DNA of 64,000 nt from Taibaiella koreensis (GTDB lineage Bacteria; Bacteroidota; Bacteroidia; Chitinophagales; Chitinophagaceae). Positions 1 through 64,000 of the stretch are shown piece after piece. The notes under the pieces are model-generated. The model ran no database searches. It was given only the letters and a program-made list of their open reading frames with translations, and was not told the DNA's origin. A program made the position numbers and the translations under genes. Numbering within the stretch: the stretch's first letter is position 1; every line of letters starts with the position of its first letter. The stretch lies in contig NZ_QVNU01000003.1 in assembly GCF_003545715.1 (NCBI RefSeq), positions 1 through 64,000 on the forward strand. Direction: 5' to 3'.

Positions 1-228
1 TTGCTCCTACGGAGCAATGGCAGGGTTGTTTGTTTATTTGACTACAGACATTTTGCTCCTACGGAGCAATGGCAGGGTTGTTTGTTTATTTGACTACAGA
101 CATTTTGCTCCTACGGAGCAATGGCAGGGTTGTTTGTTTATTTGACTACAGACATTTTGCTCCTACGGAGCAATTTCAGGGTTGCTTGTTTCTTTGTCTA
201 CAGACATTTTGCTCCTACGGAGCAATGG
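1..228. repeat. 52-bp tandem repeat array
   Basis: Three near-identical 52-bp units (1-52, 53-104, 105-156), a diverged fourth (157-208) and a partial fifth (209-228) follow one another without spacers. Each unit begins with the palindrome TTGCTCCTACGGAGCAA (7-bp stem, 3-base loop) followed by a T/G-rich stretch ending in ctacagacatt. The array may continue to the left of the window. The short reading frames through it are by-products of the repeat. From 229 to 399 I see no gene or other structure. Confidence 0.9.
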
Positions 229-399
229 CTGTCTCTGGGTTTACAGATCATCCTTCCCGGCAAGCCGGCCAGAACGCGACAGCGGCCTAAACGGGTGCCG
301 ATCTTCTTTTTAATGCGGATAAACAGCAATCCCAACAGATAAAACTGTTTTCTTCATCGCCTTATCTGGCAAAAGCCGCTGATGGCCAGGTACAGGTAT

Positions 400-429
400 A
401 AAAAATAAGCCTCTGTTCGGGAGGCTTAT
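400..429 (-). terminator. Intrinsic terminator of the lanthipeptide-like gene
   Basis: A 9-bp perfect stem (405-413 with 421-429) around a 7-base loop. On the minus strand the stem is followed by a run of T (a-run 400-405 on plus). It lies 22 bases past the stop of the small peptide gene. Confidence 0.7.
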
Positions 430-450
430 AAAAAAGTTTATTCCATTATA

Positions 451-696
451 CTATACACAGCATTGCGAAATGTACCGCTTGCCCGAATAGCAGAGATCGC
501 TGTCCCTGGGACACAGGCCCACGTTCTGCGTAGCGCACTGGTTGCTGTTTCCCGGATTGATTATGGTACCATCGTCAGGAGGAAAACAAGTTGTGTTGTT
601 GCTGCCGCCTGCAACGACAGCATGTTTATTCTGTAAAGAGGAGATAGCTTCTTTGTTCAGCTTTAGCGACCTAAGGGCGATTGATTTCTTTTTCAT
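451..696 (-). CDS. Class I lanthipeptide-like RiPP precursor (orphan)
   Basis: 81 residues. The N-terminus MKKKSIALRSLKLNKEAISS is the leader type seen in Bacteroidetes class I lanthipeptide precursors (Lys-rich start, then a LKLNKE-like motif that should bind the dehydratase). A double-glycine site (VAGG, residues 28-31) would separate the leader from a core of about 50 residues containing six Cys and many Ser/Thr, as needed for lanthionine rings. The gene stands alone with its own terminator, and no LanB/LanC, peptidase-ABC transporter or radical-SAM gene lies in this window, so maturation would have to be supplied in trans. A -7-like box TACTTTTA lies at 718-711. Family call is from leader resemblance; the product is unknown. 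Confidence 0.65.
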   Translation of the reverse strand: MKKKSIALRSLKLNKEAISSLQNKHAVVAGGSNNTTCFPPDDGTIINPGNSNQCATQNVGLCPRDSDLCYSGKRYISQCCV

Positions 697-779
697 AAAT
701 GGTGTTTGCTTAAAAGTATAAAAGAATATTTTGATCGCAGCTCATAACTTAACCGATCTCCTTTACATTGCCCAACAGC

Positions 780-1373
780 TTAATCAAAGGTCAGCGTTAC
801 TTTGTTCAATTCTCCAGCATCTATACGCTGGTTGTGATTGGCATCGAAAAACAGCACAAGATAAAGGGTATGGACACCTGATTCTTTTAATGTTTTTCTC
901 TTTCCCGCTATCAGCAAGGCATTCACGCTCCAGTCGAGCGTGAGCCAATCGCCCTGCTGCCCGGCCAGAGCCGCTCGGTGGTCCCGTTCATCGAAATAAT
1001 ACAGGTAGTGATGACCCTCAGGATTCAATATCATTTCACTATAACCGGTGTCGGCGTCAGCAGCCATGCCACTCCCCGGAGCAAGATAAGGTACTCGTGA
1101 TACGGCCATGCCTACGCGCGCTTTATCGGGCAGGCCTTTGTCCTCAAAGGCCGCTAGCTGTAAGGCATTACCTGCATCTTCACTGTAGCGGGGACTGTGG
1201 AAACGTAAGGTAAATGGTTCCCTTTTCAGCTTTATTGATTGCTCATCGCCTAAGGGTACCCGCTTTTCCCCCTGTATGATCATGGCGCCTGCAAAAGGTT
1301 GTGCCAAACTCCCGAAAGAAAGCAAGACGAACAGTAAGACCAGGACAGATAGCTTGTTTTTGTGGAAAACCAT
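780..1373 (-). CDS. Secreted protein of unknown function
   Basis: 197 residues. Residues 1-24 form a signal peptide (Lys-rich start, hydrophobic run LVLLFVLLSFGSLAQ), so the product is probably exported. The remainder is a soluble, beta-rich-looking sequence with a closing segment VLFFDANHNQRIDAGEL that resembles an EF-hand-like or dockerin-like Asp loop, so calcium binding is possible. I recognise no family. It lies downstream of the ABC ATPase gene on the same strand, with a gap of 54 bases, and could be cotranscribed with it. Confidence 0.7.
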   Translation of the reverse strand: MVFHKNKLSVLVLLFVLLSFGSLAQPFAGAMIIQGEKRVPLGDEQSIKLKREPFTLRFHSPRYSEDAGNALQLAAFEDKGLPDKARVGMAVSRVPYLAPGSGMAADADTGYSEMILNPEGHHYLYYFDERDHRAALAGQQGDWLTLDWSVNALLIAGKRKTLKESGVHTLYLVLFFDANHNQRIDAGELNKVTLTFD

Positions 1374-1427
1374 GTGTGTTGTTTTATCAGCTGCGGGGAA
1401 ATAATAACGGGGACATGGCCAAAGTGT

Positions 1428-2981
1428 TTATAAACCGGGTATAGCGGCAAGCAATCGCTGCGTATAAGCCTGTACCGGGTGTTCCAATACCTGCTGCGTA
1501 GCGCCCTGCTCCACTATTTTTCCTTTCTCCATCACTATAATGCGGTTGCTGATCCTTTTAACCACGGTAAGATCGTGCGTGATAAACAGGTAGGTAAGCT
1601 GCATCTGCTGCTGCAGTGTGGCCAACAGTTCCAGTATCTGCTCCTGTATGGTAACGTCCAGCGCTGATACGCTTTCATCGCAAATGATGAGCCGGGGTTG
1701 CACAGCCAGGGCACGGGCAATGCAAATGCGCTGCCGCTGGCCCCCCGAGAACTCATGCGGATATTTGTGCCGCGCAGCGGCCGGCAATTTTACCTTTTCC
1801 AACAGTTCGTCCACATATTTATCCACAGTCTTCGCGTTGGCGATGCCATGGACCAATAGCGGCTCGGCCAGGCTGTCGCCTACTCTGATACGCTGATTCA
1901 AGGACGCATAAGGGTCCTGGAAAACAATCTGGATATCTTTGCGTAAACGGCGCCACTGTGCCGTAGTGAATTGCGTAATATCCTGTCCTTCAAAATAAAT
2001 ATGTCCTTCTGTGGCCGGCTGCAGGCCCAGTATGCTACGGCTGAGCGTACTCTTACCACAGCCCGATTCTCCCACCAGGCCCAGGGTCTCGCCGGGATAA
2101 AGATCGAAGCTCACGCGATCGACTGCGGTAAAGCTCTTTACCGTTTTCCCCAGCCAATTGATCTTTTCGGGATAACGGATCGCAAGATCTTGTACAGAGA
2201 GTAGCGGCGTTTCTTTCAGTGCTGGTGTAGGCGCCATATTGATCTCTTTTACCTGTGGAAAAGCAGTAACCATCTTTCCTTTTTCCAGCACCAGGTAATC
2301 GTCGGCTAATGTGCGGGCCAGCGCCAGGTCGTGGGTAATAAAGAGGATAGCCGTACCATATTCCTGCTGCAGCGATTTCATGAGCTGGATAATCTCTTTC
2401 TGAACCGTTACATCAAGGGCGGTAGTAGGCTCGTCGGCGATCAGCAGGGTGGGGTGGTTGCACATGGCCATGGCAATCATGACGCGCTGCTTTTGTCCGC
2501 CGGACAGCTGATGTGGATAACGTCGTAATAACCGGATCGGATCGGGCAGCTTTACTTTTTCAAACCATTGCAGGGCCAGCCGGCGCGCTGCCTTTGTGGA
2601 TAAGTCCTGATGTGCCCTGATGGATTCGATCAGCTGATAACCACAGGTCTTTACGGGATTCAGGGCAGTCATGGGCTCCTGGAATACCATGCCTACGGCT
2701 TTTCCGCGTACAGCAGGCCAATCCTGGGGCCGCAGCGCTGTGAGTGCGCCAACGCCTTGGAGCTGTATGCTGCCGCTGATACGGGCGTTGGCAGGCAAAA
2801 GCCCCATGAGCGCCAGTGATGTCACCGATTTGCCCGATCCGCTCTGCCCGATAAGCGCCAGTGTTTTTCCGGCGGCCAGGGCAAAGGAAAGCTCCTGCAC
2901 GGCTTCGAAAGGCTGTGCAGCTTCGAAGCGGACGCTTAGGCGGTTTACGATGAGGCAATTTTCGGCAGGGGTGGCAATCAT
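1428..2981 (-). CDS. Fused two-domain oligopeptide/dipeptide ABC transporter ATPase (DppD-DppF type)
   Basis: 517 residues from the chosen ATG. Two complete ABC ATPase domains occur in tandem. The first has Walker A GQSGSGKS, signature LSGGQKQR and Walker [13 protein letters not shown]; the second has [16 protein letters not shown] and [12 protein letters not shown]. This is the arrangement of fused DppD/DppF or OppD/OppF proteins that energise peptide uptake at the inner membrane. Reading can be extended to a GTG at 3053, but a good promoter (TTG-N19-TACTTTTG, 3016-2987) lies inside that extension, so the start at 2981 is preferred and the transcript would be almost leaderless. No permease genes are adjacent; a possibly related substrate-binding lipoprotein is at 53.5 kb. 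Confidence 0.9.
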
Positions 2982-2986
2982 GAATC

Positions 2987-3016
2987 CAAAAGTAAACCCT
3001 TTTGGGCTGGAAACAA
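2987..3016 (-). promoter_or_regulatory. Bacteroidetes-type promoter of the ABC ATPase gene
   Basis: On the minus strand TTG (3016-3014), 19 bases, then TACTTTTG (2994-2987), matching the -33/-7 pattern TTG-N19-TAnnTTTG. The ATG at 2981 follows after 5 bases, implying a very short 5' leader. Confidence 0.65.
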
Positions 3017-3045
3017 CGGGTAAGGGGTGCGCTCCATTTTTTGGG

Positions 3046-3648
3046 TAATCCACAGCCCTAATTTTAATTATCTATTTTTTAATAAAAAAGGATTACTACT
3101 ATTAGGGCTGTGAATATGGTGGAAACTTTTTTCTGCTAACATTGGAATTCTCGCATGAATCGTTAATCCCCCGCTTTTCCACAGTCATGAATCGGAGGAA
3201 AGCCTTGATTTTACTGAGATTCTTAAAGTTATTCTCCGCTGTGGATGAAGAAGGTGCTGCAGAACCTTTTGTGGTGTGCAAGTGGGATATCCTGTAAAGT
3301 GAATATGAATTTAAAGTGAACAAATCTTTAACAACACGAGCCAAATTTATTTTTGGTTTTTATTAGGTGGGTTTTAAGACGGGTTTAACCAGTTTCCAAC
3401 AACTTTTTGCTACTGTTTGTGGGTAAATAAGTGAAGGAAAGATCGGTTTTGGAAGAGTGGCGTAACATTTCCTTAATGCACATCATCTTGTGTACAACCA
3501 GGTCTTTAGGTCTAATATGTTTAATAAATAGGGATGTGGACCGTATTCGTGGTAGGTTAAATGAAGAGCTGCCCATCAGTGATGAGCAGCTCAGATGTTA
3601 TTTACCACGCGGGAAGAATTGCCTTTTGTGGTATAAGGTTGTGGATAA
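3046..3648. other. Candidate chromosomal replication origin (oriC)
   Basis: A gene-free stretch of about 670 bases with six DnaA-box-like 9-mers: TAATCCACA (3046-3054, +), ATATTCACA (3117-3109, -), TTTTCCACA (3175-3183, +), TCATCCACA (3248-3240, -), TTACCCACA (3426-3418, -) and the exact TTATCCACA (3648-3640, -). The first two face each other across an AT-rich segment (3059-3090) and lie in a perfect inverted repeat. On the minus strand the box at 3117-3109 is followed by GCCC, then TAATAGTAGTAAT (3104-3092), then the AT-rich run: the order DnaA box, GC-rich, DnaA-trio, unwinding element known from bacterial origins. Five parS sites lie 3.7-4.4 kb away. dnaA itself is not in the window. Origin function is inferred from motif layout. 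Confidence 0.6.
3051..3112. repeat. 12-bp perfect inverted repeat flanking AT-rich segment
   Basis: CACAGCCCTAAT (3051-3062) and its exact complement ATTAGGGCTGTG (3101-3112) enclose 38 bases that are almost all A/T over 3063-3090. Each arm overlaps a DnaA-box-like 9-mer. It could be the unwinding core of the putative origin or, less likely, a terminator or operator. Confidence 0.75.
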
Positions 3649-3655
3649 GCTGTTA

Positions 3656-4708
3656 TCAGCTCTTTTCAATAGTCCATTTGGCTACTGCCGGCGCCAGATC
3701 TTTCTGGGACTTGGTGCCTACAAATACGCCGATATGACCACCCGGGAAGGGGATCTCCTGCTTGTCTTTTGATCCGATCTTGGCCATCACTGCTTTGGTG
3801 CTGTGATTGGGAATAATGTTGTCGCCTGTGGCATAAACGTTGAGATAAGGCACGTTCATGTTTTTCAGGTTTACTTTTTCACCGCCCAGGGTAAGTTCGC
3901 CTTTTATCAGCAGGTTGTCGCGGAAAAGATCCTTGATGTATTTGCGGTACATTTCACCGGCAATAGCAGGAAGATCGGATTTCCAATGCTCCATGCGCAG
4001 GAAGTTCAGGAGCTTATCCTCATCTTCAAGGGAATCCATAACGCCTATGTATTTGCTGATATTCATGGAGGGCTTCAGCATGCTGAAGGCAGAGTCTATC
4101 ATTTCGCCGGATATGGTGCCCACGCTATCTACCATAGTGTCTACATCGATATATTTAGCCCATTTATACAGCATATTCTCGTTTTCCCCAAAGTCGAAAG
4201 GCGCTACATAAGTAGTAAGGCTTTGCAACTTTTCAGGATACCGGCTGGCGTAAATCATGGAATAGGTACCAGCCTGGCAAATGCCTTGCTTGTGGATCTT
4301 GGGTACTTTATGTTTTTTACGGATGAAATCAATGGCGTCGTTCATATAGCCATCGATATAATCTTCCATAGTGAGGTATTTATCGGCCTGGGTGGGATAG
4401 CCCCAGTCCATAATATAGATATCTAATCCTTCTTCTATCAGCTTCTTCATCAGGCTACGGTCGGGCTGCAGGTCGAGCACGTCGTGGCGGTTCAGCATCG
4501 CAAAGGAGACCAGCACGGGAATTTTACATTTTGCCGGTGTTTCGCGCAGGTAGTGGTACAGCTTTACTTTATCTTTTTGCCATACCAGTTCTTTAGGGGT
4601 CGTTGCTACCGTTACTTCCTGGATGTTTTTCAGTGTTTCGTATCCTTTTGCCAGTTTCTGTGTGGTGGAGGTCAGTTCTTCAAATAGACCGGAGGGATTA
4701 AATGTCAT
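3656..4708 (-). CDS. phaC: Poly(3-hydroxyalkanoate) synthase, class III PhaC-like
   Basis: 350 residues, close to the usual length of class III PhaC (about 355; classes I/II are near 560). The lipase-like box is GICQAG with the catalytic Cys at 144 (residues 142-147); the other triad members fit Asp296 (ATGDNIIP) and His325 (GGHIGVF). The enzyme polymerises hydroxyacyl-CoA into polyester granules in the cytoplasm. Class III synthases act with a PhaE subunit, but no PhaE, PhaA, PhaB or phasin gene is adjacent, so the partner would be elsewhere or the protein may act on another substrate. The stop lies 7 bases right of the last DnaA box of the putative origin. Confidence 0.85.
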   Translation of the reverse strand: MTFNPSGLFEELTSTTQKLAKGYETLKNIQEVTVATTPKELVWQKDKVKLYHYLRETPAKCKIPVLVSFAMLNRHDVLDLQPDRSLMKKLIEEGLDIYIMDWGYPTQADKYLTMEDYIDGYMNDAIDFIRKKHKVPKIHKQGICQAGTYSMIYASRYPEKLQSLTTYVAPFDFGENENMLYKWAKYIDVDTMVDSVGTISGEMIDSAFSMLKPSMNISKYIGVMDSLEDEDKLLNFLRMEHWKSDLPAIAGEMYRKYIKDLFRDNLLIKGELTLGGEKVNLKNMNVPYLNVYATGDNIIPNHSTKAVMAKIGSKDKQEIPFPGGHIGVFVGTKSQKDLAPAVAKWTIEKS

Positions 4709-4809
4709 AGAGGTCAGTTTCGTTTTTTATAATATGTTCAACCTAGGAAAGATAAACATTTTTTTCATGAAACGCCGCAAAATTAGCGCAATTGCGGGAT
4801 ATATAACAA

Positions 4810-4830
4810 GAGCTAACAATTTGTTAGCTC
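4810..4830 (-). terminator. Possible hairpin terminator downstream of the lipocalin-like gene
   Basis: A 10-bp perfect stem (4810-4819 with 4821-4830) with almost no loop, just past the stop at 4838. On the minus strand it is followed by the T-poor run ttgttatat, so it is a weak terminator candidate or simply a palindrome. Confidence 0.35.
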
Positions 4831-4837
4831 TGCTTAT

Positions 4838-5224
4838 TTACCATTTGAGTTCCAGCAGGATGCTGCTGTAATCGCCGTTGGCCTCTTTGCTTTGCTGTAG
4901 CAGGCTTATTGCCTTTGGCCCGGTTACTGCTACGAGATAAGGTGTTTCCGCTCCTATGTAAAGCATATTGTCTTTGAGGCTATAATCCAGTGTGTCGGTA
5001 TTGCCTTGGTAATGTACAATGGCTTTGCCGTTCTTTTCAAAGCGGATATAGTCGCCGGCTTGTCCCACGACTTTGTGGGTGTCGGTCGCGGAGCCTTCCT
5101 GGTTGGCATAGATTTGTTCCTGTAATTTCCAGGTATGGCCGGCGAGCTGCGGTACTTCGGTGGTTGCGGCATAACCGGCTTGGGTCAGCGTGCAGAGGAA
5201 AAAGATAGTGAATATGTATTTCAT
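4838..5224 (-). CDS. Exported lipocalin-like protein
   Basis: 128 residues from the ATG at 5224, which gives a clean signal peptide (MKYIFTIFFLCTLTQAGYA); 11 further upstream codons would put charged residues before it and are rejected. The mature part runs from LAGHTWKLQEQIY through a repeated strand pattern (YIRFEKNGKAIVHY, LDYSLKDNMLYI) typical of small Bacteroidetes lipocalin-like domains. It is probably periplasmic or on the cell surface; the ligand is unknown. It lies between the PhaC-like gene and a membrane protein gene on the same strand. Confidence 0.65.
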   Translation of the reverse strand: MKYIFTIFFLCTLTQAGYAATTEVPQLAGHTWKLQEQIYANQEGSATDTHKVVGQAGDYIRFEKNGKAIVHYQGNTDTLDYSLKDNMLYIGAETPYLVAVTGPKAISLLQQSKEANGDYSSILLELKW

Positions 5225-5299
5225 GAAAAAGGGAAGGATATACCTTCCCAGTTGCAAAAAGCGTGCCGGAATTAAATATTAGTATTTAATTTTATATGA

Positions 5300-5935
5300 T
5301 TACCAGTCTTCTTTATACAGATGTTTTTTGGCTTCGATCTGGATATGGCAATAGGCTTCGAAATCTTCCTGGTTTATGGCTTCCTGTCCATGATCCACAT
5401 TGATCTGGAATAATTTATTATCCTTGCAATCAATGGTAAGGACTTTGTGCCGCAGCATAACCTTTTTAATATCCTGCCAGGTCATGTCGCTTTTCCGACC
5501 GAGGCCGGTAACAAAGATGCCTTTATCGTTGAAAACAGCTCGTCTTGTCTTTTTCCCATTCCGTTCCCAGTAATAGGCTAATATGATGCCAAGCAAGGCT
5601 GCGCCGGAATAGGCTGCTGGAAGATACCATTTCCGGATGAAGGAATAGGCCAGGATAGAAATGAATAGCAAGATCTCGGCTATGCGCAAGCCGAAATTGG
5701 CAGGGCTTTGAATGATCTTTTTATTGAAGAAGACAGATATAATGAGCAAGGCAAAACCAAAAGCTGCATATAACAAGCCTATGTTATTGAGGAAATTAAA
5801 TTCGGCCTGTTTTACAGCGTTGGGGACCAGCCAGGTGAAAAGGCCCATAATTAAAAGAAGGAAACCGGCCATAAGATGCATGCCGGTTACCTGATTCTTT
5901 TTTACCTGTTTGCCTTCCAGGAGTATTTGATACAT
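5300..5935 (-). CDS. Membrane protein with C-terminal PH-like domain
   Basis: 211 residues. Four hydrophobic segments are visible (about 20-38, 52-69, 84-100, 106-121), followed by a soluble region beginning KKTRRAVFNDKGIFVTGLGRKSDMTW. The pattern TWQDIKKVMLRHKVLTIDCKD is that of bacterial PH-like (YcxB-like) domains attached to membrane anchors. Function unknown. It follows the ureohydrolase gene by 24 bases on the same strand and is probably cotranscribed with it. Confidence 0.65.
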   Translation of the reverse strand: MYQILLEGKQVKKNQVTGMHLMAGFLLLIMGLFTWLVPNAVKQAEFNFLNNIGLLYAAFGFALLIISVFFNKKIIQSPANFGLRIAEILLFISILAYSFIRKWYLPAAYSGAALLGIILAYYWERNGKKTRRAVFNDKGIFVTGLGRKSDMTWQDIKKVMLRHKVLTIDCKDNKLFQINVDHGQEAINQEDFEAYCHIQIEAKKHLYKEDW

Positions 5936-5959
5936 AAGCGGGATAAGTGTGCCGGCTGA

Positions 5960-7015
5960 TTACCCGGCCAGAATATTACACAATTTGTACAAAGCACGAG
6001 CGCCGACAATGGGATCGATGCAGTCGTGCCCATGTGAGCCGGAGGATACCTCGTTAAGATCGAAGCCGATGATCTCTTTACCCGACTGTTTTACTTTACG
6101 GAAGAGGTAGAAGATCTGGTCGAGCTCGAAGCCGCCGGGAACCGGGGTGCCGGTATTGGGACATAGTTTGGGGTCGAGGCCATCTATGTCGAAGCTAATG
6201 TAGACTTTATCGGGCAGTGTGGCAATGACTTCGTCTACGATGTGCTTCCAGTGTTCGCCTTCGTACTGGCGTTCTTTAATGTCTTTATCAAAGAAGGTTT
6301 TGATACGGTCGGGCGATTGATTGATGATATCCAGCTCTTCGTCGCAGTAGTCGCGAATGCCTACCTGTACGAGCTTCTTCACCTGGGGTATTTGCTCCAA
6401 TACATTGTACATGATAGAAGCGTGGGAATAGGTGAAGCCTTCATATGCTTTGCGCAGATCGGCATGGGCATCTATCTGCAGAATACCGAAGGATTCATGT
6501 TGTTCGCTTAAGGCTTTAATATAGCCCAGGGGCGTGCTGTGATCGCCGCCCAGCAGGGCTACCTTTTTACCCTCGGCCAGGTATTTGGCGGCGAGGTCGT
6601 GGATCCAGTCGTGCATCATCTTTCCGCCTTCGTTTACCTCCTGCAGCTTTGAAAGCAGCTGTTTGCTGCAATTGAGTGGATTGCCCTCGGAGAGACAGCC
6701 GATAATGAGCTCGGCACAGCTGCGCAGGTAATCACTTTTGTTGCGTATGTTTTTGTCATAGGGCAACATATAGTAACCCTTTTTCCAGGCATCGGTATAG
6801 TCGGAATCGTAAAGGTCGACCTGCATGCTGGCGTCAAATATTTGTTCTGGTCCCCTTGAGGTGCCCGGGCGATAGCTTACGGTTACTTCCCAGGGCACGG
6901 GAATAATAATGAGCTGTGAATCCTCTTCGGAGAAGGGGAGGCCGAAGATATTGTTGGAAACGAGACCTGGTGAATTCGGGTCGAAGTTATCCAGGACTGC
7001 TGAAGTCAGAGACAT
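5960..7015 (-). CDS. Ureohydrolase family enzyme (agmatinase/formimidoylglutamase/arginase-like)
   Basis: 351 residues from the ATG at 7015; the TTG extension to 7045 is rejected because a -7 promoter box (7050-7043) lies there. Manganese-binding motifs of the family are all present: GGDHS, DAHADLR and SFDIDGLDP, followed by GFDLNEVSSG. These enzymes hydrolyse guanidino or formimino groups (agmatine, arginine or N-formimidoylglutamate) in the cytoplasm. The N-terminal extension of about 100 residues before GGDHS is typical of the Bacteroidetes agmatinase/formimidoylglutamase group. No hut or speA genes are adjacent, so the substrate is left open. Confidence 0.85.
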   Translation of the reverse strand: MSLTSAVLDNFDPNSPGLVSNNIFGLPFSEEDSQLIIIPVPWEVTVSYRPGTSRGPEQIFDASMQVDLYDSDYTDAWKKGYYMLPYDKNIRNKSDYLRSCAELIIGCLSEGNPLNCSKQLLSKLQEVNEGGKMMHDWIHDLAAKYLAEGKKVALLGGDHSTPLGYIKALSEQHESFGILQIDAHADLRKAYEGFTYSHASIMYNVLEQIPQVKKLVQVGIRDYCDEELDIINQSPDRIKTFFDKDIKERQYEGEHWKHIVDEVIATLPDKVYISFDIDGLDPKLCPNTGTPVPGGFELDQIFYLFRKVKQSGKEIIGFDLNEVSSGSHGHDCIDPIVGARALYKLCNILAG

Positions 7016-7042
7016 CGAATGATTTCTTTGGTTAATGCGCCG

Positions 7043-7050
7043 CAAAGGTA
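7043..7050 (-). promoter_or_regulatory. -7 promoter box of the ureohydrolase gene
   Basis: TACCTTTG on the minus strand (7050-7043), an exact TAnnTTTG match 27 bases before the ATG at 7015. No clear TTG is seen at the expected upstream distance. Confidence 0.55.
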
Positions 7051-7365
7051 GGTAAAATATATAAAGTATCCTTATCGAGAGGCTCTATGATCTATAGGGT
7101 TTATGTATATATGCGAATGACTTTTTTCGGGAACAGACTGCGGTATTTCAAGTTCTGATTGCATGAGAGCAACAGCATTTGGACGCTGTGAAAGATTCGT
7201 GGCATAGCGTATCATGAGTGAATGGATAGCGTGACAGTATATAAATAGTCGCCCCATACCTTCTTACTTACTGCTTAAAGGGAATAGGATTACTGATTTC
7301 TCCAGTCTATTATGAAGCCAGTTGGTCTTAAGTAATCAGCAATGTCTTCAAATGGTTTGGCTTAA

Positions 7366-7381
7366 TGTTTCACGTGGAACA
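7366..7381. promoter_or_regulatory. parS site 1
   Basis: TGTTTCACGTGGAACA, matching the bacterial parS consensus TGTTnCACGTGnAACA. Confidence 0.85.
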
Positions 7382-7751
7382 TGATATCCGAATGTGTTCC
7401 CTACCGCACACTTTCTGTAGAATACCTTAGTATGTCTTTGCGTAGTTTGTAGAGTAGCAATTCTATTGGGTAATATCTTTTATCGGTATCTTATAAGTTT
7501 CTCCCTTTTGAAATGAGTTAAGATAATTGCTTGGTGTTTCAACAGAGGAGGTTTAATAGATATTGGTTTTTAAATGCTCCACATAGAAGGTTAGTGGCTA
7601 AGAGCAACTTCGATAAAGACATTGCGCTCAACGAATGGCAAGTATATGTTTCAACAAGAGAAATGAAGTGATAGGCGGCTGGAGTTATCATTTTCTTACA
7701 ACTCCTGGATATGGTTGATCGGTTGGTTAATGTTGTGTATTTGAATACTAC

Positions 7752-7767
7752 TGTTCCACGTGGAACA
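7752..7767. promoter_or_regulatory. parS site 2
   Basis: TGTTCCACGTGGAACA, a perfect 16-bp palindrome matching parS. Confidence 0.85.
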
Positions 7768-7939
7768 ATGGTATCAGGATCCATTCAATTTCTGTCCCGG
7801 AGCGGATACCCTTGTTGGCCTTGGAATCAATCTTTCTTACCAAAGCTCGGTGAGGTTGCATGTTGGTGCTTAATTGGAACGGTCCTCGCATTGATCTCAT
7901 TGATCGCATGCCCTCTGGTCGATTGGAGGCTGACGTCAT

Positions 7940-7955
7940 TGTTTCACGTGGAACA
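7940..7955. promoter_or_regulatory. parS site 3
   Basis: TGTTTCACGTGGAACA, identical to site 1. Confidence 0.85.
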
Positions 7956-8046
7956 ATACGGTAAATAAGTTGGTGATTGATGATCCTATTAGATTCAGCA
8001 TGTTCCTTTAGAAGCAGTTTTAAACTATTTAGTTGGAGTATAGCGT

Positions 8047-8062
8047 TGTTCCACGTGAAACA
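8047..8062. promoter_or_regulatory. parS site 4
   Basis: TGTTCCACGTGAAACA, the reverse complement of sites 1 and 3. Confidence 0.85.
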
Positions 8063-8074
8063 ATAGTGCAACAA

Positions 8075-8090
8075 TGTTTCACGTGGAACG
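8075..8090. promoter_or_regulatory. parS site 5
   Basis: TGTTTCACGTGGAACG, one mismatch in the last base; it lies 12 bases from site 4. Confidence 0.75.
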
Positions 8091-8230
8091 GCATTCATAT
8101 GAAATAGTCTGGTTATCCTGAAATAGTAAGTAAGTCGATTCTTGAGTTTGTGAAAGGGTTAAGATGAGCCTTCAATAGGCCAGTAACCATTAATTGAATT
8201 TGTAGTCTGTTTCCGTATCCTGATAATCAC

Positions 8231-8875
8231 TTAAAACAAATAGTTGAACCCTACTTGGGCTGTAAAGTTTGGACTGTATAAATAAGGCGGAAAGGATTCG
8301 CCGGTTATTGAGTTCATAGTATTCCCCAGTCCAGCTGCTTGCGTATTAAGGCTTACTCTTCGCCCGATTTGGTACTGTAGGCCTAAGCCGGCAAACAGGG
8401 CTGATACCGGGTGGTATTTGCTGGTAAAATGTTGTCTTGTGATCAATATATCGCCAAATTGGTTGGCACGGGCAGATTCATAATACCCGAAAGCCATACC
8501 GCTATTCAATCCGCCAAAGGCATATAAAGAGCATCGTTTCCCGCTAAGGAAGTGGAATTTGGCGGCGAGAGACAGGTTAATCACCTGCGCTTTAAGCTGC
8601 ACATACATGCTATACGGCTGGGCTCTTATCCATTCGTATTCGATACTGGCCTGGTCATGGACCTGGTTGTGCTGCAGACCTGCTTCTATTTCCAAATGCT
8701 TCAAAATGCGATAGGCGGCATAGACCTGGTTGCTGATACCGGTATTCTTTTCTGTACTGCTGCTAAATGTCCGCTCTCCCACCAGGCCCAGCCGGTAGCC
8801 TGCAGACCATTTGCTTTGTGCGTATAAGGCTGGATTAATTGGCAGCAGGAGTAATAAGATCGAAATGCGCTTCAT
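8231..8875 (-). CDS. Outer-membrane beta-barrel-like protein
   Basis: 214 residues. A signal peptide is clear (MKRISILLLLLPINPALYAQ). The mature sequence alternates hydrophobic and polar residues in short strands (KWSAGYRLGLVGERTF, LEIEAGLQHNQVHD, VSALFAGLGLQYQIG) and ends with FTAQVGFNYLF, an aromatic C-terminus typical of outer-membrane barrels of the small porin/OmpW-like type. Function unknown. It stands alone between the parS region and mnmG; a dispersed repeat lies directly upstream of its start. Confidence 0.65.
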   Translation of the reverse strand: MKRISILLLLLPINPALYAQSKWSAGYRLGLVGERTFSSSTEKNTGISNQVYAAYRILKHLEIEAGLQHNQVHDQASIEYEWIRAQPYSMYVQLKAQVINLSLAAKFHFLSGKRCSLYAFGGLNSGMAFGYYESARANQFGDILITRQHFTSKYHPVSALFAGLGLQYQIGRRVSLNTQAAGLGNTMNSITGESFPPYLYSPNFTAQVGFNYLF

Positions 8876-8907
8876 TACAGATGTGTTTTAATGGTTAAAA
8901 GAATAGT

Positions 8908-9030
8908 GACTATCGGGATAAAGGAACCAGGCTTGTGCTTCTATAAATATTGACGAATACGCTTTACTTTACCCGGTATGTTAATTGATATTTTTTTGTT
9001 CCCACAAAAAAAGAAAGACAGTGCCGCCTG
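8908..9030. repeat. Dispersed repeat, copy A
   Basis: Starts with gactatcgggataaaggaa and aligns, with scattered differences, to 34481-34620 over at least 70 bases (shared TCTATAAATA, ACGCTTT, CTTTAC and a poly-A/aaagaaaga stretch). Copy A and copy B each lie directly upstream of a minus-strand gene. No coding capacity is seen. The remaining gene-free bases 9031-9460 show no other structure. Confidence 0.6.
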
Positions 9031-9461
9031 ATCGTATAGCCATTGACCACGCATAAAATCAGGAGCAACTTTAGTTTATATCGCCGGACAAGGATAGCAG
9101 AGCAACGCTTTAATGGTTAATCCAAAGCCCCTTTTTGCTACTCCTAATTTGCTGGTTTCCCTATTGGGTTTCATTGTCAAATGCATCACCTGCTTAAAAT
9201 CGGGATAGTGGGCATAGGTTGAAAACACCATTGTTCCAGTGCAGGGAAGGGCGAATAAGTTGTAGCTGACGATGTCGATATAGGAAACAAAATATTCTCC
9301 GATCCTTGAGCCAGTCGAAAGAACAAGCTATAGCGATGCTTCGACAGGCCCGGCAACCGGGATCGGGACAATGTTTCCTGTATCAATATAGTCAGATAAG
9401 TATATTGCTTCCAGGTATAGCCGTTTTCGCCAGGGCTTCCGGGCGCATGCATTATCTTTTG

Positions 9462-9469
9462 TACCTTTG
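9462..9469 (+). promoter_or_regulatory. -7 promoter box of mnmG
   Basis: TACCTTTG, an exact TAnnTTTG match, 42 bases before the ATG at 9512. Confidence 0.55.
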
Positions 9470-9511
9470 CCGCCACTCTGTATAATATAAATAAGGAGTA
9501 CCAACAAGAAG

Positions 9512-11380
9512 ATGTTTCCAGAATATGATGTAATAGTAGTAGGCGCAGGGCATGCCGGTTGCGAGGCCGCAGCTGCAGCCGCCAATATGGGGAGCAAGAC
9601 CCTGCTGATCACGATGAACATGCAAACCATAGCGCAAATGAGCTGCAACCCGGCTATGGGTGGTATCGGTAAAGGGCAGATCGTACGGGAAATAGATGCC
9701 CTTGGCGGCTATAGCGGTATTGTAAGCGATAAAAGCATGATCCAGTTCCGCATGCTGAATAAAAGCAAAGGTCCGGCCATGTGGAGTCCCCGTACGCAAA
9801 ACGACCGGATGCTGTTTGCCCAAACCTGGAGGGAAATGCTGGAGCAGACCCCCAATCTGGATTTCTGGCAGGATATGGTCAAAGGCCTCCTTATTTCCGA
9901 CGGCGCCGTAAAGGGTGTGATCACCGGTATGGGACGGGAAGTGCGGGCCAAGGCCGTGGTGCTGACCAATGGCACTTTTCTGAATGGTGTGATCCATGTG
10001 GGTGAAAAGCAATTTGGCGGCGGCCGTATGGGTGAAAAAGGGGCGACTGGTATTACCGAGCAATTGGTATCGCTGGGCTTTGAAAGCGACCGCCTCAAAA
10101 CCGGAACGCCACCCCGTATCGATGGTAGAAGCCTCGATTATTCCAAGATGGAAATACAGCCTGGCGATGAAGAGATCGTTGGTTTTTCCTATAGCAATAT
10201 TGATCGTATTGCACCGCAGCAGCAACGCCATTGCTGGATCACTTATACTTCGCAGGAAGTACACGATATACTGAAAACCGGCTTCGACCGTTCGCCCATG
10301 TACCAGGGCAGGATCCAGGGCAGCGGTCCGCGCTATTGCCCCAGCATCGAGGACAAGATCAACCGCTTCGCCGATAAAGACCGTCACCAGCTGTTTGTAG
10401 AACCCGAGGGCTGGAACACGGTGGAAATTTATGTGAATGGTTTCAGCACATCGTTGCCCGAAGAGGTACAATATAAGGCGCTGACCAAAGTACCCGGTTT
10501 TGAGCACTGTAAATTTTTCCGTCCCGGCTATGCGATCGAATATGATTATTTCCCGCCTACCCAGCTGAAGTTCACCCTGGAGACTAAGCTCGTGCGGAAC
10601 CTTTTCTTTGCCGGCCAGATCAATGGTACTACGGGCTATGAAGAAGCGGCCTGCCAGGGATTGATCGCCGGTATCAATGCGCACCGGAATGTACAGGCGC
10701 TGGAACCTTTTGAGCTGAAAAGAAATGATGCTTATATCGGTGTGCTGATCGACGACCTGATCCATAAAGGTACCGATGAACCGTACCGTATGTTTACCAG
10801 CCGTGCCGAATTTCGCACACTCATGCGCCAGGACAATGCCGATATACGGCTGACGGAGATCAGCTATGATATGGGGCTGGCTTCGGAAACACGTATGCAA
10901 CGTGTGCAGGAAAAAAAGGATGCAGTTCAGAGCATCCGTAATATTTTACAGCAATCGGGTATCGAGCCGGAAGAAATCAACCCAATTTTGGAAAAAAAGG
11001 GTATTTCGACCATAAAAGAGCGTCAAAAACTGCAAAAAATACTCCTAAGGCCCGACATTTCGCTGGAGGAAATGGTCCTGTGCCTTCCATCGGTACAGGA
11101 AAAGCTCAGTGGCTTTAAAAAAGAGGATTTGGAACAGGCCGAGATACAGGTAAAGTATGAAACGTATATAGAAAAGGAAAAGGAAATGGTGGCCCGCATG
11201 AGCAATATGGAAGATCTCAAAATTCCCGATGCTTTCAACTATGAGAAGATACAGGCGCTCAGCACTGAAGCCCGGCAAAAGCTAACTAAAATACGGCCGC
11301 ATACACTGGGCCAGGCCAGCCGCATTTCCGGGGTCAATCCCAGCGATGTGCAGATATTGTTGGTATATATGGGAAGATAA
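9512..11380 (+). CDS. mnmG: tRNA uridine-5-carboxymethylaminomethyl modification enzyme MnmG (GidA)
   Basis: 622 residues, the normal length for MnmG. The N-terminal FAD-binding motif is VGAGHAGCEAA (residues 10-20); family blocks SCNPAMGGIGKG, GTFLNG, GGGRMGE, LKTGTPPR and GQINGTTGYEEAA follow, with the helical C-terminal domain ending RISGVNPSDVQILLVY. With MnmE it installs the cmnm5 group on U34 of certain tRNAs in the cytoplasm. mnmG is commonly near the replication origin, in line with the parS cluster 1.4 kb upstream; its frequent neighbours rsmG, parA and parB are not present here. Confidence 0.97.
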   Translation: MFPEYDVIVVGAGHAGCEAAAAAANMGSKTLLITMNMQTIAQMSCNPAMGGIGKGQIVREIDALGGYSGIVSDKSMIQFRMLNKSKGPAMWSPRTQNDRMLFAQTWREMLEQTPNLDFWQDMVKGLLISDGAVKGVITGMGREVRAKAVVLTNGTFLNGVIHVGEKQFGGGRMGEKGATGITEQLVSLGFESDRLKTGTPPRIDGRSLDYSKMEIQPGDEEIVGFSYSNIDRIAPQQQRHCWITYTSQEVHDILKTGFDRSPMYQGRIQGSGPRYCPSIEDKINRFADKDRHQLFVEPEGWNTVEIYVNGFSTSLPEEVQYKALTKVPGFEHCKFFRPGYAIEYDYFPPTQLKFTLETKLVRNLFFAGQINGTTGYEEAACQGLIAGINAHRNVQALEPFELKRNDAYIGVLIDDLIHKGTDEPYRMFTSRAEFRTLMRQDNADIRLTEISYDMGLASETRMQRVQEKKDAVQSIRNILQQSGIEPEEINPILEKKGISTIKERQKLQKILLRPDISLEEMVLCLPSVQEKLSGFKKEDLEQAEIQVKYETYIEKEKEMVARMSNMEDLKIPDAFNYEKIQALSTEARQKLTKIRPHTLGQASRISGVNPSDVQILLVYMGR

Positions 11381-11417
11381 GGCAGAAGGAGAAAAGCACA
11401 AAATAAAGATGATATTC

Positions 11418-11450
11418 AAAGCCGCTGGTAGCAACGGCTTTCGTATTTTA
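11418..11450 (+). terminator. Intrinsic terminator of mnmG
   Basis: A 7-bp stem AAAGCCG (11418-11424) with CGGCTTT (11435-11441), a 10-base loop and a following tcgtatttta. Bases 11451-11600 to the next gene hold nothing else that I recognise. Confidence 0.55.
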
Positions 11451-11615
11451 TAAATGCGAAATACAAAATATGTGAATATTATACTCATCATCTATAATTA
11501 AAACAATTCCCGCATTAATTATCCATGTATGTTGTCATATAAAATATGTGGAATAAGGTTTGATTTAAGAATAAGGAAACACCTTTTTTAAACAAGCTTA
11601 TTAAACGTATTGTAC

Positions 11616-13364
11616 ATGAAGACAAGATTTTTATCCACCCTTTTTACCGCTTTGCTTTCTGCAATGGCGTTGACCCTCGAGGCCCAGCCTGTGGCCAATG
11701 GAAAAGTTAGAAATACTACTGAAGACGCTACGACCAATATCACAGCGACAACCAGCACTGCCAACCTGCTGAACGGCGCTACAGGAAGCGGCCTCAGCAT
11801 TACGGGGTATACGATAAACGGAATGCCGGGCACTTATGATACCGGTACTGTGGTCACTATTCTTTATCCTGCAGCGACCGATACCGTAGGCACGATCAAT
11901 ATTCACAACAACGGTAATTACCAGTTTATACCCAAACCAAACTATAATGATACTGTCCCGCTGATCACCTATACGGTAAAAGATGTCAATAACCTAACGG
12001 ATACCGCCATATTGAAGATCCTGATCAGAGCCGTGAACGACGGAACAGCCAATACGATTCCATCTTATAATGTGCGGGAAGATAGTTCTTTGGTTATTAA
12101 CCGTTCGATAAATGGGGCCCCTCTGATCTGGGAAGAAGATGTGGATGCCGGCTATGGACAATTCACCATCAGCTTTATCATTTCAGATGGCAACAACCTG
12201 ATCTTTACGCCCGATCCGGCCTTTGGCACCCTTACCGCAACCAGCACCGACAGTGTAACCGTTACCGGATCGGGTACGGCGCAAGTCGTGCTCACAGGCA
12301 GCCTGCCTGCCCTCAATGCCTATCTTCACGACGGTAATACGGCGGCATCGCCACCCATTACCTACCTCACCCCTGGCGCCGATGCCAACTACACCTGCTT
12401 ACGCGTGCGGATCACGATGACGGCCGACGATCATGGTAATACCGGTGATCCGGGCTTCCCCGTTGTCGCCAGAACCGATACCACGAGCAGGATCATAACT
12501 ATCGGCATTATGGCCGATATCAGGGCCGATAACCTTAATGCATCGGGCGTTGCACCGCTACCCTTTAACCCCATAACCGGTACCGGCGGGGCTTCAGCCG
12601 ATAATTTCGAATCTGCCCTCCGGTATATGTCGGCTATTAACGGTGCTGCCTTTACCAATGGCCAGGTAGTCACACTGCCCAGCGGCAACAGCATTACCGT
12701 CGATACCACAGGCGATATCACCTTTACGGCTGCGAGCGGATTTTCCGGGGTGGATTCGTTTACCTATACGGTAAGTCCCGGCGGCAATGGCTGTCCGGAA
12801 ACGGCTAAGATAAGCATCAACGTGAGTACCACATTGCCTGTTGAGCTGGTCCGTTTTACAGCAGTGGAGCAAGCGCCCTGCCAGGTGGTACTGAGCTGGC
12901 TTACCGGTAAAGAAGAGCATCTGCGGGAATTTACCGTAGAATGGAGTAAGGATGGAAAATACTTTGTACCTGCAGGCATTGTCCCTGCAAAGGGTTCCGG
13001 CAACAGCTACCAATATATACCGGATCATGCCGGAGAAGGTGCAGCTTATTACCGTTTAAAAATGACGGATCTCGATGGAAGCTTCCGTTATAGCCCAGTG
13101 GTTAGCCTGATCCGGCATTGCGGCGCTGCATACAAAGTCAAGGTATATCCCACATATACTAACGGCAAGGTACAGGTGGAAGGCCTCCGAGAAGGAGATG
13201 AGCTGACCTTATACGATGGCAACGGGCGCCGGATACTGCAACGGAAAGCTACCGGAGCAGCAATCCAATACCTGGACCTCGAGCATAATATACCGGGGAT
13301 GTATTACCTGATCCTGACCGATGTAGCAGGAGGGAAGAGCAGCTATAAGCTCATCAGGGAATAG
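11616..13364 (+). CDS. T9SS-secreted surface protein with cadherin/Ig-like repeats and type A sorting domain
   Basis: 582 residues from the ATG at 11616 (an upstream TTG in frame is not needed). A signal peptide (MKTRFLSTLFTALLSAMALT, then LEAQ) is followed by Ig/cadherin-like segments of the type NYQFIPKPNYNDTVPLITYT and ITFTAASGFSGVDSFTYTV. After TLPVELVRFTAVE comes the segment usual just before the sorting domain, then a type A C-terminal domain (VKVYPTYTNGKVQVEG ending in SYKLIRE). It should pass the outer membrane through the type IX system and be released or anchored to the surface; adhesion or matrix roles are likely but not shown. Confidence 0.85.
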   Translation: MKTRFLSTLFTALLSAMALTLEAQPVANGKVRNTTEDATTNITATTSTANLLNGATGSGLSITGYTINGMPGTYDTGTVVTILYPAATDTVGTINIHNNGNYQFIPKPNYNDTVPLITYTVKDVNNLTDTAILKILIRAVNDGTANTIPSYNVREDSSLVINRSINGAPLIWEEDVDAGYGQFTISFIISDGNNLIFTPDPAFGTLTATSTDSVTVTGSGTAQVVLTGSLPALNAYLHDGNTAASPPITYLTPGADANYTCLRVRITMTADDHGNTGDPGFPVVARTDTTSRIITIGIMADIRADNLNASGVAPLPFNPITGTGGASADNFESALRYMSAINGAAFTNGQVVTLPSGNSITVDTTGDITFTAASGFSGVDSFTYTVSPGGNGCPETAKISINVSTTLPVELVRFTAVEQAPCQVVLSWLTGKEEHLREFTVEWSKDGKYFVPAGIVPAKGSGNSYQYIPDHAGEGAAYYRLKMTDLDGSFRYSPVVSLIRHCGAAYKVKVYPTYTNGKVQVEGLREGDELTLYDGNGRRILQRKATGAAIQYLDLEHNIPGMYYLILTDVAGGKSSYKLIRE

Positions 13365-13462
13365 GGATATGACCCCCAGGTTGCTTCCACATGAAACAAT
13401 AGAAACCGGTAAAGTCATCTTCCGTGTTTTCCTAAATCCAAAGGAGCTCGGTTGTTCAATAA

Positions 13463-13498
13463 AACGTGCAGGAACCAAAACCTGCACGTTCCTTTTTA
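13463..13498. terminator. Bidirectional terminator between convergent genes
   Basis: A perfect 10-bp stem AACGTGCAGG (13463-13472) with CCTGCACGTT (13481-13490), 8-base loop, then ccttttta on the plus strand and ttttattg on the minus strand. It serves the T9SS gene and the Dph6-like gene. Confidence 0.85.
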
Positions 13499-13552
13499 TT
13501 TTCAGTCAACGGTATGGAAAATCATCAGATCATCTGCTGATATCTATGAATA

Positions 13553-14254
13553 TCACGATGCTTCATCCTTCAGTAGTACATCCAGGAAATAAAATCCCTG
13601 CCTGCTGTCCTCATTTACCCGGTACTCGCGGAAAACCGTTTCACCGGGCGTTACGGGCAAAGGTGCAGAGAAATAAGGTGCGTCGATCACCAATGAATGG
13701 TACTCACCATACTCACCACAGGGATCGACATGATCTGGCAGATCGGCGAGTAAGTCGCGTCCGATAAACCTGCCCAGGAAGCTTTGATCGAGATAACGGT
13801 CGTTTACACATACGATCAGGGCTTTAATGCCACAGTCTTCCACTTCTTTTACCAGCCCGGCCGTATTCTTTTTCCATAAAGGAAACAGGGCTTTCATGCC
13901 TGCGGTCGCCAGTTGTTGCTCCCGGTAGGCCCTCAAGTCTTCCAGAAAGATATCGCCGAAGCCCATCGTATCGATACCGGCTTGTTTAATGGCTGCTACG
14001 GTATCGCCCATGATCCGGTTATAAGTGTCCATATCTGCATCCTCGGGTAGGTAGATCTTTTGCAGGGGCAGTTGCATATGCTTCGCCTGGCGTTCCAGCA
14101 CCTCTTCCCTTACGCCATGCATGCTTATCCTGCCGTAGGCCTCCGAAAGACTGGTCAGCAGGCTGCGTACCCGGTAGTCTCCGGTTTGTAGCAGGTGGTA
14201 TAGGGCCAGCGCGGCATCTTTGCCGCTGCTCCAGTTGAGCACAATGTCCTGCAT
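13553..14254 (-). CDS. Dph6-like diphthine-ammonia ligase family ATP pyrophosphatase
   Basis: 233 residues. The PP-loop SSGKD (residues 9-13) of adenine nucleotide alpha-hydrolases is at the N-terminus, followed by the family blocks MHGVR, GFGDIFLEDLR and the C-terminal CGEYGEYHSLV. This family contains eukaryotic/archaeal Dph6, but bacteria lack diphthamide, so the bacterial substrate is uncertain. Its start is 60 bases beyond the stop of the outer-membrane barrel gene on the same strand, so the two may form one transcript. Confidence 0.85.
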   Translation of the reverse strand: MQDIVLNWSSGKDAALALYHLLQTGDYRVRSLLTSLSEAYGRISMHGVREEVLERQAKHMQLPLQKIYLPEDADMDTYNRIMGDTVAAIKQAGIDTMGFGDIFLEDLRAYREQQLATAGMKALFPLWKKNTAGLVKEVEDCGIKALIVCVNDRYLDQSFLGRFIGRDLLADLPDHVDPCGEYGEYHSLVIDAPYFSAPLPVTPGETVFREYRVNEDSRQGFYFLDVLLKDEAS

Positions 14255-14314
14255 GGATTATAATAAAGTTTTGCCTGGATAGAGAGACGCTGCGAAGATA
14301 AGCCTCCCTTCGGA

Positions 14315-16162
14315 TTAGTAGATATCGCCCGTAACATCGCCGTTCAGCTCTGCAATATCGGGCTTGCTTACATAGCTGCTGTTGTAGCGGAACTGCAGGT
14401 TGACGGCCACACTGATCTTAAAACGGTTGTCGCCCGTGCCTTTCCTTGGAATAATGATACCGCGCAGCTCAAAGGTGCCGAAGACGAGGTTCTCGTTTCG
14501 CGCGCGCATACCTCCGCCCAGGCCATAAAAGATCCCCGAAGCATCGGTAGTGCTTTGGTTGTTGCCCAGGTAGACGAAGTCGCCCGAAGCAAAAGGCGCG
14601 AGCCGGAAGCCGAAATATTTTTCCTGCAGGAAAATAAAGGTTTCGCTACGCAGGGCAAAGCGGCTGTTGCCCGAAGCCAGATCGGAGTTGAAGTTGCGCA
14701 CGCCAAGGGTATTGTTGATGCGGAGCGGATTAAGGGCAACCCGGTTGACGATTGCCGAATAGCTTCCCCTGAAATATTGCCGTATTCTCTTGTTGCCCGC
14801 AAACAGCACCCTGGTAAAAAAGCTGCCGCCAAACATAAGGCTAGCATCCTCAATACTTCCCTGGTTAAGGAACATACCGCTACGTACAAAAAAACCGGCG
14901 ATATCTCTTTTGCGGGTAACAATATATCGGTATGCATCTACGCCCAGATAGGGCCGCGACAGGTCCAATTGTTTGTACCAGCCCGCCGTGATGGATACAT
15001 TGAAACCCGCCGGAATATCTTCGGTAATACCGAAGCCGTAGATATAACGTGTCTTGTAATAGTATTGGCGGAACAGTGTAAGACTGGCCAATATTCCCTG
15101 GCGCGAATTGAAACGCTGATCAAATACCTTATCGTTGACCTGGTAGGGTGTTTCGAAAAAATTGTAATTGAAGTAACGGATGCCGATAAATTTCTTTACG
15201 TGCAGCTTCTGGTCGTTCAGGTATTTCCGGGCGCCGAGGTTATAGCCGACCCACACATCGCCTACGCCGTAATCGTACCGGTAGTAATCGCCGCCGTAGT
15301 AATTGGGATAAAGGTTCATCGACCGGCCCTTGCCTACGCTAAGCCCGCCTGCCAGGCGCTTATATTGCGATACCAGCGGTCTGTCCAGCTGCAGCATAAA
15401 GTTCTCTTCATCCTCCCTGCTATCGTAGATATTGCGGGCAATCTTGCTGAAATTAAAATTGGCATTGATGAAGGAGCCGGCAATGTTGTTGTAGCCATAG
15501 CCGGCATCGATGCCGCTGCCCGGGTCGCGGCGGGAATCGTGCAGGTAGCTGAAAGAAAGCTTTTGGCCTGTACCCAGCAGGTTAATATTGGTAAGACCTA
15601 CCCGCTGTCGTAGCGGGCTGAGCCCGCCGGTGGAGGGGCTGTAGGCAAACAGGTCTTTGGTGGTGACGATAATGTCGACCGAATCGGCGGTGCTGGTGCT
15701 GCTGTCGATAGCGATACGGCTGTCCTGGATAAAGCCGATGGTACGCAGGTATCTTTCGTTATCGGCGGCCAGGTAAGGGTTGAAAGCCGTTCCGGTTTGC
15801 AGGTACACATTACGGCGTATGGTCCGATCCCTCGAAGTGGCATGAACGGCATTGAGCGCCCTGGTGCCAAAGTAGATGAAGTTGCCCGCTGAGTCGGAGA
15901 TGTTTTTTTCGAAGCCCAGCTGCTCGGTGCGTATGCTACGGATGATCCTTCCCTCGTAGGGCAGCAGCGCATCGGTATTTAATATCGTTATACTTTCTCT
16001 TCTGCCTGTGGTGTCCTTACCAAAGCTGGTACGGATACCGTAAATAATGGAACCGATAAAAGTCCTTTTCCTGGGCGCCGGCTCTCCCGACTGAGCCTGG
16101 GAATTATGAACGCCGGTACATACAAAAAGCAACAGCACTATATGTCGGAAACCAATACGCAT
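14315..16162 (-). CDS. BamA/TamA-like outer-membrane barrel protein
   Basis: 615 residues. Signal peptide MRIGFRHIVLLLFVCTGVHN; a POTRA-like region follows (EGRIIRSIRTEQLGFEKNIS to SVDIIVTTKDLFAYS, residues 73-190), then a long barrel-like part rich in aromatic strands (GSFFTRVLFAGNKRIRQYFRG, FGFRLAPFASGDFVYLG, GIFYGLGGGMRARNENLVFG) as in the Omp85/surface antigen D15 family. It ends with a soluble tail rather than an aromatic residue. Most likely an Omp85-superfamily insertase or transporter; a single recognisable POTRA is fewer than the five of BamA, so it is probably not the main BamA. Confidence 0.7.
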   Translation of the reverse strand: MRIGFRHIVLLLFVCTGVHNSQAQSGEPAPRKRTFIGSIIYGIRTSFGKDTTGRRESITILNTDALLPYEGRIIRSIRTEQLGFEKNISDSAGNFIYFGTRALNAVHATSRDRTIRRNVYLQTGTAFNPYLAADNERYLRTIGFIQDSRIAIDSSTSTADSVDIIVTTKDLFAYSPSTGGLSPLRQRVGLTNINLLGTGQKLSFSYLHDSRRDPGSGIDAGYGYNNIAGSFINANFNFSKIARNIYDSREDEENFMLQLDRPLVSQYKRLAGGLSVGKGRSMNLYPNYYGGDYYRYDYGVGDVWVGYNLGARKYLNDQKLHVKKFIGIRYFNYNFFETPYQVNDKVFDQRFNSRQGILASLTLFRQYYYKTRYIYGFGITEDIPAGFNVSITAGWYKQLDLSRPYLGVDAYRYIVTRKRDIAGFFVRSGMFLNQGSIEDASLMFGGSFFTRVLFAGNKRIRQYFRGSYSAIVNRVALNPLRINNTLGVRNFNSDLASGNSRFALRSETFIFLQEKYFGFRLAPFASGDFVYLGNNQSTTDASGIFYGLGGGMRARNENLVFGTFELRGIIIPRKGTGDNRFKISVAVNLQFRYNSSYVSKPDIAELNGDVTGDIY

Positions 16163-16289
16163 CGAAAGGCAATATAAGCAAAGGCGATCAAATAAAAGGA
16201 AAAGTTATTTTTTATGAATGGCCCCGTTTTTAACCAGCAGCCAATACATTTACTTAAAAGTCAAGACAACAAACAACATCCTTAAAAGT

Positions 16290-16297
16290 TACTTTTG
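16290..16297 (+). promoter_or_regulatory. -7 promoter box of the SDR gene
   Basis: TACTTTTG, exact TAnnTTTG, 39 bases before the ATG at 16337. Confidence 0.55.
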
Positions 16298-16336
16298 CAA
16301 GCATAAAAAAATAAGCGCTCTTAAAATATAAAACGT

Positions 16337-17041
16337 ATGCCAACAGCAGTTATTACCGGCGCCACCAAAGGGATAGGGCGGGCGATAGCAGAAAAGCTAT
16401 TGCAGGAAGGGTTCGATGTGGCGGTGTGCGCACGCTCCACGAATAACCTTCGCGATCTGCATGACGAATGGGAACGGCAATACCCCGAAAGAAAAGTATT
16501 TATGCAAAATGTGGATGTGCGCGACAAGGTTCAGGTAAAAGACTTTGCACGCAACATCCTCAACAATTTCCGCAGGATCGATATACTGGTTAATAATGCC
16601 GGCCTTTATTTTCCAGGCAACCTCGCCACTGAGCCCGACGATCAGTTGGAGGGCCTTATGGCCACCAATCTCTACAGCGCTTACCATCTCACCCGTGCCC
16701 TGCTGCCTTCTATGAAACAGCATCGCTCGGGCCATATTTTCAATCTGTGCTCCGTAGCCGCATTACAGGCGTATCCCAATGGCGGCGCCTATAGTATTAC
16801 CAAATATGCTTTGCTGGGCTTTAGCGAAAACCTGCGCTATGAGCTAAGGAATGATGGCATCAAAGTAACGGCGATCAGTCCCGGCGCCGTATGGAGTAAC
16901 AGCTGGAGCGGCAGTGGCGTGGCCCCCGAACGCATTATGAAAGCGGAAGACATAGCCGACATCCTCTGGAGTACCTATAGCCTGTCAGCACAGGCCACTG
17001 TGGAGCACATCATATTGCGCCCGCAGTTGGGCGATCTATAA
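16337..17041 (+). CDS. Short-chain dehydrogenase/reductase (3-oxoacyl reductase-like)
   Basis: 234 residues. Classical SDR features: nucleotide-binding TGATKGIG (residues 7-14), NNAG (86-89), catalytic Asn111, Ser139, Tyr152 and Lys156 (YSITK). It should carry out an NAD(P)H-dependent ketone/alcohol conversion in the cytoplasm; the short length and FabG-like sequence fit a 3-ketoacyl or sepiapterin-type reductase, but the substrate cannot be read from the sequence. It stands alone between oppositely oriented and unrelated genes. The 230 bases after it hold no recognisable element. Confidence 0.88.
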   Translation: MPTAVITGATKGIGRAIAEKLLQEGFDVAVCARSTNNLRDLHDEWERQYPERKVFMQNVDVRDKVQVKDFARNILNNFRRIDILVNNAGLYFPGNLATEPDDQLEGLMATNLYSAYHLTRALLPSMKQHRSGHIFNLCSVAALQAYPNGGAYSITKYALLGFSENLRYELRNDGIKVTAISPGAVWSNSWSGSGVAPERIMKAEDIADILWSTYSLSAQATVEHIILRPQLGDL

Positions 17042-17271
17042 AACATGAGGTGAAAAGGCATAATTCATCAAGAATTAATCATAATAACAAGAAGAATTTT
17101 TTTTGATATATGATTGGGTTAAGACTCCCTGTTGCAAGCGAAAACGAAGATATTTTTCTGTAATGTAATTTGATATTGTGTCAAGAGAGGCAAAGAACCT
17201 TTAAGATAATTATAAACTTTCCTTAAATGTTCTAATTTTATATCTGAACCAATCTTTCTTGACCAAATATC

Positions 17272-20200
17272 ATGACCAGCTCTGCAATAAGGCGCTTGTT
17301 GCTCGTGCTTGCGTGTCTGTGCCCCGTTCTTACCTTCGGCCAGACAGATACGCGTATTGGCACGGCAGCGCCTAATTTCTCGTCGTTTTCTACAAAAAAG
17401 GTAAGCAACTCCGAGGCCTGGAAAAAGTTTAACCGTCCGGCTCATTACAAACACCCTGAATTCGGAATACTTCCGGAGGGATCGCCTGCCGGATGTGTGG
17501 AGCTCCTCGACCGGCGCAAGGCCGATGAGCGCGTCTTCAGAAGTCTTAGTGATCCTTCCGAGATCTTCATTCAGAAATCGCTGGGCGACCTTCACCGACT
17601 CAAAGATGGTCAATGGCTCACTATAGACGACAAGCTGCATGCTGTTGCTCCCGGCCATTATCTATCGGGCTCTTACCCCGAACCGGTCGGTATCGACGTA
17701 CCTGAAAAGCGTAGCTTTATCCACACGCCCCAGGGTAAGGTCTACTTTAACAGCTGGGTACTGTATGCCAGGACCGGCGCCGGCGAGGTGCAACTGGACC
17801 AGGCCGACTGGAGCCACTATAGCGCCGGCGCCGACGGCTTGCTGATCCACGATATCTTCAAAGGCATAGATGCCGAGCTGCGGGTCTACCGTGGTACCAT
17901 AAAAACGAGCTTTATCATCAAACGGAATGCTTATGGGCTGTTTGACCAGCTTATTTTCCGGGACCGGTACCAGACACCCACGACCGCAAAGGTTTCTTTT
18001 GCCGGCGGCATTACCGGGCCTTCGGCCGTAGGTAAGCTAGAGATCTATTCGGGTAATACTGCCGTGCTGAAGGTAAATGAAGCGGTGATCTACCCAAAGG
18101 GCGCGGGTAAGGAAGAAGTGATCACCACGCCTTATGCTATAAAAGATAATACGATGGATGTGCTGGTGCCTTATAGCTGGATCAGCACCCATCTTGACGG
18201 GCACGAGCTCGTGATCGATCCCACCGTAACCGGCTCGGCCACTATAGCCGCGGCTGCCATTACCGGTTCGCGGTACAATGCTTCCTGTAGCTTTGACAGC
18301 TCCTGTAACTATACCATGTCGGTGGCGATTCCGCCGGGCACCACTGTGACCGGTGCCTTGTATTCCTTTACCTACCTGGCCACGGCGCCCTGCTTCGGCT
18401 CCGACGGTGCGGTGCGGTTCCGCACCGGCAACTGCACTACAGGCTATTTTACCAATCAGTCGCAGACTTCGGGACCTACCATTATGAACCTGGTACCCAT
18501 TACCAATGATATCCAGGCTTGTTTTCCCGCTCCCTCCTGTACGCCGCAAAATATGGACTTTACCATGCAGTTCTTCCGTAGCTGTAAAGGGGCAACAGGC
18601 TGCGATAATAACTGTATCGGCGCCTCTGCACCCTGGGTGATGACCATCAGGGCCAAGACAGTCGAATTTAACGACCCGGTTGAGCCCATCAGCTATACAG
18701 CCAATAATATTTGTATGGGCGACTCCATTTACGTGAGCACCTGGGCCAGCTACGGTGTACCGCCTTATAACTACAACTGGAGCTTTAATGCTTCCGGCAC
18801 CCCCTCGCTAGGTACCGGTGCGTCGACCAGCATCACGTTTCCCAATATCCTGAACCATACCATTTACGCCATTATTACCGATGCCTGCGGCAATGCCACT
18901 GTCGATTCCCTACCGGTGACCGTCAATTACGCTGCTGTTACCGCCACACCCATAAGCGATACCCTATGCAGCGGCGAAACAACGGCTATCCAGCTTACGG
19001 CGCCAATAGCAGGCACTACCTTCAGCTGGACCGTGCAGCAGAACGGCGCCTATGGCGCCAGCGCCGGCTCCGGTAATACGATAGCACAAATACTTACAAC
19101 CACGGGCGGAACGCCGGGTACCGTTACCTATACCATTACCCCACACAATGGCGGTTGCGACGGAACGCCGGCAACAGTTACCATAAGGGTCAATCCGCCT
19201 ATTACTGTTTTTGACAATCGTACAGTCTGTGTGAACCAGCTGCCCTTCGGCTGGAACAACCAGTTGATCTATGGCGGCGGCGCTTATATCGCCTCCCATA
19301 CCGTTCCTTCGCTGGTAACCGGCTGCGACAGCACTACGATACTTAACCTTACCGTAAACGCGGTACCGGTAGTAACCGTCGACCGCACCATATGCGCCAG
19401 CCAGCTGCCCTACGCCTGGAATGGCCTCAGCGTAACGACGGGGGGCAATGGCGCAGCAACTTTTACCGCTACCGGTGCGAATAGCTGCGACAGTATTACC
19501 AGCCTGAACCTGCATGTGGTCAATACCCTTACTGCCACCGTTACCGCCACTGTATGTGCTGCCCAGCTCCCTTATGTATGGAATGGCATTAATGTAAATG
19601 CCGGCGGCCCTGCTGCAGCCACCTATACCAGTACGTCAGCCGTAAGCGGCTGCGACAGCACGACCACGCTCAGTCTTACCGTCAATCCCCTGCCCAGAGA
19701 TACCATCAGCATAGCGATTTGTGCTAACCAGCTTCCGCTGAGCTGGAACGGGCAGACTATCAATAGCGGCGGTACAGCGGTGGCCACATTTACGACACCG
19801 TCGCTGCTTACCGGCTGCGATAGTACCACAACATTGAACCTGGTGGTGCATCAGCCGGTACAGGTCACGGTGAATCGAAGCATCTGCTCGGGTCAGCTGC
19901 CTTATGCCTGGAACGGACAAACCATCAACGCCGGCGGCACTGCAACAGCTTCTTTTACCACGCCCTCGCTGCTCACCGGCTGCGACAGCACCACCATCTT
20001 GAACCTGACCGTTAATCCTTCGCCATCAGTAATCCGTAGTGTGACTATCTGCGCGGGTCAAATGCCTTATACCTGGAACGGTATTACCGTAACTGCAGGA
20101 GGCCCGTCGGCCGCGGTGTTCACTACGCCATCGGCTGCAACCGGCTGCGATAGCACTACCACCTTGAATCTTACGGTGAACCCTGTGCTTACCGCAATGG

Positions 20201-22314
20201 TAAACCGTACCGTCTGCGCCGGCCAAATGCCTTACAGCTGGAATGGTATTACCGTAACAGCCGGCGGTACAGCAGCTGCAGTATTTACAACGGCCTCGGC
20301 GCAGACCGGCTGTGATAGTACTACCACCCTGAACCTTACCGTGAACCCGGTGCTTACCGCAACGGTGAGCCGTACCATTTGTTCGGGTCAGCTGCCTTAT
20401 AGCTGGAACGGGCTTAGCGTTGCAGCAGGTGGCGCCAATGCGGCCACCTATACGACTACATCGGCCAGCAGCGGCTGTGATAGCACTACCACCCTCAACC
20501 TTACCGTAAACCCGGTATTGACAGCAACCATAAGCCGTACCATTTGCGCCAGCCAACTGCCCTACAGTTGGAACGGGCTTTCTGTAGCGGCCGGTGGTGG
20601 CGCCGCGGCGACCTTTACTACAGCTTCATCAGTAAGCGGCTGCGACAGCACCACCACGCTGAACCTTACAGTGAACCCGCTGATACAGGTAACGAAGAAT
20701 GTCAGCATTTGTACTGTGCAATTGCCCTATAGCTGGAACGGTCATATCATTACTGCCGGAGGTCCCGCTGTAGCGAGCTATACCACAGCCTCGCTGCTTA
20801 CCGGCTGCGACAGTACAACTACGCTGAACCTGCAGGTGAATCCCGTGATCAACGCTACCAGGAACCAAACGATCTGCGCCGGGCAGCTGCCCTATACCTG
20901 GAACGGTATTGTGGTCAATACCGGCGGTACGGCAGTGGCTACCTATACTACTACATCGATGGTCTCGGGCTGCGATAGCATTACGACGCTCAACCTCAAT
21001 ATCAACCCTGTGCTGACAACAGTGCGGAACATTACCATCTGTTCGGGCCAGCTGCCTTACCACTGGAACGGCATCACGGTAACTGCTGCCGGCAGCGGTG
21101 TTGCGGTCTATACAGTGTCTTCGGCGATAACCGGCTGCGATAGCAGCACCATCCTGAACCTGGCCGTAGTGCCGGCCATCAGGGATACGGTGTACCTTAC
21201 CCTATGCGCTAACCAGCTGCCTTACATCTGGAATGGCGTCAGCGTAACGGCGGGTGGCAGCCAGGCAGCCCAGTATACCACCATGGCTACAGGCGGCTGC
21301 GATAGTATTACAACGCTTAACCTTACTATAAAGCAGGTCTATACCGCCACCATCGATACAAGCATCTGCTATGCCCAGGCACCTTTCCATTGGCTGGGAC
21401 AGAGCTATGCCAGCAGCGGCAGCTATCCACACCCGTTCACTTCTGTAGCCGGCTGCGACAGCATCATCACTTTGTCGCTGCATATATCGCCGACGCCTGT
21501 GACACTTTTGCCAAGAGATAGCGCTGGTTGCGGGCAGGTACATTTCAAAGGCATTTTGTATACCAGCAATACCACTGTAAAGGATACCTTGCTGAGCGCA
21601 CGTGGTTGCGACAGTGCTTACCGTACCACGAACATCAGGATACTGACCACTTACAGGGATACCCTGAAGGCCGGTATCTGCGCCAACCAGACCTATACCT
21701 GGATGGGTGAGACGTATAAGGAATCGGGGTTGTATACGCGCAGCTTCAACATGCCCAGCGGCTGCGACTCGGTACTCAACCTGGAGCTTACGGTATGGGA
21801 TATTGGTCAGGCGGTGATCGTAAGGAACCTCGATGAAACACCCTGTGTGAACGACACCATAACGGTTACGGCGCAGGGCGCACAGGACTATGACTGGAAA
21901 TGGAATGACCAGGACCTCGGCAATGATGCCCAACAGCATATCGTACTTTCGGAAAAGGTGAACGTTATCAGGTTGCTCGCCAAAGATGAACATGCCTGTG
22001 AGAGCGAAGCGAAGGTGAGCATAGAGACCAAGGCCTGTTGCGAGATGATGATCCCCAATGCCTTCAGCCCCAACGGCGACGGACTTAACGACCGCTTCGG
22101 ACCCGAGACCATTGGCAATCCCAAAGATTTCAAGATGATGATCTTTAACCGTTACGGCCAGCTGCTGTTTACCTCGATCAGTGTGAACAGCAAGTGGGAC
22201 GGCACCTACCAGGGCAAGCCCGTGGATATCGGTACCTATTTCTTCAGGGTATATACGAAATGTACCAACGATACAGAGAATACCTTCAAGGGAGACATTA
22301 CCCTGATCCGGTAA
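17272..22314 (+). CDS. Giant T9SS-secreted repeat protein with gliding-type (type B) C-terminal domain
   Basis: 1680 residues. Signal peptide at 1-23 (IRRLLLVLACLCPVLTFGQ). A globular N-terminal region (to about residue 470) resembles N-terminal domains of other Bacteroidetes surface proteins, followed by two Ig/PKD-like segments (SYTANNICMGDSIYVS). Residues about 642-1510 are 16 repeats of some 55 residues with the core ICxGQLPYxWNGxxVxAGG and GCDSTTTLNLTVNP. The last 85 residues, beginning MIPNAFSPNGDGLNDRF and ending KGDITLIR, are the gliding-motility-associated (CHU_C, type B) sorting domain, so the protein should be exported by T9SS and attached at the cell surface. Adhesion is the likely role. 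Two Cys per repeat could form regular disulfides. Confidence 0.88.
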   Translation: MTSSAIRRLLLVLACLCPVLTFGQTDTRIGTAAPNFSSFSTKKVSNSEAWKKFNRPAHYKHPEFGILPEGSPAGCVELLDRRKADERVFRSLSDPSEIFIQKSLGDLHRLKDGQWLTIDDKLHAVAPGHYLSGSYPEPVGIDVPEKRSFIHTPQGKVYFNSWVLYARTGAGEVQLDQADWSHYSAGADGLLIHDIFKGIDAELRVYRGTIKTSFIIKRNAYGLFDQLIFRDRYQTPTTAKVSFAGGITGPSAVGKLEIYSGNTAVLKVNEAVIYPKGAGKEEVITTPYAIKDNTMDVLVPYSWISTHLDGHELVIDPTVTGSATIAAAAITGSRYNASCSFDSSCNYTMSVAIPPGTTVTGALYSFTYLATAPCFGSDGAVRFRTGNCTTGYFTNQSQTSGPTIMNLVPITNDIQACFPAPSCTPQNMDFTMQFFRSCKGATGCDNNCIGASAPWVMTIRAKTVEFNDPVEPISYTANNICMGDSIYVSTWASYGVPPYNYNWSFNASGTPSLGTGASTSITFPNILNHTIYAIITDACGNATVDSLPVTVNYAAVTATPISDTLCSGETTAIQLTAPIAGTTFSWTVQQNGAYGASAGSGNTIAQILTTTGGTPGTVTYTITPHNGGCDGTPATVTIRVNPPITVFDNRTVCVNQLPFGWNNQLIYGGGAYIASHTVPSLVTGCDSTTILNLTVNAVPVVTVDRTICASQLPYAWNGLSVTTGGNGAATFTATGANSCDSITSLNLHVVNTLTATVTATVCAAQLPYVWNGINVNAGGPAAATYTSTSAVSGCDSTTTLSLTVNPLPRDTISIAICANQLPLSWNGQTINSGGTAVATFTTPSLLTGCDSTTTLNLVVHQPVQVTVNRSICSGQLPYAWNGQTINAGGTATASFTTPSLLTGCDSTTILNLTVNPSPSVIRSVTICAGQMPYTWNGITVTAGGPSAAVFTTPSAATGCDSTTTLNLTVNPVLTAMVNRTVCAGQMPYSWNGITVTAGGTAAAVFTTASAQTGCDSTTTLNLTVNPVLTATVSRTICSGQLPYSWNGLSVAAGGANAATYTTTSASSGCDSTTTLNLTVNPVLTATISRTICASQLPYSWNGLSVAAGGGAAATFTTASSVSGCDSTTTLNLTVNPLIQVTKNVSICTVQLPYSWNGHIITAGGPAVASYTTASLLTGCDSTTTLNLQVNPVINATRNQTICAGQLPYTWNGIVVNTGGTAVATYTTTSMVSGCDSITTLNLNINPVLTTVRNITICSGQLPYHWNGITVTAAGSGVAVYTVSSAITGCDSSTILNLAVVPAIRDTVYLTLCANQLPYIWNGVSVTAGGSQAAQYTTMATGGCDSITTLNLTIKQVYTATIDTSICYAQAPFHWLGQSYASSGSYPHPFTSVAGCDSIITLSLHISPTPVTLLPRDSAGCGQVHFKGILYTSNTTVKDTLLSARGCDSAYRTTNIRILTTYRDTLKAGICANQTYTWMGETYKESGLYTRSFNMPSGCDSVLNLELTVWDIGQAVIVRNLDETPCVNDTITVTAQGAQDYDWKWNDQDLGNDAQQHIVLSEKVNVIRLLAKDEHACESEAKVSIETKACCEMMIPNAFSPNGDGLNDRFGPETIGNPKDFKMMIFNRYGQLLFTSISVNSKWDGTYQGKPVDIGTYFFRVYTKCTNDTENTFKGDITLIR
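19195..21800 (+). repeat. About 16 tandem 165-bp coding repeats
   Basis: Each repeat encodes about 55 residues with two conserved Cys (one in ICxxQLPYxWNG, one in GCDSTTT). Repeats 5-9 are the most alike, the first and the last three the most diverged, suggesting expansion from the middle. Such arrays can change copy number by recombination and can be collapsed in short-read assemblies. Confidence 0.85.
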
Positions 22315-22342
22315 GCTGAAGCGAGGCAGTCTCCAAAATTAT

Positions 22343-22415
22343 GTCTCAAGCCTGTTTACATTTTGAATCGCTCAATGTGGGCAGGCTTGAGACCTTTTCA
22401 AATAGTCTCTTTTTA
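22343..22415. terminator. Long-stem terminator between convergent genes
   Basis: A perfect 12-bp stem GTCTCAAGCCTG (22343-22354) with CAGGCTTGAGAC (22382-22393), followed on the plus strand by T-rich sequence to 22415. The 27-base loop is longer than usual. Confidence 0.65.
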
Positions 22416-22428
22416 TTATTTTTCTGCG

Positions 22429-22890
22429 CTACATAAGGCCTAATAAAATCTTCGCCTTTTCAAGCGCTTCGTCGTCAAATCCTTTCAACGGAAAGGTTTG
22501 GACCCAGCGGGATTTTAACGCAGGTTCCAATGCCTGTAAACTGCTGTCATCGTCGATCAGGATAAAGTTGGCGCCAGGATTCCTATTTAGCCACGCCTCT
22601 ATCTCCATTTTCCGTGAAGGGAATCCCGGTAAAATGCTTTCCATTAAGGTAATTGACCGGGGATGGATCTTCCGGTTGGCGAACAGTCGCTGCCATTCAG
22701 CGATGGGATAGCGATGCCTGTGGCTGGAGACCAATACCAGCTGTATTTCTGCGAGAGATAATAAATACGCCAGGTTTGCTGCAGCATTTTTCTGAAATAG
22801 CATGAACCCATCCTCCAGCAATTCGGGCTGTTTCCACGAGGGTGTGGTGACCAATACACCATCAATGTCCAGTAAGAGATATGGCTTCAT
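22429..22890 (-). CDS. HAD-like domain protein
   Basis: 153 residues. The N-terminal DIDGVL (residues 8-13) is HAD motif I with both Asp; LVLVSSH fits motif II and FILIDDDSS motif IV. No large cap domain is present. It resembles small HAD proteins related to the polynucleotide phosphatase/RNA-repair group rather than metabolic phosphatases; substrate unknown. It lies upstream of dapA's terminator on the same strand as dapA but is separated from it by that terminator. Confidence 0.7.
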   Translation of the reverse strand: MKPYLLLDIDGVLVTTPSWKQPELLEDGFMLFQKNAAANLAYLLSLAEIQLVLVSSHRHRYPIAEWQRLFANRKIHPRSITLMESILPGFPSRKMEIEAWLNRNPGANFILIDDDSSLQALEPALKSRWVQTFPLKGFDDEALEKAKILLGLM

Positions 22891-22900
22891 GTCCTAAAAC

Positions 22901-22932
22901 AAAAAGCATCCCGATCGTACAGGATGCTTTTT
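22901..22932 (-). terminator. Terminator of dapA
   Basis: A perfect 11-bp stem AAAAAGCATCC (22901-22911) with GGATGCTTTTT (22922-22932); on the minus strand the stem ends in a T run. It lies 22 bases past the dapA stop. Confidence 0.85.
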
Positions 22933-22954
22933 CTTATAATCATTTTTCAAAACA

Positions 22955-23812
22955 TCAGGCATTCCTGAATTGCTGCTGCAAGCCTTCGCTGGCGGGTACC
23001 AGGGGCAGGCGCAGCTCGTTTTCGCAAAGACCCTGCAGGTGCAGGGCATATTTTACACCGGTGGGATTACCCTCGGCAAACAGCAGGTTGATGCGGTCGA
23101 GCAACTCGTAATGCAGTCGGCGCGCTTCATTCATTTCATTACGAAGCGCATGCTTTACCATGGCGCAGAAGGAAGCGGCGTAACAATTGGCGGCAACAGA
23201 GATCACACCTTTCATACCAATGGCAGCTTGCGCCAGGATCAGGTTATCATCGCCGCTAAGCACCGTGAATCGCTCGGGTGCTCTCGCTACCAACTCCATA
23301 CATTGCGCCATATTGCCACTGGCTTCCTTGATGGCGACAATGTTCTTGAAATCCTTGGCCAGACGCAATACCGTGTCGGGAAGAATATTGGTTACCGTTC
23401 TGCCGGGAACGTTATAAAGGATAATGGGCTTATCGGTTGCCTGCGCCAGGGTCTTGAAATGCTGGTACAATCCCTCCTGCGAAGGCTTGTTATAATAAGG
23501 CGCTACACTCAGGATACCGGCCACGCGATCCATCGGATATTCGGCAAGCGTATCCAGCAAGCCTTGCGTATTGTAATCGCCGATACCAACCACCATGGGG
23601 AGCTTGCCGGCATTATGGTCGAGTATATATAGCAGCACTTCCTTTTTCTCCGCCTTTGTCAAGGTCGGTGTTTCGGCAGTGGTGCCCAGGGCCACGAGAA
23701 AGTCCACGCCGCCTTCGGTTACGGCATCGATGATACGGCCGAGGGCAGAGTAGTCAACAGTATTGTCTTTTGTAAAGGGCGTTACCAGGGCGACGCCGGT
23801 GCCTTCAAACAT
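22955..23812 (-). CDS. dapA: 4-hydroxy-tetrahydrodipicolinate synthase
   Basis: 285 residues, normal length. The TIM-barrel class I aldolase DapA condenses pyruvate with aspartate semialdehyde, the first step of the lysine/diaminopimelate branch. Schiff-base Lys162 lies in VAIKEASGN; Tyr133 lies in LYNVPGR and the Thr pair in GTTAE (43-47). The GxxNPTGVKYAL block near the C-terminus is also present. It lies 28 bases downstream of accA on the same strand and ends at a strong terminator. Confidence 0.95.
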   Translation of the reverse strand: MFEGTGVALVTPFTKDNTVDYSALGRIIDAVTEGGVDFLVALGTTAETPTLTKAEKKEVLLYILDHNAGKLPMVVGIGDYNTQGLLDTLAEYPMDRVAGILSVAPYYNKPSQEGLYQHFKTLAQATDKPIILYNVPGRTVTNILPDTVLRLAKDFKNIVAIKEASGNMAQCMELVARAPERFTVLSGDDNLILAQAAIGMKGVISVAANCYAASFCAMVKHALRNEMNEARRLHYELLDRINLLFAEGNPTGVKYALHLQGLCENELRLPLVPASEGLQQQFRNA

Positions 23813-23840
23813 TGTTCTGCTTTATATCAGTGTTATTGTT

Positions 23841-24794
23841 TTATACCTCTTCGTAGAAGCCCATATTGGAAAACTTCTCGATCCTTTGCTCAATCCGTTT
23901 GTCGGGATTGATCTTCTTCAACTCGGTGAGGGTCTTCAGCACATACTGCTTCAGGGTGTTGGCCATCGCTTCGGGCTGGCTGTGTGCGCCGCCTACGGGC
24001 TCGGGCAGCACACCGTCGACCAGTCCAAAGCCGGACATATCCTTCGACGTGAGGTGCAGCTGTTCGGCAGCCTGTATTTTGAAGTCCCAGCTGCGCCACA
24101 GGATAGTAGAGCAGTTCTCGGGAGAAATTACGGTGTACCAGGTATTTTCGAGCATGACCACACGGTCGCCGATGCCGATGCCCAGCGCGCCGCCGCTGGC
24201 GCCTTCGCCTATGATGATACAGATCACCGGTACGCGCAGGTTGACCATTTCAAACAGGTTGCGGGCAATGGCTTCGCCCTGTCCGCGCTCTTCGGCTTCC
24301 AGGCCGGGATAAGCACCCGGCGTATCGATCAGCGTAACGATGGGCCGGTCAAACTTCTCTGCCAGCTTCATCAGGCGCAATGCCTTACGGTAACCTTCGG
24401 GGTTGGCCATGCCGAAATTGCGCAACTGGCGCATTTTGGTATTGGTCCCTTTCTGATGCCCGATCACCATTACCGGTTCGCCGTCGATCTCGGCAAAGCC
24501 GCCTACGATGGCCTTATCATCGGCTACATTGCGATCGCCGAACAGCTCGGTGAACTTGTTGCAGATGCGGCTGATATAATAATTAGTATAAGGCCGCTCG
24601 GGGTGGCGGCTCAACTGCACCCTTTGCCAGGGCGTGAGGTTCTCATATATATGTTTGCGGGTCTGCTCCAGTGAGGCTTCCAGCTCTTTTACCGAAGCCG
24701 ACATATCTACTTGGTTCTTCTCCGCTATGGATTTGATCTTTTCCAGCTGGTTGTTCAGATCCTCCAGTGGCTTTTCAAAATCTAAAAACTGCAT
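23841..24794 (-). CDS. accA: Acetyl-CoA carboxylase carboxyltransferase subunit alpha
   Basis: 317 residues, normal for AccA. Starts with the coiled segment [20 protein letters not shown] and contains the family blocks [46 protein letters not shown] and [11 protein letters not shown], and [14 protein letters not shown]. With AccD it transfers the carboxyl group from biotin to acetyl-CoA to make malonyl-CoA. A -7-like box TACCTTTA lies at 24825-24818. Probably cotranscribed with dapA. Confidence 0.96.
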
Positions 24795-24845
24795 ATTGCT
24801 GTATTAAAATAAGGCTGTAAAGGTAACCTTTTCGCATGAATTGGA

Positions 24846-26129
24846 TTAAATCACCACGAGCTCGTAATAATCGGGACGGTTGAGGTATTTACCAGCCAGG
24901 TCGCGCAGGCGGTCAGGGCCTATGGTCTTATATATCTCAATATTGCTGTCGAAATGATCGTCAGGAAGATCGTTAAGCACGATATTCTTCCAGCGCTGCA
25001 TAATGGAGAATGGTCCGTCGAGGTCGCCCAGGATATTGCCCAGCAGGTAGTTCTTCACCAGCAGCAGCTCTTCTTCGCTTACACGTTCCTGGCACAGCAG
25101 GTCCATTTCCTTGTAGATTTCTGTTACGGTTTGCTCACATACTTCCCGCCCGGCTTCTGTGGCGATCAGCAGCGCGCCGTCCCATTTGTAGTTATAGATC
25201 TGCGAGTAGATACCATAGGTAAATCCTTTTTCTTCGCGGATATTGGCCATAAGCCTCGAACCGAAATAGCCGCCGAATACGGTATTAAGTACCAGCATGG
25301 GGGAGAAATCGGGGTGCTTGCGTGTGGGAAAGTTGCGGGCAATGCGAACGGCGCCCTGCACCCCGTTCTCGTCGTTGACAATACGGTAGTGCCGCTCTGC
25401 CGCTGGGTTTGTGGTATGCTCATTTGCAGGAGCCATTTCACTACCGCCCCATTGCGCCCTTCCGAAATGCTCATCAACCATAGCAACATGACTTTTGTCA
25501 ATTTTTCCTGCCATGAAGATGCGGCAATTGCCCGATTGGTAATGTTTGCAGTGGAAATCAGACAGGGTAGCCGTATTTAAAGCCAGGAGGTCGGCTACTT
25601 CGGTAAAGCGCCCATAGGGATGTGCTTTTCCAAACAGGTAAGCATCGATATGCCGGTTGGCGACAAAATCGCATTGCCGCAGGCTGATACCCAGCCGCTG
25701 CTGCGCATTGCGTACATAGGTTTCTACCTCTGTGGCGGCAAAGGAAGCTTCGGTAAGGATTTCCCGTACCACAGGCAGCAGGGCGGCAAGATGCCGGGTA
25801 AGCGTATGAAGGGTTACTATCGTATAGTCATTATTGGCCGCTATCTTGAGCGAAGCGCCATAAAATTCGATGGCTTCATTGATCTCCAGCGCGCTGCGGC
25901 GGGCAGTACCGTTCTTCAGCAAAGCTGCCGTAGCCTGCGCCACTGCCGTTTGCTGCTCCTGCCACAGTCCGGCTTCAAACACCCATTCCACCTGCACCAC
26001 TTCCTGTGTGCCGGCGCAGAGCCAATACAAGGGAATATGGTTGGAAAAGGCCTCCCGGCGGAGTGGCTGCAGCTGGTAATTGAAATTGACGGCATCCAGC
26101 ACCGGCGGACTTTGTTTTCTGTCTGTCAT
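24846..26129 (-). CDS. M16-family zinc-peptidase-like protein lacking the HxxEH motif
   Basis: 427 residues, the size of one M16B half-pair subunit. The fold-specific blocks are present (EVVQVEWVFEAGLW, EFYGASLKIAANNDYT, FGGYFGSRLMANIREEKGFTYGIYS, PFSIMQRW), but at the place of the zinc-binding HFLEH helix it has ATAALLKNGTA, with no His or Glu pair. It is therefore the non-catalytic partner type (as in PqqL/YmxG pairs and mitochondrial MPP-alpha). The catalytic partner that usually sits beside it is not here. No signal peptide, so it may act in the cytoplasm or the start may be longer. Confidence 0.88.
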   Translation of the reverse strand: MTDRKQSPPVLDAVNFNYQLQPLRREAFSNHIPLYWLCAGTQEVVQVEWVFEAGLWQEQQTAVAQATAALLKNGTARRSALEINEAIEFYGASLKIAANNDYTIVTLHTLTRHLAALLPVVREILTEASFAATEVETYVRNAQQRLGISLRQCDFVANRHIDAYLFGKAHPYGRFTEVADLLALNTATLSDFHCKHYQSGNCRIFMAGKIDKSHVAMVDEHFGRAQWGGSEMAPANEHTTNPAAERHYRIVNDENGVQGAVRIARNFPTRKHPDFSPMLVLNTVFGGYFGSRLMANIREEKGFTYGIYSQIYNYKWDGALLIATEAGREVCEQTVTEIYKEMDLLCQERVSEEELLLVKNYLLGNILGDLDGPFSIMQRWKNIVLNDLPDDHFDSNIEIYKTIGPDRLRDLAGKYLNRPDYYELVVI

Positions 26130-26172
26130 GAGGCGAAATTAAGGTAACCGACGTAATAAAATGATTATCCCT

Positions 26173-26180
26173 TATTTTTG
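26173..26180 (+). promoter_or_regulatory. -7 promoter box of the ComA-like gene
   Basis: TATTTTTG, exact TAnnTTTG, 56 bases before the ATG at 26237. Confidence 0.45.
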
Positions 26181-26236
26181 CCCTCACACTGTTTTAAGTA
26201 AACCCAGCGCCGGTTATTAAACAAGCAAAAAATTTT

Positions 26237-27004
26237 ATGAATTTTTCCCTCCAACAGATCCCGGAACGCACGCAAGCACCGCGTTCTCATGGGCTCACTA
26301 TGGTCATGGACAAAGGAATGGGTATTGCCGATGTCAATAACTTTCTTTCCGTGGCCGACCCTTATACCGATATGGTCAAGCTGGGTTTTGGCACAGCCTA
26401 TGTCACCAACAACCTGAAAGAAAAACTGGAGATCTACGGTAAGCATCATATACCCGTATATTTTGGGGGCACCTTATTTGAGGCTTTCCTGGTTCGCGGA
26501 CAGCTGGACGATTACACCGCTTCGATGAAGGAATTTGGTGTCAAACTGGTGGAAGTATCCGATGGCTCGGTCTCTATTCCCCACGAAGAAAAATGCCGTT
26601 ATATCGAGCGTCTCGTTAAGGATGGATTTACGGTATTGTCGGAAGTGGGCTCCAAAGATGCTTCGCATGTGATGCCGCCTTATAAATGGATCGAGCAGAT
26701 GTCGGCCGAGCTTAGCGCCGGTTCTTCTTATGTGATCGCTGAAGCCCGTGAAGCCGGTAATATCGGCATCTACCGCGGTACCGGTGAGGTGCGCGAAGGG
26801 CTGGTACAGGAGATCCTGACCAAGATACCGGCCGAAAAGATCATTTGGGAGGCGCCGCAGAAAGCACAGCAATTGTACTTCCTGGAACTGCTGGGCTGCA
26901 ATGTGAACCTGGGCAATATTGCACCCAACGAGATCATACCGCTGGAAGCTATGCGTATCGGGCTCAGAGGCGATACCTTCGATCTCTATCTCGACAAAAA
27001 ATAA
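26237..27004 (+). CDS. Phosphosulfolactate synthase (ComA) family protein
   Basis: 255 residues, a TIM-barrel protein of the ComA family, which adds sulfite to phosphoenolpyruvate to give phosphosulfolactate. Family blocks seen: MVKLGFGTAYV, YFGGTLFEAFL, VEVSDGSVSIP, LSEVGSKD, IAEAREAGNIGIYR, IIWEAPQKAQQ and GNIAPNEIIPLEAMRIGLRGDT. In archaea it begins coenzyme M synthesis; in Bacteroidetes the product may feed sulfonate chemistry such as sulfonolipids, which is inference. No comB/comC neighbours. A strong terminator directly follows. Confidence 0.85.
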   Translation: MNFSLQQIPERTQAPRSHGLTMVMDKGMGIADVNNFLSVADPYTDMVKLGFGTAYVTNNLKEKLEIYGKHHIPVYFGGTLFEAFLVRGQLDDYTASMKEFGVKLVEVSDGSVSIPHEEKCRYIERLVKDGFTVLSEVGSKDASHVMPPYKWIEQMSAELSAGSSYVIAEAREAGNIGIYRGTGEVREGLVQEILTKIPAEKIIWEAPQKAQQLYFLELLGCNVNLGNIAPNEIIPLEAMRIGLRGDTFDLYLDKK

Positions 27005-27011
27005 AAAACGG

Positions 27012-27042
27012 GAGCTGCACCATTGGGGGCAGCTCTTTTTTT
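27012..27042 (+). terminator. Terminator of the ComA-like gene
   Basis: A 7-bp stem GAGCTGC (27012-27018) with GCAGCTC (27029-27035), 10-base loop, followed by seven T. Confidence 0.85.
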
Positions 27043-27054
27043 GTAATCGCATCT

Positions 27055-27612
27055 ATGGAAATCAACAAAGCCGTTTTCGGGACCTTTCCGGTACTGGAAA
27101 CGAGACGGATACTGCTGCGTGAGATAAGGCCTGCCGATGCGTCTGCAATAAGGGCCATGCGTGCCAGCGGCCGGGTAAACCAATTCATTGCCCGCGAGGC
27201 TATGGCCACACAGGAGCAGGCTGAGGTGCTGGTTGTGCGAACGATAGCGGCTTTTGAGCAGCAGCAGGGCATTGGCTGGGCCGGCGAGCTGAAAGATCAT
27301 GGCGCAATGATCGGTACCTGCGGCTTCAACAGTATCGACTACCCCAACCTGCGGGCAGAGATCGGGGGCGAGCTGGCGGTAGCTCAGTGGGGCAGGCAAA
27401 TAGCGCTGGAGGCGGTATCTGCCATTATTCAATTTGGTATGGAAACCATGCGGCTGCATAGCATCGAGGCCAAAGTATCGCCCGCCAACAGGGGCGCCAT
27501 CGCCCTGCTTAGCCACCTGGGCTTCCGTAAGGAAGCGCATTTCAGGGAACGGATATGGTTCAACGGATCGTTTTCCGATATGGCTGTGTATACGCTCATC
27601 GGTAGCGCATAG
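27055..27612 (+). CDS. GNAT family N-acetyltransferase (RimJ/RimL-like)
   Basis: 185 residues from the ATG at 27055, just after the terminator of the preceding gene. The frame is open far upstream, but that part overlaps the ComA-like gene in another frame and is rejected. The pattern LETRRILLREIRPADASAIRAM at the N-terminus, WGRQIALEAV (acetyl-CoA pyrophosphate-binding helix) and SIEAKVSPANRGAIALLSHL then GF are those of GNAT proteins that acetylate ribosomal protein N-termini or small molecules. Substrate unknown. Confidence 0.85.
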   Translation: MEINKAVFGTFPVLETRRILLREIRPADASAIRAMRASGRVNQFIAREAMATQEQAEVLVVRTIAAFEQQQGIGWAGELKDHGAMIGTCGFNSIDYPNLRAEIGGELAVAQWGRQIALEAVSAIIQFGMETMRLHSIEAKVSPANRGAIALLSHLGFRKEAHFRERIWFNGSFSDMAVYTLIGSA

Positions 27613-27686
27613 CTACCAACCCGTCCAAGGTAGAAAACCGGTATGCCGGTCTGTAAATTTGCTTCCTGTTGCTTACCTTCGCCCTC

Positions 27687-29087
27687 ATGCAACAGACCAT
27701 GGATTGGGCGCGGCTTTTCAGCGCCAGGCGCAGCGGCGATGCCCCGGACAAGGTGGTAAACCCCGACCGGCTCCGTACTTCCTTCCTGCGCGATTACGAT
27801 CGTATCGTCTTTTCATCGGCCTTCCGCAGGCTGCAAAACAAAACCCAGGTGTTCCCATTACCCGGGCCCGTATTTGTGCACAACCGGCTTACCCATAGCC
27901 TGGAGGTAGCTTCGGTAGGCCGTTCCCTGGGGAAAGAAGTAGGCGTAAGAATAGCGGATAAATATAAAGAGGCCGGCGAGGCCTTCCGGGAGTTTTACCG
28001 CTACGAGCTCGCAACCGTGATCTCTTCGGCCTGCCTGGCGCACGATATCGGCAATCCGCCCTTTGGCCATTCCGGCGAAGATGCGATCCGGTCCTACTTT
28101 ACCGAGCTGGAAGGCCCTGCCGCACGGCTGCTTGAAGACCGGCTCAGCCCCAACCAGCTCCGCGACTTTCATAAGTTCGAAGGCAACAGCAATGCCTTCC
28201 GTATCCTTACCCATAACTTCAACGAGCCGGTAGCGGGTGGCTATAACCTTACCCACACCACGCTCGCGTCCATAGTCAAGTATCCCTGCTCATCGCTGGA
28301 GGGTTTTAATAAAGCATCGGGACTAATCAGCCGTAAGAAATCGGGCTTTTTCGATTCGGAACGTGATACGTACAAAGCAATCGCGGCCCATCTCGGCATA
28401 CTCAGGAACGAAGACTTCGACCAGGTCTATGTACGTCATCCTTACGTATTCCTTACCGAAGCGGCCGACGACATCTGTTACCGTGTGATCGACCTGGAAG
28501 ATGCGCACCGACTGGGTATCACCTCACTGGAGAAAATACAGGAGCTTTTCCTTCCTTTCTTTAAAGAAGAGACCGGTTACAACAATTTTGAAGCGGTAAG
28601 CGCCCAGTTGCAGCGGATCAACGATCCGAATCAGAAAGTGCAATACATACGCGCCGTATGGATAGGGCTGATGGTGCAGCAGTTGGCCGGCCTGTTTATG
28701 CAGCACGAAACACAATTGCTGAGCGGGACGCTGGAGCATTCGCTCATGGACCTGCTACCTGCTTCTTATCTCGCCCTGCTTGAAGAGGTCAATACTTATT
28801 CCTACCGCAATGTGTATAACCATAAGCCCGTAGTAGAGATCGAGATCGCCGGTTATCATATTATCGGTGCTCTGCTGAAAGAGTTTGTGGGCGCGGTGCT
28901 GCAACCGGAGCGTTCCAAGTCATTTAAATTGCTGCAGCTTATTTCGCAGCAATTCCCCATCAGCAAAGACGAAGGAGCCCTGTACAGCAACCTGCAGTCG
29001 GTAGTGGATTACCTGTCGGGTATGACCGACCTGTATGCGATCGACCTGTACCGGAAGATGACCGGTATCAGTGTAACGCAACTATAG
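27687..29087 (+). CDS. dgt: Deoxyguanosinetriphosphate triphosphohydrolase
   Basis: 466 residues from ATG 27687 (MQQTMDWARLFSARRSGD); a start 18 bases earlier is possible. HD-domain metal ligands are visible in HNRLTHSLEVA and in CLAHDIGNPPFGHSGEDA, the dGTPase signature. Other family blocks are RDYDRIVFSSAFRRLQNKTQ (split from QVFPLP) and DDICYRVIDLEDAH. It hydrolyses dNTPs (dGTP) to deoxynucleoside and triphosphate, affecting nucleotide pools and in some bacteria phage resistance. It converges with the SanA-like gene with only 3 bases between the stops. Confidence 0.93.
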   Translation: MQQTMDWARLFSARRSGDAPDKVVNPDRLRTSFLRDYDRIVFSSAFRRLQNKTQVFPLPGPVFVHNRLTHSLEVASVGRSLGKEVGVRIADKYKEAGEAFREFYRYELATVISSACLAHDIGNPPFGHSGEDAIRSYFTELEGPAARLLEDRLSPNQLRDFHKFEGNSNAFRILTHNFNEPVAGGYNLTHTTLASIVKYPCSSLEGFNKASGLISRKKSGFFDSERDTYKAIAAHLGILRNEDFDQVYVRHPYVFLTEAADDICYRVIDLEDAHRLGITSLEKIQELFLPFFKEETGYNNFEAVSAQLQRINDPNQKVQYIRAVWIGLMVQQLAGLFMQHETQLLSGTLEHSLMDLLPASYLALLEEVNTYSYRNVYNHKPVVEIEIAGYHIIGALLKEFVGAVLQPERSKSFKLLQLISQQFPISKDEGALYSNLQSVVDYLSGMTDLYAIDLYRKMTGISVTQL

Positions 29088-29090
29088 TCC

Positions 29091-29729
29091 TTACTGTATC
29101 TTTATTTTTTCGCCATAAAATTTGGCTTGCTTGTCGAAGGCCAGGTCCAGCAACATCTTTACCCGCGCCAGTTTCTCCCTGGCCTGTGTACGCAGGCCGC
29201 CATAGCGATTCACGTCGCGGGCATTGAAGCCAATAGCAGCAACCTCTTTGTGGTTGGCAATAAATAGGGCGCGTTGGTTGTGGAAAGGCTGGGAAATAAT
29301 GGTGATGCTGTTTTCGCCAAAGACCTCTTTACAGCGCAGAATACTATCCAGTGTACGGAAGCCGGCATAATCCAGGAATATCTTTTCCTTAGGCACGCCC
29401 CGGGCGATAAGATCGGCCTGCATGGTCTCCGGTTCATTATAATGTTCCGTTCCATTGTCGCCGCTGATGAGGATGAAATCGATTTTCCCGGCCTGGAACA
29501 AAGCAACGGCCGCATCGATTCGGTATTGGTAATAATAATTGATCCAGCCGCCTTTAAGAAATTTGGTCGTGCCCAGCAGCAGGCCTACTTTGTTATGTGG
29601 AATATGTTGTGTGTCGCTGTAGAGCTGTTTCCGGGTCGATGCGGTAACCCAGCGATCGGTGGCGAATACGGTTGCCGCGGTAAGCACAAGTGCACCGCCG
29701 GCAATCCTGAAAATGGTTTTGCTACGCAT
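29091..29729 (-). CDS. SanA/YdcF-like DUF218 membrane-anchored protein
   Basis: 212 residues. One N-terminal hydrophobic segment (residues 8-24) anchors a DUF218 domain: VGLLLGTTKFLKGG, RIDAAVALFQAGKIDFILISGDNG, MQADLIARGVPKEKIFLDYAGFRTLDSI and IISQPFHNQRALFIA. The order matches SanA (vancomycin-sensitivity protein), thought to act at the cell envelope. The enzymatic role is not established for this family. Confidence 0.85.
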   Translation of the reverse strand: MRSKTIFRIAGGALVLTAATVFATDRWVTASTRKQLYSDTQHIPHNKVGLLLGTTKFLKGGWINYYYQYRIDAAVALFQAGKIDFILISGDNGTEHYNEPETMQADLIARGVPKEKIFLDYAGFRTLDSILRCKEVFGENSITIISQPFHNQRALFIANHKEVAAIGFNARDVNRYGGLRTQAREKLARVKMLLDLAFDKQAKFYGEKIKIQ

Positions 29730-29803
29730 GGTAAGGGGATATGCTACCGAAATTACTTATTGTACCGGATAGCGTTTTCTTAAATCCGTCCTAAAACAAA
29801 TAC

Positions 29804-30424
29804 TTAAAGGGCTGCCGCCTGCCATTTGTTCTTTTTGCAATGCTCCAGCACGCGTGGCAGCGCATAGCTCATCCTGTCCCAGGCTTTCTGGCTGTCGTGA
29901 AACACCACAATATCGCCGGGTTTGAGGTGGAAGACCACATTTTCCAGGCAGCGTTTGGGTTCCAGCGCCGTATCGAAGTCAGCGCTCAGCAGGCTCCACA
30001 TGATCAGGCGGTAACCCATCTCATGCAGTTTCCCGGCCTGCATGCGTTTGATGCGGCCGTAAGGCGGGCGAAACAATTTACTGTTGATAAACTGAGCCGC
30101 CTGAAGCGTATTTTCGATATAGTCTTTGGTTTTGGTCGTCCAGCCCTTGAGATGGTTGTGCGTGTGATTACCCACGCTATGGCCTTCCTGAAGGATGCGG
30201 GCATAGATCTCCGGGTATTCGACCACGTTTTTGCCAATACAAAAAAAGGTGCCTTTGGCTTCGTAATGTGCCAGCTGATCGAGCACAAAGGGAGTGGCAA
30301 CAGGATGGGGACCATCGTCGAAAGTGAGGTATACCTTCGGATCCTGTGCCGGCGCCGGCATCTGCCATTCGGCATAGGAGGGCGCCAGCGCGCGCAGCAA
30401 CTTCGGGGTTTGCAAAAGATACAT
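29804..30424 (-). CDS. Polysaccharide deacetylase (NodB-like, CE4)
   Basis: 206 residues. CE4 motifs in order: TFDDGPH (residues 34-40, Asp36/Asp37), HSVGNHTHNH (82-91, metal-binding His), RPPYGR and the late FHDS. These enzymes remove N-acetyl groups from chitin, peptidoglycan or other GlcNAc polymers. There is no clear signal peptide, so the product is either cytoplasmic or starts further upstream. It precedes the T6SS locus but shows no link to it. Confidence 0.9.
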   Translation of the reverse strand: MYLLQTPKLLRALAPSYAEWQMPAPAQDPKVYLTFDDGPHPVATPFVLDQLAHYEAKGTFFCIGKNVVEYPEIYARILQEGHSVGNHTHNHLKGWTTKTKDYIENTLQAAQFINSKLFRPPYGRIKRMQAGKLHEMGYRLIMWSLLSADFDTALEPKRCLENVVFHLKPGDIVVFHDSQKAWDRMSYALPRVLEHCKKNKWQAAAL

Positions 30425-30479
30425 ACCCGAAGTTAGGCATTCTCACCTAAGTCAGGCAGCCATAAGGCCGGGTAGGATA

Positions 30480-30959
30480 TCAATCGGCAATAAAGCTGGA
30501 AACATTGCTATCCGATTTAGCGCCCCCCGAAGAGGTATTTCCCGACGATCCGAGGTTCTCGAATCCCGGGATGGTAACGGCGTAAAGGCCGTGCAGCAAT
30601 ACTTTCATTGCCGATATGGTAACCGATGCCATTACTGCATCGGAATTGTTGTTGGAGCCAGCCGAAAAGCTTTCCCCGTAGAAAACGCAATAGCCATCAT
30701 AAAAATCGAAAGTCTGTCCGCTGGAGCCTTCGATATTGGTGTAGGTGATCTGGCCGTCCTTTTTCAGCTTGGGCTGCGAGGCCCATTCTACCAGCGAGGA
30801 GTTCACGCCATTGGTCTGAACAGTAAGGTTGATGAGATTGCCGCGGGGAATATCGTTGGGAATACCATAGGCATCTGTGGGCTGCGATATGCTGTAGCTG
30901 CAGCTTAACAAGGTATATTCCGTATCGCCGATTTTTACTTTTCCAAATACTGAAGCCAT
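30480..30959 (-). CDS. T6SS tube protein Hcp/TssD, divergent copy
   Basis: 159 residues from the ATG at 30959 (MASVFGKVKIGDTEYTLLSC); the 21-codon extension upstream lacks a counterpart in the other Hcp. The pattern of a basic strand, then SYSISQPTDAYGIPNDIPRGNLINLTVQT and LVEWA parallels the Hcp at 38.0 kb (SYDLHQEVDATGRPSSITRGGKIYVTVES, FEWM). It carries a Ser/Gly-rich tail of about 25 residues not seen in the other copy. Hcp hexamers stack as the inner tube of the T6SS and can carry effectors in their lumen. The tail could hold a specific cargo or partner. Confidence 0.75.
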   Translation of the reverse strand: MASVFGKVKIGDTEYTLLSCSYSISQPTDAYGIPNDIPRGNLINLTVQTNGVNSSLVEWASQPKLKKDGQITYTNIEGSSGQTFDFYDGYCVFYGESFSAGSNNNSDAVMASVTISAMKVLLHGLYAVTIPGFENLGSSGNTSSGGAKSDSNVSSFIAD

Positions 30960-31109
30960 GTTGCAGATTTTTTTTACCGGCCGCGGCCGTATTATATTCG
31001 GGATTAACCGCATTCCGGGCATAAAAGCAGTTTTGATCCCGGCGCCTGTCTGACCTTAGCCACCGTCATTTATACCATTTGATCCAAAGCATCCGGTAGC
31101 GGATTAATT

Positions 31110-31562
31110 TTATTTGTTTTGCTGCAGCTCCGAGATCATGCCTTTGATCACATCCAGCAGCGCTTGTTTGGCTTCCGGATCGGAAAGCGCAGATTTCAGG
31201 ATCTTGTTGGACTTAAGCTGCTTGATGATCTTCAGGTATTCTTCTTTCTGAGCGGCATTATCCTTCAGAAATTCACTTTGCCCCGTAATGCCCCGTGTGC
31301 CGAAATCGCCCAGGTCGCCGAAACGTAAGGTCTCCTTACGCGATACGCCGTCCGCATCCTCGAAATCCACGTTCAGTTCCGGTTTATAGTGAGCAAATAC
31401 CTGCTCGATCGTTTGCAGGCCATGTACTACTTCCGGTTTTACCGGGGCATCCTTGGTCAGCTTTTCGGCCATCAGGGTACGGTTCTGGGGAATATCGCCG
31501 AAGGCTTCGCTGGCATCGGTCTTTACCTCGTTGCCGCCGATACCGTAATTATTGTCCATCAT
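31110..31562 (-). CDS. tssB: T6SSiii contractile sheath small subunit, TssB-like
   Basis: 150 residues. Segments NYGIGGNEVKTDASEAFGDI, PQNRTLMAEKL and VHGLQTIEQVFAHYKPEL, then NVDFEDADGV-KETLRFGDLGDF, IT-Q-EFLK and a helical C-terminus (LKIIKQLKSNKILKSALSDP) fit the short sheath subunit of Bacteroidetes T6SS; TssB pairs with TssC to form the contractile sheath. No tssC follows it, which is unusual because the two are normally adjacent. A -7 box TATTTTTG lies at 31615-31608. Call is by remembered family pattern, not by search. Confidence 0.65.
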   Translation of the reverse strand: MMDNNYGIGGNEVKTDASEAFGDIPQNRTLMAEKLTKDAPVKPEVVHGLQTIEQVFAHYKPELNVDFEDADGVSRKETLRFGDLGDFGTRGITGQSEFLKDNAAQKEEYLKIIKQLKSNKILKSALSDPEAKQALLDVIKGMISELQQNK

Positions 31563-31607
31563 GGAATGTCGATTTAGGCTTTTAAAAAATAAGTTGGGCT
31601 ATGCTTA

Positions 31608-31615
31608 CAAAAATA
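31608..31615 (-). promoter_or_regulatory. -7 promoter box of the TssB-like gene
   Basis: TATTTTTG on the minus strand (31615-31608), exact TAnnTTTG, 46 bases before the start at 31562. Confidence 0.5.
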
Positions 31616-31679
31616 GACTTAATGCGGGGCAGAATAAATACGTAAAAAGACGTAAATACAGACCCCGGAGGCTAGGGGG

Positions 31680-32465
31680 CTAGCGGTAAATCGCCGGGTA
31701 GGTGCCTTCCGGCCGTCCGGATATGGAATTGAACCAGTCCGAGACCTTATCCGAAAACCCTGGCTTATAAGGCACCGGGTGTGCCTTGGCAACATCGAGC
31801 GTGGTATCGTAAGGTTTAAAGCCTTCTCCCAGTGTAACCAGGTCCGATTCGGGACGACCGGTCTTATTGAATACGTATACTGATCCTGACCAGCCTTTCT
31901 GCCGCATGTACTCGAAGCTGCGGCTGGGATCGGATATCAGGTCGATAACTTTATAGGGCTTGTAATCATCCGAAACAATAAGCTGTGGCACCGAAGAGGC
32001 ATACAATTCGGCTTTGGCCCACTTGGCAAACGCCAGGCAGAATTGCTGCCCGTCGCCGTATATTCCTTTGTTGGCGGGAAAACAATCGGCAATGCTGCAG
32101 GCCCTGAGTGTGATGACGTCAATGGCTTTGTCTTCCTTGTTCCAAAGCGAAGCGAATTCCTGGACATTGTTCGTGCCCAGGTTTTCTGTGCCCAATAGCA
32201 TTCCGAACCCGCCACGCATCTCATCACGTCGCTCACCCTTTTGGTTACGCGTATCGTCGGTATATTTCCGTTCCAACCCATGGCACCACAATTCCACCTC
32301 GCACTGCTCGCGGGGATTATCTTTTTTATAGCTCTGCGCCTGCCAGTAGGTACGGTTGAAGATCTCTTTCAGGCTGCGCTTTTTGGAGGAGCCAAAAATA
32401 CGATCGGCCTGGTAGGGCGAGACCTGGCCGCTTAAACGTGTATCGTGAATAATGATCTTTTTCAT
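31680..32465 (-). CDS. T6SS-linked protein of unknown function, possible caspase-fold (His/Cys) domain
   Basis: 261 residues, no signal peptide or membrane segment. A stretch ELWCHGLERK (His62), then GMLLGTENL and IDVITLRACSIADC (Cys123) recalls the His-then-Cys layout of caspase/gingipain-like and DUF4347 domains (HG motif, LG motif, then hydrophobic strand ending at Cys). The first residues form a strand typical of a Rossmann-like start. The C-terminal 100 residues have no recognisable motif. It lies 15 bases after the next gene upstream, in the T6SS minus arm, so it could be an effector or an accessory. The peptidase suggestion is weak inference. Confidence 0.5.
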   Translation of the reverse strand: MKKIIIHDTRLSGQVSPYQADRIFGSSKKRSLKEIFNRTYWQAQSYKKDNPREQCEVELWCHGLERKYTDDTRNQKGERRDEMRGGFGMLLGTENLGTNNVQEFASLWNKEDKAIDVITLRACSIADCFPANKGIYGDGQQFCLAFAKWAKAELYASSVPQLIVSDDYKPYKVIDLISDPSRSFEYMRQKGWSGSVYVFNKTGRPESDLVTLGEGFKPYDTTLDVAKAHPVPYKPGFSDKVSDWFNSISGRPEGTYPAIYR

Positions 32466-32480
32466 AGGGATCCGGAACGC

Positions 32481-34454
32481 TTAATTTACCTGAGGTGCAC
32501 TGCGTACATTACTTTTCTCCGAGGAGGTTTCCAGCTCATACTTTTGCTCTTCCTGGGTAACCGTATTTTTATACCCCTTGCTCTTCATGTGATCCAGCAC
32601 GCCTGTCTGCTTGTCGAGGGCCGCGCCTATGGCGCCGTAACAACGCTGCAATGCCAGGTTATGGCTTTGGTATACGTATTGCAGGGTATCGGATCCTTTG
32701 TCGACGGGGTAGTTACTCTTGTTGAAGAAGCCTGCCACGCGGCTTACCTCGCTCTTGTTACGGCTTAAAGATTGTTGCAATTCCGGTGGCAGCATGAGCC
32801 CTATTCCCGAGATCATCGTATTGATCTTTTGCGCGGCGACATTGCCGTCGGCTTTTTCCAGGTATTCGTTCAGGCTTAAAGGAATTATGTTCAGCAAGCG
32901 CGCATAGAAATCTTTCTTGGATGGCAGCATGGGTGTGGCCATAACGAAGATCGCTTCGGCCAGAGCTTGTTTTTGCTTATCATTCATATCACTCACAGCG
33001 ACGGTAGCTTTATTTTCCTTGTTTTCTGTAGCCGTAATCAGCAGCTGCCGCACTTTGTTCATCATCGATGCCGCCTGTCCCGGCACGGTACTGCCCTGCG
33101 TCATAGCCGGCTCTACGGCAAGGTCCGTTACGTTATAGGCGCCGGGAACATGCACCTGTGTAACGCCGGCGCTTTCGATAATTTTTCCGGCAAATTCTAC
33201 ACTGGCAGGGCTATCGTAGCGGAACAGCGCCAGGCTGTCGCTGATGCCGTCGACCAGCGGGCACAGGCAATTGAACATACCCATAAGCATCTGTGGACCG
33301 AATTGCGCGCCCTGCCCGTCGTCACCGCCACCAAATGCTTTCTTTCCTTCCCGCTTTAAACGGCCGGGGAGGTCGGCAAAAAATTGTTTCAGCCTGTTGG
33401 CAGAACGGCCCGGGATCGCATCGAAACCATTCATCATGTTTTTCAGTTGACTTATATCGCCGGGTTGAAATAGCCCGATACCTTCGCCCACCAATTGCTT
33501 TACAATATCGATCACGCCGCCGACAAGGCCCTCCACCTCACCCTTGACCCCATCGTAAAGCTGCTGTGGCGACTGGCCCGAAGTGCCTACGCCTTTCATC
33601 ACGCAGGCCAGGGCCTGGATAGTATGCATCTTGATCTTACCGGTAAATATGGAAAGCGTTCCCTTGTTGGCGTCTTTGATCTTTTCAATCAGCTTGTCGG
33701 AGGGCTCGAAAAAAGCGATAGCCTGTTGTGTAAAATCGTTGCGATTGCCGAAATGCAGGGCGCTGCCTCTTCCTTTGAAGGCGGCCGCCTGTATCCGGTG
33801 CAGGCTGCTATATTGCGGTGTAGCTATAGTAGTGACAGATTGAAGCCACCATTTTGCATTGCCGCTGAAGCTGCTGTCTTCGTTAAGCAGGCGGGTGCAT
33901 TCAGCGGCGATATTACCGCCCTGGTCGAGACCCACGAAGTGCAAAGCCGTGCTATAGCCGGTCCAGCCCGATAGCTTACTCCCGATCTGGCTGTGCAGCT
34001 GTTGCGCATCCTGTTTTCTGCCGGCGGCATCCTTGCTATTGTACTCGTACAGCAGGGTACAGCTTTGGTCATTCATTTCCGGTAAAGTAGTATTGTAATC
34101 CTTTTTTACCTTGTCCCAGGAGCTGTAGTCTTCGAAATATTTGTACTTGTTCTTTGCCGCCTGGTCGGCGTCGCTGCTTTTGTCCTTTTCTTCCTTAAGG
34201 AACATATTAAGCCCCGGGATGGATGCTGCCGCGTTTTCCACGGCAGCCGCAGCATTTTCTACAGCACCGGCAACGCCGCCGGCCAAAGCGCTGGCGCCGG
34301 CCAGGCTGTCGGAAGCGGGTCCAGGGGCCTTCTCCCGTATAAAGACAACGATCTGCCTCAGGTCGGTCTCGCGATGGGTATTTTCTGCAAGGGCGCCGTG
34401 GTCGCCGCTTTTATCCATGCCCGAAGATTGCTGCTGTGATATCGGTGGTGGCAT
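32481..34454 (-). CDS. Large T6SS-linked protein with alpha/beta-hydrolase-like elbow (effector candidate)
   Basis: 657 residues. After an Ala/Gly-rich hydrophobic stretch (residues 51-80) a segment LHFVGLDQGGNIAAE (Asp177) followed by LQSVTTIATPQYSS has the layout of a lipase nucleophile elbow and the following TIxTPH-like strand, but with Asp where lipases have Ser. The remaining 440 residues are mainly helical and unrecognised. The gene is followed at 15 bases by the 261-residue gene and lies between PAAR and TssB genes. A hydrolase-like effector is plausible; a structural or immunity role cannot be excluded. Confidence 0.5.
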   Translation of the reverse strand: MPPPISQQQSSGMDKSGDHGALAENTHRETDLRQIVVFIREKAPGPASDSLAGASALAGGVAGAVENAAAAVENAAASIPGLNMFLKEEKDKSSDADQAAKNKYKYFEDYSSWDKVKKDYNTTLPEMNDQSCTLLYEYNSKDAAGRKQDAQQLHSQIGSKLSGWTGYSTALHFVGLDQGGNIAAECTRLLNEDSSFSGNAKWWLQSVTTIATPQYSSLHRIQAAAFKGRGSALHFGNRNDFTQQAIAFFEPSDKLIEKIKDANKGTLSIFTGKIKMHTIQALACVMKGVGTSGQSPQQLYDGVKGEVEGLVGGVIDIVKQLVGEGIGLFQPGDISQLKNMMNGFDAIPGRSANRLKQFFADLPGRLKREGKKAFGGGDDGQGAQFGPQMLMGMFNCLCPLVDGISDSLALFRYDSPASVEFAGKIIESAGVTQVHVPGAYNVTDLAVEPAMTQGSTVPGQAASMMNKVRQLLITATENKENKATVAVSDMNDKQKQALAEAIFVMATPMLPSKKDFYARLLNIIPLSLNEYLEKADGNVAAQKINTMISGIGLMLPPELQQSLSRNKSEVSRVAGFFNKSNYPVDKGSDTLQYVYQSHNLALQRCYGAIGAALDKQTGVLDHMKSKGYKNTVTQEEQKYELETSSEKSNVRSAPQVN

Positions 34455-34480
34455 ATACTGTTCCTGATGATTAATAATTA

Positions 34481-34620
34481 GCGACTATCCGGATAAAGGA
34501 AACAAAGTTTTGTACGTCTATAAATACTAGCTGGCACGCTTTGCTTTACTCGTCCTTTTATTTGGTGGCAATATTTCTTTCTTTTTTGCTCCGCCAAAAA
34601 AGAAAGAAATAAGGCGGCAA
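34481..34620. repeat. Dispersed repeat, copy B
   Basis: Begins gactatccggataaaggaa and aligns with copy A at 8908. It fills most of the 283-base gene-free gap upstream of the 657-residue protein gene. A 20-odd base fragment in reverse orientation occurs at 47205-47225. Confidence 0.6.
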
Positions 34621-34698
34621 AAAAACAATGCTCCGCTGTTTTTTTGTGGCCAGCGCACCCGAGCTAAAAACAGATATCAACTTTAATTCACCATTGCC

Positions 34699-34732
34699 GG
34701 GCATATGACCATAGATCAACATTTTAATAATT
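34699..34732 (+). repeat. Dispersed 34-bp repeat (second family)
   Basis: GGGCATATGACCATAGATCA (34699-34718) followed by ac, then attttaataatt. The same 34 bases with two differences lie at 47132-47165. Here it directly follows the stop of the PAAR gene. Confidence 0.75.
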
Positions 34733-34737
34733 TTCTT

Positions 34738-35367
34738 CTAGCCTTTACGGAAGAAGGTAATACTGCACTCGGCACTGCTATAGCCCGACAGGGTCTGCGT
34801 TACTCCCGAGCTGTCGGTTTTGCCGTTGTGTACGGCCCCGTCGGCTGTCCGTATCTCGTATTTCGCACCGGCAATGCCCTGGTCGGCTTCGTCGATCAGG
34901 GTATATTTTACCTGGATATCCTCTTTACTGTTCCGGGCGGCAAGGTCGCTGCCTTTTTCTGCTGCATCCTTCAGGTTCCGGCTATTCAACGCATTGCTGG
35001 TCGTAGTGGCATTACCGCCGCCTTGTCCGCCTGCCGCTCCGCTGCCTGTACTCCCGCCTCCGCCCCCACTACCCGCTTCGCCGATCAGCACCGTAGGCAG
35101 GCCTAACACAATACTGCCGCCATGAGCGGTCATGTCGCCCATACGCGCAGCCGGCTTACCACCGATCAGCACGCCTGCGCTACCCAGGGCGATCATATCC
35201 AGTGGCCCGGTACAAGTACACATGTCGCCCATTACCGCAGCGGGTTGTCCGCCAATCAGCACTGTGGGTACGCCCGGGCCGGTGACGGGTCCGCCTACAT
35301 GCGGCACGATCCCCGTTACCATAGGACATACATGCATATCGGTTATTCTTGCTGCGGGCTTGCCCAT
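34738..35367 (-). CDS. PAAR-domain T6SS spike tip protein with C-terminal extension
   Basis: 209 residues. Residues 1-95 are a PAAR domain with repeats of the type GKPAARITDMHVCP, GGQPAAVMGDMC and GGKPAARMGDMTAHGG; the His/Cys residues fit the metal-binding tip. A Gly/Ser linker (100-120) leads to a C-terminal domain (VKYTLIDEADQGIAGAKYEI) resembling the small beta-sandwich found on other Bacteroidetes PAAR proteins. It should cap VgrG and may dock cargo. It lies 21 bases after the adaptor gene. Confidence 0.9.
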   Translation of the reverse strand: MGKPAARITDMHVCPMVTGIVPHVGGPVTGPGVPTVLIGGQPAAVMGDMCTCTGPLDMIALGSAGVLIGGKPAARMGDMTAHGGSIVLGLPTVLIGEAGSGGGGGSTGSGAAGGQGGGNATTTSNALNSRNLKDAAEKGSDLAARNSKEDIQVKYTLIDEADQGIAGAKYEIRTADGAVHNGKTDSSGVTQTLSGYSSAECSITFFRKG

Positions 35368-35388
35368 ATCCTGTTTGTTTTTCCTGTG

Positions 35389-35955
35389 CTAATCGATAAA
35401 GAACTTCCGCGGCTTCCGGGCTGTCGTCTCCGTAGCGGGTGCTATTTCGGCGGCCGGAAGCGGCTGTATCTCCTTTGTGTCTGTTATGAGGTCTGTGCTG
35501 TGAAGCTTCCCCGACCGGAAGGTATACCGCCGGATATGCTGCGCATCGGGTGCACAACAGATCGCCTGTAAGGCCTCGCCGTAGATAATATCCAGCTGCA
35601 CCGGGCTGCAGGAGACAAGATATTTGTCCATAACGGCAGCATCCCAGAAGCGGAAGAAATATTCTTTGCCCGCCTCGGTATAATAGATGAATTCCTGCAG
35701 GTAAGTGGCCAGGCTTACCAGGTCAAGGCCGGATTCGAATATGGTGGCCCGTTCCAACGAAGCGAGAGGATCTGCCTGGATGTGCGCGTAAAGGCCGGGT
35801 ATATCGTCGCCGATAGCAAAAAGCCAGGGTGCTACATCCCAGAGCTGGTTGTCTTTGGTTCCTTCGAAAAGGCAACGATGAGCAAGGTACGATTGCTGCA
35901 GCAGCAGTAAAGTATACTCTTTGTTGATGGCCGTATCGTAGCAGAAATAGTGCAT
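35389..35955 (-). CDS. DUF4123-type T6SS adaptor protein
   Basis: 188 residues from the ATG at 35955, which lies 11 bases after the VgrG stop; a longer reading to 36003 overlaps VgrG and is rejected. LWDVAPWLFAIG near residue 40, the middle LATYLQEFIYYTEAGKEYFF and then FRFWDAAVMDKYLVSC fit the DUF4123 pattern (DxAPxL, then the FRxWD motif). Such adaptors (Tap/TEC) load effectors onto VgrG or PAAR. Its place between vgrG and paar supports this. Confidence 0.75.
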   Translation of the reverse strand: MHYFCYDTAINKEYTLLLLQQSYLAHRCLFEGTKDNQLWDVAPWLFAIGDDIPGLYAHIQADPLASLERATIFESGLDLVSLATYLQEFIYYTEAGKEYFFRFWDAAVMDKYLVSCSPVQLDIIYGEALQAICCAPDAQHIRRYTFRSGKLHSTDLITDTKEIQPLPAAEIAPATETTARKPRKFFID

Positions 35956-35965
35956 ATTGCCCGTA

Positions 35966-37879
35966 TTAATTGATCTTGACCAGGCTGCCCTGTAGCTGGG
36001 CAAGCGAACCGCCCTGCAGGTCCAGCATAGTGCTGCCTTTTACTTCAGATTGCATGCCTTCCAGCTTGAGTTCGGTATCGGCCTTTATGGCAACCTGTCC
36101 GCCGGCGGCTTCTATAGCTTCTTTACCGCTCATCGTGATCTTCTGTTTCGCGTTGAGGTTTATAGACTGCGCGTTGAGATTTATCTCACCAGAGTCTATA
36201 TTGACGCTTTGATCGGATGAAAGATTGATCACACCTTTGGAATGGATATTAATCTTCTTGCCATCCTTGCTGAAGAGTAAGGAGGCAATATTTTCGCCAT
36301 CGCTGATGAGCGATAGCCTCAACTCCTTACCATTGGTAAACTGGAGGTACGACCAGTTGTCATCGTCTTTATTGGAGCTCAGGGAGAGGTAAATATCGTC
36401 GGCGCCTTCGCCCTTACGTACGAGTGCGATATCATTGCTTGGATTCTTCGTCTGCTGCAGGCCGTACTCATCTTTTTCAAATACATTGTCGACAAGGGTG
36501 ATCATGCCCAGCTTATCGTTGATGGCGATCATTCTTCCTGTGCGGGAACCAATGATCTTAACGTCGTTGCCATCGGCTGGTACACCCGATTTATTCTTTT
36601 CGGAGTATACAGCGCCCATGACAAAGGGCCGTTCCGCATTGTTATTCACGAAATCGACCATGACCTCGTCTTCCAGCTCGGGCAGGAAACGAAAGCCTTT
36701 TCCATTGCCCGCATGGGGCACTACAACGCTTAACCAGGGCGAGGTCTCGTTTTGCGGCTGCCAGGGGAATTGGACTTTCACCCGGGCCAGGCCATCCTTA
36801 TCCTCGTTCTGTTTGACCACAGCCGGCTGTGGGTAGCACCAGGCATACAAATCGGGGTTGGTATAAGGCGGCGCCTGGTTCTCGGCCGGTATCGCGCTAA
36901 ACTGGTTCTGGTAATTGTTCACACCGCTGCTGGAATGATATATCTCTGTGACGATATAGGTGCCTGCGCCGGTCCCGTTGCTTTCTTCCAGCTGAATGGC
37001 GCTGCCGATCCTGATTTGGGAGAGATAGCTGTTGGCATGCAGGAAGGTAGAGGCGGCGGCTTGCGCGTGTTGGTGCAGCTCGTTTTCTTTACCCATAAGA
37101 TTCTGGTTCGCGGAATTGACGTAGTGTGCCAGGTATTCCTTGCCAAACACTGCTTTACCCTTTTTGGCGCCGGTATCAACAAGGCCGGTACCGCCGTAAT
37201 CGGGTACATCTTTATTGTGCGCGGTCTTTTCGCCCTTATAGCGATCGAAGCCAACGATATTGGCTTCGGGCCGGAAAATACGGGCACGGATGCGTACATC
37301 GAAAACGGTGTTCCTGCCCAAAGTTATTTTTTGTGGGCTGGCCATGCCTTCCGGTTTACCCAATACCATTTTCGTTCCATCATAAAAGAACCATTGACCG
37401 TGCCGGGCGGCCATCATCGACAGGAATTCAAATGCCGTCTGGTTGTATTGGACCGTATAGTAGAGGGTTTCGCTGCAGGTCGGTTCGTTTTTGATCTGGT
37501 CGGCCGGAGCAATGTCTCTAACGATCTCCTGGAGCGTTTTGCCGCTCCAGCTAGTGCAGTGCTGCATGCCGTCGAGCCTTGCCGGAAGACCGCTTCCGGT
37601 GATCTCGTACTCGATGTTGTGTTGATACTGGTTGAAGCAACTGATACCTTGTATCAGTCCTTTGAAGGTAAACTGCTCGTCGATCCCGATATTGACTTCC
37701 GCGCCCAGGTTCTTATCGTAAAAGGCTTTGTAGGTATTCAGCGTAACTTCCTGGTCCTGCTGATCGCGCCAGATAAAGGAAAAGGAATTGACATCGCAGA
37801 GCCTTTGACTGATCATAAGGCTGGAAAACTGGATCTCTCCTTCCTGCCCGCTGATCGTTATCTTGACTTTGTTACTCAT
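35966..37879 (-). CDS. vgrG: T6SS spike protein VgrG (TssI)
   Basis: 637 residues. The N-terminal gp27-like part contains YKAFYDKNLGAEVNIGI and SMMAARHGQWFFYDG; the gp5-like OB-fold includes LARVKVQFPWQPQNE, SPWLSVVVPHAGNGKGFRFL and PELEDEVMVDFVNNNAERP; the C-terminal third is a needle-like beta-helix of short repeats (VNIDSGEINLNAQSINLNAK). It trimerises to form the T6SS spike. No catalytic C-terminal extension is seen, so it acts as a carrier. Confidence 0.93.
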   Translation of the reverse strand: MSNKVKITISGQEGEIQFSSLMISQRLCDVNSFSFIWRDQQDQEVTLNTYKAFYDKNLGAEVNIGIDEQFTFKGLIQGISCFNQYQHNIEYEITGSGLPARLDGMQHCTSWSGKTLQEIVRDIAPADQIKNEPTCSETLYYTVQYNQTAFEFLSMMAARHGQWFFYDGTKMVLGKPEGMASPQKITLGRNTVFDVRIRARIFRPEANIVGFDRYKGEKTAHNKDVPDYGGTGLVDTGAKKGKAVFGKEYLAHYVNSANQNLMGKENELHQHAQAAASTFLHANSYLSQIRIGSAIQLEESNGTGAGTYIVTEIYHSSSGVNNYQNQFSAIPAENQAPPYTNPDLYAWCYPQPAVVKQNEDKDGLARVKVQFPWQPQNETSPWLSVVVPHAGNGKGFRFLPELEDEVMVDFVNNNAERPFVMGAVYSEKNKSGVPADGNDVKIIGSRTGRMIAINDKLGMITLVDNVFEKDEYGLQQTKNPSNDIALVRKGEGADDIYLSLSSNKDDDNWSYLQFTNGKELRLSLISDGENIASLLFSKDGKKINIHSKGVINLSSDQSVNIDSGEINLNAQSINLNAKQKITMSGKEAIEAAGGQVAIKADTELKLEGMQSEVKGSTMLDLQGGSLAQLQGSLVKIN

Positions 37880-38042
37880 GAGAACTTCGGATTAAGAGCC
37901 GGCATTGTGCGGTGACCCGCCCGGTGACCGTCAGACGATAAGAACGATGGAAAGCATATGTGATCCGGATCGCCGGGGCACAGACAAAGAGCGCCGGCAG
38001 CGGCAGGAGGGGCCGTCGCCGCAGAATCTCTTCCATTGGGGT

Positions 38043-38429
38043 TTATACCCATTCGTTAACATGGGTGCCGTTGCCCATTGAGATCTCTTTGGCAGAGATA
38101 CCGAAGCTAACGATCATCGGGTTTTTATTGTCGGAAGCATAGACCTCTTCAAACTTGATCAGGTAGCCTTCTTTGAACTTAAGCTCTTTCATGGTCGCGT
38201 CGGAGTCTCTTTTCAGGAATACGATACTGCCGTCTTTGCGTTCAAAGTTGTTGCACATCCATTCAAAAAGCTCTGTCTCCTGGGTGCTTTCCACGGTAAC
38301 ATAGATCTTGCCTCCCCGGGTAATAGACGAGGGCCGGCCGGTGGCGTCCACTTCCTGGTGGAGGTCGTAGCTGGCATTAAGCACATTATAATCTTTACCG
38401 GCAACACTCAGTTTTGCTTTGAAGCTCAT
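38043..38429 (-). CDS. hcp: T6SS tube protein Hcp (TssD)
   Basis: 128 residues from the ATG at 38429 (MSFKAKLSVAGKDYNVLNAS); the longer reading runs through the promoter. The family core SYDLHQEVDATGRPSSITRG and TELFEWMCNN is that of Bacteroidetes TssD, ending MIVSFGISAKEISMGNGTHV. Hexamers form the tube expelled by the sheath. It has a strong divergent promoter and is the first gene of the minus arm, which fits its need for high expression. Confidence 0.9.
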   Translation of the reverse strand: MSFKAKLSVAGKDYNVLNASYDLHQEVDATGRPSSITRGGKIYVTVESTQETELFEWMCNNFERKDGSIVFLKRDSDATMKELKFKEGYLIKFEEVYASDNKNPMIVSFGISAKEISMGNGTHVNEWV

Positions 38430-38468
38430 GGTTAAAAATTTTCGGTTAAATGAATAAAATTGTAATAG

Positions 38469-38499
38469 CAAAAGTAGCCGCTGACCCAGGGGGAAACAA
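38469..38499 (-). promoter_or_regulatory. Promoter of hcp (minus arm)
   Basis: TTG (38499-38497), 20 bases, TACTTTTG (38476-38469) on the minus strand, an excellent Bacteroidetes promoter. The ATG follows at 38429. Confidence 0.7.
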
Positions 38500-38537
38500 T
38501 ACGTTTTAATACGTATTTTCAAAAAAGAACTTTTATC

Positions 38538-38545
38538 TACTTTTG
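38538..38545 (+). promoter_or_regulatory. -7 promoter box of the plus T6SS arm
   Basis: TACTTTTG, exact TAnnTTTG, 39 bases before the start at 38584. It is back-to-back with the hcp promoter, so the arms may be regulated together. Confidence 0.6.
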
Positions 38546-38583
38546 TTCCATCAGTAAAAATCCTCATCCGTTAAGCTGTTCCC

Positions 38584-39489
38584 ATGTCTGCCGAAAGCCC
38601 ATACTGCATTGATCAATACCAGCTGCTGCGGGCTGAAGCATTGTGTGCGGAATTGATGGAGAATGGCGTCTCTTTCGACGAGATCGTTATCCGTATGGCA
38701 GGTGCTTTCCGTAAAAGCTACCGCAACGATATAGAACGGGTAGAGGCGCTGAAAGACGCCAACAACCGCCTGGCTATCGAGATCAACCGGGATGGCTTGT
38801 ACGACCGTTTGCCTGAGGGCTTGTTTCACCAGACACGCGGCGGTAGCAACACCGGCACGCTAAGCGCCATGACCGGTGAATACCGGCGCTATAGGGATGA
38901 GGAGAAGCTGGCCCGCAAATTTTTTCAGCCCGTAGAGCAAGAGCTGTTCCGCTATGCGGTCCTCACCGAGACAGAAGAGCGAAAGCTGCAGTTCGGTATG
39001 TTGAGCGGCAAGCTGGATAAAGAATTTTATCGCTTCTGGAATATCGACCCGCAGCTTCCCGAAGCGCCGGCGGCAGTACTGGTGCTTATAATGCCCTGGA
39101 TACGGCAGATCAAAGGCGATCTCCGGCTTACGGCAAGCGCCCTGGCTATGATGCTCGACCGGCCGGTATCGGGTGCGTCCCGTATCGTCAATGAGCCATC
39201 CGGCGATGTAAGCGGTTTTCCGCTGGGGACAGGCGATGCCGCGTTGAGTGTCGATACCATATGCGGACAGTGTTTTGAAGAGCCATATGAACAATGGGTG
39301 TTCACGATAGAAGGCCTGGGGCCGGAGGAGATGCTGTTGTATACCGCAGGGAAGCCCTACGGTCGTTTCCTGGAGCGGTTTGAAGCATTGTTTATACCCC
39401 TGGCCGTAGAAGCGCAATTTGAATATGTTGGCGACCAGCAGGAGGAGGCGGCATCGGAGCCGGTGCTGGGTTATGGCTTTTACCTGTAA
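38584..39489 (+). CDS. T6SSiii baseplate protein, TssG-like (tentative)
   Basis: 301 residues, the size of TssG. It contains YDRLPEGLFHQ then RKFFQPVEQELFRYAVLTET, a block resembling the Bacteroidetes T6SSiii wedge proteins, and FERFEALFIPLAVEAQFEY near the end. It is the first gene of the plus operon, with TssN, TssK and TssO following at short gaps. The TssF half of the usual TssF-TssG wedge is absent here, so the assignment is by size and context. Confidence 0.5.
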   Translation: MSAESPYCIDQYQLLRAEALCAELMENGVSFDEIVIRMAGAFRKSYRNDIERVEALKDANNRLAIEINRDGLYDRLPEGLFHQTRGGSNTGTLSAMTGEYRRYRDEEKLARKFFQPVEQELFRYAVLTETEERKLQFGMLSGKLDKEFYRFWNIDPQLPEAPAAVLVLIMPWIRQIKGDLRLTASALAMMLDRPVSGASRIVNEPSGDVSGFPLGTGDAALSVDTICGQCFEEPYEQWVFTIEGLGPEEMLLYTAGKPYGRFLERFEALFIPLAVEAQFEYVGDQQEEAASEPVLGYGFYL

Positions 39490-39509
39490 ACCTGAAGAAC
39501 AGAAATATC

Positions 39510-40397
39510 ATGGTCCTGAAATCATTCCTGCTTTATTTTCTTCCTTTCCTGGTAGGCTCGTTGGCCTTGTTTGCGGTGATCAAACAAGTCTCGTCCAGCT
39601 TTTCGGCTAAGGGCAAAAAGCCGTTGCTTTACGGTGGGCTTTCTTCCCTGCTGGCTTCGGCTGCAGCTTTTGCCGCTACTTTCATCAGTAACAACCTTTT
39701 CCTGGTCTTCTGGATCCTGTCGGCTGTCTACTTTCTCTTCGGCTTGATCCATGTTGTCATCACACACCGGCGGTTTTTCAGTCATCCGGCAGAATCGCGC
39801 AGTAAGCTCTTCTATGCTGAGCTGCTATTCGGTATCACGATCATCCTGTTCAGTATCGCGGCCTTTGCGGGATTGCAGTATTTTCTGAAGGATAAGTCAT
39901 TTCTTTTCTATCCCATGCTGCTAAGCCTCTTGTTTTTCCTGGTTCCTTTTCTGATGAATCAGACTTTTCTGGCTGCTTATCATATTCCGCCCACGGTATT
40001 TCCTGCATGGGAATATCCTTTGCTGCAAGCGATCGACCTACCCGATGAAAAAGAAGGAGAGCGGCTATATGTGATCGGCTTTGAGATAGCGAAGAAAGCG
40101 AGCGACCGGCAACGTACTTTTTTCCGTGCCAAGGCGCCGGAACAAATGGTGCTGGGCGAGCTGTATTATCATTTCATCAACGACTATAACGAGATGCAGA
40201 GCGAGACGCCGATACAATATGCCGATAGTACCGGCAGGGCACAGGAATGGTACTTCCGGACGAAGCCCAAATGGTATCAACGTTCGCGTATTCTCGATGC
40301 CACACGTACTGTTCAGCAAACCGGCATACGGGAAAATACCGTGATCATATGTGAGAGAGCGGCTAGGGAAGATGACGCTACAATATCCACTTCATAA
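39510..40397 (+). CDS. tssN: T6SSiii membrane component TssN
   Basis: 295 residues. Five membrane segments are seen (about 5-24, 42-60, 64-87, 105-124, 130-150), followed by a soluble C-terminal domain of about 130 residues (YVIGFEIAKKASDRQRTFFR). This is the layout of TssN, one of the subtype iii-specific proteins thought to replace the TssJLM membrane complex. It starts 20 bases after the previous gene and is clearly part of the operon. Confidence 0.8.
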   Translation: MVLKSFLLYFLPFLVGSLALFAVIKQVSSSFSAKGKKPLLYGGLSSLLASAAAFAATFISNNLFLVFWILSAVYFLFGLIHVVITHRRFFSHPAESRSKLFYAELLFGITIILFSIAAFAGLQYFLKDKSFLFYPMLLSLLFFLVPFLMNQTFLAAYHIPPTVFPAWEYPLLQAIDLPDEKEGERLYVIGFEIAKKASDRQRTFFRAKAPEQMVLGELYYHFINDYNEMQSETPIQYADSTGRAQEWYFRTKPKWYQRSRILDATRTVQQTGIRENTVIICERAAREDDATISTS

Positions 40398-40429
40398 ACC
40401 GGGGCATAACAGCCCCTTATAGATGAACC

Positions 40430-41596
40430 ATGAGAAGCCAGAGAAAATACTTTCCCGTTAACTGGATGGATGGCATGAAGATCAATAAGGATCATTTCAT
40501 TGCCCAGGATAACGCATGGCAGGACGCCCTTAGCGATATGGCTACCCTATGCCTTTCGCCGCTGCGTTACGGAGTGATGCCACCTTCCGCAGCCGGGGAA
40601 GACACTTTCCATGTAAAGCTATCGCTCGACAACCAGAATACGCTTAAGGTAGCTGTGCTGAGTCTCCAGGCAGTGACACCCGGCGGCGTACGCATACAAG
40701 TTCCGGGTCTGCCTTCGCACCAGGCCGAAGGAGGATTGACCGGTACCTTTCCATTCACGGCTTCGGGCAGCGAGGCCTTGTACTGGATCGTGCTTACCGC
40801 CCAGCCCTTTGAACGTGTGCCATCGGGTAATCCCGACGCGACGGAAAATCCGCCCCGGTATCCGCTTGCACAGCCGGCCTACCAGTTGCAGGTAACGCCG
40901 GAAAGCCAGTATAACCAATATGCCCGTAATCCTTTTGCGTTGATAATAGGTAAGGTGATCGTAAACGGCGACACCGTGAGGGTAGAGGAATATTATATAC
41001 CACCCTGTCTGTCGGTCCAGTCGTCTCCCGACCTTATGGGGCTGCATTCCGAGTTGGATCAGTTCCTGGCAGGACTGGAGCTGCGCTGCTCCCAGATCGT
41101 ACAGAAGATCTTCCGGAAAAGTCAGCAGAATGATCTTTCGGAGCTGGCCCTGTTTCTCTGCGACCGCATTATGCTCTTCATCGGGCAGGCCATTACCGAA
41201 TTGCGCTGGAACCAGGTCTATGAGCCGCCGGCAAAGATGTTCAGCACGATCGTGAGCCTCGCCAGGGTAATGAAGAATACGATTGACCTCCGCATTGGCT
41301 CCGGCAAGGAAGAGCTGATGAGCTACCTGAGCGAATGGTGCGAGCTGAACCCCGGTGAGCTCGAACAAATGCTGAGTGGCCTGGCCGGATTGCGTTATGA
41401 GCACAATGATATCAACAGCAACATTATGCCGGTAATCCGCTTCGCCAAGGTAACCGGTAAGCTTTTTGAATCGCTGAGCAACCTTGAATTCATCGGCAAG
41501 CGTAAGGAGTCCGGTATTTTTGTCAAAGAAGAGCAACAGTACCAGCAGAACGGCAATAACGAAACGCCCAAGCCCAAGCGCCGTTTCTTCGGTTAG
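40430..41596 (+). CDS. tssK: T6SS baseplate protein TssK
   Basis: 388 residues. The N-terminus YFPVNWMDGMKINKDHFIAQ is the T6SSiii form of the TssK start (canonical TssK begins with a similar VxWxEGMxLxPQHF). Later blocks include the shell domain (PPCLSVQSSPDLMGLHSELD) and the C-terminal helical region EFIGKRKESG. TssK links the baseplate to the membrane complex. Shorter than the 440 residues of subtype i. Confidence 0.85.
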   Translation: MRSQRKYFPVNWMDGMKINKDHFIAQDNAWQDALSDMATLCLSPLRYGVMPPSAAGEDTFHVKLSLDNQNTLKVAVLSLQAVTPGGVRIQVPGLPSHQAEGGLTGTFPFTASGSEALYWIVLTAQPFERVPSGNPDATENPPRYPLAQPAYQLQVTPESQYNQYARNPFALIIGKVIVNGDTVRVEEYYIPPCLSVQSSPDLMGLHSELDQFLAGLELRCSQIVQKIFRKSQQNDLSELALFLCDRIMLFIGQAITELRWNQVYEPPAKMFSTIVSLARVMKNTIDLRIGSGKEELMSYLSEWCELNPGELEQMLSGLAGLRYEHNDINSNIMPVIRFAKVTGKLFESLSNLEFIGKRKESGIFVKEEQQYQQNGNNETPKPKRRFFG

Positions 41597-41641
41597 CAAT
41601 CATTGAGAAAACACTTTGTTACCTAAACAAAATAAACAAGC

Positions 41642-42163
41642 ATGATACCGCAAAACAGCCCGGAACGTAAAAAGGCCTTTACCCGCTTTATCATCCTGTA
41701 TATCATTACTACGGGCATTGTTGTGGTTGCCATATACTTCGGAATACAGGTCCCTTTTCAGCAAAATAAGAAGCTGCAGGAGCAGCTTGCCAGCATAGAA
41801 AAGGAGCGCGACTTCGGCCGCAGTTTTTTTGCCCAGCTGGGTGAGGCCAAAGGCCTGCTGGATTCCGTAAACAAACCCGGCGTGCAGGCTGAATTGGTTG
41901 ACGGCCAGATAGACTCCAGGCTACAGCAGCTTACCGCCATGGTGGATAAAGATTCCGTTTCGGAAAAGCGTCTGTACCAGGAGCTGATCAAGACCTATTT
42001 TGAAATCAAGGACGATAAGAAAAGGATCAGGGCTTCGGGAGATAAGGATGCCCAGGCGGCAGAGTTCGAGAGCCAGCTGGCCCAGTGGAAAGCCAAGTAC
42101 GACGATTGCAGGAACACCTACTCGCAGCTGCTTACCCAGTACAATATGAGCATGAAACGTTAA
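41642..42163 (+). CDS. tssO: T6SSiii component TssO
   Basis: 173 residues. One N-terminal membrane segment (residues 15-33, TRFIILYIITTGIVVVAIYF) is followed by a mostly helical, charged, coiled-coil-like region (QNKKLQEQLASIEKERDFG, LAQWKAKYDDCRNTYSQLL). This is the size and layout of TssO of T6SSiii, an inner-membrane protein with a periplasmic helical domain. Its position after TssK supports the call. Confidence 0.8.
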   Translation: MIPQNSPERKKAFTRFIILYIITTGIVVVAIYFGIQVPFQQNKKLQEQLASIEKERDFGRSFFAQLGEAKGLLDSVNKPGVQAELVDGQIDSRLQQLTAMVDKDSVSEKRLYQELIKTYFEIKDDKKRIRASGDKDAQAAEFESQLAQWKAKYDDCRNTYSQLLTQYNMSMKR

Positions 42164-42191
42164 CCGGCCCCGTAAAAGAACATCTTATCTT

Positions 42192-43256
42192 ATGCAGCAG
42201 CTTTCCCGCATCTATAGCCGCAATCGTATGGGCTTCGACAACAAAGTATGGTTGACGCTTTTGCTTACCGTACTCTTGTCGGCCGGGCTTCTGGGTTTCC
42301 GTATCGCCACTACAGAGCCTTGCTATGAGGCCAGGCTGAACCTGAAGGGTGTGGTGGCACATGCCCGGCCCCACTATTACTTCGTGGGTGAGAGCATTAT
42401 TTTCCAGGCGGGGATGAAGCGACTGCAAGACGTAAGCTGGGACTTCGGTGATGGCAGCCCGGCAGCTACCGGCGTTACGGTGACCCATAGCTACAAGCAG
42501 GAAGGCAATTTCCTGGTTACCGCAACGATCAACGGACGTTGCCTGCAATCGGTTAATGTGCACATCAGTCCTATAGCGCTTGCGACACCGGTAACGGCAA
42601 CGCCTTCGGCCAACGGTGAGGGTGCTATCATCGGTAAAGACTTTGCTGCAGCAGGCGAGCTGGCTATTTACCAGACCGGAATGACTGCCGGCGCTTATGA
42701 ATGGACGATAGAAAATAATACTGCTTTTCCGCCAAAGCCGGGCAACAAAGTATCTTACAGCTTTACCGAGCCCGGTAGCTATGTGCTGAAGCTGAAGCTG
42801 GACAACGATGAGACAAAAGTGTATCGCAAGACGATCACCATATCCATGAACCCGGCCGACGCCCACGGCGCAAATGTGGATGAGCTACCGCCACTGCCTC
42901 TCCCAGCGCCTCCTGGCGAAGGCACCGCAGCCGGTGCCGGAGAAAGCGGTCCGGTTGCAGAGCCTGCGCCGGCAGAGAAGAAGATTGAGCTGATACCCGA
43001 CGCCATATTGAAAAACCAGCTCCAGGATGTGATCGAGGGCAAAGAAACGCTTGAAAATATCGCTCAATACATGTGTCCCGGCGGTAAAATAAAAGGCAAT
43101 GGTACGATCTATGCCAACCTTAACCTTTTCGGAGAAACACTGAAGGGCAAGAAGGGCATGCTAGGCTTAGGCGGAAAACGGAAGATCAAATCGGTACATG
43201 CCAACCGGGAGGTAGGCAGCAATTGCATCTTCCGGCTGGATGTGGAGTATAAATAA
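42192..43256 (+). CDS. T6SSiii PKD-domain membrane protein (TssP-like, tentative)
   Basis: 354 residues. One N-terminal membrane segment (19-36, VWLTLLLTVLLSAGLLGF), then a PKD domain (SWDFGDGSPAATG, VTHSYKQEGNFLVTATING) and a second PKD-like fold (YEWTIENN, SYSFTEPGSYVLKLKL), a Pro-rich linker and a C-terminal domain with LIPDAILKNQLQDVIEG. It closes the plus operon, 28 bases after tssO, and is probably periplasmic, likely contributing to the envelope-spanning complex. Confidence 0.55.
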   Translation: MQQLSRIYSRNRMGFDNKVWLTLLLTVLLSAGLLGFRIATTEPCYEARLNLKGVVAHARPHYYFVGESIIFQAGMKRLQDVSWDFGDGSPAATGVTVTHSYKQEGNFLVTATINGRCLQSVNVHISPIALATPVTATPSANGEGAIIGKDFAAAGELAIYQTGMTAGAYEWTIENNTAFPPKPGNKVSYSFTEPGSYVLKLKLDNDETKVYRKTITISMNPADAHGANVDELPPLPLPAPPGEGTAAGAGESGPVAEPAPAEKKIELIPDAILKNQLQDVIEGKETLENIAQYMCPGGKIKGNGTIYANLNLFGETLKGKKGMLGLGGKRKIKSVHANREVGSNCIFRLDVEYK

Positions 43257-43370
43257 ACAGGCCGTTTATCAGGTGATGGCACAGCTCGGCACCGTTGTAA
43301 AGATTATGGCTTCGCTAACGCCGGTTGCCCGGCAAAAAGCTATCTTTGTTCTTCCACCAAAATCAGATAG

Positions 43371-44294
43371 ATGAACAAATTCAGAAAAGGCGCAGGGCTT
43401 TGGTTGGCATGTTGCCTATCCCTGCTGGTATTGTTCTCCTGTAAATCGGGAAGCGAAAACTCCGGCAGCGGGAATGCGATTACAATTAAGATCAATTTCA
43501 AACCCGGGGAAAAATATCTCTATACGACCAAGGTTAATCAGAAAATTAACTCGCTCAATACGACCATGGACCAGTCGATGGTAATGGAAATGGTATATGC
43601 CTACGAAGGCGAAGAGGGCAATAATAAAAAACTAAAGATCACTTACGATCATGTGGCTATGAGCCTGACGACCCCGATGGGCCCTGTTCAGTACGATTCG
43701 AAAACACCCGAGAAGAGTCCGGCTGATATGGCTTTTATGAACGAGCTTATCGGCAAATCGTTCAGCATTAAAATAGCGCCCAATGGAGATATTGCTGCCG
43801 TAGAGGGCTTGGGCGAGCTCATCAAATCGCTGTCGGGCAATGCAGATGGTAACACCCGGGCGGCCATGGAAAGCCAGTTCAGCGATACGGCGATCAGGAT
43901 GATGATGCAAAATTCATTTGACCTTTATCCCGGTAAAGAGATCAAAGTGGGCGAGTCCTGGGGTAAAAAATCGGTAATGGGTATGGGTTTGCAGGGTATC
44001 AATGTGAATATGGAGAATACGTATACATTGAAGAGCATCAGCAATGGTAAAGCCACGGTAGCCGTCGTTTCTGCCATGAACCTGCCGGCAACCGATATGA
44101 GCGCTGCGGCGGGCGTTCCCATGCAGATCCGGATGAATGGCAAACAGGAAGGTACTATGGAGCTCGATATCAATACCGGGCAGATCCTGTCGGGTAAAAC
44201 CACGCAGAACATCGAAGGTCAGATATCGGGAGGCGGGCAGACCATACCAATGAATATCACCGGCGACGTGCTCATCAACAGCAAGAAGCTTTAA
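43371..44294 (+). CDS. Lipoprotein, DUF6263-like
   Basis: 307 residues. A lipobox VLFSC puts the lipidated Cys at 24. The mature part (FKPGEKYLYTTKVNQKINSL, GKSFSIKIAPNGDIAAVEGL, SWGKKSVMGMGLQ) fits DUF6263-type Bacteroidetes lipoproteins with no assigned function. A -7 box TATCTTTG lies at 43341-43348. It is probably on the periplasmic face of a membrane or on the outside. No link to the T6SS operon beyond position. Confidence 0.75.
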   Translation: MNKFRKGAGLWLACCLSLLVLFSCKSGSENSGSGNAITIKINFKPGEKYLYTTKVNQKINSLNTTMDQSMVMEMVYAYEGEEGNNKKLKITYDHVAMSLTTPMGPVQYDSKTPEKSPADMAFMNELIGKSFSIKIAPNGDIAAVEGLGELIKSLSGNADGNTRAAMESQFSDTAIRMMMQNSFDLYPGKEIKVGESWGKKSVMGMGLQGINVNMENTYTLKSISNGKATVAVVSAMNLPATDMSAAAGVPMQIRMNGKQEGTMELDINTGQILSGKTTQNIEGQISGGGQTIPMNITGDVLINSKKL

Positions 44295-44314
44295 ACACCG
44301 GATAAGAAACCGGA

Positions 44315-44352
44315 AAAGGGGTGATGACCGCAAGGATCATAACCCCTTTTTT
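44315..44352 (+). terminator. Terminator of the lipoprotein gene
   Basis: An 8-bp stem AAAGGGGT (44315-44322) with ACCCCTTT (44342-44349) and a T run to 44352. Confidence 0.75.
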
Positions 44353-44396
44353 GTGTCCGATACGTATTATCTTTGTAGACGATCAATAAACAAGGG

Positions 44397-45233
44397 ATGT
44401 CAGAGATCAATGTAAAGGGTATGCGAAAGGCGCTGGCAGCGCTGATAACCGGGCGCCTGGAAGAAGAAAAAGATCGGCTGAAGGCTGAATTCCAGCAGAG
44501 CGGCCACATCAACTCCTGTTTTATCGACAACCTGCTGCCCGTTGAGCAGGCGATGGAAATATACCAGGCCTTCCCCTCGCCCGAGGAAATGGCCATACAC
44601 CGTTCTATCAGGGAAAACAAGAGGGTAGCGGCGCAGATGAATTTATATCATCCGCTGCTGGAAGAGATTGTCTATGCCTTCCAGGAACCCGCTGTAGTCG
44701 CGCTGTGTACCTATATTACCGGTATCAGGGACATGGAGCCCGATGAGCATCTTTATGCCGGTGGCATCAGCCTGATGAGCCAGGGCAATTTTCTCAACCC
44801 ACATCTCGACAACTCACACGACAACGACCGGGAACGGTACCGGGTGCTTAACCTGCTGTACTACATAAGCCCGGACTGGAAGCTGGAGAATGGGGGCAAC
44901 CTGGAGCTATGGGATGGCGGTGTGCAGGGCGATCCGCGTACCATTGTATCGCAGTTCAACCGGCTTGTGCTGATGATCACCAACCAGTCGTCCTATCATT
45001 CGGTAAGCAAAGTAGTAGCAGACGGCAAGCGCTGTTGTGTCTCGAATTATTATTTCTCGCACCTGCCTGCCGACAACGAAAGCTATTTCCATGTGACCTC
45101 ATTCTATGGCAGGCCCGAAGAGGCCGTCAAAGGAATGGCGCTTAGCTTGGACCGGAAACTGCGCAATTTTCTGCGTAAGATCACGGGCAAGCGTCTCGTC
45201 ACCACCAAGCATATCTATAAGAAGGATGATTAA
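44397..45233 (+). CDS. 2-oxoglutarate/Fe(II)-dependent oxygenase
   Basis: 278 residues. The iron triad fits His136, Asp138 (NPHLDNSHDND) and His201 (YHSVSKV), with a basic residue in DGKRCCVSNYYFS for 2-oxoglutarate. The fold blocks LNLLYYISPDWKLENGGNLE and LWDGG are those of prolyl-4-hydroxylase-like enzymes. The substrate (a protein or small molecule) is unknown. A -7 box TATCTTTG lies at 44368-44375. Confidence 0.85.
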   Translation: MSEINVKGMRKALAALITGRLEEEKDRLKAEFQQSGHINSCFIDNLLPVEQAMEIYQAFPSPEEMAIHRSIRENKRVAAQMNLYHPLLEEIVYAFQEPAVVALCTYITGIRDMEPDEHLYAGGISLMSQGNFLNPHLDNSHDNDRERYRVLNLLYYISPDWKLENGGNLELWDGGVQGDPRTIVSQFNRLVLMITNQSSYHSVSKVVADGKRCCVSNYYFSHLPADNESYFHVTSFYGRPEEAVKGMALSLDRKLRNFLRKITGKRLVTTKHIYKKDD

Positions 45234-45305
45234 AGGCTTCCCCGACCCGAGGGCTACCATTTGCCATCAATAGCCTATTTTTGTAACGATCAAAAAAGAA
45301 TATAA

Positions 45306-45998
45306 ATGTCTGAAGAAGTTCCGGTGCTGCTTAAAGGCGCTCAGATATACCAGGGCAAGAGCTTAGTGCTCAGCAATGTAAACCTGGAAGTGCGCAAAGG
45401 TGAATTCTTGTATCTGATTGGCAAGACTGGAACCGGTAAATCGAGCTTACTGAAGACCCTGTACGGCGATCTGTTGCTTAAAGAGGGGGAAGGTAATGTG
45501 GCCGGCTTCAACCTGAAGGACCTGAACTGGAAAACCGTGCCCCTGCTGCGCCGCAACCTGGGCATCGTATTCCAGGACTTTCAATTGCTCACCGACCGTA
45601 ATGTGAACGACAACCTTGAGTTTGTGCTGAAAGCGACAGGCTGGAACGACAAAGCGCTGATCAAAGAAAAGATCGAGAACGTACTGGATAAAGTGGGCCT
45701 GCGGGCCAAAGGTTATAAGATGACTTATGAAATGAGTGGCGGTGAACAGCAAAGAGTTGATATTGCCCGCGCCCTGCTCAATAATCCCAAGCTGATCCTG
45801 GCCGATGAGCCCACCGGAAACCTGGACCCCGAGACTACAGATAAGATCATGCAGCTGTTGTTCACCATTTGCCGCGATTATCATACAGCGGTGGTAATGG
45901 CCACACACGACTACGGCATTCTTCAAAAATACCCGGCAAGAGTGGTGCGTATAGAACAGAATACGGTAACGGAGATCACGGCTGCAGGAATGCCATGA
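45306..45998 (+). CDS. ftsE: Cell-division ABC transporter ATPase FtsE
   Basis: 230 residues. Walker [10 protein letters not shown] (39-47), Q-loop at Gln90, signature MSGGEQQR (143-150) and Walker B LILADEP (163-169). The layout and length match FtsE/LolD-type ATPases; FtsE with FtsX controls septal peptidoglycan hydrolysis. FtsX is not adjacent, as is often so in Bacteroidetes. The last 23 bases overlap the convergent glycosyltransferase gene. A -7 box TATTTTTG lies at 45276-45283. Confidence 0.85.
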
Positions 45999-47097
45999 TC
46001 CGGGCTGCATTGTCCCGGTTATTGTAACGCTGCAGCAGCAAAGCTCTTCGTTTATCGATGCTTTCCCGGTCAAAAGGTTGGTTGGAAAGCGTTTCTAGCA
46101 AGCTAACGAATGCGGCGGCATCGCCGGCTACGTGACAGACTTCGGAAAGCCCCGTCCCGTGCACCATTTCGGGATTTACGATCACGTGTCTTCCGTGGAA
46201 CAAGGCATGCAGCAACTTTAATTTAAGCCCGGTAGCCTGAAAAGTAGGCAGCAGGTGGGCCTGCGCTTCTGCTACGAGCCGGGCCATGGCAGACTGCTCA
46301 GGATTGGCCACCAGCCGGCAATGTGGCAGGCGTTCGCAAGCTGCAATCACCTTCTCATCCGGGTCTTTCCCGGCAAATACAAAAGGCATAGTGCTGTGCG
46401 GGCATACTTCCTCCAGCAAGAATAAAGCCGCCTCGATATTTTCGGGGTGCCCGAGGTTGCCGTGGTATAGCGCATAGCTACCTTTGCCCGGCAGGGCGGT
46501 CACATCATTGTAAGGCTGGAAAGATGGTACATAGGCATGCTGCTTTTCCGGATAAGCCCTTTTGAAAAAATGATGATCGTGCTCAGCCACCGTCAGAAAG
46601 ACATCCGCAGCCCCAAGCCGGGCTTCCTGGCCTTTGAGCAGCAGCGCCTCGACCCGGTAATACATTTTTTTCAAAGGATTGCGCTCCCGGTCGGCCAGAT
46701 GGGTATAATACTCCTGCTCAAGGTTCTGGTTACGCATCAGTTTAAAGCGCCGGGCCAAAGAGGGATGCGACAGATAGTGGGTAGTATGTACCCCTTCAAA
46801 CAGGATCGGCGCATCGATACTTTGCAGATTGTACAGCAGCTGATCGTCCCTGCGGGAATACATCATATAAGGTAGCCGGAGGGAAAGCCCGGCCAGCCCG
46901 GTCTTGCGCCGGTAATAGAATACCTGCTCGCAATAACGTTCCATAGTCTCCGGGCGGCCTCTGCCGTATTCAAAGCAATGCAGGTAAATCTTTACGCCGG
47001 CTTCGTGCAGGTTCCTGATCTTATAGAACACATCGACCATACCCCCATAGTCGGGGGGATAAGGTACATCGGACGATATAATATGCAGGCGGATCAA
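45976..47097 (-). CDS. Glycosyltransferase family 4-like protein
   Basis: 373 residues. N-terminal Rossmann start MIRLHIISSDVPYPPDYGGM with the GG motif, and in the second half LYHGNLGHPENIEAALFLLE and VIVNPEMVHGTGLS, as in GT4/GT1-type enzymes. It should transfer a sugar in the cytoplasm during polysaccharide or glycolipid synthesis. The start codon is TTG at 47097; a stop lies six codons upstream and there is no ATG near. It converges with and overlaps ftsE by 23 bases. Confidence 0.8.
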   Translation of the reverse strand: MIRLHIISSDVPYPPDYGGMVDVFYKIRNLHEAGVKIYLHCFEYGRGRPETMERYCEQVFYYRRKTGLAGLSLRLPYMMYSRRDDQLLYNLQSIDAPILFEGVHTTHYLSHPSLARRFKLMRNQNLEQEYYTHLADRERNPLKKMYYRVEALLLKGQEARLGAADVFLTVAEHDHHFFKRAYPEKQHAYVPSFQPYNDVTALPGKGSYALYHGNLGHPENIEAALFLLEEVCPHSTMPFVFAGKDPDEKVIAACERLPHCRLVANPEQSAMARLVAEAQAHLLPTFQATGLKLKLLHALFHGRHVIVNPEMVHGTGLSEVCHVAGDAAAFVSLLETLSNQPFDRESIDKRRALLLQRYNNRDNAARIMAFLQP

Positions 47098-47131
47098 AAT
47101 GATAAAAGATTAAGTGACGATATCCCGGTAT

Positions 47132-47225
47132 GGGCATATGACCATAGATCAACGTTCTAATAATTAACCCAAAGAATCATTTTTCATTGCACCTGTTTTT
47201 GGGCTGGATTCCTATATCCGATAGT
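47132..47225. repeat. Composite of two dispersed repeats
   Basis: 47132-47165 matches 34699-34732 with two differences in 34 bases. 47205-47225 (ttcctatatccgatagtc) is a partial reverse complement of the start of the repeats at 8908 and 34481. The 137-base gap between the two glycosyltransferase genes is made mainly of these remnants. Confidence 0.65.
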
Positions 47226-47234
47226 CATTAAAAA

Positions 47235-48308
47235 TTATTTCTCGTCAAAAAGATGCTCGTACACTGCTTTTAGGCGCTTTTCCTCTTCCTGCCAGCAGTA
47301 AACTTCCCTTGCCTTCAACGCGTTTTGCTGCAGACGCAGATGATAAGCTTCGTCGTGCACCAGTTGGTTCAGCGCTTTGGCTATACTGTCTATGGTCGGT
47401 GTTTCGATGAGACAGGCCAGCTCGAAACGCGCATTGACACTTTCATATTCGGGGTAAGCCATACACAGTTGCGGCACGCCGCTATGCATATAATCAAAAA
47501 AGCGGTTGGCCATCGACAGCCGGTTGCTGGGACCTATTGCCTCAAATAAAGTGATGCCGGCCCAGGCATTCAGGGTGTACTCGCGCAACTGATCGGGCGG
47601 TACATAGCCCTTAAAGCTGATCTTATCTTCAAGCTGGTACTTTTTGACCAGCGCTATCGCTTCCTTGTAAAAATTACCGTCGCCGCAAATGATCAGCGGA
47701 ACATCCACTTGCTGCATCGCCGGGATCAGGTACTCAAAGCAACGGCCTATATTGACTGCTCCCTGGTACAGGATGAATTTTTCCCGCTTTCCGGGAAGAC
47801 TAAGCGGGCGAAGAACGGTAGCGTTGCGTACAACCTCGTATCGGACGCCGTACTTTTCCCGGAAATAAGCCGCATAACATTCACCTATGGTATAACCTGC
47901 AGGAAAACGGGGAACGGAAAAGCGCTCAATACGGTCCCATATCTTTTTCTCTTTTGGCCGTGTGACTACTTCCTGCATTTCGGTGAACAGCTCATGCGCA
48001 TCGTATACGCGTTTAATGCCTCTTATCCTGGAAACCAAATAAACAGGCAATATGGTATCCAGATCGATCGCGCAAAGAGCATCGGCCTTACGGAACAGAA
48101 GATGCCAGAACAGCCGGAGCCAATAAAGGACGTACATCATCTTTCCCTTGCCGGGGCCAATGCGCAGCCGTTTCAAACGAAAGGGTTGCTCCCGCAGGGG
48201 TATGCTGTTACGGTGTGCCCTCCCGATGAGCGTGACGTCGTAACCCGCCTCGGTGAGCGACCGGCAGATCCGGATCATACGCTGATCATAATTCAGATCG
48301 TTGATCAC
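47235..48308 (-). CDS. Glycosyltransferase family 4 protein (start uncertain)
   Basis: 357 residues from the GTG at 48308. Upstream in frame lie LEKKRIILTV residues with a CTG at 48335 before a stop; these would complete the first beta strand normal for this fold (KRIILTVINDLNYDQRM), so the true start may be CTG 48335 or another non-ATG codon. Family blocks: YDAHELFTEM, GECYAAYFREKYG, VVRNATVL, ILYQGAVNIGRCFEYLIPAM and GITLFEAIGPSNRLSMANRF. It should act in cell-surface polysaccharide assembly with its neighbour. Confidence 0.8.
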   Translation of the reverse strand: MINDLNYDQRMIRICRSLTEAGYDVTLIGRAHRNSIPLREQPFRLKRLRIGPGKGKMMYVLYWLRLFWHLLFRKADALCAIDLDTILPVYLVSRIRGIKRVYDAHELFTEMQEVVTRPKEKKIWDRIERFSVPRFPAGYTIGECYAAYFREKYGVRYEVVRNATVLRPLSLPGKREKFILYQGAVNIGRCFEYLIPAMQQVDVPLIICGDGNFYKEAIALVKKYQLEDKISFKGYVPPDQLREYTLNAWAGITLFEAIGPSNRLSMANRFFDYMHSGVPQLCMAYPEYESVNARFELACLIETPTIDSIAKALNQLVHDEAYHLRLQQNALKAREVYCWQEEEKRLKAVYEHLFDEK

Positions 48309-48394
48309 GGTCAGTATGATTCTTTTCTTTTCCAGAACGGGAAATATTGGTTATCGGTTTGGGGACGCTAAGTTAAACCGGTGTCATTAATAAA

Positions 48395-48418
48395 AAAAGG
48401 GGCAATGCTGCCCCTTTT
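48395..48418. terminator. Terminator downstream of ppiD
   Basis: A 10-bp stem AAAAGGGGCA (48395-48404) with TGCCCCTTTT (48409-48418) and 4-base loop; on the minus strand it ends in a T run. Confidence 0.85.
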
Positions 48419-48441
48419 CAAAAATTATTCTCAAATGAAAA

Positions 48442-50559
48442 TTAATAAATTTTAGAGCGGGTGTCTTCCACTTCCGCTTTTTCACGGAGGCCGTTAAGCA
48501 CCATACTTGAAGCGTTGTTTTTAACGCCGTACTCAAGCATCTGGCGTTCAACAGCCAGGTTACGTGGCTGCTGATCGGTGATGGCGCTGCGACCCAGAAC
48601 ATTGATGAAGAATACCCCATCCTGTCCCGATATAGCCGGAGAAAGTGTATTTTCTTTGAATGTTTTGCAGAAAGAATAGCCGACTACTTTCGGCTCATTG
48701 CCCATGTTGGGAACGAAGGCACGAATGAAGCTCAGTGAATCGGCAGTACCTACCTGCAGGTTCTCTGCCTGTGCGATCGCTTCAAGCGTCGTCTTACCTT
48801 TTGCCTTCTGTTTCAGGATCTCGGCTTTCTTCTCTTTTTTCACATAGCCTTCCAGTATGGGCCTCGTTTGGCTATTGATGGGCGCCATACCTGGTTCCAT
48901 AATGCTCGTGAGCTTGGCCACTATATATTTATCACCTACGGCATATACGCTGGACACATCGCCAAGCTTAGCATCGTAAGCCCACTTCACCAGGTCGCGT
49001 GAAGCGCCCAGCCCATTCACTGCATAACTGTTCTTGTTCAATCCGCCGGCAGGGATAGCACTGTAGCCATTGGCTTTAACGGCCTTGTCGAAACCCGATG
49101 TGGCCTGGCTGGCAAATTGTGTCGCTTTGGCCGAGATCGCATTCTGTGTATTGTCGCTGGTAGCGAGCTCCCTGGCTACGAAGGCGATCCTGGTGGAGGC
49201 TTCGGGCGCGCCCTGGTGCAGGATCTCAATGTAGTGATAGCCCAGTTCCGTCTTTACGATCTTCGATTCACCGGTATGGCCCTGTTCAAATACGAAGTCT
49301 CCGAATTCTTTTGCCAGGCTGCCTTTCTGCCCCAGGGGGAAGTCGTATTCGCCGCCTTTATTTTTACTACCAGCATCATCGGAATAAGTAGCTGCGAGGG
49401 AATCAAATTTAGCGCCTGCTTTCACCATGGCCATTACGCTGTCGATACGGGCCTTGGCAGCAGTATCGGAAAAGAAGCGTCCGCCTTCTCCCAGCTGCCT
49501 GGTTGCAATAAGAATGTGGCGGCATTTTACAGAATCAGGAAAAGATTTCCTGTCCTTGATCTTGGCAAGCATATAGTTATTCCCGTCGTAAAACGGACCA
49601 ACTATGCTATTCACCGGGGCGCTCATCAGCTCATCCACATTGGGAATGCTCTGCAGCTGCTGCTTGGTGAAATAAGCGATAGGGATCTGGCTCTGGGAAT
49701 TACGGTTTACAAAATCAGTATCGTTGGTGGCCACGGCAAATTCAGTCTTCAGCTTATCCAGCGCAGCAAAAGTGCTGGCAGAATCTTCGGCAGAAGGCTG
49801 GATCGTAAAGCTTACGAAATCGATGGCCCGACTGGCTTCTCTTACCTGGAACATGGCCTTGTGGGCTTCCATGTATTTTTTAATATCGTCGTCGCTTACC
49901 TTGGCCTGGTCATCGGGAACCAGGGTATAGGGTAGCTTCACGTAGTTGATTTTAGCCAGTGTGTTACGTGAGGTGTGCTGGTCGTCCAGCATGAACTTAG
50001 GAATGTAGATCGCACCGGTAACCATCGTATTGAACTTGGTAGTATAGCGGCTCTTAACCAAACCTGCCTCGAAAGCATCCCATTGTTTCTTGGACTCGGG
50101 ATTCCGTTTGATCTGCTGGATCTGGGCTGCCACTTCCTGGGGGTTGAAAACGCCCGTTTGCTGGTTGGTGAACATTTGCTTGATGGTAGGGTCGGGGTTG
50201 GGACCACTTACCATGTCTTTCAGTTCGGCCGATCCGACGGTGATGCCCAGCTTTTGACTGATATCATTGAGCAGACGTTCGCTTACCATCTCGTTCCAGA
50301 CCTGGTCGCGCAACTGTGCCTGTGTATTTTCATCAACTGTAGCATTGGGATTCTGGCGTTTCATTTCATCTTCCCGCTGCTTTACGGCAACATCATAGTC
50401 CCGGGCATCGATCTTTTCACCATTGACCTTACCAATGGTTGTAGAGCGGGAGCCGCCTCCTTTGCCATAGTCCATCAAGATGAAACCCACCAATGCGATC
50501 ACGATCACGCCACCGGCCAGCTTCGCATATTTATCCCGTATTTTCTGAATTACTGCCAT
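48442..50559 (-). CDS. ppiD: Periplasmic folding chaperone, SurA/PpiD-type peptidyl-prolyl isomerase
   Basis: 705 residues from the ATG at 50559; the longer start crosses a promoter. A cytoplasmic start and one membrane segment (15-31, AGGVIVIALVGFILMDYG) anchor a large periplasmic part: SurA-N-like helical region (VNGEKIDARDYDVAVKQRE), then the parvulin domain VKCRHILIATRQLGEGGRFF and GGEYDFPLGQKGSLAKEFGD, then a C-terminal region. It assists folding of outer-membrane proteins. A perfect promoter (50621-50593) and a terminator frame it as a single gene. Confidence 0.9.
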   Translation of the reverse strand: MAVIQKIRDKYAKLAGGVIVIALVGFILMDYGKGGGSRSTTIGKVNGEKIDARDYDVAVKQREDEMKRQNPNATVDENTQAQLRDQVWNEMVSERLLNDISQKLGITVGSAELKDMVSGPNPDPTIKQMFTNQQTGVFNPQEVAAQIQQIKRNPESKKQWDAFEAGLVKSRYTTKFNTMVTGAIYIPKFMLDDQHTSRNTLAKINYVKLPYTLVPDDQAKVSDDDIKKYMEAHKAMFQVREASRAIDFVSFTIQPSAEDSASTFAALDKLKTEFAVATNDTDFVNRNSQSQIPIAYFTKQQLQSIPNVDELMSAPVNSIVGPFYDGNNYMLAKIKDRKSFPDSVKCRHILIATRQLGEGGRFFSDTAAKARIDSVMAMVKAGAKFDSLAATYSDDAGSKNKGGEYDFPLGQKGSLAKEFGDFVFEQGHTGESKIVKTELGYHYIEILHQGAPEASTRIAFVARELATSDNTQNAISAKATQFASQATSGFDKAVKANGYSAIPAGGLNKNSYAVNGLGASRDLVKWAYDAKLGDVSSVYAVGDKYIVAKLTSIMEPGMAPINSQTRPILEGYVKKEKKAEILKQKAKGKTTLEAIAQAENLQVGTADSLSFIRAFVPNMGNEPKVVGYSFCKTFKENTLSPAISGQDGVFFINVLGRSAITDQQPRNLAVERQMLEYGVKNNASSMVLNGLREKAEVEDTRSKIY

Positions 50560-50592
50560 AGTAAAATGAAGTACACAATTATCGAAAGTGCG

Positions 50593-50621
50593 CAAATGTA
50601 ATGGAAAAATTGGAAAAACAA
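50593..50621 (-). promoter_or_regulatory. Promoter of ppiD
   Basis: TTG (50621-50619), 18 bases, TACATTTG (50600-50593) on the minus strand, matching the Bacteroidetes consensus; the ATG is at 50559. Confidence 0.75.
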
Positions 50622-50752
50622 ATCCTTTACCGGTCTCCTACGCTAAATTATATAGAAAAATAATGTCTTTTATACCTTAAATAGCTTAACGGGAGCAGTA
50701 GAGGAAGCCTCCATGAGCCGGAAATGTTGCAGCATTCCGGGACGGGCCGGCG

Positions 50753-50774
50753 AGCTACCCGGAAGCGGGTAGCT
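50753..50774. other. Strong 9-bp hairpin without T run
   Basis: AGCTACCCG (50753-50761), loop GAAG, CGGGTAGCT (50766-50774). It stands alone in the 325-base gap between ppiD and the first T9SS cargo gene; the rest of the gap shows nothing else. It may be a regulatory leader element or a chance palindrome. Confidence 0.55.
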
Positions 50775-50884
50775 GCTTGCTACCGGCATCAGATCATTTT
50801 GGCAAGCAGCTTGTGGTCCCTTGCGCAAAAGAACCCGGATCTCGCGCCAGGCCTATAATTTGGCGGTATCTAAACGCGAATTTT

Positions 50885-51649
50885 ATGAAAAAGAGAAAAT
50901 TGTACCTTGCTCTGGCAGCCGTTCTGGCTTCCTTTAACGGGTTTGCACACAAGGATTGCGACCTGGCTGTATCGATGACCCCATCGGCGGGCTATTCCAC
51001 CACCGTAAATTATGGTGACTCTTGTTTTTTCGATCTCAAGATCACCAATAACGGGCCCGATGTGCTCACTATTACCGATAGTCTCTTCCTCGGTATGGTG
51101 GGTACTTCATCCATTTCCCTCATCATTCCCCCGGGGCCGATCCCCAACGGCGGCTCTTTTACGCTGGTCAAAAAAACCTATGCCGCGCACGACATCGATA
51201 CGCTGCGGGCTGCCGACAAAGTTGTTGGCGCCTGTTTCGTGCTGCTGAAGCAATCAGACATCCTTGTCGGCAATCCGCCCAGGCCGGTTACGGAAACGTA
51301 CGAAGATACAAGGGCAGCCAATGATACCGCCTGTTTCAGGGTTACCCTCAAAAAGCGTCCGGCAAATGGTATAGCCGGCCCGGGCCTTGCCACGGAGTCC
51401 TTACAGCTATACCCCAATCCGGCGCGGGATGAAGTGCGTTTTGATCTGAAACCCGACAATACCGCACCCGTACTGGTGTCCGTCAAAGATATTACCGGAA
51501 GGGAAGTTCGGCGGCAGGATTTCGGAGTACTGCGCAACGCTGCGACCAATGTCGCACTAGATGTAAGAGGACTTAAGCCAGGTCTGTACTTTGTTGAATG
51601 GTGCAACGGTAACCGTAGGGCCACAGGCAAGCTTGTGATCGGACATTAA
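50885..51649 (+). CDS. T9SS cargo protein, type A sorting domain (paralogue 1)
   Basis: 254 residues from the ATG at 50885 (signal peptide MKKRKLYLALAAVLASFNGFA). A CARDB-like/DUF11-like beta domain (DLAVSMTPSAGYSTTVNYGD) is followed by a type A C-terminal domain beginning LQLYPNPARDEVRFDL and ending TGKLVIGH. The product should be secreted through the type IX system. It shares its architecture with the next two genes; a motif ctataatttggcgg upstream recurs before the second copy. Function unknown. Confidence 0.8.
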   Translation: MKKRKLYLALAAVLASFNGFAHKDCDLAVSMTPSAGYSTTVNYGDSCFFDLKITNNGPDVLTITDSLFLGMVGTSSISLIIPPGPIPNGGSFTLVKKTYAAHDIDTLRAADKVVGACFVLLKQSDILVGNPPRPVTETYEDTRAANDTACFRVTLKKRPANGIAGPGLATESLQLYPNPARDEVRFDLKPDNTAPVLVSVKDITGREVRRQDFGVLRNAATNVALDVRGLKPGLYFVEWCNGNRRATGKLVIGH

Positions 51650-51790
51650 ATACGGTACCAGCTTTTTTGTTTTAGAGGAATGGCTGTTTGCGTGTGATTT
51701 CTTGCTGAAAATCAAAAAGGCAGGCATCAGGATTGGAATACATAGAACTTTGTCTATAATTTAGCGGGTAAATCTTTAAAAGCAATATTG

Positions 51791-52561
51791 ATGAAAAAAA
51801 TTAAACTCTTTTTGGTGGCTGCAGGCTTGCTCTGTACAGCAACCGGCTTTGCCCAAAAGCAGTGCAACCTGGGGATCACGGTTACGGCTTCAGCAGGATA
51901 TTCAACAACACTTAACTACAAGGATACCTGCTTTTTCGATGTGAAGATCCAGAATAATGGCACCGCAGCACTGGCTACCACCGATACAATCGTAGTGGGC
52001 CTTTTGGGTACCACAACGCTGATACCTTTGGTACCTGCCGGCGCCATTGCCAGCGGTCAATCGTTTACTGCCACGAAATCGTTCCGGGTAATACATACCA
52101 TCGATACCCTGAAAGCTGCTGATCTTACCGGCACTGTCTGCGCCGTTTTGCGTAAGCAGGCAGATATTACCGTTGGCACTCCGCCCCGGCCGCTCACTGT
52201 TACGTATACCGACAACGTAGCCACCAACGATACGTCATGCAATACCATAACATTGAAGAAACGCCCGAACAATGGCATCTTCGAATGGGGTAGCGGCAGC
52301 AACGAGGCCCTGGCCTTATACCCCAACCCCGCCAGCGGCGAAGTGAAGTTTGACATCAAAGCCGATAAGGCAGAGAACGTGGTATTGTCTGTGAAAGATA
52401 TCACCGGTCGTGAAGTAGCCCGCAAAGATTACGGAAAGCTTCCCGTAGGCGTTAATACTACTTTGCGTCTCGACGTTAGCCATCTGAACGCCGGTCTTTA
52501 CCTTGTCGAGTGGAACAGCGGCGACCGCCGCGCCACGGGCAAGCTGACCATCAGTCGCTAA
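51791..52561 (+). CDS. T9SS cargo protein, type A sorting domain (paralogue 2)
   Basis: 256 residues from the ATG at 51791 (signal peptide ending TATGFAQ). Closely similar to paralogue 1 through the beta domain (AGYSTTLNYKDTCFFDVKI) and the sorting domain (ALYPNPASGEVKFDIKAD, ending TGKLTISR), indicating a recent duplication. A strong terminator follows. Confidence 0.8.
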   Translation: MKKIKLFLVAAGLLCTATGFAQKQCNLGITVTASAGYSTTLNYKDTCFFDVKIQNNGTAALATTDTIVVGLLGTTTLIPLVPAGAIASGQSFTATKSFRVIHTIDTLKAADLTGTVCAVLRKQADITVGTPPRPLTVTYTDNVATNDTSCNTITLKKRPNNGIFEWGSGSNEALALYPNPASGEVKFDIKADKAENVVLSVKDITGREVARKDYGKLPVGVNTTLRLDVSHLNAGLYLVEWNSGDRRATGKLTISR

Positions 52562-52581
52562 GACGGTAAGATTTAACATTA

Positions 52582-52617
52582 AAAGCATTGATACTACCGT
52601 ATATCAATGCTTTTTTG
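52582..52617 (+). terminator. Terminator of T9SS paralogue 2
   Basis: A perfect 13-bp stem AAAAGCATTGATA (52582-52594) with TATCAATGCTTTT (52603-52615), then two more T. Confidence 0.9.
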
Positions 52618-52648
52618 TTTAATTTGCAACGAAACTATATAATTAATT

Positions 52649-53386
52649 ATGAAGTCCGGAAATTTACTCTGTACCGCTTTGCTGCTGCTTGCCGGCGCCG
52701 GCAGCGTACAGGCGCAGCCAAAGAAATGCGATATGAGTATTACGCTCATGACGCCGGCCGAAGGAGCGGTGATCAATGCGTATGCCACATTCAACATTAC
52801 CGTAAAGATAGATAACATAGGACCCGACGACCTAGCCGCAGGCGATACCGTTTGGTACAATACGCCATCGATGCCCTATGCGCAACTGAAGCCTTTCCTG
52901 CTGCAGCAGGCCATCCTCTCGGGGGGCAGCGCTACCTTGATCCTGGCCACGAGCACCAATGTAACGAACAATCCCGGCGATGTTACCGAGCCCTATTGCG
53001 TACGGGTAGTCAGCAACCCCAGCAATACCGGCACTTTTATTGATACGACAGTAACCAATAATAATTCCAGTTGTAATAATGTAACGTTTAAAGCGCTTCC
53101 TGCCAGCGGTATTAATGAGGCGGATGCTGCGAAAACGCGTCTGACGCTGTATCCCAATCCTGCCCGCAATACGGTACAAATTGCATGGGCCGGTACTGCG
53201 GCTGACCGCCCGGTGATAAGCCTGTCCGACCTTTCGGGCCGGCAGCTTGCGGTAAAAGGCACAGGCCAGGCACTCTCCGGCAAAGAGAAGCTGTCGCTGG
53301 ATATTTCGGCGCTGCAGCCGGGTATGTACCTGGTGACGATCTATAACGGCGGTCTTCGCGCCGCGGGCCGTTTCATCAAGCAATAA
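52649..53386 (+). CDS. T9SS cargo protein, type A sorting domain (paralogue 3)
   Basis: 245 residues, the most diverged of the three: signal peptide (MKSGNLLCTALLLLAGAGSV, then QAQ), beta domain (CDMSITLMTPAEGAVINAYA, TFNITVKIDNIGPDDL) and type A sorting domain (TLYPNPARNTVQIAWAG, ending RFIKQ). Its own terminator (below) makes it a separate unit. Confidence 0.8.
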   Translation: MKSGNLLCTALLLLAGAGSVQAQPKKCDMSITLMTPAEGAVINAYATFNITVKIDNIGPDDLAAGDTVWYNTPSMPYAQLKPFLLQQAILSGGSATLILATSTNVTNNPGDVTEPYCVRVVSNPSNTGTFIDTTVTNNNSSCNNVTFKALPASGINEADAAKTRLTLYPNPARNTVQIAWAGTAADRPVISLSDLSGRQLAVKGTGQALSGKEKLSLDISALQPGMYLVTIYNGGLRAAGRFIKQ

Positions 53387-53404
53387 CCTGAACGAAATGA
53401 AATG

Positions 53405-53435
53405 GAGGCGCCCGTTGAAGGCGCCTCTTTTGTTT
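53405..53435 (+). terminator. Terminator of T9SS paralogue 3
   Basis: An 8-bp stem GAGGCGCC (53405-53412) with GGCGCCTC (53420-53427), then ttttgtttt. Confidence 0.85.
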
Positions 53436-53456
53436 TAGCTTATCTTGCACCATCTG

Positions 53457-55088
53457 ATGAAAGGACCCAAAGCAGTTCTGTTGTTTCCTGCACTCCTGGC
53501 TTTCCTGCTGCTTTCCTGCGGCGGGCGGAAGACCGGTGAGAAAATGATCTTCCGCTATAACCAGATCAGCGGAATGGAAACCCTCGACCCTGCATTTGCC
53601 AAAAGCCTTGCTATCATATGGGGCACCCATTTTATCTACAATACCCTGCTGGAAGTGGACAGCAACCTGCATACAGTACCATCGCTGGCGGCGCGCTGGG
53701 AAGTGAGCCCCGACGGCCTCGACTATAGCTTCCATTTGCGCCGCGACGTTTATTTTCACGACAATGAGGCTTTTCCCGGGGGGCGCGGTCGCCGGATGAC
53801 GGCTGCCGACGTTGTCTATAGCTTCGACCGTCTTATTGATCCGGCTACGGCATCGGCCGGCGCCTGGATATTCAACGACCGTGTGCGGGAACACCGGCCT
53901 TTTGAGGCGCCCGACGACAGCACCTTACTCATCCATCTCAAAACACCGTTCCGGCCCTTGCCCCAGATCCTTACCATGCAATATTGCTCGGTAATAGCCC
54001 CGGAGGTCGTGCACAAGTGGGGCAAGGACTTCCGTAACCATCCCTGTGGTACCGGCCCTTTTCAGTTCCGCTACTGGGACGAAGGCAATATGCTGGTGCT
54101 GCACCGCAACCCGCATTACTGGGAGCATGATGAGGCGGGTGTACAGCTCCCTTACCTGGATGCCGTACAGGTCTCGTTCAACGATACCCGGGCTATGGAG
54201 TTCCTGCTCTTCAACCAGAAGAAGATCGATTTTATTAATGGTATCGACGGTTCGATGAAGGATATGGTGCTCACACGGAAAGGGACCTTGCGACCCGAAT
54301 TTGCAGGTCGTATCCGGCTGGAAAAGCAGCCCTACCTGTATACCGAATACCTGGCATTCGTGATCGACACCACCAATCCCGTAGTGAAGAACAACCCTGT
54401 GAAGCTGAAAAAGATAAGGCAGGCGATCAACTATGCGATAGACCGGGAAAAGATCGTGACCTATTTCCGCAATGGCGTAGGCGTACCCGCTACCAGGGGC
54501 TTCATACCCCTGGCCATGCCTGGCCTCGAAAGTGCATCGTTTGAGGGTTACCATTACGATCCGGAACGGGCCCTGGCGCTGCTGCGGGAAGCCGGCTTTC
54601 CCAATGGGGAAGGGCTGCCGGCCATCACCCTTACAGTTCCCGATGTATATGTGGACATTTGTAACTTTGTAGCCAGCCAGCTTGGCGAAGTAGGGATACG
54701 CACCCAGGTACAGGTGATGTTGATGGGCTTGCTGCGGCAAATGATGACCCGCTCTCAGCTACCCTTTTTCAAGGCCGGTTGGGTAGCCGATTATCCCGAT
54801 GCGGAAACCTTCCTGGCCTGCTTTTACGGTGGTTTCCCGGCCCCGCCCAATTATACCCGTTATCAGAACCAGACTTTTGACCGCTGGTACCGGGAGAGCC
54901 TGCAGGCAGCCAGCGATACGCAACGCTATGCCCTGTATGCCCGCATGGACAGCCTGGTTGCCAGCGAGGCGCCGGTAGTACCTTTATATTATGATGAGAT
55001 GCTTCATTTCACCCAGAACAATGTGACCGGCTTAAAAAGCAATGCGCTGAACATTATAGACCTGCGCAGGGTGAAAAAAACAAACTAA
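53457..55088 (+). CDS. Oligopeptide/dipeptide-binding lipoprotein of an ABC transporter
   Basis: 543 residues from the ATG at 53457. Lipobox LLLSC with lipidated Cys21. SBP_bac_5 blocks follow: the N-terminal ETLDPAFAKSLAIIWGTHFI, ADVVYSFDRL, CGTGPFQFRYWDEGNMLVL-HRNPHYW, and KIRQAINYAIDREKIVTYF with a late VPLYYDEM. It captures peptides or similar solutes outside the inner membrane. No permease is adjacent; the fused ATPase at 1.4-3.0 kb could belong to the same system, but the 50-kb distance is unusual. Confidence 0.88.
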   Translation: MKGPKAVLLFPALLAFLLLSCGGRKTGEKMIFRYNQISGMETLDPAFAKSLAIIWGTHFIYNTLLEVDSNLHTVPSLAARWEVSPDGLDYSFHLRRDVYFHDNEAFPGGRGRRMTAADVVYSFDRLIDPATASAGAWIFNDRVREHRPFEAPDDSTLLIHLKTPFRPLPQILTMQYCSVIAPEVVHKWGKDFRNHPCGTGPFQFRYWDEGNMLVLHRNPHYWEHDEAGVQLPYLDAVQVSFNDTRAMEFLLFNQKKIDFINGIDGSMKDMVLTRKGTLRPEFAGRIRLEKQPYLYTEYLAFVIDTTNPVVKNNPVKLKKIRQAINYAIDREKIVTYFRNGVGVPATRGFIPLAMPGLESASFEGYHYDPERALALLREAGFPNGEGLPAITLTVPDVYVDICNFVASQLGEVGIRTQVQVMLMGLLRQMMTRSQLPFFKAGWVADYPDAETFLACFYGGFPAPPNYTRYQNQTFDRWYRESLQAASDTQRYALYARMDSLVASEAPVVPLYYDEMLHFTQNNVTGLKSNALNIIDLRRVKKTN

Positions 55089-55099
55089 ACGATTTGAAT

Positions 55100-55603
55100 A
55101 TGGAAAATATCTGGGACAATCCGAGCAACCTGCCCGAATGGGATGACGAACGATTCCGGAGGATCGAAGAAGAGGATGGTCTTACCTGGAACGACAATGC
55201 CGGCCGCGAGGCCTGTAAGGCTTTATACAACCAATGGCGCGAAGTAATGGCGGGACTCAACGGGCTGTTCTCCTATGTACGCGAGCATACCGGCACCTCC
55301 GAAGAATTCCTCCATAGCCAGAAAAATATGATCTTCGACGAGGCGCGCCAGGTAGCGGTAAAAGTAAGGAGCGCCGATACGGCGGGTTTTTATGTGCTGA
55401 AGATGGAGTATGCCGCTGTCATCCGCAAAAGCGCCCAGTTTGTTTCCTCACAGGTACTGGCCATGGCCGATATGGGTTTTATAGACTCAGGACATACGGC
55501 CGTAGTGCGTGCCGATATCGACAGCTTCCGCTTACTCTTCCGCAAATGGGTGCGCACTTTTGAAAAAGATGACTACGAAGATGAGTGGGGATTTTTTGTT
55601 TAA
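55100..55603 (+). CDS. Conserved-looking helical protein of unknown function
   Basis: 167 residues from the ATG at 55100. No signal peptide; mostly charged helices (EWDDERFRRIEEEDGLTW, KALYNQWREVMAGLNGLFSY), with four or five helices as in small bundle proteins. It starts 11 bases after the binding lipoprotein gene and should be cotranscribed. No family recognised. Confidence 0.65.
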   Translation: MENIWDNPSNLPEWDDERFRRIEEEDGLTWNDNAGREACKALYNQWREVMAGLNGLFSYVREHTGTSEEFLHSQKNMIFDEARQVAVKVRSADTAGFYVLKMEYAAVIRKSAQFVSSQVLAMADMGFIDSGHTAVVRADIDSFRLLFRKWVRTFEKDDYEDEWGFFV

Positions 55604-55626
55604 TTAAAAAACATTTTCTACCTTTG
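55596..55626 (+). promoter_or_regulatory. Promoter of tRNA-Met
   Basis: TTG (55596-55598), 20 bases, TACCTTTG (55619-55626), an excellent Bacteroidetes promoter 10 bases before the tRNA; it overlaps the end of the preceding gene. Confidence 0.75.
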
Positions 55627-55636
55627 CCGGCCCAAT

Positions 55637-55713
55637 GGCGAGATAGCTCAGATGGTTAGAGCGCAGGATTCATAACCCTGAGGTGACGGGTTCAACTCCC
55701 GTTCTCGCTACCA
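55637..55713 (+). tRNA. tRNA-Met (CAT)
   Basis: 77 bases including an encoded CCA. Acceptor GGCGAGA pairs with TCTCGCT (one G-T pair), D arm GCTCAGATGGTTAGAGC, anticodon CAT at 55671-55673 in loop TTCATAA, variable AGGTG region, T arm GGGTTCAACTCCC. An elongator methionine tRNA is most likely; an isoleucine tRNA with modified CAT is not excluded. A mismatch A-C closes the anticodon loop. Confidence 0.95.
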
Positions 55714-55720
55714 AAGAATC

Positions 55721-55754
55721 AAAGCGTTACAGAGTTTTTCTGTAACGCTTTTTG
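55721..55754 (+). terminator. Terminator of tRNA-Met
   Basis: A perfect 13-bp stem AAAGCGTTACAGA (55721-55733) with TCTGTAACGCTTT (55739-55751) and a T run. Confidence 0.9.
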
Positions 55755-55859
55755 TTTTGGTACAACATAGGTACAACATTTTCATTCTTCTGTCGCTATG
55801 CGCGCATATTGCAATAAGTGTTTTAAATTCGTCAAGCCGAATACCTGAACACTTGCGAT

Positions 55860-56132
55860 ATGGAAGTTATTGTTTTAGAGGAAGAAGCTTTTTACGAACT
55901 TTATAACAGGCTTGTAGCCGATATAAAAAAGCAACTTGGGGTCAAGTCGCGTGATAAATGGATTGATGACGAGGAAGCCATGTCCATGCTGAAAATCAAA
56001 TCCAAAACCACGCTGCAAAAATTCCGTAATGAGGGCAAAATCCGCTACAGCGAAGTCGGCCCCCGGCTGTTCCTGTATGATAGCGATAGCATCGACGCTT
56101 ATATTGAGAAAAACGCTAAAAACCCGTTCTAA
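55860..56132 (+). CDS. Helix-turn-helix (excisionase/MerR-like HTH_17) protein
   Basis: 90 residues. The segment WIDDEEAMSMLKIKSKTTLQ, then KFRNEGKIRYSEVGPRLFLYDSDSI, is the winged-helix of HTH_17 excisionase-type proteins found in Bacteroidetes mobile elements. It may control excision or transcription of the island. The stop TAA overlaps the ATG of the next gene (taatg), suggesting translational coupling. Confidence 0.85.
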   Translation: MEVIVLEEEAFYELYNRLVADIKKQLGVKSRDKWIDDEEAMSMLKIKSKTTLQKFRNEGKIRYSEVGPRLFLYDSDSIDAYIEKNAKNPF

Positions 56133-56371
56133 TGGAAGAAGAAAAAACAGTCGATCCGATATTCAAGAAAGGGTTTGAACATGGCTATTGGCTGCGGCGC
56201 GGCAATAGCCCGGAGTTGAATGATCTAATACAGAGAGCCGCCAATCACAAAGGTTATTATACCGGGCTGAAAGCGGGCAGCAAAGAGGCAGAGCGTGAAA
56301 TGTTCCTGGACAAGCTACAAAAACAGAAAGCCGATAAAGAACAAAAACCGAAAGGGCCTAAGCGACATTAA
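56132..56371 (+). CDS. Small protein coupled to the HTH gene
   Basis: 79 residues, charged, mostly helical, Lys/Glu-rich tail. It begins in the stop codon of the HTH gene. Proteins of this size occur next to HTH_17 genes in Bacteroidetes elements; the role is unknown. The 99 bases after it contain no recognised element. Confidence 0.65.
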   Translation: MEEEKTVDPIFKKGFEHGYWLRRGNSPELNDLIQRAANHKGYYTGLKAGSKEAEREMFLDKLQKQKADKEQKPKGPKRH

Positions 56372-56470
56372 TTATAAAATTCTGCTCCACTGCTGCATTA
56401 AAATTCAGAATCTTGTGTTATTTTTAGTTGTTTTTATCAATTAAGATACAACACATTCGCAATCACCGGT

Positions 56471-57010
56471 ATGAAGAGTAATACGACGAACAACAAAGTT
56501 TTCATATCCTATTCCTGGGATAATGATGCGCATAAGCAGTGGGTTTTAGATTTGGCGAATCTGCTTATTAAAAATGGGATTGATGTTATACTTGATAGAT
56601 ATGAATTAAGCGCTGGCAAGAGTTTACAGCACTTTATAGAAAATGCTGTAAGTGAGTCTAACAGAATAATAATAGTTTATACGCCTAACTACAAATTGAA
56701 AGCTGACAAGAGGGAAGGAGGCGTTGGTTATGAGTACTCAATTATCAACATTGGTCTCTATAAGGATATTACTGGTCAAGGTAAAATAATACCTATTTTG
56801 AGGCAAGGCAGTATAGCAAGTAGTATACCTGAATTTATGCAACAGTTCATCCATATCGATTTTTCAAACGACAGAAAATTTTCAGAGAACTATGAAGAAT
56901 TATTAAGGGAGATTTATAAAGAACCTAAAATTAAAAAGCCGCAAATAGGAGAAAAGCCGAATTTTGAATCCAATTTTGTTGGAGTAAAAAAAAACGATTT
57001 GAACGATTAG
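56471..57010 (+). CDS. SEFIR-domain protein, N-terminal part of a frameshifted SEFIR-TM-FGE protein
   Basis: 179 residues. VFISYSWD (10-17), then WVLDLANLLIKNGIDVILDR, YELSAGKSLQHFIENAVSES and the hydrophobic RIIIVYTPNYK fit a SEFIR (TIR-like) domain, with GGVGYE after it as a possible catalytic/structural block. TIR-like domains signal or cleave NAD in immunity. The frame ends soon after a nine-A run (56986-56994). Adding one A at that run joins it directly to the downstream frame through a membrane segment, giving a protein of about 494 residues. Either programmed slippage, or a true or technical frameshift. Confidence 0.8.
   Translation: MKSNTTNNKVFISYSWDNDAHKQWVLDLANLLIKNGIDVILDRYELSAGKSLQHFIENAVSESNRIIIVYTPNYKLKADKREGGVGYEYSIINIGLYKDITGQGKIIPILRQGSIASSIPEFMQQFIHIDFSNDRKFSENYEELLREIYKEPKIKKPQIGEKPNFESNFVGVKKNDLND
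56986..56994 (+). other. Nine-A run: probable frameshift/slippage site
   Basis: Reading GTA AAA AAA AAC leads to a stop five codons on; inserting one A restores a frame that runs through ERLASRKKWNFKEYRSIIYV and LIIIIVLVPLYFI (membrane segment) into the FGE-like domain without a stop. A run of nine A is long enough for polymerase slippage. Confidence 0.65.
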
Positions 57011-57081
57011 CGAGTAGGAAAAAATGGAATTTCAAAGAATATAGATCGATTATCTATGTACTGATAATAATTATAGTTTTA

Positions 57082-57954
57082 GTGCCTCTGTATTTTATCA
57101 GTAAGGATTATATCTTTAACTTTTTTATTTTAAAGGAAAAGAAGGAATTAAAGAAACCTCATTTTTCTTCTATAAAAATCACCAATGATTCCGCTAAGCA
57201 GCAACCAAATTCGCTGTCGAAAGGTTATGATGATTCTATTCTAGGAATAAATTACCTGTCTAATACGGCATTCTTAAGCAACATATTCTCTGCAAAACCA
57301 AATCAGGAAAATAAAAAATCTAAGGACGCTCAATATTGGCAACTCTCTCAAGATTTCACAGACTCGATTATAGACTATAAAATGGTTTTTTTACGGGATA
57401 CGTTTTCCTTTCATAAAAATCATCTAAAAGAGTTTTATATTGGTCAAACTGAAGTGACACAAAAGCAATGGGAAAGAATAATGGGCGATAACCCATCCCA
57501 CTTTAGCAATTGCGATGACTGTCCAGTTGAAAACGTAAATTATAACGACATTCAGCTATTTCTTAAAGAATTAAACAGAAGAACAAATAAAAATTATCGT
57601 TTACCTACTGCTGATGAATGGCAATTTGCCGCATTGGGAAAGGTTAAAAGTGAGGTCAGGCCATTTCTTTTATTCGGCGCGAAAAAGCTTAGCGAGATCG
57701 CGTGGTGGGGAGCTAATAGTAAAAATAAAACACATCCTGTTGCAACCAAAGCTGCAAATAACTACAAACTATATGATATGTTTGGAAATGTAGAGGAATG
57801 GTCGGCTTCAAAAACGGATGGGTGGAAGGGTCATTACATGATTTTTGGTAGTAGCTATTATTGGTGGGACGAATATCATTATGATATTGATCCTTGTAAT
57901 AACGCAAAAGTTAATTCAAAAGATGAAATGACTGGTTTCAGAATAGCCCTTTAA
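57082..57954 (+). CDS. Formylglycine-generating-enzyme/SUMF1-like domain, C-terminal part of frameshifted protein
   Basis: 290 residues counted from a GTG inside a membrane segment, which is not a sensible start. The domain (from about residue 95) has the SUMF1 pattern: EFYIGQTEVTQKQWERIMGD, NPSHF, CPVENVNYND, YRLPTADEWQFAALGK, NNYKLYDMFGNVEEWSAS and final TGFRIAL. FGE-like domains either oxidise Cys to formylglycine or serve as C-type-lectin-fold binding modules. The conserved catalytic Cys pair is not evident, so binding or signalling is more likely. Joined to the SEFIR part it would place a receptor-like module outside and SEFIR inside. Confidence 0.75.
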   Translation: MPLYFISKDYIFNFFILKEKKELKKPHFSSIKITNDSAKQQPNSLSKGYDDSILGINYLSNTAFLSNIFSAKPNQENKKSKDAQYWQLSQDFTDSIIDYKMVFLRDTFSFHKNHLKEFYIGQTEVTQKQWERIMGDNPSHFSNCDDCPVENVNYNDIQLFLKELNRRTNKNYRLPTADEWQFAALGKVKSEVRPFLLFGAKKLSEIAWWGANSKNKTHPVATKAANNYKLYDMFGNVEEWSASKTDGWKGHYMIFGSSYYWWDEYHYDIDPCNNAKVNSKDEMTGFRIAL

Positions 57955-57977
57955 TGACAACTTGTAAAAGTTGTGAA

Positions 57978-58784
57978 TCAATTTTCATCACTCAAAAAAT
58001 CCACGATATCATAGGCAACTTGATTTGGAGAGATAATGGTAGAAGCCTCAAGACCATATCGTCCGCTTTCATCTTGGATTATGCCCTTTGTTACTAATCG
58101 AGTGAGATGCAAGTGTAATTCCCATGATTTTAGGTCATAGGTTGACGGATTGTAAGCTGCTTTCAAAGGCTCTATTCGTTCTTCTGCCTTTTTAAGCCTG
58201 TCTTCCTCTTGTTCTATCAATCTTTGAAGCTGCTGATCTTCAGGTGTATTAATCCAACTATCTTCAACATCGTAAATTTCGCTTTGCCGTTCTCTCTTTC
58301 GGCTATTTAGCATTTCAAGCTCACGCTTAATTTGATGGATGTCAGAATAGTAATCTGCATATTCACCACCTTCTTCGACTATTCTCTGCAATATCACGAG
58401 TTCATAGTCTGACAATCCAGCTATCAGTTCGGCTAATACTTCTGCATAGTCAAAATTCTTAGGTTTGACTATTTGTGAAGCTAAAAGGCGCTTGAGAGCG
58501 TCAATTCTTTTTTGTGCATTAATCTTAACGACCCTTAAAACGACACTTTCAAAAAAATCACCGACTTGTTCTTCCTCAATCTGCTCGATTGCTAACGGAA
58601 CTTGAAAATGAGAATTCATGTAATCAGACAGCGCATCGATAAATTTATCATATCGGGCGCGTTTTACGCTGCCCCTTACATCAAATATCAACTGATTAAG
58701 CAAGCCCCCGGCTACGGGAACTGCGCCTATTGCAGCTTTAAGAATTCCCTTGCCTAACTGTTTCATTTCTTCTTGATCGCTCAT
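57978..58784 (-). CDS. Possible defence-associated protein with N-terminal hydrophobic segment
   Basis: 268 residues. The N-terminus GKGILKAAIGAVPVAGGLLN, then QLIFDVRGSVKRARYDKF, recalls the membrane-associating starts of several toxin-like and conflict-system proteins. The centre is a long charged coiled coil (about 145-205), and the end (HLHLTRLVTKGIIQDESGRY) looks like a winged helix. It converges with the SEFIR/FGE gene 23 bases away. Not recognised as a family; the defence role is inferred from position. Confidence 0.5.
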   Translation of the reverse strand: MSDQEEMKQLGKGILKAAIGAVPVAGGLLNQLIFDVRGSVKRARYDKFIDALSDYMNSHFQVPLAIEQIEEEQVGDFFESVVLRVVKINAQKRIDALKRLLASQIVKPKNFDYAEVLAELIAGLSDYELVILQRIVEEGGEYADYYSDIHQIKRELEMLNSRKRERQSEIYDVEDSWINTPEDQQLQRLIEQEEDRLKKAEERIEPLKAAYNPSTYDLKSWELHLHLTRLVTKGIIQDESGRYGLEASTIISPNQVAYDIVDFLSDEN

Positions 58785-58840
58785 TAGACAAATTTAAAAA
58801 TAGTTTTATGAATTCCACAAAAGCAAAATGATTTTTGAAC

Positions 58841-58878
58841 AAAAACGAGGCCGAGGCTACGCTAACGTAACATCGGCC
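58841..58878 (-). terminator. Terminator of the integrase remnant
   Basis: An imperfect 13-bp stem, 58849-58861 with 58866-58878 (one mismatch, one G-T), followed on the minus strand by a T run (58845-58841). Confidence 0.6.
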
Positions 58879-58893
58879 CCGCACATCATAAAC

Positions 58894-59094
58894 TTAAACA
58901 GTGACGACCCGGCACTGGTCAATATAATCAGCCAATCGCTGCATCATTTCCTTTCTTTCATCTAGGAACAAAGCCCGGTCATAAGCCCGGTCAACATCAT
59001 TTGCGGGAACATGCGCAAGCTGGCGATCCGGCACCTCATGCCGATAGCCTAACTTCTCTTTTGCAATCCCCATGCCCAAAGCCTGGCTGCTGAT
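58894..59094 (-). pseudogene. C-terminal remnant of a P4-type tyrosine integrase
   Basis: About 65 residues in frame, ending at 58894. LGYRHEVPDRQLAH, then NDVDRAYDRALFLDERKEMM and QRLADYID match the end of P4-like integrases (QLAH, AYxRAxxLxERRxMMQxWADYLD). The catalytic core upstream is missing and a stop lies just before, so the gene is dead. Such integrases usually insert into tRNA 3' ends, which fits the tRNA-Met 3.2 kb away. Confidence 0.75.
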
Positions 59095-59198
59095 TTATCG
59101 CTCAATTGCGCCGATGCTCCTTGGCGCGCTGACCATCATTTCCAATCACAGGCCATAAACCAGGCCCGGCCATTCCTTATTTTCCGTTTCTTTGACCC

Positions 59199-60221
59199 AT
59201 GAAAGTGGATTTCCTCATCGTGGGCCAGGGCGTGGCCGGGACCTTGCTCAGCTACCAGCTGTTGAAAGCCCGGCGCTCTCTGCTGGTGCTCGATGAGGGC
59301 TTTGGCGGAAAAGCCAGCCGTGTTGCCGGCGCCGTGATGAATCCGCTCAGCGGCAAACAATGGAAACCGGCGCCTGGCGCTGATCTCTTTCTGCCCGAGG
59401 CATTGGCGACTTATCGCGAATTGGAACAACTTCTGCGGCGCTCCCTGGTACAGGCCATGCCGCTTTATCTTTTCCAGGAGTCCGGAGCGGCAGTCTTACC
59501 GCAGCTGCAACCTGTATCGCCACAGCTGCTCGATACCTTTTTCCATATTCCCGGCCGGCTCGATCGCCTGCCCGATACCTGGCTGGTCGATGCTGCCGCC
59601 CTGCTTGACGGCTGGACAGACTATTTGCAGGAAAAAGGCGCTTTCCGCAGGGAGCGGTTTGATGCCGCGCAATGCATGGTGCTTCCCGACCGGGTGCATT
59701 ACCGCGATATTGAAGCGGGCACCATCATTTTTTGCGAAGGCGCGGCGGCAAGGGATAACCCGCTGCTACAAGGACTGCCTTTTACCACCAACAGGGGAGA
59801 AGCGTTGCTGCTTGATATTCCCGGATTGCCTTCTGATGCACTTTATCACAAGGGGCTGCGCCTCGCACCCCGTAGCGACGGGCTGTTCTGGTGCGGCAGC
59901 AATTATACCTGGGAATTGAAGGGCATGAGGCCCGATAAGGACTGGCGCGGCAATACATTGGCCGCGCTGGGGGAATGGCTGAAGCTGCCCTTTCGCCTGG
60001 AAGATCATATCGTGGCCGAGCGGCCCACTACGGCGGGCCAGGTTCCTTTGCTGGGACTTCATCCCCGCTACCCGGCAGTGGCCCTGTTCAATGGCCTGGG
60101 CACACGGGGCTTCTCGGCCGGACCTTTCTGGGCCACACAACTGGCACACCAGCTGCTGGACCCCGGGTATAAGATACCGGCGCTGGCAGGCTATGCCCGC
60201 CTGGACAAATGGCTTCGCTGA
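59199..60221 (+). CDS. FAD-dependent oxidoreductase (DAO family)
   Basis: 340 residues. FAD-binding GQGVAGTLLSYQLL (9-22) at the N-terminus, then GKASRVAGAVMNPLSGKQW, and near the C-terminus LFNGLGTRGFSAGPFWATQL. The layout is that of small D-amino-acid-oxidase-like (DAO, MnmC2-like) flavoproteins. Substrate unknown. It is the first intact gene after the island and converges with the next gene, with 3 bases between the stops. Confidence 0.85.
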   Translation: MKVDFLIVGQGVAGTLLSYQLLKARRSLLVLDEGFGGKASRVAGAVMNPLSGKQWKPAPGADLFLPEALATYRELEQLLRRSLVQAMPLYLFQESGAAVLPQLQPVSPQLLDTFFHIPGRLDRLPDTWLVDAAALLDGWTDYLQEKGAFRRERFDAAQCMVLPDRVHYRDIEAGTIIFCEGAAARDNPLLQGLPFTTNRGEALLLDIPGLPSDALYHKGLRLAPRSDGLFWCGSNYTWELKGMRPDKDWRGNTLAALGEWLKLPFRLEDHIVAERPTTAGQVPLLGLHPRYPAVALFNGLGTRGFSAGPFWATQLAHQLLDPGYKIPALAGYARLDKWLR

Positions 60222-60224
60222 AAA

Positions 60225-61832
60225 TTATTTTTGCTTTTCTTCGTGGTAGTCCATTTCTGTATTGATCTCCCACACATTCTTTTTGTCCGTTATACCGGCC
60301 ACAATATTGTCGACCGCGGTCATAGCGGTAAGCATGGAATGGTCGCTGTTGTTGTACTTATGCATGCCGTTCCGGCCTATGAGGAACAAGTTGGAAAATT
60401 TATCGGTATAAGATTTGAGTTCGTCAAACTGGTCATAGGTGCCGAAATAGGCTGGGTACGCCTTTTCCATACGCAGCACCGTGCTGTCCAGCACGTCTTC
60501 TTTGCGAATGATCTCGATCTGCGCCAGTTCTTCGATGGCAAAGCGTTTCAGGGCTTCGTCCTCCATATTCCACAACGGATCGCCCTCATTGCAGAAGTAT
60601 TCCATACCGATCCATACGTTTGCGGGATCGGCCACCATAAAGGGGCTCCAGTTGTTGAAGATCTGGAGCCGGCCTACTTTTACTTCGCGCTCCTGTATAT
60701 AGATCCAGTTGTCCTTAACTGTATTATCTGCCGATTCAGCTGCGTTCTTATCCCTGCGTATCTTTAATTTCTTCATCAGGAGACCGACCGTTATGAAGTC
60801 GCGGTAGAGCAGGCCATCCGCGATCCTGCGTATGGGTTCGGGTGCAGCGGGCTGCATGTGCGTTAGCAGCTGCTTCATGGGCATGGTGGAGAAAAAATAA
60901 GCGCAGGGCATCTCGGTCTCGATGCCTGTTTCGCAGTTCTTCACCCTCACGGCCTTTACCTGGTCGCCTTCGGTTAGGACGCCGGCGATCTCATGCCGCA
61001 GGTGAAGGCTGCCGCCTTTAGCTTCTACCAGCCTGGCTACCTCTTCCCACATCTGCCCGGGGCCATGTTTCGGATAAAGGAAGCGTTCGATGAGGCTGGT
61101 TTCCGTTTCCTTCTGGCCAATGCCGTCGGCTTGCTTTACCTGCTTTTTCTTGAGCTGTTGCTTTACCGCATGCTGTATCGCTTTAATCACCGAAAGACCT
61201 TTGATACGCTGTGCGCCCCACTCGGCAGAGATCTGGTTACAGGCGATTCCCCAAACTTTTTCGGTATAATCTTTGAAAAAAGTGAGATATAGCTCCTTGC
61301 CAAAGCGGTTGATAAAGAAATCTTCGAGCGAGCGTTCCTCCTTGCGGGGTTTCAGGCGCGCTGCCATGTAAGAGAAGAATATTTTGGTCGTACGCCACAA
61401 GCCCAACCCCTTAAGCGTTTGCATAGACAGGGTCACTGGATAGCTGAAGAACTGCTTGAGGAAGTAAATACGCGACAGGCGGCTGCGCACCAGCATAACC
61501 TTATCCTGGTCGCTACTGCCTGTTGTTTCTACGCGATGGGTGTCTACGAGACGGGTCTGGTTCTGGTATTGTATCCTTACCTGGTCTTCGTGCGTATGCT
61601 CCATCGGCAGAATGTGCAGCCACCAGTCCATAACGCGGTCCGACTTGGAAAAGAACCTGTGGCCGCCGATATCGATCCGGTTGCCCTTATAATTGATCGT
61701 TTTGCTGATACCGCCTATGTCCCCACTCTTTTCATATATAACAGGGATAATGTCGGTACGTTGCAGCAGTTCGTAAGCTGCTGTTAATCCTGCGGGGCCG
61801 GCGCCGGCAATGATGGCGATTTTTTGGGTCAT
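60225..61832 (-). CDS. NAD(P)/FAD-dependent oxidoreductase (protoporphyrinogen-oxidase/UDP-galactopyranose-mutase-like)
   Basis: 535 residues. Rossmann motif [14 protein letters not shown], then [14 protein letters not shown] and [16 protein letters not shown]; the C-terminal flavin region [20 protein letters not shown] is that of amine-oxidase-like proteins acting on sugars or carotenoids. In surface polysaccharide loci they are thought to modify a sugar-lipid precursor, but this is inference. No TM segment. Confidence 0.85.
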
Positions 61833-61904
61833 TTAAGTACTGGTGTAAATCCTGCTGCTACATTTTTAAGTACGCGAAGATAGATAAATGGTTGGTAAAT
61901 GGAA

Positions 61905-63659
61905 TTAATGATCAAAGCCGATAACCTTAATATGATCGACATAGCAGGGTATGGTCCCTTTGTTTTCGTTGTAAAACAACAATTCTATATTATCATAAAC
62001 ATCATATTTTACTTTAACGTCGACCGTCATATTTTTAGTATCACCTTTATCCAGCAGCCGTTGTAACCGGATGCTGTTTTCCTGCACCACATCATTTCCC
62101 TTTTTTAGCCGCACGGCATAATGGGTCATAAACCAAAGCCCCCATTCTTTCTGATCGATGTGAATATCCGCACTGGCCCTGATCCATTTATGCTTTTCTT
62201 TTACCGGAAAAGAAATGGAATGCTGCTCGTCCTGTGTTACGGTAAACCGGCTATTGCTGGCAGTATCGCCGGAATATAAGACTATCGGCTGGTGCACGGC
62301 TCCGGTATAGGCGTCTTCGTTATCGCGCAGCATTTGTACTTCCGGGGGCAGGTTGTAGCGAAAGATCGTAGCCAGGTAATAGGCCCGGGTACCTGGCGCG
62401 CCACCGATAAGGGTACCTTTATGCGCCTGGTAAGTCCACCATATATTGAAATAAACCGCCGGTAGCAGTAATGGCGTTGCGAGGATGAGCCCTATTTTTT
62501 TCCGGAGCAGAAAATGGACCAGGCTGGCCAGGGGAAAGAGCAGTGCCGGGTAGTTCTGGATCATGGCACGGCCGCCATAATCCCAGGCATCCCAGGCCGC
62601 CACAATATAATAGTTGATCCCGATCAGTAGCAGGATGGCAATCTTATTTCTGCCCGACCAGATCAACGGGATGATTCCTGCCAGGGCAAAGAGCATCACC
62701 GGCGTATACAGGAGCCAGCCGCACTGGTAGTTGAGCGCATACATCTTGAAATGCGGTCTGCGCCAGGAAAACCCTTGCTGCTGATAGGTATATACAAACC
62801 ATTGCCCGCTGGCGTATTTCCAGTAGAAGAATTGAATGCTCAGGATCGCCAGGACGATACCCGCTCCCAATACGATCTGTGGCAGCTGTTTTTTAAAGAA
62901 ACGTAGCCGCTCTCTTAGCACGCGTGGCCAAAGACTATTCATACCCCAAAACACCGGTATCAATACGGCAATGATCTCGGGCGGTCGCACCAGGGCTATG
63001 AGACCAATAAGCGCCGCTACCCGCAGCAGGTATTTGCGCTGCAGGCGCTCGTAGTAGTAGTGTGTATTCAGGAAAAGGAATACATATAAAGTGAACAGCC
63101 AGCTATGCGTCATACCCACCTCGATCCCACCATAGTTCAGGTAGTTGGTGCCGGCCACGAGCAGGAAGAGGGTAATACCCGTTACCGTATCGTTGAAATA
63201 AAGCAGGAGCAGCTTGCGCAGGTACCATAGTCCAAGCAGGGTAAACAGCATGCCGCCCAGGTAGATCATGAACTGATAAGGCAGTGAAAACCCATCGGCA
63301 GGATAGCCCAATGGCCTGGCCAATGCATGGGCGATAAAAAACCAGGGCGCTTCCAGTATTGCGGTTCCCATGGTGTAACGAATAACGTAATTACCCGACG
63401 GCTGCCAGAAACCATACTGGAAGTCGTCGGGTGGTGTGGGCTGGTACTTATTGAGGATGCTATCCTTGAAATGCTGACCTCTCAGATCGTGATAGATAAA
63501 GACAGATGGGAGGTACCAGTAATAGCCACCGGCATCCCAGGACAGTTGGGCTTCTCCGCCTCCTTTTTTCCATCGTGGATAGAAAAAGGAGCCGGAATAG
63601 GCGATCAGCACAGCACACAGAAGGAAAGTGTACTTGGAAAAAGTTGTAACCGTACGCAT
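61905..63659 (-). CDS. Multi-spanning membrane protein, glycosyltransferase-39-like
   Basis: 584 residues from the ATG at 63659. About ten hydrophobic segments (first at 10-26) with a conserved Asp-containing loop near the start (WDAGGYYWYLPSVFIY), as in GT39/ArnT-like enzymes that move sugars from polyprenyl phosphate. The C-terminal 150 residues are a soluble beta-rich domain. It may glycosylate surface polysaccharides or proteins together with the preceding gene. Confidence 0.7.
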   Translation of the reverse strand: MRTVTTFSKYTFLLCAVLIAYSGSFFYPRWKKGGGEAQLSWDAGGYYWYLPSVFIYHDLRGQHFKDSILNKYQPTPPDDFQYGFWQPSGNYVIRYTMGTAILEAPWFFIAHALARPLGYPADGFSLPYQFMIYLGGMLFTLLGLWYLRKLLLLYFNDTVTGITLFLLVAGTNYLNYGGIEVGMTHSWLFTLYVFLFLNTHYYYERLQRKYLLRVAALIGLIALVRPPEIIAVLIPVFWGMNSLWPRVLRERLRFFKKQLPQIVLGAGIVLAILSIQFFYWKYASGQWFVYTYQQQGFSWRRPHFKMYALNYQCGWLLYTPVMLFALAGIIPLIWSGRNKIAILLLIGINYYIVAAWDAWDYGGRAMIQNYPALLFPLASLVHFLLRKKIGLILATPLLLPAVYFNIWWTYQAHKGTLIGGAPGTRAYYLATIFRYNLPPEVQMLRDNEDAYTGAVHQPIVLYSGDTASNSRFTVTQDEQHSISFPVKEKHKWIRASADIHIDQKEWGLWFMTHYAVRLKKGNDVVQENSIRLQRLLDKGDTKNMTVDVKVKYDVYDNIELLFYNENKGTIPCYVDHIKVIGFDH

Positions 63660-63760
63660 GGCGTGAATAGGATAATTACAAATCAAGCTTCAAAGAAATG
63701 GCGGCCAAAGGCATGGTATAAATGACGCTTACCATTGGCGGTATGCTTACCGGCAGCCGG

Positions 63761-64000
63761 TCAATCCATAAATAAAGGTGTTATAAACTGCTGGAAAAAA
63801 TGCAATTGCATCATTATATTAAAAGAGATAAAAGGAATAATAGCCCAGCGGTACTTTTCTTCCGAACAATAGAGCATAAAGGACAGGATGAGCAAATTGC
63901 TTATCGCTGCTATAGTAATATATTTATCAAGGGATTCAAAAGCGCCGAACAGCGCCCAAAAACCATTGGCCAAAAGAAAAACAAACAGGATATGCCGCAA
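63761..64000 (-). CDS. Membrane protein, partial (5' end outside window)
   Basis: The last 79 residues of a hydrophobic protein, with at least two membrane segments (IAAISNLLILSFMLYC, AIIPFISFNIMMQLHFF) and a short tail. The start lies beyond the right edge. Its position suggests it belongs with the upstream membrane gene. No family can be named. Confidence 0.6.
   Translation of the reverse strand: MRHILFVFLLANGFWALFGAFESLDKYITIAAISNLLILSFMLYCSEEKYRWAIIPFISFNIMMQLHFFQQFITPLFMD

Follow-up and report, generated by a model that had tools for sequence, protein, structure and literature searches.

The locus at 56471 to 57954 on the forward strand of the window, the whole 64,000-nucleotide stretch of Taibaiella koreensis DNA that was analysed, is probably what remains, or a switched-off state, of a gene encoding a bSEFIR-type receptor that crosses the membrane once. 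As read from the sequence, its parts descend from a single gene with a SEFIR domain, a membrane helix and a domain of formylglycine-generating enzyme (FGE) fold in that order, broken in the record by a change of frame at a run of nine A. bSEFIR protects against phage, and this kinship, together with the placing of the locus in an island beside a tRNA-Met gene, makes a role as an anti-phage sensor plausible.

Two reading frames and a run of nine A

The locus is made up of the following parts:

56471 to 57010, forward strand: open reading frame of 179 residues with a SEFIR (TIR-like) domain (Pfam, PADLOC bSEFIR, PDB 5y8e)
56968 to 57007, forward strand: stretch of 40 nt in which the SEFIR frame and the second frame are both open
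56986 to 56994, forward strand: run of nine A inside the 40-nt overlap, read as GTA AAA AAA AAC in the SEFIR frame
57046 to 57102, forward strand: predicted membrane helix in the second frame (hydropathy 2.76), with its basic flank on the SEFIR side
57103 to 57381, forward strand: linker from the helix to the outer domain (second-frame residues 60-125 at pLDDT below 50)
57382 to 57954, forward strand: shortened FGE-like domain of C-type-lectin fold (PF03781, E 4.2e-21; Foldseek; alignments)

The second frame, which is shifted back by one relative to the SEFIR frame and holds the helix and the FGE-like domain, is open from 56968 to a stop at 57952-57954, and the Pfam domain calls for the two frames are SEFIR/TIR_2 and FGE-sulfatase. 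The position of the nine-A run is unusual, while the run itself is not. Shuffles of the 1484-bp stretch gave about 0.27 runs of at least nine A per stretch and 1.94 nine-A runs are expected by chance in the 64-kb window, whereas the chance of such a run falling in the 40-nt overlap is about 0.7% by our own arithmetic from the shuffles. In the host genome (5.94 Mb in 24 contigs, 99.65% complete) all 53 exact nine-base runs of A or T were checked and eight lie within gene bodies, seven of them spanned by an open frame (L113, L119, L229, L232, L235, L240 and L241) and the window's run being the only one to separate two long frames; the gene-body cut-offs required at least 60 codons on either side of the run where the frame is open and 100 where it is broken, which would miss breaks between shorter pieces, and an open frame is not the same as a proven gene. 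The frame break is a local one in the sequence record. A 17-nt near-repeat (88%) pairs 55082-55098 with 56987-57003, overlapping the greater part of the A run and what comes after it; short two-copy repeats of about 17 nt are often chance.

Evidence for a single gene

That both frames stem from one SEFIR-membrane-FGE gene is well supported. The earlier note had proposed a single protein of this kind on the ground that the FGE-like frame has no plausible start before its membrane segment, and this is borne out, with no ATG, GTG or TTG in the second frame ahead of the segment and the first GTG (57082) falling within it. The first ATG of the frame (57382) corresponds in the alignment to the Met of MVxVxGG, the motif with which FGE-like domains open, and therefore reads as an internal residue, and a separate FGE gene read from an internal start was rejected on the same ground. 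The second frame stays open over 327 codons in DNA of 33.6% GC and would therefore be coding now or have been so until recently.

The single protein also finds support among relatives, as SEFIR and helix share one frame elsewhere and both SEFIR-FGE and caspase-FGE fusions exist. In L080, from the same genus, and L076, from the same family, SEFIR, helix and WG repeats all lie in one unbroken frame, and because these two carry a helix nearby, the helix in the second frame of the window is what its SEFIR lineage predicts. The search for homologues with SEFIR fused to FGE was answered in part. One locus (L030, 520-1734) encodes both in a single frame of 405 residues (Pfam, SEFIR 1.6e-8 and FGE 5.6e-48), but it belongs to another family of the same order, sits on a distant tree branch, has no membrane helix and is the only carrier of FGE among the 58 SEFIR loci tested. 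The full SEFIR-helix-FGE order was found unbroken nowhere, and of the 16 among 394 genomes of the window's own family that match the SEFIR query, the other 15 are without FGE. Homologues encoded as two separate genes, the case that would have spoken for two genes, were not seen either; the nearest single SEFIR, L075, merely has neither helix nor FGE after its SEFIR. Viral contigs searched with either half alone returned nothing. As separate observations, one viral contig (L127:793-2646) encodes caspase-FGE in one frame, and another (L195:22-1074) has FGE together with a TIR_2 match under the curated cut-off in one frame, a possible TIR-FGE protein.

The SEFIR domain and its relatives

The PADLOC bSEFIR model (PDLC03957) matches residues 5-166 of the SEFIR open reading frame at E 7e-72, and PDB 5y8e matches it at E 2.3e-26. 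Glu88, in the GVGYEYS motif, is invariant among seven aligned SEFIR proteins and may be a catalytic residue of the TIR-like NADase kind. An N-terminal SEFIR is common to bSEFIR and the window, but only positions 36-198 of the 412 in the bSEFIR model are matched, and the window adds a helix and an FGE domain and has a broken frame.

SEFIR searches covered 394 genomes of the window's own family, 298 of its order, 395 of its phylum, 295 of its class and 248 of a second family, these sets being overlapping samples of larger groups. Some of the 58 SEFIR loci are near-identical or overlapping, L052, L081, L088 and L203 being the same-place repeats that were dropped. In a tree of 50 SEFIR domains (L020, L052, L088, L203, L050, L085 and L074 had been removed beforehand, and rows of at most 110 residues were also left out) the window groups with L076 and L080 (96/87), and L075 adjoins them (99/98).

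The SEFIR part was located in 57 of the 58 loci, L028 thereby standing outside the helix count. With the aligned SEFIR end taken near query residue 150, a helix follows within 50 residues in only two of the 57, L076 and L080, at 34 and 18 residues respectively, against about 41 in the window, while 13 of the 57 frames stop within 40 residues past the SEFIR and so have no room for one. Helices had first been flagged in L040, L041, L051, L079 and L200 as well, and within 120 residues past the SEFIR only L051, L076 and L080 have one. L051, the next closest at 66 residues, carries several helices from that point and then a longer part that is NTPase-like by eye, and is possibly another membrane SEFIR type. 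Many different tails were found on bacterial SEFIR proteins. The host genome holds a second SEFIR protein (L001, G000:C20:145969-146325), which is unbroken, 480 residues long and has another tail.

L080 and L076 thus share with the window their SEFIR tree group and the order of a SEFIR, one helix at a like distance and then an outer domain. They differ from it in having WG repeats outside, an unbroken frame and, adjoining, a caspase gene and a four-gene DUF6175 cluster. At both places (L206:6268-12921 and L207:4356-10887) the SEFIR-helix-WG gene adjoins a caspase (C14) gene, a small protein and the four-gene cluster, which includes DUF6175 and is signal-peptide-like by eye; between the two genomes, the three pairs that were compared show identities of 50, 50 and 54%, and the neighbourhood has the look of a multi-gene system that is conserved. 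A DUF6175 cluster is found at L223 and L224 (short contigs) and L225 too, with no SEFIR among the listed open reading frames. DUF6175 is present in 14 of 152 genomes of the window's own family and was not found in the window's own genome.

The membrane helix and the outer domain

Hydropathy gives a single membrane helix, SIIYVLIIIIVLVPLYFIS, flanked by ten K/R among the preceding 20 residues and six among the following 20, and the AlphaFold2 model of the second frame has a long helix at residues 21-58. The model is confident at about residues 150-280, close to the PF03781 match (residues 146-281), and poor at 281-312. The best solved match in Foldseek is TvpA of Treponema denticola (2y3c, E 3.3e-11), followed by PvdO, CarF and FGE enzymes; the TM-score to TvpA is low, at 0.47 by the length of a query that includes helix and linker. 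TvpA is also the best solved match of the outer domain by sequence.

The outer domain has its fold in common with formylglycine-generating enzyme (6s07 and others), but where the enzyme has the cysteine pair of GGSFLCHESYC, which we take to be its catalytic pair, the window reads GSSYYWWDEY. Anchored by eye on GGS, the window has Tyr at both cysteine places; an alternative MAFFT alignment puts Cys309, in the low-confidence model region 281-312, in the column of the second cysteine, and the first cysteine is absent either way. At least one catalytic cysteine would therefore be gone, and probably both. Since the first is missing in either alignment, the FGE-like domain is most likely a binding domain. 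Extracts of two reports describe C-type-lectin/FGE domains that serve conflict systems as sensors or effectors (PMC10907252, PMC7159879).

A target of a diversity-generating retroelement was considered for the outer domain and rejected. The candidate rested on GSSYYWWDEYHYDID, which resembled a variable repeat, and on the match to TvpA, which is itself a target of such an element. Unlike the setting of TvpA, the genome of the window has no reverse transcriptase that could be found, with no RVT_1 match in a search that was positive in three of 14 control genomes. The window contains no template-like copy, and no second copy came up genome-wide in a DNA search with 40 of 67 candidates scored. 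Because no reverse transcriptase was found, diversification of the outer domain by a retroelement is unlikely.

An island beside tRNA-Met

The earlier note had placed the locus in an integrated element, which agrees with the surroundings:

55637 to 55713, forward strand: tRNA-Met (cat), conserved and bordering the island on its left (ARAGORN, Rfam)
55860 to 56132, forward strand: small HTH_17 protein, excisionase-like (PF12728, E 3.7e-7; PHROG excisionase/regulator, E 1.4e-4)
56132 to 56371, forward strand: open reading frame of 79 residues, with no family in NCBIfam or PHROGs
57978 to 58784, reverse strand: open reading frame of 268 residues in the same island, with no Pfam family and present in one of 147 genomes, its own
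58897 to 59094, reverse strand: fragment of 66 codons, possibly the end of an integrase (PHROGs of unknown function to E 5e-9; phrog_1 weak, at E 0.066)

The tRNA-Met gene occupies the corresponding place in each of the three genomes of the same genus (G001, G002 and G003) and the island is absent from all three. The gap at the site measures 3485 bp here; in G002 it is about 89 bp and in G003 about 755 bp, and G001 has about 6 kb of other open reading frames there. On its right the island is bounded by a gene at 59199 that looks, by eye, like an oxidoreductase, and GC is about 0.33 within the island against about 0.5 around it. The island shares no 11-mer with the tRNA, and no other attachment repeat was convincing. 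The open reading frame of 268 residues has no homologue in the 146 other genomes. Elsewhere in the window, at 50777-53386 on the forward strand, three adjacent open reading frames look alike, with similar C-terminal ends by eye.

Cause and use of the frame break

The break at the nine-A run is probably a lineage-specific change of length, and a phase-variable locus, in which run lengths would be mixed within one population, is among the possible readings of it. The break may be a real loss of function, the locus being a pseudogene in the making of which neither part works, and this account is a serious possibility while falling short of probable. It would suit the putative integrase fragment alongside, which weakly suggests an eroding island, and the state of two other SEFIR loci, L074 and L085, which are broken too, with two and three stops inside the SEFIR match. 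Against it, neither part has a second lesion over about 490 codons, and decay would therefore have to be very recent.

An error of sequencing or assembly, by which the true gene is one open frame and the recorded length of the run is wrong, is rather unlikely. Homopolymers are where such errors fall, both frames are otherwise clean and the relatives of the same layout are unbroken; however, an open frame spans seven of the eight gene-body nine-base runs in the same assembly (a small sample), and the genome is 99.65% complete in its 24 contigs.

The earlier note had suggested that slippage at the run sets the ratio of soluble SEFIR to full-length receptor. As an evolved switch, this would have RNA polymerase slipping at a set rate, or the ribosome doing so at A AAA AAC, with the ratio of SEFIR to receptor being what matters. 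According to extracts of published reports, nine-A runs slip efficiently in several bacteria (PMC1088944, PMC5009743) and such slippage is used in some genes (PMC1088944, PMC5009743, PMC4256274). The nearest parallel in these extracts is tssM of Citrobacter rodentium, which has the same shape, in that a poly-A run stands just before an early stop and the gene yields a short product as well as a long one that includes an outer part; frameshifting at its 11 A is about 20% and both the short and the full-length form are required (PMC4256274). The slippage of tssM was shown by experiment with 11 A, whereas slippage at the run in the window would be a prediction. The run also falls within the 40-nt overlap, and the heptamer A AAA AAC, a feature of programmed -1 ribosomal frameshifting, is in the right phase.

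The comparisons nonetheless go against a switch, which is decidedly improbable. Conservation of run length among homologues is the test of slippage proposed in an extract of one of these reports (PMC1088944), and a conserved run was looked for and is absent, with no run of at least six A at the junction in L076 or L080, which as the only two available relatives of the same layout, and with a differing outer domain, make this a weak test, nor in L030. No stimulatory RNA structure stood out downstream, the z scores being +1.31 (56995-57100) and -0.22 (56930-57060) in a test that has pseudoknots outside its range, and ribosomal frameshifting with such a structure was rejected on these scores. In one study, as far as its extract goes, RNA polymerase of E. 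coli needs longer runs of A than of T for slippage (PMC6260861). An extract of another report describes an amoeba TIR protein as toxic when without its membrane helix (PMC13142454). By analogy a free SEFIR without its sensor could be toxic, and the amoeba case argues against the locus giving much active SEFIR in free form. Provided that the gene is transcribed, full-length protein is likely to arise by accident as a minor product.

Decay, error and a switch agree with the preferred reading of a former receptor gene in all but how the break arose or what it is used for, and their odds therefore overlap and do not sum to one. Very improbable, finally, is a chance abutment of two unrelated genes, one for a short SEFIR effector and the other for an FGE membrane protein, as the second frame has no start ahead of its helix and the SEFIRs that group with the window are followed in the same frame by a helix at a similar distance, even though the parts lie in different frames as sequenced and the 13 short SEFIR frames elsewhere also end soon after the domain.

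The proposed receptor and its meaning

The topology, ligand, signalling step, defence role and any expression of the receptor that we infer for the former gene would be as follows. The SEFIR domain would lie inside the cell, one helix would cross the inner membrane and the domain of FGE fold would stand outside as the sensing part, binding a ligand that might be a phage or envelope signal. Binding would cluster the SEFIR domains, leading to depletion of NAD+ or to a toxic signal. With the sequenced copy broken at the nine A, the main product would be a soluble SEFIR without the sensor, and a minority of full-length protein may come from slippage by RNA polymerase.

Animal IL-17 receptors have a SEFIR inside, one membrane helix and a sensing domain outside. 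The window has this layout in common with them but in mirrored orientation, its SEFIR being N-terminal, and common descent of the whole layout has no support. Literature searches returned nothing under 'bSEFIR', nor on SEFIR joined with FGE-sulfatase or formylglycine, and the order of SEFIR, helix and outer domain does not appear in the titles and abstract openings on bacterial SEFIR among the matches listed. On a bolder and improbable view, the window and its relatives would be a small clade of SEFIR receptors that span the membrane and can exchange their outer domains (WG or FGE), mirroring IL-17 receptors, in which one member has a nine-A run as ratio control or on/off switch.

If a membrane SEFIR with an outer sensor is true, phage or damage would in some bacteria be sensed outside the inner membrane and killing carried out from inside, as animal receptors signal. 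Because sister proteins differ in having WG or FGE as the outer domain, ligand sensing would be directly testable, and the frame break would be a natural test of whether the length of an A run switches a defence gene.
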